A DNA stretch of 21,427 nucleotides from a virus. The notes under the pieces are model-generated. The model was given only the letters and a program-made list of their open reading frames with translations, was not told the DNA's origin and searched no databases. The position numbers and the translations under genes were made by a program. The stretch is from positions 1 through 21,427 of the IMG/VR virus record IMGVR_UViG_3300033148_005889. One strand, written 5' to 3'. This document shows positions 1 to 21,427 of the stretch, one piece after another (position 1 is the stretch's first letter; the number at the start of each line of letters is the position of its first letter).

Positions 1-48
1 AGACGGATTACTATTATTAGATTTCTAACTCCTCATAAAGATATATGA
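1..48 (+). CDS. 3' end of a gene cut by the window edge (partial)
   Basis: Frame 1 is open from the first base and ends at a TGA at 46-48, giving a C-terminal tail of 15 residues (RRITIIRFLTPHKDI). The stop overlaps the ATG at 45 as ATGA, the same stop/start coupling used at many other junctions here, which is the main reason to believe the frame is coding. No function can be read from so short a piece. Because 15 open codons can occur by chance, the call rests on the overlap and the shared direction. Confidence 0.45.
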   Translation, partial: RRITIIRFLTPHKDI

Positions 49-131
49 AAAAAGAAACAAAACAAGAAATAATTAAACAAATACCCGAAAATTATATTGA
101 ATGGAAAAATGAAAAAGAATACACAATTTGA
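45..131 (+). CDS. Tiny hypothetical protein, 28 aa
   Basis: A 28-residue frame starts at the ATG overlapping the upstream stop (ATGA, 45-48) and ends at TGA 129-131. It is Lys/Glu-rich (MKKETKQEIIKQIPENY near the start), with no Cys, membrane segment or recognisable motif. The next small frame starts inside it at 109, overlapping by 23 bases. It may be a real small phage gene or only a link that keeps ribosomes moving through the overlapping series. Support is limited to the start/stop coupling. Confidence 0.38.
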   Translation: MKKETKQEIIKQIPENYIEWKNEKEYTI

Positions 132-249
132 TAAAAAAGAAATAATAAGAAAGGAAATAAAGAGAATAGAGAATATGAAGTTTCCAAAAGGAGAAAGAAA
201 ATGGTGTATAGAATGTTTTAAAAGAATTAAAAAAGAAATCTTAAAATAG
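109..249 (+). CDS. Small basic protein with a CxxC pair, 46 aa
   Basis: The frame runs from ATG 109 to TAG 247-249 and encodes 46 residues. The N-terminal half is a charged Lys/Glu/Ile helix-like stretch; the C-terminal half has FPKGERKWCIECFKRIKK, in which Cys33 and Cys36 form a CxxC pair. One CxxC pair alone could bind metal only as a dimer or with other ligands, so this is a hint of a zinc-binding or redox role, not proof. It overlaps the preceding 28-aa frame by 23 bases and is followed after 17 A/T-rich bases by the next start at 267. I do not recognise a family. Confidence 0.5.
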   Translation: MKKNTQFDKKEIIRKEIKRIENMKFPKGERKWCIECFKRIKKEILK

Positions 250-266
250 TTTAGGAAATAAATAAA

Positions 267-404
267 ATGAGCTTTTTAAAAGGAGAATTCAACGCAGTTC
301 AAGTAATTAAGCTTTCTATGATGCTCGCCTTTTGTATTTATGGATTATGGTTTAGTTTTAAAATAATAAATCTTTTGAATGAAATTGTTAAACTTCTTCA
401 ATGA
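267..404 (+). CDS. Small single-pass membrane protein, 45 aa
   Basis: The ATG at 267 follows an A-rich stretch (AAATAAATAAA) and the frame ends at TGA 402-404, giving 45 residues. Residues about 15-36 (LSMMLAFCIYGLWFSFKII) form one hydrophobic segment between a short polar N-terminus and an amphipathic, Leu-rich tail. The next gene starts at 379, so the two overlap by 26 bases in different frames. Small overlapping membrane proteins are common in phage lysis cassettes, but no endolysin is visible nearby, so a lysis role is only a possibility. It could equally be a superinfection-exclusion or unknown membrane peptide. Confidence 0.5.
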   Translation: MSFLKGEFNAVQVIKLSMMLAFCIYGLWFSFKIINLLNEIVKLLQ

Positions 405-792
405 ACATAATATCCCTAAAAATCCTGTTAAGCTAATCTTCTTTTTTCACGAAAGGTTTTGGTTTTATAAAGACAGCGGAGCTTCTTTAACAGGCAGATA
501 TGTATCTTTATTTACCCAAATCGGAATGTGGGGAATGATTATTAAAGTATTATTCGGAGTAGAACTTCTAATAGTGGGAAAATGGCTTGTGATATTGGTT
601 CTTATAAACATAGTTTCAGATTTTGTGGTCGGCATAATATATATCTTTTCTGGTTTATGGAAATACCGCCTTTATTTATTAGGGACTACAAAGGATAAAA
701 ATCCTGTTGGCTGGGCTAATATGGAAACTTTAAAACGAATTTGTAAAAGATTGGGGATTAAAGATGCTTTTGAGGAAAAATGGGAAGAATAA
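379..792 (+). CDS. Hypothetical membrane protein, two predicted transmembrane segments, 137 aa
   Basis: This 137-residue protein begins with a basic amphipathic region of about 43 residues, then has two long hydrophobic stretches, roughly residues 45-66 and 69-93. A basic, soluble C-terminus (KYRLYLLGTTKDKN and onward) ends in an acidic EEKWEE. The two-segment layout with a charged tail is compatible with a holin-like or exclusion protein, but no diagnostic motif was found. It overlaps the upstream small membrane gene by 26 bases and the next small membrane gene by 13, so three membrane proteins are stacked in a row. That grouping is the best clue to a shared envelope role. Confidence 0.72.
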   Translation: MKLLNFFNEHNIPKNPVKLIFFFHERFWFYKDSGASLTGRYVSLFTQIGMWGMIIKVLFGVELLIVGKWLVILVLINIVSDFVVGIIYIFSGLWKYRLYLLGTTKDKNPVGWANMETLKRICKRLGIKDAFEEKWEE

Positions 793-932
793 TAATCCTA
801 ATAATAATCCTTATGGCTTTAATTTATATTTTTAATAATCACGACTGCCTTTTTGACAATGACCTTAGCACAAGAACCAGTTATGTTCGGGGCTGTGGTT
901 ATTTGGAAAATGGGCGATGGGAGTTCAAATGA
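780..932 (+). CDS. Small membrane-anchored protein with two cysteines, 50 aa
   Basis: The frame starts at ATG 780, 13 bases inside the preceding gene, and ends at TGA 930-932. The 50-residue product starts with a strongly hydrophobic segment (residues about 3-18, RIIILIIILMALIYIF) and continues with a polar tail holding Cys23 and Cys39. It looks like a signal-anchored protein whose tail could lie outside the membrane, where the two Cys could form a disulfide. A spanin-like role is conceivable beside the other small membrane genes, but there is no lipobox and no partner to confirm it. The stop overlaps the next start as ATGA. Confidence 0.52.
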   Translation: MGRIIILIIILMALIYIFNNHDCLFDNDLSTRTSYVRGCGYLENGRWEFK

Positions 933-1057
933 AAAAAAGATGTAATCATAATAAACTTATAATGGAAGCACAAAAATTACCTTTATCTGAAAAGATTATT
1001 TATTATTGTAGAAAATGTAAGGCATGGGTTTATAAAAATGGTCAAATATTAAAATGA
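929..1057 (+). CDS. Small Cys/His protein with a CxxC motif, 42 aa
   Basis: ATGA overlaps couple this frame on both sides: its start at 929 overlaps the stop at 932, and its stop at 1057 overlaps the start at 1054. The 42-residue product has Cys5 and His7 near the N-terminus and Cys27-x2-Cys30 in YYCRKCKAWVY. Two Cys/His near one end and CxxC near the other give four possible zinc ligands, so a miniature zinc-finger fold is plausible. Such small zinc-binding phage proteins often bind nucleic acid or host proteins, but no specific role can be named. Confidence 0.58.
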   Translation: MKKRCNHNKLIMEAQKLPLSEKIIYYCRKCKAWVYKNGQILK

Positions 1058-1359
1058 ACAAAAAAGAACTTAAATATCTACAAACAAAACTCTGGAATCT
1101 TCACATAGAAGAAAAAGAGTTTAGAGAGAATAAGGATTATAAGAAGATATTAAAATCTATATCTAAAAAAGCTAATAAAGTTTTAACTAAAAAAGAAAAG
1201 AAGTTTGCCAAAATAAACGGAGGGTGGATACAGCAATTAGGAAAAATCATATTCATCTCTGGTTTATTGGGAACTAAAGATAAGATAAGAAATAAGGTAT
1301 GGAGGATAAGAAAATGGAAATTTAAAAAAGGAAAAATAGTTGTTGACAAAAAACTTTAA
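1054..1359 (+). CDS. Basic hypothetical protein, 101 aa
   Basis: This 101-residue protein is strongly basic, with Lys-rich stretches at both ends and a central, more hydrophobic patch (GGWIQQLGKIIFISGLLG, roughly residues 56-73). The N-terminal half looks like a charged alpha-helix or coiled coil. It begins at an ATGA overlap with the 42-aa Cys/His gene, showing it is translated from the same transcript. The basic charge would suit nucleic-acid binding, but no family motif is visible. The next gene begins 43 bases downstream after an A/T-only stretch. Confidence 0.65.
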   Translation: MNKKELKYLQTKLWNLHIEEKEFRENKDYKKILKSISKKANKVLTKKEKKFAKINGGWIQQLGKIIFISGLLGTKDKIRNKVWRIRKWKFKKGKIVVDKKL

Positions 1360-1402
1360 AAATCTTAGATAAAAATAAGATAATTAAGAAATAAAAAAAA
1401 TT

Positions 1403-1723
1403 ATGAAAAAAATAAATACAGAAAAAATAGAAAAATACAAAAAGGTCAATGAAATAATTGAAAGATATAATATTAAGTTTAATAATATAAATTATCCCGA
1501 AGATTCTTTAGAAAAAATAATAGAAAACTTTAGAGTTATGAGTGATATAAATTATGAACTTGTTAAATTAGGTGAAGGGCCATTAATGATTCCACACCAA
1601 GAGTTTGTCAAAATAATTTTAATAAGCATAAAAGAATTGAAAAAATTAAAAGAAAAAATAAATGAAACAAACAAGACAACAAAAAAGAGGTCTTTACGAA
1701 AGAAAGAGAAGAAACAAGTTTAG
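1403..1723 (+). CDS. Hypothetical coiled-coil-like protein, 106 aa
   Basis: The ATG at 1403 follows an A-rich leader. The product has 106 residues: a charged N-terminal helix (residues 1-25), a middle section with the motif LGEGPLMIPHQEF (about residues 56-68), then a Lys/Glu-rich helix and a very basic tail (KKRSLRKKEKKQV). The helical, charged composition suggests a coiled coil or small protein-protein adaptor. I do not recognise the family. It is followed by a small basic gene and then the metallopeptidase-like gene, all in one direction. Confidence 0.62.
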   Translation: MKKINTEKIEKYKKVNEIIERYNIKFNNINYPEDSLEKIIENFRVMSDINYELVKLGEGPLMIPHQEFVKIILISIKELKKLKEKINETNKTTKKRSLRKKEKKQV

Positions 1724-1745
1724 ATATTTAAAGAATACCGACCAG

Positions 1746-1871
1746 ATGGATAATTATTATTCTTCAAAAGAAAAAAAGAAAGATAAAAATTCTATAAAGA
1801 GGTCTTTTAAAAAGCCGGTTATTAAAAAAAAGGTTAGCTGGTATCAGAAAATAATAAATTATATTAAATGA
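1746..1871 (+). CDS. Small very basic hypothetical protein, 41 aa
   Basis: The frame ends at TGA 1869-1871, overlapping the next start at 1868 as ATGA, which supports it as a translated link to the metallopeptidase-like gene. I chose the ATG at 1746, which avoids overlap with the upstream gene. An in-frame ATG at 1662 would add 28 basic residues but needs a 62-base overlap. The product is Lys-rich, ending in SWYQKIINYIK, and has no recognisable motif. Its charge would allow nucleic-acid binding. Confidence 0.5.
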   Translation: MDNYYSSKEKKKDKNSIKRSFKKPVIKKKVSWYQKIINYIK

Positions 1872-2173
1872 AAATACCTAAAAAAGTTAAAATATGCGGA
1901 TTAAATTATACTATAAGGTTTAATGATAGTTTACATATTAAAGAGGGTCTTCAAGGAACACTTAGAGAAAATCAATTAGAAATAATATTACAAAATAAAG
2001 ATTATAATTTTCAAAAAGTAGAACAAACATTCTGGCACGAAATCTTTCACGCCATTGACCTTAATTATTGTAATAATGAACTTACAGAAAAACAGGTAGA
2101 TAATATAGCAAACGGGCTTTATCAAGTTTTAAAAGATAATCACTTCTTAAAAGATAATAATTTATTAGAATGA
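1868..2173 (+). CDS. Small phage metallopeptidase-like protein (HExxH), 101 aa
   Basis: The 101-residue protein contains the zinc-metallopeptidase signature HEIFH at residues 57-61, in the context FWHEIFHAID. A helix follows with the pattern ELTEKQVDNIANGLYQVLKDN (residues about 71-91), typical of small phage and prophage HExxH proteins distantly related to the ImmA/IrrE group, in which an acidic residue after HExxH completes the metal site. Known ImmA-type enzymes cleave repressors to trigger induction; whether this stand-alone copy cleaves anything is unknown. Its length suits a minimal catalytic domain with no helix-turn-helix or extra domain. It is coupled to both neighbours by ATGA overlaps (1868 and 2170), and the next gene is a zinc ribbon. 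Confidence 0.82.
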   Translation: MKIPKKVKICGLNYTIRFNDSLHIKEGLQGTLRENQLEIILQNKDYNFQKVEQTFWHEIFHAIDLNYCNNELTEKQVDNIANGLYQVLKDNHFLKDNNLLE

Positions 2174-2346
2174 AAAAATATATTATCTTTTGTCGGCATT
2201 GTGGAGCGGTATTGATGAAAACAGAGAACAATATAATTTCTGTTTTGTTAATAGAAATAAAATGCCCCAATAAAAAATGTAAAAGGTTATTAAGGTTTCC
2301 AGAAGATGTTTTAATTGAATTAAAAGAAAAAAATGAAAGGCGTTAA
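2170..2346 (+). CDS. Small zinc-ribbon protein, 58 aa
   Basis: Starting at an ATGA overlap with the metallopeptidase-like gene, this 58-residue frame ends at TAA 2344-2346. It has two Cys knuckles, CRHC at residues 8-11 followed by Gly, and CPNKKC at 32-37, with a beta-strand-like stretch between them. That spacing is a compact zinc ribbon, resembling the Mu Com-like group of small phage regulators. Members of such groups bind RNA or DNA, but the exact role here is inferred only from the fold. It is the last gene before the 251-base non-coding region upstream of the packaging genes, so a regulatory role on the late operon is an attractive guess. Confidence 0.75.
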   Translation: MKKYIIFCRHCGAVLMKTENNIISVLLIEIKCPNKKCKRLLRFPEDVLIELKEKNERR

Positions 2347-2442
2347 ACAATTTAAAAACATAGGATTACAAATTATTTCTTAAACCTCTTTCTTTTTGGA
2401 AGTTTTTAAAAGTTTGGTTTAATTCTAAAAATGAATAAAAAG

Positions 2443-2451
2443 TTATCCACA
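2443..2451 (+). promoter_or_regulatory. Perfect DnaA-box 9-mer
   Basis: The sequence TTATCCACA matches the strong consensus DnaA box exactly. It sits in the only sizeable non-coding region, three bases upstream of a TTGACA hexamer. It could bind host DnaA to affect a promoter or mark a replication site. Caution: another perfect copy, in reverse orientation, lies inside the giant gene at 16909-16917, so a chance match is realistic. No cluster of boxes is seen around it. Confidence 0.4.
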
Positions 2452-2453
2452 GT

Positions 2454-2482
2454 TTGACAAAGGTTCTTAAAAATTAGAAAAT
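2454..2482 (+). promoter_or_regulatory. Candidate sigma-70-type promoter for the late genes
   Basis: TTGACA at 2454-2459 is a perfect -35 hexamer. A 17-base spacer leads to GAAAAT at 2477-2482, a four-of-six match to TATAAT that keeps the key A2 and T6. A start about seven bases further on would fall near 2489, at the first base of the first hairpin of the structured leader. The good -35, correct spacing and position in the largest gap support it; the weak -10 does not. Confidence 0.4.
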
Positions 2483-2488
2483 AAAAGA

Positions 2489-2595
2489 GATAACGAAAGT
2501 TATTAGGCGGAAGATTACGATCCAGTGCCTGTGAGTTACGACTCCAAAACTTTTCAAGTCAATTTTTGGTTTGAAGAGTTTTGGAGTTTTTATTT
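2489..2595 (+). ncRNA. Candidate structured leader RNA (or small RNA) upstream of the terminase genes
   Basis: About 105 bases with locally higher G+C contain hairpins in close succession. H1: GATAAC (2489-2494) pairs with GTTATT (2499-2504) around a GAAA tetraloop. H2: AGGC (2505-2508) with GCCT (2527-2530) and GGA (2509-2511) with TCC (2521-2523), with a three-base bulge. H3: GAGT (2533-2536) with ACTC (2541-2544) around TACG. The loop of H2 and the apex of H3 both carry TTACGA (2515-2520, 2536-2541). H3 uses the first bases of the left arm of the terminator-like hairpin, so the two exclude each other. The region could be a cis-acting leader, a processed small RNA, or both. No known RNA family is recognised, and it does not fold as a tRNA. 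Confidence 0.5.
2541..2595 (+). terminator. Terminator-like hairpin just before the small terminase gene
   Basis: The left arm at 2541-2557 (ACTCCAAAACTTTTCAA) pairs with the right arm at 2571-2587 over 17 positions with a single G-U wobble and a 13-base loop. A TTTTATTT tract follows at 2588-2595. This is the form of an intrinsic terminator. It ends two bases before the ATG at 2598, so besides stopping transcription it would cover the ribosome landing site of that gene. It overlaps the competing hairpin H3 at 2541-2544. Confidence 0.68.
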
Positions 2596-2597
2596 AT

Positions 2598-2972
2598 ATG
2601 ATTGAAAAAAAACTTGATAAAACAAAAGAAAAACAAGAAAAGAAAAAAAAACCTCATCGCTTTAAAAAGGGGGAATCTGGCAATCCAAATGGAAGACCAA
2701 AAGGAACAATATCTATTACTACTGAAATAAAAAAGAAATTAGAGCAGATTCCTAAAGGTCAGAAAAAAACATATTTAGAACTTTATCTTAATTCTATTTT
2801 AAAAAAGGCAATTGTAGAGAATGACCAACAAATGATTAAAACGATATGGCAGTATATTGACGGGATGCCAAAACAGTCATTAGAACATTCAGGAGAAATT
2901 AGCTTACCTCAACCCTTATTAAAAAATGTTCATAGAAACAACAGCCCTAAACAAGATACTTCTATTGAATAA
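2598..2972 (+). CDS. terS: Small terminase subunit-like DNA-packaging protein (DUF5681-type motif), 124 aa
   Basis: I place the start at ATG 2598; an earlier in-frame TTG at 2571 lies inside the terminator-like hairpin and is unlikely. The 124-residue product has a very basic N-terminus (residues 4-24) leading into FKKGESGNPNGRPKG (residues 22-36). This matches the FxxGxSGNPxGRPKG motif of the DUF5681-type proteins found next to phage terminases, and its GRPKG core resembles an AT-hook. The rest is helical, with a disordered C-terminus. It overlaps the large terminase gene by 47 bases. Position and motif together point to DNA recognition during packaging. No Shine-Dalgarno sequence precedes the start. 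Confidence 0.78.
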   Translation: MIEKKLDKTKEKQEKKKKPHRFKKGESGNPNGRPKGTISITTEIKKKLEQIPKGQKKTYLELYLNSILKKAIVENDQQMIKTIWQYIDGMPKQSLEHSGEISLPQPLLKNVHRNNSPKQDTSIE

Positions 2973-4104
2973 GAGAATCCGCGCTATTCAGGGAGGAACT
3001 TCAGCTGGCAAAACAATAGGTATTTTGGAGGACTTGATAGATAGAGCCCAAAGAGATAAAAAACCCACCTTAACAAGCATTGTATCGGAAAGTATGCCTC
3101 ATCTTAAAAAGGGTTGTATAAGGGATTTTAAGAAAATCTTAAAAGAACATAATTATTGGAAAGATGATAGGTGGGGAGAAACAGACAAGGTTTATACTTT
3201 TGAAACTGGAAGCCAGATAGAGTTTTTTGGGGCAGACCAATCAGACAAACTAAGAGGAGGCAGGAGAGATAGATTGTTTATCAATGAAGCAAATAATGTT
3301 TCATTTCAGGCTTTTGAAGAATTAGAAGTAAGAACCAGAGAGTTTATTTACCTTGATTGGAATCCAGTATCAGAGTTTTGGTTTTACGATGAAGTAAAGG
3401 GAAAAAGAAATGATGTTGAGCATATTATATTAAATTATCTTGATAACGAAGCGATAGATGAGCAGACAAAAAAGTCAATAGAACAAAGGAAAGGAAGAAA
3501 GGGATGGTGGCAAGTTTATGGATTAGGCCAATTAGGAGAAGTAGAGGGCAAAATATATATTGAATGGCAAATTATAGATGAACTGCCCCACGAAGCTAAG
3601 CTTGAATGCCACGGCCTTGATTATGGATATTCTAACGACCCGACTGCCATTATTTCTATTTATTATAATAACGGAGGATATATTTGGGATGAGGTATGTT
3701 ATCAAAAAGGACTTTCAAATAAGCAAATAAGCGATATTTTAAAAAATCAATCTAATGCTCCTGTTGTTTCAGATTCAGCAGAACCAAAGTCAAATGACGA
3801 ATTGAAATTATACGGACACACGGTAATTCCTGCTGAAAAAGGTAAAGATTCTGTTTGTAATGGTATTCAATTAGTTCAAGCCCAGAGGATTTCAATAACT
3901 AAAAGGAGCATAAATATAATTAAGGAATATAGAAACTATCTTTGGGAAGTTGATAAAGACGGAAAAATCCTTAATGTTCCTGAAAAAAGATTTGACCATA
4001 GTATGGATGCTGGAAGATACGGAATGAGTTATTTATTAAAAGAAACAGAGATAATTTCTAATCAATTTAAAAGAAATCTACATCAAATAAATACTAATAA
4101 ATAA
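2926..4104 (+). CDS. terL: Terminase large subunit (packaging ATPase and nuclease), 392 aa
   Basis: This is the motor that pumps phage DNA into the procapsid and cuts it. The N-terminal ATPase shows a Walker A motif QGGTSAGKT (residues 22-30), a Walker B region DRLFINEAN (115-123) with Glu121 as the likely catalytic acid, and a coupling-type motif LDWNP (143-147). The C-terminal RNase H-like nuclease shows three acidic clusters: LDYGYSNDPTA with Asp232, SDSAEP with Asp283, and FDHSMDAGRY with Asp357/Asp361. The length of 392 residues is slightly short but complete for the PBSX-type/Terminase_6 group. The start at 2926 lies inside the small terminase gene, consistent with translational coupling. 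The short N-terminus before Walker A is usual for this group. Confidence 0.96.
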   Translation: MFIETTALNKILLLNKRIRAIQGGTSAGKTIGILEDLIDRAQRDKKPTLTSIVSESMPHLKKGCIRDFKKILKEHNYWKDDRWGETDKVYTFETGSQIEFFGADQSDKLRGGRRDRLFINEANNVSFQAFEELEVRTREFIYLDWNPVSEFWFYDEVKGKRNDVEHIILNYLDNEAIDEQTKKSIEQRKGRKGWWQVYGLGQLGEVEGKIYIEWQIIDELPHEAKLECHGLDYGYSNDPTAIISIYYNNGGYIWDEVCYQKGLSNKQISDILKNQSNAPVVSDSAEPKSNDELKLYGHTVIPAEKGKDSVCNGIQLVQAQRISITKRSINIIKEYRNYLWEVDKDGKILNVPEKRFDHSMDAGRYGMSYLLKETEIISNQFKRNLHQINTNK

Positions 4105-4125
4105 GCAAGGTGGAGCTAAAATAAA

Positions 4126-4404
4126 ATGTCACAACGAAATAGTTATGTTCATTTAACAGAAACAGGAGAGGTAATAGGTGGGGAGGGAGTTCTTTCAGGG
4201 ATGTATGTTAACAGCACATCTTCTGGAACTCTTGTTCTTTACGATTATACTGATTCTACTGGAGCTGCTTGGCAGATTTCAGGAATAATTACTCCAGCTA
4301 TCGGATACCATAATTTAGGCGATATTCATGTTAGCAGGGGTTGTTATGCTGCTTTTGGAGGAACAAGTTTAGATATAACATTCTTTGTAAAAGAAGCTGA
4401 CTAA
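4126..4404 (+). CDS. Small beta-rich protein between terminase and portal, 92 aa
   Basis: The ATG at 4126 is preceded by AAGGTGGAG at 4107-4115, one of the clearer ribosome-binding sites here. The 92-residue product is rich in Gly, Ser, Thr and aromatic residues, with alternating patterns typical of beta-strands (SGMYVNSTSSGTLVLYD; GGTSLDITFFVKE) and few charged residues. It looks like a compact beta-sandwich. Placed between terminase and portal and two bases before the portal start, it could be a capsid decoration or head-fibre-like protein, but I do not recognise a named family. The separate ribosome-binding site suggests it is made in quantity. Confidence 0.72.
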   Translation: MSQRNSYVHLTETGEVIGGEGVLSGMYVNSTSSGTLVLYDYTDSTGAAWQISGIITPAIGYHNLGDIHVSRGCYAAFGGTSLDITFFVKEAD

Positions 4405-4406
4405 AT

Positions 4407-6233
4407 ATGGCTAATCAACCAGAAATGCAAAATCAGGTTGCTGAATTGGTTAGAAAAGCTGAAACTTTGTTTACTTCAGGCAAGACTACTATTTCTCAAT
4501 ATGTAGATGTTTCTCTTTATGATGATATTAACCAAATAGACGCTTATCTTAATTCAAAGCATATTTCAGGAGATACTGATAGTTTAGGAAGAGATAAGCC
4601 ATTTTTTAATATAGTAATCGCTAATAGAAATATCTGGTTTAGAGCTACTGACCTTGATAGAAAAAATGTAAGAGTGAAAGCAACAAAATCATCAGATGTA
4701 ATCAATTCGTTTTTAGCCAATGTTCATTTACAAAACTTTATGAGAAGATCAAGATTTGGGAAGTTTTTAAACGAATGGGGATTAACTTTGGCAGGATATG
4801 GTTCATCTATTATTAAATGCGTGGAGCAGGATAGTGAATTACATTGTGGAGTAATATCTTGGAATAGTGTAATTGTTGATTCTATTGACTTTGATTCAAA
4901 TCCAGTAATAGAGATATTAGAGTTAACTCCATCCCAGTTAAGAAAAAAAGAAAGTTATGACCAGGATTTAGTAGAAAAACTAATAGACGCTAAATCATCA
5001 AGAGAAGTAATAGGGGGACAAAAAAAAGATACAAAAGCTGATTATATTAAGATTTACGAGGTTCACGGAGAACTTCCTTTGTCTTATTTAACTGACGAAA
5101 AAGAAGATGAAAAAACTTATGTTCAGCAAATGCATGTTGTTTCTTTTGTCGCTGGAAAAGAAAGCAAAGATTATGAAGATTTTACTCTTTATTCAGGAAA
5201 AGAAAAACAAAATCCTTATATGATTACTCATCTTCTTGAAACAGAAGGATATACTCTGGGAATGGGAGCGGTTAAATCATTATTTGAAAGTCAATGGATG
5301 GTAAATCATTCAATAAAGGCAGTAAAAGATCAGCTTGATTTGGCTTCTAAGCTCGTTTTTCAGACAGCTGACTCTAACTTTACTGGCCAGAATCTCTTAT
5401 CAAATATAGAGTCAGGGGATATTATGATTCATAAAGAGAATATGCCATTAACTAATTTGGCTAACAGCTCCCACGATATTACTTCATTATTGGCGTTTAA
5501 AAATCAATGGCAGGCATTATCAAGAGAAATATCATCTACTCCCGACATTTTAAGGGGAGAAAATATGCCTTCCGGAACAGCATTTAGGCAGGCAGCTATA
5601 ATTCAGTCAGAAGCACATTCTAATTTTGAAATGATGGTAGAAAATAAAGGGTTGTATTTAGAAGAAATGTTAAGAAGATTTATTATTCCTCATATCAAGA
5701 AAAAAATGAATACAGCCGATGAAATAACAGCTACCCTTGATACTTATGGAGTAGATAAGATAGATGAAAGATATATTAAAAATGAATCTGTTAAAAGAAC
5801 TAATCAACGACTGGTTCAATCAGTTTTAAGAGGATATCTTCCTTCTCCTGAAGACCAAACAATGATGATAAACCAAGAAACAATAAGATTGAAAGAAGAA
5901 CTGGAAAATATGGGAAATCAGAGATTTTATACTCCTTTAGAAGTAAATTGGATAAAACAATTAAAAGATTTAGAATGGGAATTGGAAGTTGAAATAACTC
6001 CAGAAACAACAGACAAACAAGCAACATTTGATACCTTAACAAATATATTTCAAACAATAGCTAATCCAGCAACAAGAGGAGTATTACAAACTCCAGAAGG
6101 AAAGATGTTATTTAATAAGATATTAGAAGAAACTGGAAAAGTATCTCCAGTGGAAATGAAAGAAAGTTCAGCTTTGCCTGTTGGCGGCGGCGTTGGTGGG
6201 CAACAAATTGTCGGAGCTGAAAATATACAATAA
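4407..6233 (+). CDS. Portal protein, 608 aa
   Basis: The portal forms the ring at the capsid vertex through which DNA enters and leaves and on which the tail is built. The assignment rests on position directly after terminase, length (608 residues), and portal-like segments: an N-terminal region with RDKPFFNIVIANRNIWFRA (about residues 62-80), and a region around residues 386-415 with MPSGTAFRQAAIIQSEAHSN followed by a long helix, the usual crown/stem pattern with a PSGTAxR-like motif. The C-terminus is Gly-rich (VGGGVGGQQ) and probably flexible. The length is above that of the smallest HK97-type portals and close to that of short-tailed phages. The gene starts two bases after the preceding stop with no strong Shine-Dalgarno sequence. 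Confidence 0.88.
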   Translation: MANQPEMQNQVAELVRKAETLFTSGKTTISQYVDVSLYDDINQIDAYLNSKHISGDTDSLGRDKPFFNIVIANRNIWFRATDLDRKNVRVKATKSSDVINSFLANVHLQNFMRRSRFGKFLNEWGLTLAGYGSSIIKCVEQDSELHCGVISWNSVIVDSIDFDSNPVIEILELTPSQLRKKESYDQDLVEKLIDAKSSREVIGGQKKDTKADYIKIYEVHGELPLSYLTDEKEDEKTYVQQMHVVSFVAGKESKDYEDFTLYSGKEKQNPYMITHLLETEGYTLGMGAVKSLFESQWMVNHSIKAVKDQLDLASKLVFQTADSNFTGQNLLSNIESGDIMIHKENMPLTNLANSSHDITSLLAFKNQWQALSREISSTPDILRGENMPSGTAFRQAAIIQSEAHSNFEMMVENKGLYLEEMLRRFIIPHIKKKMNTADEITATLDTYGVDKIDERYIKNESVKRTNQRLVQSVLRGYLPSPEDQTMMINQETIRLKEELENMGNQRFYTPLEVNWIKQLKDLEWELEVEITPETTDKQATFDTLTNIFQTIANPATRGVLQTPEGKMLFNKILEETGKVSPVEMKESSALPVGGGVGGQQIVGAENIQ

Positions 6234-6259
6234 TTAAGTAATAATATGTCTTAAATAAT

Positions 6260-6832
6260 ATGACTGAAATAAAAAACTTGCGATATACAAATGAAGAAAT
6301 GACTATTATCAAGAACACTTTTAATAATTTAGATTTATTAAAAGCAATAAGAAAAGTATTTCTTCAAATGACTTTATCTGGGTTAGACCAATCTCTTTTA
6401 TCTCTTAATATGGAAAGTAAAGATACTTTAAAAGTGTTAAGAAAGACATTTTTGCCTGAATTAGAACCAGATGCTCCAATTCATCAAGTAATTGATTTAT
6501 GGATGACAATAGAGATTAAAGATAAGACACCGGATGAAGCTATGCCTCACATTACAGCCAGAGAACTGCTAATAGGTTATTTAGACCAGCAATTAAAGGT
6601 TTTAGAAGGAAAATTAGAAGGAAAAGGAAAAGAGGAAATTAAATTTAAAGATTTTACTATTATTCCAAGAAGAGATGAAGTATCATCTTTTTCTGAAGTT
6701 TATAGCAATTTGATTGTCAGAAATATGATTATTATTCATATTGAACAGATGTTAAATCAATTGAATATATTATCTTTAGTAAAAGACAAAGAAGAAATAG
6801 AAGAAGATAGAAAAAAAGATTCAAGTAAATAA
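6260..6832 (+). CDS. Unknown helical protein between portal and scaffold, 190 aa
   Basis: The 190-residue product looks mostly alpha-helical and soluble: it opens with LRYTNEEMTIIKNTFNNLDLLKAIRKVFLQM, has a Lys/Glu/Gly-rich linker near residues 115-130, and ends in a charged tail. I see no catalytic motif or membrane segment. Its place after the portal and before the scaffold-like gene implies a head-assembly or minor virion role. The spacer from the portal stop is 26 A/T-rich bases, and the next gene follows after a short leader with a small hairpin. The function remains unassigned. Confidence 0.75.
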   Translation: MTEIKNLRYTNEEMTIIKNTFNNLDLLKAIRKVFLQMTLSGLDQSLLSLNMESKDTLKVLRKTFLPELEPDAPIHQVIDLWMTIEIKDKTPDEAMPHITARELLIGYLDQQLKVLEGKLEGKGKEEIKFKDFTIIPRRDEVSSFSEVYSNLIVRNMIIIHIEQMLNQLNILSLVKDKEEIEEDRKKDSSK

Positions 6833-6838
6833 TTAATT

Positions 6839-6868
6839 GGAGGCGTTCTTACCTCCTAAAAAAAGAAC
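6839..6868 (+). promoter_or_regulatory. Small overlapping inverted repeats before the scaffold-like gene
   Basis: GGAGG at 6839-6843 can pair with CCTCC at 6852-6856 (5 bp, 8-base loop), while GTTCTT at 6845-6850 can pair with AAGAAC at 6863-6868 (6 bp). The two cannot both form in full. The GGAGG, a perfect Shine-Dalgarno core, lies too far (about 27 bases) from the ATG at 6870 unless folding brings it closer. The stems are short, so the call is tentative. Confidence 0.3.
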
Positions 6869-6869
6869 T

Positions 6870-7445
6870 ATGACAAAAGAAACTGGTGAAAATCAGGACA
6901 CCTTAAATCCTGATGAGGGAGCTTCTGACCCTGATACAGAAGAAGAAACTACTGAAGAGTCCGAAGAAACAACAGAGGAAACAGATGAATCTGAAGAATC
7001 TGTTGAAGATTTAAAAGCCAAACTTGAAAAACAAGAAGAACTGGCTGAAAATCAAAAAATTCGGGCTGAAAAGGCAGAAAAGGAGTTAAAAAAGAAAGAA
7101 GGAAAAAATGCTCCTGAACCTCCTAAGAGTGGCATGTCATCTACTGACCTTATTGCTCTGGTAAAAGCAAAAGTTCATCCAGATGATGTTTCGGAAGTAG
7201 AAGAATATGCTAAGTTTAAGGGTATTTCTATTTCAGAAGCTCTTAAGGGCAGCGTAGTAAAAACACTTCTTTCTGAAAAAGAAGAGGAACGCAAAACAGC
7301 TAATGCAACAAACATTGGAACTAAAAAGCGTGGCTCCTTTAAGCCTTCTGGCAAAACTATATTGAAAGATGCGGAAAAAGGCAATTTGCCTGATGACCCC
7401 GCTGAATTAGTAGAAGCCAGAGAAAAAGAACGAGAAGCTAAATAA
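6870..7445 (+). CDS. Scaffolding-like protein with acidic N-terminus, 191 aa
   Basis: I chose ATG 6870 over an in-frame TTG at 6837, which would read through the small hairpin leader. The 191-residue protein has a strongly acidic, probably disordered N-terminus (about residues 18-50, rich in Glu, Thr and Ser), a charged coiled coil (about residues 49-80), a small folded helical part with VHPDDVSEVEEYAKFKGIS (about residues 105-123), and a basic C-terminus. Acidic, coiled-coil, basic-tailed proteins directly upstream of the capsid gene are typical scaffolds that guide shell assembly through their C-terminal end. No protease signature is present. The call comes from composition and position, not from sequence similarity. 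Confidence 0.72.
   Translation: MTKETGENQDTLNPDEGASDPDTEEETTEESEETTEETDESEESVEDLKAKLEKQEELAENQKIRAEKAEKELKKKEGKNAPEPPKSGMSSTDLIALVKAKVHPDDVSEVEEYAKFKGISISEALKGSVVKTLLSEKEEERKTANATNIGTKKRGSFKPSGKTILKDAEKGNLPDDPAELVEAREKEREAK
6987..7005 (+). repeat. 19-base direct repeat, copy 1 (acidic linker)
   Basis: GAATCTGAAGAATCTGTTG occurs here, encoding ESEESV in the acidic N-terminus of the scaffold-like protein, and again at 8539-8557 in the small protein on the other side of the capsid gene. It encodes the same residues in both. Confidence 0.7.
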
Positions 7446-7508
7446 GTTTTCTTATGCGGTGGGTTAGCTTTAGGTGGGGAAGATTATTTTAATTATACCA
7501 CTACTATC

Positions 7509-8369
7509 ATGAGCGCTAATTCACTTTCTACAAGGACTTATCGGGACAAATACCGATTAGCGGCATTAGAAAAAGCTTTAAGAAAAGCTATGGTCGCTGA
7601 AAAGATTTGTCAGGTAGATAGGTCTGATTTAATGCGGATACAAAGTCCGTATGGTTCACAGCCAACAGCTACGATTTCTGCTTTAACTGGAACTTATGAT
7701 GTTTCAACTTTCACTACTACTGACGATACTTTAACAGTATCAGACGAGTTTAAGATTGCTGAACATGTTTACGACTTTGAGCAAACTCTTTCCAGTTTTG
7801 ATGTGTTTGCTTCAAGGACAGATGAGCAGGCGTATGCCGTAGCTTATTCTATTGATAACTGGGTTGTTAACAACCTGTGTGAAGATGGAACTGGGACTTA
7901 CACCACTCCTGCTGGTGGATTTACAACAGCTTCTAATATAAATACGATTATGTCTAATCTTCTTTCAAAGGTGATGGGATATGCCGATATTTATAGGGGG
8001 CTGTTTTTAGTAATTGAAGCTGGAGATACAGTCGGGTTCACGCAGGCGCAGGCAACAAATGGATTTTCATTTGCTGATGCCGCCCTTAATAATGGTTTTA
8101 TGACCAAATATATGGGGGTTGACATTTATGTTTTAGCTGATAGTTCATTTGTTTCTGATACTTTAGGAACTAAAACCGTAACTAATTCAGGACATAGAGT
8201 GTTTGGAGTAAAAGGAGTTTCTACTTATGCTGCTCCTCGAGGAATAAGGTTTGAAGAAAAGGATGTAAGCGGGAAGACAGGTAAAGAGGTTGTAACCTAT
8301 GGTTATTGTGGATTTAAACTTTGGACGCCAAAGGCGGCTTTGGTTGTAGATATTACAATAACAACTTAA
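7509..8369 (+). CDS. Major capsid protein, 286 aa
   Basis: This is the most likely shell protein. It follows the scaffold-like gene and precedes small capsid-associated genes. The 286-residue sequence has features of an HK97-fold capsid protein: a helical N-terminal arm (residues 1-45), a beta-rich stretch with many Thr, a spine-helix region around EQAYAVAYSIDNWVVNNL, a core segment LFLVIEAGDTVGF, then NGFSFADAALNNGFMTKYMG followed by VDIYVLADSS, and a closing beta-rich axial domain. It has no N-terminal protease or delta domain, consistent with a separate scaffold. The leader at 7446-7508 has two G-rich blocks (GGTGGG, GGTGGGG), but neither is correctly spaced as a ribosome-binding site for the ATG at 7509. 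Confidence 0.9.
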   Translation: MSANSLSTRTYRDKYRLAALEKALRKAMVAEKICQVDRSDLMRIQSPYGSQPTATISALTGTYDVSTFTTTDDTLTVSDEFKIAEHVYDFEQTLSSFDVFASRTDEQAYAVAYSIDNWVVNNLCEDGTGTYTTPAGGFTTASNINTIMSNLLSKVMGYADIYRGLFLVIEAGDTVGFTQAQATNGFSFADAALNNGFMTKYMGVDIYVLADSSFVSDTLGTKTVTNSGHRVFGVKGVSTYAAPRGIRFEEKDVSGKTGKEVVTYGYCGFKLWTPKAALVVDITITT

Positions 8370-8379
8370 TAATTTAACT

Positions 8380-8458
8380 ATCCTCCCTTTTAGGGAGGAT
8401 GGAGAAAGTAAGAGTTCCCACCAATTCTTGCTTCCTCCATCCTCTCTGGAAGAAGGAT
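8380..8458 (+). promoter_or_regulatory. Four-segment attenuator-like RNA between capsid gene and next gene
   Basis: Four segments are alternately complementary. Segment 1 ATCCTCCC (8380-8387) pairs perfectly with part of segment 2, GGGAGGAT (8393-8400), over 8 bp with a 5-base loop. Segment 2, read as 8392-8413, also pairs with segment 3 at 8426-8447 over about 22 positions, with one mismatch and two G-U wobbles and a 12-base loop. Segment 3 (ATCCT, 8439-8443) can pair with segment 4 (AGGAT, 8454-8458), which overlaps the AAGG ribosome-binding site 10 bases before the ATG at 8467. 1:2 and 3:4 can coexist with the site masked; 2:3 would leave it free. There is no T-run, so this looks like translation control or RNA processing, not termination. 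Confidence 0.6.
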
Positions 8459-8466
8459 TAAATTAT

Positions 8467-8715
8467 ATGCCAAAAAATTATAAAAGAAAGAAGAAAACTA
8501 AAACGCCAGTTCCTGAAACTCCTGAAACTTCTGTTGAAGAATCTGAAGAATCTGTTGTGGAAGCAAAAACAACAGATACAACAGAAGAGGTCGTTGAGGA
8601 AGAATCAGGGGCAAAAAAGGCGTTCAGGGCTTTAATTGAGCGATATAAAGAGCAGAATCCTGCTAAGTATGCTCAAAAAGAAGCTGAATTATTAGCTAAA
8701 TTAGAAAAACTATAA
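8467..8715 (+). CDS. Small acidic capsid-associated protein candidate, 82 aa
   Basis: The start is set at ATG 8467, preceded by GAAGAAGG at 8449-8456. An in-frame TTG at 8428 lies inside a long inverted repeat and is rejected. The 82-residue protein has a basic N-terminus (NYKRKKKTKT), a Glu/Thr/Ser/Val-rich disordered middle and a short helical C-terminus (FRALIERYKEQNPAKYAQKEAELLAKLEKL region). Its acidic middle shares ESEESV, and a 19-base identical DNA stretch, with the scaffold-like protein. That and its place one base before the next small gene suggest a capsid-associated or assembly role, but the function is not established. Confidence 0.7.
   Translation: MPKNYKRKKKTKTPVPETPETSVEESEESVVEAKTTDTTEEVVEEESGAKKAFRALIERYKEQNPAKYAQKEAELLAKLEKL
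8539..8557 (+). repeat. 19-base direct repeat, copy 2 (acidic linker)
   Basis: This copy is identical over 19 bases to 6987-7005 in the scaffold-like gene and is translated in the corresponding frame, giving ESEESV. The two copies flank the major capsid gene. Confidence 0.7.
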
Positions 8716-8716
8716 T

Positions 8717-9118
8717 ATGCCTGTTCCAAACGGATTAAATCCTACATTTGAAGGACCAGTAACTGCCGGGGGTTTTGAAGCTTTGCATGGAAACGGAGTG
8801 TCTATTACGGCTGTTCAATTAGAAGGAGGCACGGCTGTTAATATTTTTGGCACAACAGTTAATATTACTGGAGTTATCACTGGTTTATTTTTAACTACTT
8901 TGGGAGCAACAGCTCAAACAATTACAATAGCCAATACAGATGGAAATGTTGCCGTATTAACATCAGCAGATACAACAGGAAATATTGTCGGGCCGGGAAA
9001 TCTTCTGGCTAATACTGCCTTAACTCCATCAGACACTTTTATAGTTTCTTCAGCAAGCGATGCTGACCAGTCAATTCTGTTTGTAACCTATAAAGTTACC
9101 GGAGCTAAAGTGTCCTAA
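8717..9118 (+). CDS. Small beta-rich capsid decoration or head-fibre candidate, 133 aa
   Basis: The 133-residue protein is low in charge and rich in Gly, Thr, Ala, Val and Ile, with many alternating beta-strand patterns (FEALHGNGVSITAVQLEGG; FLTTLGATAQTITIANTDG). It has no signal peptide or membrane segment. It follows the 82-aa gene after one base. Small Thr/Gly-rich proteins just after the capsid gene are often decoration proteins or short head fibres that stabilise the shell. The 92-aa protein at 4126 has a similar composition, but no alignable motif was seen between them. The assignment depends on composition and place. Confidence 0.7.
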   Translation: MPVPNGLNPTFEGPVTAGGFEALHGNGVSITAVQLEGGTAVNIFGTTVNITGVITGLFLTTLGATAQTITIANTDGNVAVLTSADTTGNIVGPGNLLANTALTPSDTFIVSSASDADQSILFVTYKVTGAKVS

Positions 9119-9125
9119 AATAATT

Positions 9126-9181
9126 AACCTCGCAATTTCTATATGTAGGCTTTCTGCGAGGTTGGCCTACATATAGAAATT
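9126..9181 (+). promoter_or_regulatory. Two interleaved, mutually exclusive inverted repeats
   Basis: Repeat A: AACCTCGCA (9126-9134) and TGCGAGGTT (9155-9163), a perfect 9-bp stem with a 20-base loop. Repeat B: AATTTCTATATGTAGGC (9134-9150) and GCCTACATATAGAAATT (9165-9181), a perfect 17-bp stem with a 14-base loop. The order A-B-A'-B' with no room for loops rules out a normal pseudoknot with both stems complete, so only one can form fully. B ends seven bases before the ATG at 9188 and would block that start; A would leave it open. No T-run follows, so it is not a typical terminator on this strand. Confidence 0.65.
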
Positions 9182-9187
9182 AAAAGT

Positions 9188-9352
9188 ATGGAAGAAAAAA
9201 CTGACGCAGAAATATCACAAGAGTTTTTAGAAGAATATAGAAAGCTCGTTAGAAAATATAAAAGGGATTTTATACAAGAACCTCCTAAGATAGTTAAGTT
9301 AGAATTTGTTGATTCTCCGAAAGAACCGCCTAAAGAACCAGCAATAAAATAA
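9188..9352 (+). CDS. Small charged hypothetical protein, 54 aa
   Basis: The frame starts at ATG 9188 and ends at TAA 9350-9352, one base before the next gene's ATG at 9354. The 54-residue product starts acidic and helical (MEEKTDAEISQEFLEEYRK), has a basic middle, and ends in a Pro-rich tail (SPKEPPKEPAIK). The tight fit between the inverted repeats and the next start supports it as real. A Pro-rich tail after a helix could be an interaction peptide, but the role is unknown. Its start lies directly after the 17-bp inverted repeat, so its translation may be controlled by it. Confidence 0.68.
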   Translation: MEEKTDAEISQEFLEEYRKLVRKYKRDFIQEPPKIVKLEFVDSPKEPPKEPAIK

Positions 9353-9353
9353 C

Positions 9354-10223
9354 ATGCCTATTTATTCTGAATACTACGAAACATTTAAAGCTAATCTTGC
9401 TCTTACTAAGCAAAATGAGATATTGAAGAAAATAAAAAAAGAGTATGGCGAATCAAAGGAGGAGTTGCTTAAAAAAGAGGAAAAGGGAGGAATAGGAGGA
9501 AGCATAGTGGATGTGTCTCTGGCAAAAGACGGTTCTATTAGAACTTATTTAAAAGATAAGAAAGAACCTATTAGGTCTTATGCTGATTCTTTAACCGTAA
9601 TGATAACTACTGCTTATAAAAGACCATTTTCTTTATTTGTCAAAGATTTTGGAAATATGTCTTTTTTCTGGAAGATTATTACCTTGTTATCAATTTTAAG
9701 AAATAAGAAGTTGTTTATTGATTGGTCTGATAGGTTGTTTAACTGCTTTCCCGTGCTTTTAAAGGATGAACATTGGTGTCAGCCAGTAAAAGAATTAAGA
9801 AGAATTCTTAAAGACAAGATACACAATACTTTAATAGATGCTATTTCTTTAATAATAGAATATGATTCAGCGTATAAATATAGGATGCAGGATGTTCTTC
9901 CATTATTAGACCAAAGCAAATTGGTTGGATTATTTTCTACTATTAAAGAGATAAACAGAGTATTCAATATCTTAATAGAAAGGGATTATAAGGAAATGGG
10001 GCAGAAATGGAATCAGATAAGAAAAATGGCCGTATTGGCTATGTTAATCCCTAAAATTAGAAAAAAAGTCGTTTCAATATTAAAAGAGCTTAACTTAAAG
10101 GAAATAGAGTTTAGCAAAGAGGACTTATACTGGGTAAATCAATTTCCTTCCTACGATTATTTAGGAGTTAAGCTATCTGAAAGGCAGAAGATAAATATTA
10201 AAAAATACGGTGGTATTTGTTAA
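9354..10223 (+). CDS. Unknown protein of the head-tail module, 289 aa
   Basis: The 289-residue protein is helix-rich and basic. It opens with a helix and Lys/Glu-rich coil (residues 10-45), then has a short Gly patch (GGIGGSIVDVSLA), a region with several aromatic and Trp residues (FFWKIITLLSIL; FIDWSDRLF; DEHWCQPVKEL), and a long helical C-terminal half. No catalytic motif or clear membrane segment is visible, although residues 103-115 are fairly hydrophobic. It lies between the capsid-associated genes and the connector-like gene, so a neck or internal head role is likely. I do not recognise it. Confidence 0.72.
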   Translation: MPIYSEYYETFKANLALTKQNEILKKIKKEYGESKEELLKKEEKGGIGGSIVDVSLAKDGSIRTYLKDKKEPIRSYADSLTVMITTAYKRPFSLFVKDFGNMSFFWKIITLLSILRNKKLFIDWSDRLFNCFPVLLKDEHWCQPVKELRRILKDKIHNTLIDAISLIIEYDSAYKYRMQDVLPLLDQSKLVGLFSTIKEINRVFNILIERDYKEMGQKWNQIRKMAVLAMLIPKIRKKVVSILKELNLKEIEFSKEDLYWVNQFPSYDYLGVKLSERQKINIKKYGGIC

Positions 10224-10225
10224 AA

Positions 10226-10960
10226 ATGTCAATCGTAGCAAGTGAATCTACAAACAAAACTGGCTTGGTGGAAATGCTTGACCAAGCTTTGGGAACAAAT
10301 AATGATTCTTTTCCATTGGCTCAAAAAATAGCCAAAATTAACTTAGCTTTAGATGAAGCTCTTGCTATTATATTTAAAGTATCTAAAAGCGGGTGGCAGT
10401 TTGATGATAGTAATCATAGCTCTGACCCTGTTTTAACCGCTAATCTTGTTTCTGGAACAAGAGCTTATGATTTTTCTCAAGACGCTGGAGGCAATTTGGT
10501 TCTTGATGTTTATAGAGTAATGATTTCTGGGAGCGATGGAGTATTTAGGGTTATTGACCCAGTAAGCCAGAGAACAGACCCTAAAGAAGATATTGATGAT
10601 TTTATTGACGACCAAAATACAGCAGGAACTCCGACAAAATATGATAAATACGGAATGAAAATATCATTAGACCCAATCCCTAATTATAATTATACTAATG
10701 GCCTGAAACTATTTATAAATAGGCAGGCTTCTTATTTTACAGTAGATTCTACAAGCCAAGTAGCGGGAATAGACGGATTATGCCACGATTTTCTATATCT
10801 TAAACCAGCTTATGAATGGGCAAGGGATCACGGACTTCATAATACAAAAAGATTATTCAGGGATTTACAATTGGCTACTATAAAACTTGAAAAGAGATAT
10901 GGAGCACGGGAAAAAGATACTCCAAGAAGAATGACACCTAATATTGAAAATACAAGATAA
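10226..10960 (+). CDS. Head-tail adaptor/connector-like protein, 244 aa
   Basis: I place the start at ATG 10226, two bases after the preceding stop; a TTG at 10217 is rejected because it overlaps that gene with no benefit. The 244-residue protein begins with a helical domain, continues with a beta-rich core (LVSGTRAYDFSQ; NLVLDVYRVMI; MKISLDPIPNY; GLKLFINRQ), and ends in a helical part with YLKPAYEWARDHG and a basic tail. This helix/beta/helix plan, and its position before a large tail protein, are those of short-tailed-phage adaptor (P22 gp4-like or T7 gp11-like) proteins that dock under the portal. The match is by pattern only. Its stop overlaps the next start by one base (TAATG). Confidence 0.66.
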   Translation: MSIVASESTNKTGLVEMLDQALGTNNDSFPLAQKIAKINLALDEALAIIFKVSKSGWQFDDSNHSSDPVLTANLVSGTRAYDFSQDAGGNLVLDVYRVMISGSDGVFRVIDPVSQRTDPKEDIDDFIDDQNTAGTPTKYDKYGMKISLDPIPNYNYTNGLKLFINRQASYFTVDSTSQVAGIDGLCHDFLYLKPAYEWARDHGLHNTKRLFRDLQLATIKLEKRYGAREKDTPRRMTPNIENTR

Positions 10961-12492
10961 TGCCAAAAAGCAATATAAGAGAAATTAAAGTAAATAATTT
11001 CTGGTCCGGAATAATAAATAATGAAAGAAGTACTTTAGCATCAGGGTTTTATTACGGAGAGAACATTAACATTAAGGGAAAACATATAAAACAGGTTGTT
11101 AATAATCAAGATGAAAACGCTTGCGGATATGATGTAGATAATTATATTACTAAAGTAATTCAGGTTGGAAGCACGATGTATGCTTTGGGACAGGACGGAA
11201 ATAATGATACAACAATTTGGATAAAAGCAAACAACTTAACTGGACTTTGGGAAACAGCGATTAATACAACAATAAGAAATACAACTTATAGAGGCGGTGA
11301 TTCTTTATTGGCTTGTATCAACAATGTTCTTTTTTTAGACGGAGGAACTGATTATATCGCTAAATATACGATTGATACAGATACAATAAATGCCACTTGG
11401 GCTTCTTTATCAGGAGGACTTAAGGGAGGAGAGGTCTGGCAAGGTAGAATATATGGCTGGGATACAAATAATTATATTTATGCAATTGACCCTGTTGCCG
11501 ATACATTAACTCAAAAAATCCTTATACCCGCAGAGCAGACGCCAGTTCAGATAGTTCCTTATGGAAACTTGTTGATGATTATCTGCACATCTACCGTAAC
11601 CAATTCTAAGGCGTATCTTTGGGACGGAGTAAATACTTCTACCTTTATTGATATTCTGGATTTAGGAAAAGGGACTGTTTCAGGAGGAAATATATTAGAC
11701 GGAATAATTTATGCTGTTATTGGAAGCGGTAATAAAAGAAACTTTAAAATAAAAGCATATAACGGAGGGATATTTCAAACTGCTTTTACTTATTCAGCAA
11801 GACCAGACAGAAATGGAACTTACGCATATATTCAGCCAGCTTCAAGAGTTAAAGTATTTTCTGGCTACATCTATTTTATAATCACAGGAACAAAACCAAA
11901 CGGAACTTACGCTAATTATTATGAATACTCCATAGCAAGATTTGGAAGGGATGAATCGATAAATCCAATGACATTTTCAATTTATAAGACATTGGATTTT
12001 AGTTCAGCAAGAGCAATTGACGGACAGACCGATAATAATGATTTTACAATTTTAGAAAATATAGTGGGAACTGAAGAACAAGACGAAAAGTCAATCGTTG
12101 CTTTTATCAATTCTGATACTAAAAAGACAACTGGATTCATAGGTTCGGTTAATGATTTTACAAAAGAAGCTGGAATAGTGGAAACTTTTAAATACAATGG
12201 AAGAGACGGTTCTCAAGAGAAAAAACTGATGGGCGTATCAGCTTATTACTTTGCTTTATCAACCACAGGACAAGTGGTTATGAAGTATAAAAAAGATGAG
12301 GAAACTACTTGGACTACTATTTTTACTGATACGACTGATGACTCCTTGTCGCACCAATCAGTTAATATAGAGGAAACTTGGGCTGTTCTCCCTATATTTA
12401 AAGAAATACAATTAAGATTTGAAATGATAGGGGGAGCGGAATTAACGGGCTGGAAGATGAAATATGAGAAGTTGCCAGTTAAAAATTATTAA
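10960..12492 (+). CDS. Large beta-rich tail protein, nozzle/beta-propeller-like, 510 aa
   Basis: The 510-residue protein is almost entirely beta-rich with repeating units that contain aromatic-Gly turns, such as TKVIQVGSTMYALGQDG, GEVWQGRIYGWDTNN and QIVPYGNLLMIICT, a pattern typical of a beta-propeller. The N-terminus carries FWSGIINNER and FYYGENINIKG, resembling the entry of phage tail nozzle proteins. The C-terminal part (residues about 400-510) looks like a separate beta-sandwich. In short-tailed phages the gene after the adaptor usually encodes the nozzle (P22 gp10 or T7 gp12-like), which fits here. There is no signal peptide. The start overlaps the adaptor stop as TAATG, so the two are probably made together. 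Confidence 0.7.
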   Translation: MPKSNIREIKVNNFWSGIINNERSTLASGFYYGENINIKGKHIKQVVNNQDENACGYDVDNYITKVIQVGSTMYALGQDGNNDTTIWIKANNLTGLWETAINTTIRNTTYRGGDSLLACINNVLFLDGGTDYIAKYTIDTDTINATWASLSGGLKGGEVWQGRIYGWDTNNYIYAIDPVADTLTQKILIPAEQTPVQIVPYGNLLMIICTSTVTNSKAYLWDGVNTSTFIDILDLGKGTVSGGNILDGIIYAVIGSGNKRNFKIKAYNGGIFQTAFTYSARPDRNGTYAYIQPASRVKVFSGYIYFIITGTKPNGTYANYYEYSIARFGRDESINPMTFSIYKTLDFSSARAIDGQTDNNDFTILENIVGTEEQDEKSIVAFINSDTKKTTGFIGSVNDFTKEAGIVETFKYNGRDGSQEKKLMGVSAYYFALSTTGQVVMKYKKDEETTWTTIFTDTTDDSLSHQSVNIEETWAVLPIFKEIQLRFEMIGGAELTGWKMKYEKLPVKNY

Positions 12493-12494
12493 AT

Positions 12495-13355
12495 ATGCCA
12501 TTAGATGAATTAGAGCAAAAAATTGTAAACCTACAGAATCAGATTGATAATTTAGAAGCTAAGATAAATAAAGATAATTTTTCAAATACAATTTTATTGA
12601 ATAAAGAGTTAGTGGCTGGTAATTATAATAGCGGTTCAGACGGAGTAAAAATAAAACCAGACGGCGTTGTTGAAATGAATGAAGATGTAAAAATAGGAGA
12701 TGTAGCTGGGGAACAGGGGATATTTTATGATAAGTCTGCTGGGATATTAGAAGCGGGAGGAGAAGCGATAGCGACTATTATCAGCAATTCTAAAATCTGG
12801 TATGACAAATTTGTTTTTTTGGGAAGTTATGGAGATGGATTAACTGAAACTCCTGGAGCTGGAACAATTACAAGAGGATTGGTTATTACTACAATGGTTT
12901 CTGACGGCAATCTTTGTTCTTTGATAAGCAGTAATCCTGGTTCACACCAAAACTTTGAGTGTTTAATAACAGCTAAATTACTGGCTATAACCGCTCAAGA
13001 TATATTTTTAGGAGTAGGAGACCAATATAATCCAGCTGATACCATTCTTACAGACCATCATGCCGCCTTTATAATAGAAAACGGGACTTTATATGCTTCT
13101 GTGGCTGACGGAACTACACAAACACTTTCAAGCGTTATTACTGGAATTACTCTTACTAATTATAATAAATATAAAATAATTCATACTGCTGGAACAGACA
13201 CTAAGTTTTATATTAATGATGTTTTAAAAGCGACTTTGACCACCAATCTTCCAAGCAGCACTTCTTCGGTAATCGCTATGTCTATTAATGGATCAGCAAA
13301 AACTATATATATAATAAATAATTATACATTTTTAAGAAATATAACTGATTTATAA
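12495..13355 (+). CDS. Tail fibre or receptor-binding protein with lectin-like C-terminus, 286 aa
   Basis: The protein opens with a short coiled coil (residues 5-27, ELEQKIVNLQNQIDNLEAKI), ideal for trimerisation. It then has a beta-rich stem (about residues 30-100) with the fibre-type phrase GVKIKPDGVVEMNEDVKIGD. The C-terminal 170 residues form a beta-sandwich pattern resembling a concanavalin A/laminin-G-like domain: FECLITAKLLAI, HHAAFIIENGTLYASVADG, YKIIHTAGTDTKFYINDVL. The last phrase is the usual 'kIe.dgt.v.fYinGvl' strand pair of such domains. It is probably a surface-binding virion fibre or spike. It starts two bases after the tail-protein stop. Confidence 0.72.
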   Translation: MPLDELEQKIVNLQNQIDNLEAKINKDNFSNTILLNKELVAGNYNSGSDGVKIKPDGVVEMNEDVKIGDVAGEQGIFYDKSAGILEAGGEAIATIISNSKIWYDKFVFLGSYGDGLTETPGAGTITRGLVITTMVSDGNLCSLISSNPGSHQNFECLITAKLLAITAQDIFLGVGDQYNPADTILTDHHAAFIIENGTLYASVADGTTQTLSSVITGITLTNYNKYKIIHTAGTDTKFYINDVLKATLTTNLPSSTSSVIAMSINGSAKTIYIINNYTFLRNITDL

Positions 13356-13363
13356 ATAAAAAT

Positions 13364-14755
13364 ATGCCACAAACATTTTTAGGAAAAACATTTAATATAC
13401 AAGAACACCTATCCCAACAAGTTAGGAGTAAATTAGCTGTAAATAGAGCAAATATAGAAAAGTGGCAAGGATATTTGACTCGTCCAGATATGCCTGGAAA
13501 CTGGGAAGAACAAATTGGAAGAGCTGAAGCAGATACAGCATATTATCTTACAGGAAAAGGAGCTCAAGAAGTTTTTGAGGATTGGAGGATAAGAGAGGCA
13601 GAAAAGATTGCTCCTTCTCTTGGAATAACATCAGCTCAATTGATTACAAATCCGCAATTAGCAGACGACCCCGCCGCTTTAGCCAAATATACAGGGCAAG
13701 ATATTGTAATTCCAACAGTTGAAAGAAAAGCGGGAGATATGACTTCAGAACAAGCAGCTCAATCGGCAATGGCAAGAACTGGAAAACAAATGGCTCAAAT
13801 ATCTATTAATGAGTTTACTGAAGAAGAAAAAAGAGTATTGGGTATTACAGCTCCAATAACGCCAATAACGCCTCAAATCAGCCCACAGCAAGCCACAGAG
13901 GGTGTTTTTGGGGTATCTGGCTATTCAGGGCCTTCTATTGTTGATTATTTAAAATCAATTAACCAGCCAAGCGATTTTACTTCAAGAACTCAATTAGCTG
14001 AACAATTTGGTATTAAAGATTATACAGGAACAGGGCCGCAAAATACTGAATTATTGAGAATATTAAGAGGACAGGTATCAACCCCAACAACTATTCCCAC
14101 TGGAAGCGTAACCGGAGGACAAACAGGAATAACTTTACCAGAAACTCCAGGAGATACTGCTAATTATGCCGGTATTCTGGCAAGCGGGCAGGCATTAACT
14201 ACTCCTGATGGAGCAGTGGATACAGACCAAATGCCTGCTTGGTTAAAATCATATTTAGATACCATTGAAAAACCTGCTGATTTAACTAAAGCGTATGAAA
14301 CAATAGCAGAACAGGAAGGGTTGACTGCCAAACAACAGGAAGTCGCCAATTTGACTGCTGAACTTAACTCAATAACCGCTGAAGCCCAGCAAGCCCAGCT
14401 TACTTTAGAACAGCAAGCTGGAGGCAGAGATATTACCCAGACATTCTTAGGAAGGCAGCAACAGGAAATAATAAGACAGGCGGCTATTAAATCTCTGCCA
14501 GTTCAAGCTCAATTATCAGCGGCTCAAGGAAATCTTGCTTTAGCCCAAGACAAGGTTAATACTTTATTCCAGCTTAAAAGCGAACAGGAAGATAGAATGT
14601 ATAATTATAATAAGGAGATAAGGAACATAGTTTATGATTATGCTACAAAACAGCAACAGCAATTATTAGATGCCCAGCAAAAGGCAGATGATAGAGAATT
14701 TACTTTAATACTGCTATTGCTAATGGACAGGGAGATTTGGCAAGGAGAATTATGA
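13364..14755 (+). CDS. Internal virion (ejection-type) protein candidate, Gln/Ala-rich, 463 aa
   Basis: The 463-residue protein is rich in Gln, Ala and Thr. It has a helical N-terminal domain (about 1-155), a Pro/Thr-rich hinge with ITAPITPITPQISPQQA (about 162-178), a compact module (about 189-234) with SIVDYLKSINQPSDFTSRTQ and FGIKDYTGTGPQNTELLRIL, a second linker, and a long coiled coil (about 310-440) with many Gln. TFLG occurs near the start (residues 4-7) and again before the final coil (about residue 363). Long Gln-rich coiled coils before a giant protein resemble the internal proteins ejected with DNA by short-tailed phages. The C-terminus turns hydrophobic (FTLILLLLMD). The stop overlaps the next start. 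Confidence 0.66.
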   Translation: MPQTFLGKTFNIQEHLSQQVRSKLAVNRANIEKWQGYLTRPDMPGNWEEQIGRAEADTAYYLTGKGAQEVFEDWRIREAEKIAPSLGITSAQLITNPQLADDPAALAKYTGQDIVIPTVERKAGDMTSEQAAQSAMARTGKQMAQISINEFTEEEKRVLGITAPITPITPQISPQQATEGVFGVSGYSGPSIVDYLKSINQPSDFTSRTQLAEQFGIKDYTGTGPQNTELLRILRGQVSTPTTIPTGSVTGGQTGITLPETPGDTANYAGILASGQALTTPDGAVDTDQMPAWLKSYLDTIEKPADLTKAYETIAEQEGLTAKQQEVANLTAELNSITAEAQQAQLTLEQQAGGRDITQTFLGRQQQEIIRQAAIKSLPVQAQLSAAQGNLALAQDKVNTLFQLKSEQEDRMYNYNKEIRNIVYDYATKQQQQLLDAQQKADDREFTLILLLLMDREIWQGEL

Positions 14756-15243
14756 ATCTTGATTATGCTTCTCCTAACTTTAGTTCGCAGATAGGTGGAT
14801 TAATGGAGCTTATAAAGATAGGAAGTGAAAGAACTTCATTAGAAAGCCAAAGAGGGCCGGGAGGTTTCGTTGATATTAATGTTTATAGAAATGAAAGAGC
14901 TAAATCTGAATTAGGCCCAGATGAGTTTGATAAAAGATTTGCTTCAATCTTTTTAAGTCCAGAAGATAGGGATAAATTTGGAATAGGCAAAGAAGAAACT
15001 GGAATTGAAACAGATGTGGCAAAAGCAATGACACAGTTCAGAGGTTCAATTCAGCAATATAAAAATAATGATTGGACAAAAGAAGATGTAGAAAGGAATG
15101 TTAGATCTGAAAATAAAATAAAAGAGGACGAGGAAATTCCTATTCCTTATCAAAAGATTATTGATGAAGTTTATGGAGGAAAAAAAGATACTGGATTCTG
15201 GGAAAAGAAATGGTGGATTCCAGGAGTTTGGGAAAGAAAATAA
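14752..15243 (+). CDS. Hypothetical virion-module protein, 163 aa
   Basis: The start is fixed at ATG 14752 by AAGGAG at 14742-14747 (four-base spacing) and by an ATGA overlap with the preceding stop; a TTG at 14737 would sit before this ribosome-binding site. The 163-residue protein is soluble and charged. It contains the stretch RGPGGFVDINVYRNERAK (about residues 34-51), a charged helical middle (KEETGIETDVAKAMTQF), and a C-terminus with several Trp residues (TGFWEKKWWIPGVWERK). I recognise no family. Lying between two ejection-type candidates with one base before the giant gene, it is probably a minor internal or tail component. Confidence 0.74.
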   Translation: MNLDYASPNFSSQIGGLMELIKIGSERTSLESQRGPGGFVDINVYRNERAKSELGPDEFDKRFASIFLSPEDRDKFGIGKEETGIETDVAKAMTQFRGSIQQYKNNDWTKEDVERNVRSENKIKEDEEIPIPYQKIIDEVYGGKKDTGFWEKKWWIPGVWERK

Positions 15244-15244
15244 T

Positions 15245-18200
15245 ATGGCATTACCTTCATTAAAATTTCCTAAAATAAAAAAAGAGCCAGCTGTATTTGG
15301 CTTAGTTCCAGTTAAAGAGCCGAGTGTTCCTTTTAGCGCAATAGAAACAGAAACAATAAAAGAGCCGACAGAACCTGTGATTACTCGTGTTGCTACTCAA
15401 TTCGGAGAAATACAGGCACCTGTTATAAAGTATCATCTTTTACAGATTCCAAAGGCCTTTTATACGGGAGTAAGAATGATCGCTGAAGGATTAGAGGCTG
15501 AAAGAGAAACAGGAATATTGGGATTTGGAGCGCCATTACCAAAAACAGAGTTTGAGAAAAAGGTAGGAGAAGGATTGAAAAACCTTATATTCCAGCCATT
15601 AGCAGAAAAAGCAACCGAGATTGTTGAAGGATTAGAGGAAAGGCAAAGAAAAGTAGTTGAATCTATCTTTGACGAAAAACCTGGTCTTTCAAATATAAAG
15701 GAATATCTTTTTACAATTGAATCAGGCGCAATATCTCTTTTAGAAGCAATTGGAATAACAGCAACTACTAAAAGTTCAAGTGCTGGAGCTTTCTTTTTAA
15801 CAGCAGTTGAATCGTCAGACGAATACAATCAAGCCAGAGATGCTGGATTATCTCCTAAAGAAGCAAGTAAAGTAGCAATAAAATCAGGGGCAGGAACTTT
15901 TCTATTAGAGAAAATAGGCCTTGATTATTATCTTGGAATGACTGGAGCTAATAGGGTTTGGGATGCTGTAAAGTTAGCTGGATTTGAAACTGGCCAGGAG
16001 AATCTTCAAACTGTCTGGCAGAATTATGTAAGAAGGGAAGGATATGCACCAGCTCAAAAACTAATGGAGGGATGGTGGGAAACTTCTGTTGCCACACTTT
16101 TACCTTCTTTTGTTGTTGGATTGGTGTTGCCTGGAGTTAAAGTTCAGACAGAAAGTGCCATGATAAAAAGAATGTCTCAAGATGCAGGAGTTAGTGAGGA
16201 GGTTGCCAGGGGTGCTATAGGAGAAATTAAGAATGTAATAGAGGGATTAAGAAGTCCCATTAGGCCTGGATTGACTATTGAGGAGGTAGGTATTCCCAAA
16301 GAACTTGAACCATTGGCAAAAGAAGCAAGGAAGTATAAGAGTGCAGAGGAGTTTGTTGGTAGTTTTAAGACTTCAGATGAAATAGCAAAATTAGGCAATG
16401 ATGTTCCCAAAGAATCCCAAAATTTTCTTTTTAAGTTAGAAACTAAATCAATAGATGATTTAATACAAACAGATTTTGTTCAACTTTATGAATGGAAGAC
16501 AGAGTATGGAAAAGATTTAATGAGAGCTATTAAAGAAAAAGAAAAATTACCACCAATAGTGATTAAAGAGGACGGAACAATATTAGATGGTAACCATCGC
16601 TTTGAAGCATATCGTAGAGCAGGTGTTAAAAATGTTCCAGTTGCAACAGAAATCAAACAAACCAAACAACAACTTACAGATATATTTAACCAAGCTATTA
16701 AAGAAATAAAACCAGAAGTTAAACCAGAAATAGAAATTAAAGAAAAAATAGAAGAAGCAGAAGCAAATATTTGGGTTGAGTTAGATGTTGCTGAAGCCGG
16801 TCAAAGATTAGCTATTCCTTCAGAAGAGATAGGTGTTGATTATGAGTTTTTGGCTCAAAGATCAACTTTTCCAGAATGGATACCAGAACATTTAAGAACA
16901 AAACCTCTTGTGGATAAGGTAATGGATTTTATAATGAGACAGGAAAAACCTGTTTCTGGAAAAGTCAGGGAACTTTATGATGTTGTTATTGGGCAAGTTA
17001 GCAAGAGAGCCGGTGTTTCAATAGAACAGATGAAAGAGTTGGGTTTTGATAAACCAACTGAAATTACTTCTAAGATAAAGAAAGAGCTTGAAAAAAGAGT
17101 AAGGGTTTTAATAAAAGAAGCGAAAGTGCCGGGAATCCCGGTCAAAAAAGTTGTTAGAGAAATAACTGGTGTGGCAAAACCAGTAGAAGTTAGAGAATTT
17201 AAACAAAGAATGACAGATTTAGTTAGAGGATTAAGGGAAGGAAGAATTACTACAAAAGCAGAAATAAAGGAAGTTCAAACAATTTTATTAGATGCATTGG
17301 ATAAGACAGAATTAACAGCTAACGACAAAAAGAAATTTAGTAGAGAAATCAAGAATGTTCAAACAAAAGAACAGCTTACAAAAGAGTTTCCTAAATTTCA
17401 AGAAAGAATAGAAAGACTTCTTGAAGCACAAGAAACAAGAACATTAAAATCCCAGATAGCAAGAGAATTAAAAGATATCAAGCCAAAAAAAGTAGCTGGA
17501 AAACCAGTAGGAAAGTTTACTCCAGAAGTTCAGAATGTTTTAGATTCTGCCAGAGAAGCAATAAAGCTTAATCAAAAACAATCTGATGATAAGCTTGTAG
17601 AAAATCTTAACTTGTATAAAGAGAAATCAATGCCATTAGAGATTGCTATTCAAAACAGAATTTTAACTATGAATTCTCAAGGGACTGAAGGACTAAAAGA
17701 TATATTGAGTATTATTAAAGAGATGAAAGATACCGGTAGGATAGCTAAATTACTTCAAGAATTCAATCTTCATGAAGAATGGGATAGAAAAAAGAATTAT
17801 CTTGTTGATATTGTTACTGATTATAAAGGAGTGGCTGAAGCAAGACAGACAACTGGTGTATCAGTAAAAGGGTTTAAGGAGAGATCTAAGCAATCATTAA
17901 AAACTTTAGGACAGAACTTTGTATTAAGCTGGAGGGGATTGATGGAGACCCTGGATTGGCATAGTCCGGTTGATCAAAAAACATTGGCAAACAGATATAG
18001 TGTTCTTGACCAAGAGAATAGATATAAGGAATTGCAGGAGGAATACACAGAAGACTTTAATAAGATGTTTGCTGATATATATAATATTCCGACAAAAACC
18101 AGAAAGGACAAAATATCATTGCCTTTTAAAGTTAATAGCCAGATTATAAATCTAACAGAAGAGGTAAATCTTGGAACTTTTACAAACACGATAGGCCAAA

Positions 18201-19969
18201 AAGCAGAGATAAAAATGACAAGAGATGAAATGGTAAAGAGATATATGGAATTCCAGGATCCGACTTTGGTTGATAGTTTCAGAGAAGGAAATAACTTTAC
18301 CGAAGAGATTAAAGATGCGATTAGGGGAGAACTGACTAACAATGAAAAAATACTGGCAGAGAGACAGCTTGAAATTTACAAAGAGCAATATGATAAGGTA
18401 AATCCTATTTATAGAAAGATGCATGGTATAGATCTGCCTTTCAATGAGTTTTACTCTCCGATTATGAGGGAGGGATATAAACTTGACTTAAAAGATGGAT
18501 TTCAAACATTTTTAGATGAGGCCAGTATTAGAAAAGCAGTAACCAGTAAAAGCTTTATAACAAGAATGAAAAATGCTTTACCTATTGCCAGGCAAGGAAG
18601 TTTGAATGCATTAGATAGGCATATTACTCAAACTAACTACTTTATAGCTTGGGCTGAGAAGGTCAGAGAGTTTGATAATATCTTTTCTGATGCGACCGTT
18701 AGAGATGTAATTAAAGAAGAATTTGGAAGTAGTATGATGAAGCAGGTGATGGAGAATATAGAGGACTTTGGATATAATAGAAGGATTAGGGGACAAATAC
18801 ATAAATCTGTTAATTGGTTTAGAAAGAAGTTCACTTTAGGAGCATTAATGTTGAAACCGGCCTTAGTAGCAAAGCAGATGGTTTCAACTGTAGCTTATTT
18901 AGAACATTTAAGCGCAATTGATTTTACGGCAGGAGTAGTAAATTTTTGGAGGCATCCTATTAGGAATTATAGGATAATGGCTAAGGAAAGCACTTTTATA
19001 AGAACCAGAGGAAAGCAAGGGGAAATTGAAAGGGATATAAAGGCAGCCTTAAGATCCGATGTCTATGGAAGATTTAAAATACTTCATAATTTTTGGAATA
19101 TATCAATGATGAATATAAGGATGGGAGATAAGGGTGCGATCATAACTGGTGCTTGGGCAATGAGAAGAGCAGGATTAAAAAGAGATAAGAGTTTAGAAAA
19201 TACTATAAGAGAGTATGAAGAGTTTAGTTCTGAAACACAACAGTCAGCTGATATTTCCCGGCTATCTGCTGTCCAAAAAGAAGGAAGTTTAGGAGTTTTA
19301 TTTACAATGTTTAAATCATCCCAACGACAATATCTTCAAAAAGAAGTCAATGCTGTTAAATCTTTATTTCAAAAAAGAGGAACATCTCCTCAAAACATAA
19401 AGAAAGTAGCCAGGATTTTAGCAATCTACCACTTCTTATTACCAATGATTTTTCAATATATAGCAAACTTTGGAGGTTGGGACGAGGAAGACAGAAAGGA
19501 ATATATAAGGGCTGGAATACTCGGATCTTTGAATGGATGGTTTATAGCTGGAGATGCAGTAGATAGTATAATCAGAGCAGCGCTTAATTTAAAAATATGG
19601 CCCCAAGAAATTCCTATTGTTTCTTTAGGAAGTGATTTACAACAGGCAGTAAAACAAATAGATCTTGATAATATTTCCGTAGAAGATGTAAAAGATGCCC
19701 TTTTTGAATTAGGAGACGCAGCAAATGCTTTAGGAATTCCAGCTGATTATATCCAAAACTTTTATAAAGGAATAATTGAATTATTAAATGAAAATATAAA
19801 GCAAGGAATAGGATTATTAGGAGGTTGGTCTGAATATGCTTTAAGGAAACCAAAAGCAAAAGTCCCCCCTGGAATAAAAACAGAGGGCATAAAATTTCCC
19901 TCCTTAAAATTCCCCACTATTGAGGGAATGATGCCTTCCCTAATGTTTCCTGAATTAAATATTAAATGA
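15245..19969 (+). CDS. Giant polyvalent-type virion protein with ParB-like domain, 1574 aa
   Basis: I set the start at ATG 15245, one base after the previous stop; an upstream in-frame ATG at 15161 lies within that gene. The N-terminal part includes a hydrophobic segment at about residues 279-298 (TSVATLLPSFVVGLVLPGV). A ParB/Srx-like domain follows (about 434-469), with LPPIVIKEDGTILDGNHRFE and its GNHR nucleotide-binding core (449-452). The middle is charged and helical. The C-terminal third has hydrophobic helices near 1196-1232, 1389-1412 and 1422-1447. PSLKFP occurs at residues 4-9 and 1552-1557, with PSLMFP at 1564-1569. This matches the known class of large phage 'polyvalent' proteins, thought to be packaged and injected with DNA, or T7 gp16-like ejection proteins. 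I see no lytic-enzyme motif. Enzymatic activity of the ParB-like part is not shown. Confidence 0.8.
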   Translation: MALPSLKFPKIKKEPAVFGLVPVKEPSVPFSAIETETIKEPTEPVITRVATQFGEIQAPVIKYHLLQIPKAFYTGVRMIAEGLEAERETGILGFGAPLPKTEFEKKVGEGLKNLIFQPLAEKATEIVEGLEERQRKVVESIFDEKPGLSNIKEYLFTIESGAISLLEAIGITATTKSSSAGAFFLTAVESSDEYNQARDAGLSPKEASKVAIKSGAGTFLLEKIGLDYYLGMTGANRVWDAVKLAGFETGQENLQTVWQNYVRREGYAPAQKLMEGWWETSVATLLPSFVVGLVLPGVKVQTESAMIKRMSQDAGVSEEVARGAIGEIKNVIEGLRSPIRPGLTIEEVGIPKELEPLAKEARKYKSAEEFVGSFKTSDEIAKLGNDVPKESQNFLFKLETKSIDDLIQTDFVQLYEWKTEYGKDLMRAIKEKEKLPPIVIKEDGTILDGNHRFEAYRRAGVKNVPVATEIKQTKQQLTDIFNQAIKEIKPEVKPEIEIKEKIEEAEANIWVELDVAEAGQRLAIPSEEIGVDYEFLAQRSTFPEWIPEHLRTKPLVDKVMDFIMRQEKPVSGKVRELYDVVIGQVSKRAGVSIEQMKELGFDKPTEITSKIKKELEKRVRVLIKEAKVPGIPVKKVVREITGVAKPVEVREFKQRMTDLVRGLREGRITTKAEIKEVQTILLDALDKTELTANDKKKFSREIKNVQTKEQLTKEFPKFQERIERLLEAQETRTLKSQIARELKDIKPKKVAGKPVGKFTPEVQNVLDSAREAIKLNQKQSDDKLVENLNLYKEKSMPLEIAIQNRILTMNSQGTEGLKDILSIIKEMKDTGRIAKLLQEFNLHEEWDRKKNYLVDIVTDYKGVAEARQTTGVSVKGFKERSKQSLKTLGQNFVLSWRGLMETLDWHSPVDQKTLANRYSVLDQENRYKELQEEYTEDFNKMFADIYNIPTKTRKDKISLPFKVNSQIINLTEEVNLGTFTNTIGQKAEIKMTRDEMVKRYMEFQDPTLVDSFREGNNFTEEIKDAIRGELTNNEKILAERQLEIYKEQYDKVNPIYRKMHGIDLPFNEFYSPIMREGYKLDLKDGFQTFLDEASIRKAVTSKSFITRMKNALPIARQGSLNALDRHITQTNYFIAWAEKVREFDNIFSDATVRDVIKEEFGSSMMKQVMENIEDFGYNRRIRGQIHKSVNWFRKKFTLGALMLKPALVAKQMVSTVAYLEHLSAIDFTAGVVNFWRHPIRNYRIMAKESTFIRTRGKQGEIERDIKAALRSDVYGRFKILHNFWNISMMNIRMGDKGAIITGAWAMRRAGLKRDKSLENTIREYEEFSSETQQSADISRLSAVQKEGSLGVLFTMFKSSQRQYLQKEVNAVKSLFQKRGTSPQNIKKVARILAIYHFLLPMIFQYIANFGGWDEEDRKEYIRAGILGSLNGWFIAGDAVDSIIRAALNLKIWPQEIPIVSLGSDLQQAVKQIDLDNISVEDVKDALFELGDAANALGIPADYIQNFYKGIIELLNENIKQGIGLLGGWSEYALRKPKAKVPPGIKTEGIKFPSLKFPTIEGMMPSLMFPELNIK

Positions 19970-20129
19970 ATTTAATAACCAATTTAAGATTAGAAAGGAT
20001 ATACAAAAAGAAATAAGGAAAATAAGAATAATATAAAAAGACAAGATATATATTTCAGCAATCCAACCTAAATTTTTAATTAAGTTTTTCATAATTAACC
20101 TTATACAATAATAAACTAATTTTGTAAAG
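19970..20129. other. 160-base A/T-rich intergenic region before the fibre genes
   Basis: This is the second-largest gap in the late region. It is almost pure A/T. TATACAAT at 20102-20109 includes a good -10 hexamer, TACAAT (20104-20109), but 17 bases upstream there is no -35 match, only TAAGTT. TTAATTA (20076-20082) and TAATTAA (20092-20098) form a weak AT-only hairpin. A minus-strand frame across it encodes a hydrophobic peptide, probably by composition alone. No Shine-Dalgarno sequence precedes the ATG at 20130. It may hold a promoter for the fibre genes. Confidence 0.35.
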
Positions 20130-20924
20130 ATGCCAACAAAACAACAAATCATAACAGCATACGCCACCGGACAAATAAAAGACGAACAAAGTTTGAAGTT
20201 CTTTTTATTGATGGATGAAGTAAAGCATTTAAACATTTCAAAAGATATAGAAAGAAAGATAGACGCTTTCTTAAATCAAATAAAAATAGTTCAAGGAGCT
20301 GACGGCCATACTCCGACCGATCAAGAATTGCTTGATATTATTATGCCTCTTATTCCGAATGTAAGAGATGGCCTGAATGGAAAAGACGGAATAGACGGTA
20401 ATACTCCAACTCAAGCGGAATTACTGGCTCTTATCAGGCCTCTTGTGCCAAAAGTAGAAGAAATAATCAGGAATATAAAGATACCAGGCGCTGAAGAAAT
20501 AGCTCTTAAGGTTAAAGTTCCAACAGAGGAAGAAATAGTAAAGAAGGTAGGGGAAAATCTGCCAAGACTGGGAGAACCGATTAGAGATGGATTAGAATTA
20601 TTAGAAGGAGAAGATCGGCTGGATAAAACAGCTATTAAGGGATTGGAAGATTATGAAGAAGTGGCAGAATTAGCTAAGAAAACTAAAATGTATATGGGAT
20701 TTGGAGGGGGTGGGGCAGCACAAGTAAGTGATTTTGAAAGAATAGATTTATCAAGCCAATGTAATAGCGTTTTACAAACATTTAGTTTGGGCAGAGTTGT
20801 TAATAAGGTTCTTATAGTATTATTAAATGGAAGTGAACCGTCATTTACTTCAACAACAACAACCATAACACTATCTACTGCTACTCCTGATTCAGGAGAG
20901 AAGTTGATAGCATTAGTCGTATGA
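20130..20924 (+). CDS. Tail fibre protein with collagen-like repeats, 264 aa
   Basis: The 264-residue protein has a helical N-terminal part (residues 1-52) that may anchor to the virion. Two copies of a collagen-linked module follow, GADGHTPTDQELLDIIMPLI (about 56-75) and GIDGNTPTQAELLALIRPLV (about 87-106), separated by GLNGKDG. A helical stalk leads to a Gly-rich hinge (GFGGGGAAQ, about residue 192), and a beta-rich C-terminal tip of about 60 residues begins at DFERIDLSSQCN. Gly-x-Asp-Gly and TPT-ELL modules are usual in trimeric phage fibres. The tip is probably the receptor-binding or knob part. Its stop overlaps the next start as ATGA. Confidence 0.76.
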   Translation: MPTKQQIITAYATGQIKDEQSLKFFLLMDEVKHLNISKDIERKIDAFLNQIKIVQGADGHTPTDQELLDIIMPLIPNVRDGLNGKDGIDGNTPTQAELLALIRPLVPKVEEIIRNIKIPGAEEIALKVKVPTEEEIVKKVGENLPRLGEPIRDGLELLEGEDRLDKTAIKGLEDYEEVAELAKKTKMYMGFGGGGAAQVSDFERIDLSSQCNSVLQTFSLGRVVNKVLIVLLNGSEPSFTSTTTTITLSTATPDSGEKLIALVV

Positions 20925-21427
20925 TAAAAAATATACAAAAAATACTTTTAGTAGTAATAATCGGGATATTTATAGCTGGGATAGTTAACGCTACCTTTTC
21001 TGATTGGTGGAAAACAGTTAAACATATTGAACCACGAACAGACAGCGCAGTAGATATAGGTTCATCTGCTAAAAATATCAGAAATATCTATACAGACAAT
21101 GTTCTAATAACTGATAGCGCTTTAATAGGAAATGCTCTTAAATTACAATTAGGTTCTATTACAGATACATCTGGAGCAATATCTTTTGGAGATGAAAATC
21201 TTACCACCACAGGTTTACTTTCAGCCGCAAGAGCCCATTTTACCGCTACTTCTGAAACAATGGATACTCTAAGGTTAAAAGCTGATACTTCTATTGGTTC
21301 AATTACTTTCACTGGCACGGGTGATGATGATATGTCTACAAGCGGGACATATATTGGCACATCTAATACAGACTTTTATGTTGAAATAGATGGCACAGGT
21401 AATCCTAATACTTTTAAGTGGTCTAAC
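20921..21427 (+). CDS. Fibre-like protein with N-terminal signal peptide, 3' end beyond window (169 aa seen)
   Basis: The frame is open from ATG 20921 to the last base. The first 24 residues form a clear export signal or membrane anchor: basic MIKNIQK, a hydrophobic core LLVVIIGIFIAGI, and a cleavage-like VNA site. A mature part rich in beta-strands follows, with DIGSSAKNIRNIYTDNVLI (about residues 45-63), a phrase typical of phage tail-fibre and spike repeats, and further Gly/Thr-rich repeats. No autoproteolytic chaperone domain is seen in the portion present. A signal peptide on a fibre-type protein is odd for a virion part made in the cytoplasm. It may be displayed on the host surface or be a misassigned anchor. 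ATGA couples it to the upstream fibre gene. Confidence 0.78.
   Translation, partial: MIKNIQKILLVVIIGIFIAGIVNATFSDWWKTVKHIEPRTDSAVDIGSSAKNIRNIYTDNVLITDSALIGNALKLQLGSITDTSGAISFGDENLTTTGLLSAARAHFTATSETMDTLRLKADTSIGSITFTGTGDDDMSTSGTYIGTSNTDFYVEIDGTGNPNTFKWSN

Follow-up and report, generated by a model that had tools for sequence, protein, structure and literature searches.

A promoter and a terminator-like hairpin ahead of terS suggest a read-through gate for the late genes of a phage contig and some of its relatives

Introduction

In the pR′-tR′/Q system of phage lambda, a late promoter is followed by a short leader and by an intrinsic terminator that stands before the late genes, so that read-through would activate them. 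The put RNA of phage HK022 exerts its effect via the zinc-binding domain in the beta′ subunit of RNA polymerase; it belongs to early rather than late promoters and works on distant terminators. The lambda N leader consists of a promoter, one or more small hairpins and a long hairpin that overlaps the region where its first gene starts; its RNase III hairpin, next to the start codon of N, sets a precedent for a processing hairpin. In the com-mom region of phage Mu, a small zinc-ribbon ORF precedes a gene with a folded start region. Lambda-type Q antitermination is defined by a Q-binding element together with a sigma-dependent promoter-proximal pause (PMC7171158), put is an RNA of about 70 nt with two long-stemmed stem-loops (PMC9378689), and Com prefers the sequence CC(N)2-3GAG (PMC6483171).

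Here we analysed a 21.4-kb virus contig (IMG/VR record IMGVR_UViG_3300033148_005889; "the window" denotes the whole stretch of 21,427 nucleotides), the + strand of which carries essentially all real genes in the order small genes, the unit under study, terS, terL, a portal-type protein and the major head protein. The unit resembles the lambda late region in its promoter, short leader and terminator-like hairpin, and differs from it in that the hairpin abuts the first AUG, that the leader is just ~50–110 nt long and that no Q-family homologue was found, the Q position being taken in relatives by small zinc-ribbon or DUF2292-like genes. As in HK022, two adjacent stem-loops lie near the 5′ end of the leader, but they are shorter than those of put, match it neither in sequence nor by model, and are not conserved. 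The likeness to the lambda N leader is limited by the U-tract that follows the hairpin here and by the lack of boxA/boxB evidence. With com-mom the unit shares a small zinc-ribbon ORF upstream and a CC-N3-GAG sequence in the leader (2528–2535), although the latter is short enough to occur by chance at a noticeable rate and the similarity of the ORF to Com is not significant.

Results

Promoter and terminator-like hairpin upstream of terS

The initial annotation had proposed a promoter composed of TTGACA (2454–2459), a 17-nt spacer and GAAAAT (2477–2482), and all three elements were found on the + strand at these positions, with a predicted transcription start at 2489 as deduced from the −10 position. 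The −35 element is like those upstream of the corresponding units in the relatives L006, L031 and L002; the −10 element is weak (4/6), and an identical one with an upstream TG occurs in the portal unit of L319 (TTGACA-17-GAAAAT). By weighted score the promoter ranks seventh among all + strand positions, the six higher ones lying inside ORFs, and is the best-scoring + strand site outside ORFs, while promoter-like sites in the window show no excess over shuffled sequences (73 vs 75.5). Taken alone, this sequence evidence gives the promoter moderate support. An exact DnaA-box-like sequence, TTATCCACA, lies just upstream of the promoter (2443–2451) and again at 16909–16917, with a count of near-matches within chance; an origin of replication was rejected here, given one DnaA-box-like site at chance level and no change of skew.

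The most prominent element of the leader is a hairpin on the + strand at 2541–2587, 58 nt downstream of the −10 element and thus within ~150 nt of the promoter. It consists of 22 continuous pairs (19 Watson-Crick and 3 G.U) closed by a 3-nt loop, and had been recognized earlier with an incorrect count of 17 bp. The stem is long and AT-rich, with 6 G-C pairs, and is directly abutted by the U-tract TTTTATTT (2588–2595, + strand), whose last base, as previously stated, lies two bases before the terS ATG at 2598. The hairpin has a dG of −24.8 and a z-score of −7.0, was equalled by none of 500 shuffles, and is the strongest + strand terminator-like site in the 20 kb scanned. The 11 nt before the terS ATG include 9 T, a density found in only 4 of 581 genes of the phage and its relatives, two of these four being the window terS and its near-identical copy in the relative L100. 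With only ~10 nt between stem and ATG there is no space for another promoter, so transcription of terS must cross the hairpin. The first gene past the putative gate, terS (2598–2972, + strand), belongs to the DUF5681 family (PF18932, E 1e-12), and is followed by terL (2926–4104, + strand), which encodes the large terminase subunit.

Further elements were noted around the stem. A Shine-Dalgarno-like GGAG lies in the 3′ arm (2583–2586, + strand); its role is doubtful since such sites are seldom used in this genome (4 of 23 starts). A weak GAGU-UACG-ACUC mini-hairpin (2533–2544, + strand; −2.1 kcal/mol) might form in competition with the lowest part of the terminator stem. The leader also holds an ORF (2525–2605) that stays open through the hairpin, which was dismissed as a real gene because its openness is not distinguishable from chance.

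Close relatives and upstream genes

Two contigs are very close to the window. L081 represents the same phage (99.97% identity), and L100 is a close relative with 99.6% identity upstream and 94.9% over the leader and terS. The L100 leader differs from that of the window only at two neighbouring bases of the hairpin's 3′ arm, both of which retain stem pairing through G.U exchange; these changes, together with the fact that all three non-Watson-Crick positions of the window hairpin are G.U, fit pairing of the + strand RNA. Farther downstream in L100 (3201–4068), a short tandem duplication cuts the terS ORF to 69 aa, and a 150-aa ORF that by eye looks HNH-type endonuclease-like lies between terS and terL.

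The promoter is adjoined upstream by a 58-aa ORF (2170–2346, + strand) with a zinc-ribbon-like CxxC...CPxxxC pattern, which is only weakly Com-like (PHROG Com, E 0.053) and has no significant Pfam match, the Com family included. Between this ORF and the promoter, L100 carries an intact 124-aa gene (2694–3068) with a weak match to a late sigma factor family (PHROG 234, E 0.036), of which the window keeps a deletion remnant at 2358–2438 that contains the 3′ end of the gene (2370–2438, + strand). Other zinc-ribbon-like ORFs were found upstream in L036 and L031, and small upstream genes occur in relatives with the portal-type unit, that of L319 passing the Pfam cut-off for DUF2292. A zinc-ribbon gene as a constant partner was rejected, as just 9 of 60 relatives have one ahead of terL.

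Leader hairpins H1 and H2

The two small hairpins that the initial annotation had pointed out, H1 (2489–2504, + strand; 6 bp with a GAAA loop) and H2 (2505–2530, + strand; 5+3 bp with an internal loop), are present in the leader. Jointly they fold better than shuffled sequences (z −2.6, p 0.014); H2 alone is not significant (24 of 200 shuffles as good), and H1 surpasses its own shuffles yet reaches just −3 kcal/mol. The region 2505–2545 has a GC content of 54%, against 25% for bases 1–2484, and is unmatched by any 41-nt segment in 1–2500.

Searches for these hairpins elsewhere gave little. For the leader, no Rfam family scored above the gathering threshold, and the exact H2 pattern was absent from the viral contigs, where 52 gapped-pattern matches were discarded as unrelated sequence lacking the flanking hairpins. 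A covariance model of H1/H2, run over the loci of relatives, matched only the near-identical L100, at which the conservation of both hairpins ends, and the H1/H2 model R1 had no match in HK022 24,000–40,700 (16.7 kb including the early region). Against the earlier idea of a new leader RNA with cis-acting H1 and H2 stand their weak folds, their sharing with L100 alone and leaders that differ freely between relatives. A conserved put-like leader RNA is therefore not supported by these sequence comparisons, and H1 and H2 are probably incidental or phage-specific.

An HK022-like arrangement, in which H1 and H2 would bind the elongating polymerase so that it ignores the terminator, was considered on the grounds that the predicted RNA begins with two neighbouring stem-loops and that the leader is a GC-rich island amid AT-rich DNA. 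Yet the pair spans 42 nt where put has about 70 nt and longer stems (PMC9378689), both stems are weak, the model is unmatched in the HK022 region and in relatives beyond L100, and a constitutive antiterminator RNA would leave the neighbouring terminator without purpose. Judged by sequence, size and conservation, such a reading fails, and we regard it as very improbable.

Recurrence of the promoter-hairpin layout among relatives

Relatives of terL with 28–76% identity were gathered from viral contigs and genomes, and a complete unit was defined as a promoter followed by a hairpin with U-tract and an AUG, the promoter threshold and hairpin rules being simple ones of our own. Within the 372 kb that surround terL in 105 relatives, the coding strand carried 18 complete units and the opposite strand 1. 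The criteria had been developed on these same data, and 24 previously unseen loci were therefore fetched as a check; they yielded 3 units against 0, and two of these units clearly stand at the portal junction. Some single units may have been misassigned, and the evidence lies in the contrast between strands. The putative promoter-proximal terminator ahead of late genes that had been suspected in the window thus recurs as a layout in some two dozen related phages, in most of which it stands before the portal gene and after the terminase genes; many relatives have no such unit. Searches of open-licence papers turned up no account of this layout.

A terminator before terS is not a family-wide trait, since a strict hairpin-plus-T criterion showed no enrichment there (1 of 83 relatives vs 11 of 486), and all late junctions were examined for this reason. 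In an energy-based test against shuffles, a hairpin and U-tract abutting the AUG occurred at 17 of 102 portal-like genes (0.2 expected), 2 of 73 terS genes (0.2 expected) and none of 95 terL genes. Of the 17 portal-like matches, that of the window falls within an ORF and two others fall within terL; these three appear spurious, which leaves about 14. A scan with the portal protein found no relative. A promoter score of at least 10 was reached upstream of 7 of 14 of these portal hairpins, whereas among control genes the figure was 30 of 709 (p 1e-6). The units of L271 and L274 have strong promoters, and strong sigma-70-type sequences precede the portal hairpins of L271 (TTGACA-16-TGTTATAAT), L305 (TTGACA-17-TATGGT) and L319 (TTGACA-17-GAAAAT). 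The stems in relatives are mostly ordinary GC-rich terminator stems with the U-tract directly after. The order of these parts at the start of the packaging/portal module is accordingly recurrent and non-random.

Units near terS were also found in close relatives of the window. By eye and script, L036 has TTGCTT-16-TATAAA, two hairpins, a U-tract and an ATG directly before terS; L031 has TTGACA-17-TAAAAT, a 63-aa leader ORF, a hairpin, a U-tract and the terS ATG; and in L006, TTGACA-17-TAAGAT, a hairpin and a U-tract lead to the ATG of a 29-aa ORF preceding terS. In L008, TTGACA-17-TACACT and a hairpin lead up to the ATG of a small ORF that is separated from terS by two gene positions, and in L002 the promoter TTGACA-17-TAAAAT is followed by a 55-aa ORF that contains a terminator-like hairpin. 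The leaders of these five relatives are mutually unrelated in sequence, and L005 shows no unit upstream of terS.

Another arrangement was seen in 15 of 83 relatives (L017, L018, L253, L287, L292, L296, L297, L304, L306, L307, L308, L318, L326, L039 and L279), in which TATAAT, often with an extended TGn, lies 8–18 nt before terS (17 of 485 control genes; p 6e-6). From its sequence, this pattern looks like that of a leaderless terS mRNA.

Several portal leaders have features of their own. Those of L007 (2081–2192), L010, L016, L256, L259 and L265 share a segment like CCCTWACYCAAACAAAGRGCGGG that leads into the terminator stem, the upper stems varying yet remaining paired. The portal leaders of L018, L279 and L034 begin soon after a TATAAT promoter and have a small GAGTTGCGGACAATTCT-type hairpin, lacking a U-tract, just before the portal ATG.

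Other hairpins in the window

A long conserved hairpin lies directly 3′ of the major head protein gene (8370–8462), with a CCCACC-type apical loop and alternative CTCCC/GGGAG pairings. Its counterparts were located in L031 (10753–10856), L002 (6989–7093), L046 (5462–5568), L005 (10602–10708), L036 (10555–10640), L006, L063 and L097. Of its 24 predicted pairs, compared over 9 relatives, 14 show at least one pair-keeping change on both sides, and no Rfam match was obtained for this hairpin. A further long intergenic hairpin (9134–9181; 20 of 22 pairs), without a U-tract, ends 6 nt before the ATG at 9188.

Discussion

We propose that this segment provides the late transcription unit with its promoter and 5′ leader. 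The bacterial sigma-70-type promoter (2454–2482) would start an RNA near 2489; about 50 nt on, the 22-bp hairpin and U-tract (2541–2595) would form an intrinsic terminator, the tail of which doubles as the spacer of the terS start codon, and most transcripts would stop before the first late gene until polymerase is let through. The succession of promoter, terminator and first late AUG is as expected for a gate opened by read-through. It speaks against a pure insulator, which one would look for on the upstream side of the promoter. Judging from the sequence, we consider it somewhat better than an even chance that a promoter-proximal intrinsic terminator gates late transcription here in a manner like lambda pR′-tR′. 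We infer an active promoter and a hairpin that stops polymerase, and likewise that passage through it is controlled, by a factor from the phage itself. We do not assign the unit to the Q or put systems. The Q families PF03589 and PF06530 had no match in the 21.4-kb record, possibly a fragment, PF06323 had none either but its model was silent in controls too, and −10-like hexamers are too common in the window to count as a pause element.

The hairpin might instead be a leaky terminator within an operon and free of dedicated control, so that a fixed fractional cut of late transcription, arriving both by upstream read-through and from the promoter at 2454, sets gene dosage. That would suit the one clear + strand terminator-like site, its location between the upstream block and terS with the same strand throughout, the hairpin-U-AUG elements before a few other late genes, and leaders that as a whole lack conserved regulatory sequence. 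However, a promoter placed tens of nt upstream, as in a large share of units, would be wasteful for a fixed attenuator, and the placement at the first gene of the packaging/portal module suggests timing; we hold this explanation to be possible, if rather unlikely.

It is distinctly unlikely, in our view, that the hairpin serves RNA processing or translation, as an RNase III-type cleavage site or by hiding the terS ribosome-binding site, with the T-rich spacer being secondary. Pointing that way are the stem, which at 22 bp is long for a terminator, the GGAG within its 3′ arm and two more long intergenic hairpins of the window that lack a U-tract (8387–8452 and 9134–9181). The sparse use of Shine-Dalgarno sequences, on the other hand, makes their hiding a weak lever and weakens it as the main function; moreover, relatives mostly have ordinary terminator stems with direct U-tracts, and a T-tract is rare ahead of other genes. 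A chance or purely structural DNA feature, such as an end, packaging or replication site, could be imagined from the DnaA-box-like sequence near the promoter and from the fact that cos sites often lie near terS. The G.U nature of all non-pairing positions in the + strand RNA and the RNA pairing retained in L100 speak against it, as do the unchanged GC-skew and the chance-level occurrence of that box (twice), making it extremely improbable.

Several observations weigh against the read-through gate: the weak −10 element and the lack of an excess of promoter-like sites, the missing enrichment at terS under the strict criterion, the many relatives without a unit, some of which have TATAAT before terS instead, and the lack of a Q-family homologue in this record. 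The binning of L081 and L100 with DPANN archaeal MAGs also counts against it, because an archaeal host would make a sigma-70 promoter meaningless. On the other side, the leader units and the TATAAT before terS fit a bacterial host with sigma-70-type promoters and argue against taking the binning at face value. The MAGs of L081, L100 and L244 are labelled Aenigmatarchaeota, Pacearchaeota and another genome of the phylum of the Pacearchaeota MAG. The archaeal binning of these three contigs is probably mis-binning.

As to what might open such a gate, position points to the gene that immediately precedes the promoter as a lead for the regulator. More broadly, a large uncultivated tailed-phage lineage could keep its late module under a promoter-proximal terminator fused to the first start codon. 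The gate would then be opened by small antitermination or RNA-binding proteins of new families, whose genes directly adjoin the late promoter on its upstream side; the window, L036 and L031 would use their zinc ribbons for this, L319 its DUF2292-like protein, and other portal-type relatives comparable small proteins. We regard this wider proposal as tentative and unlikely.

How phages time their late genes has been worked out in few groups, chiefly the lambdoid and T4/T7-like ones. Since the unit is short, a reporter and purified polymerase would suffice to study it, without culturing phage or host. If the gate is real, late control by read-through would extend well beyond the lambdoid phages, and the small upstream genes would become candidate regulators in relatives that come from many metagenomes.
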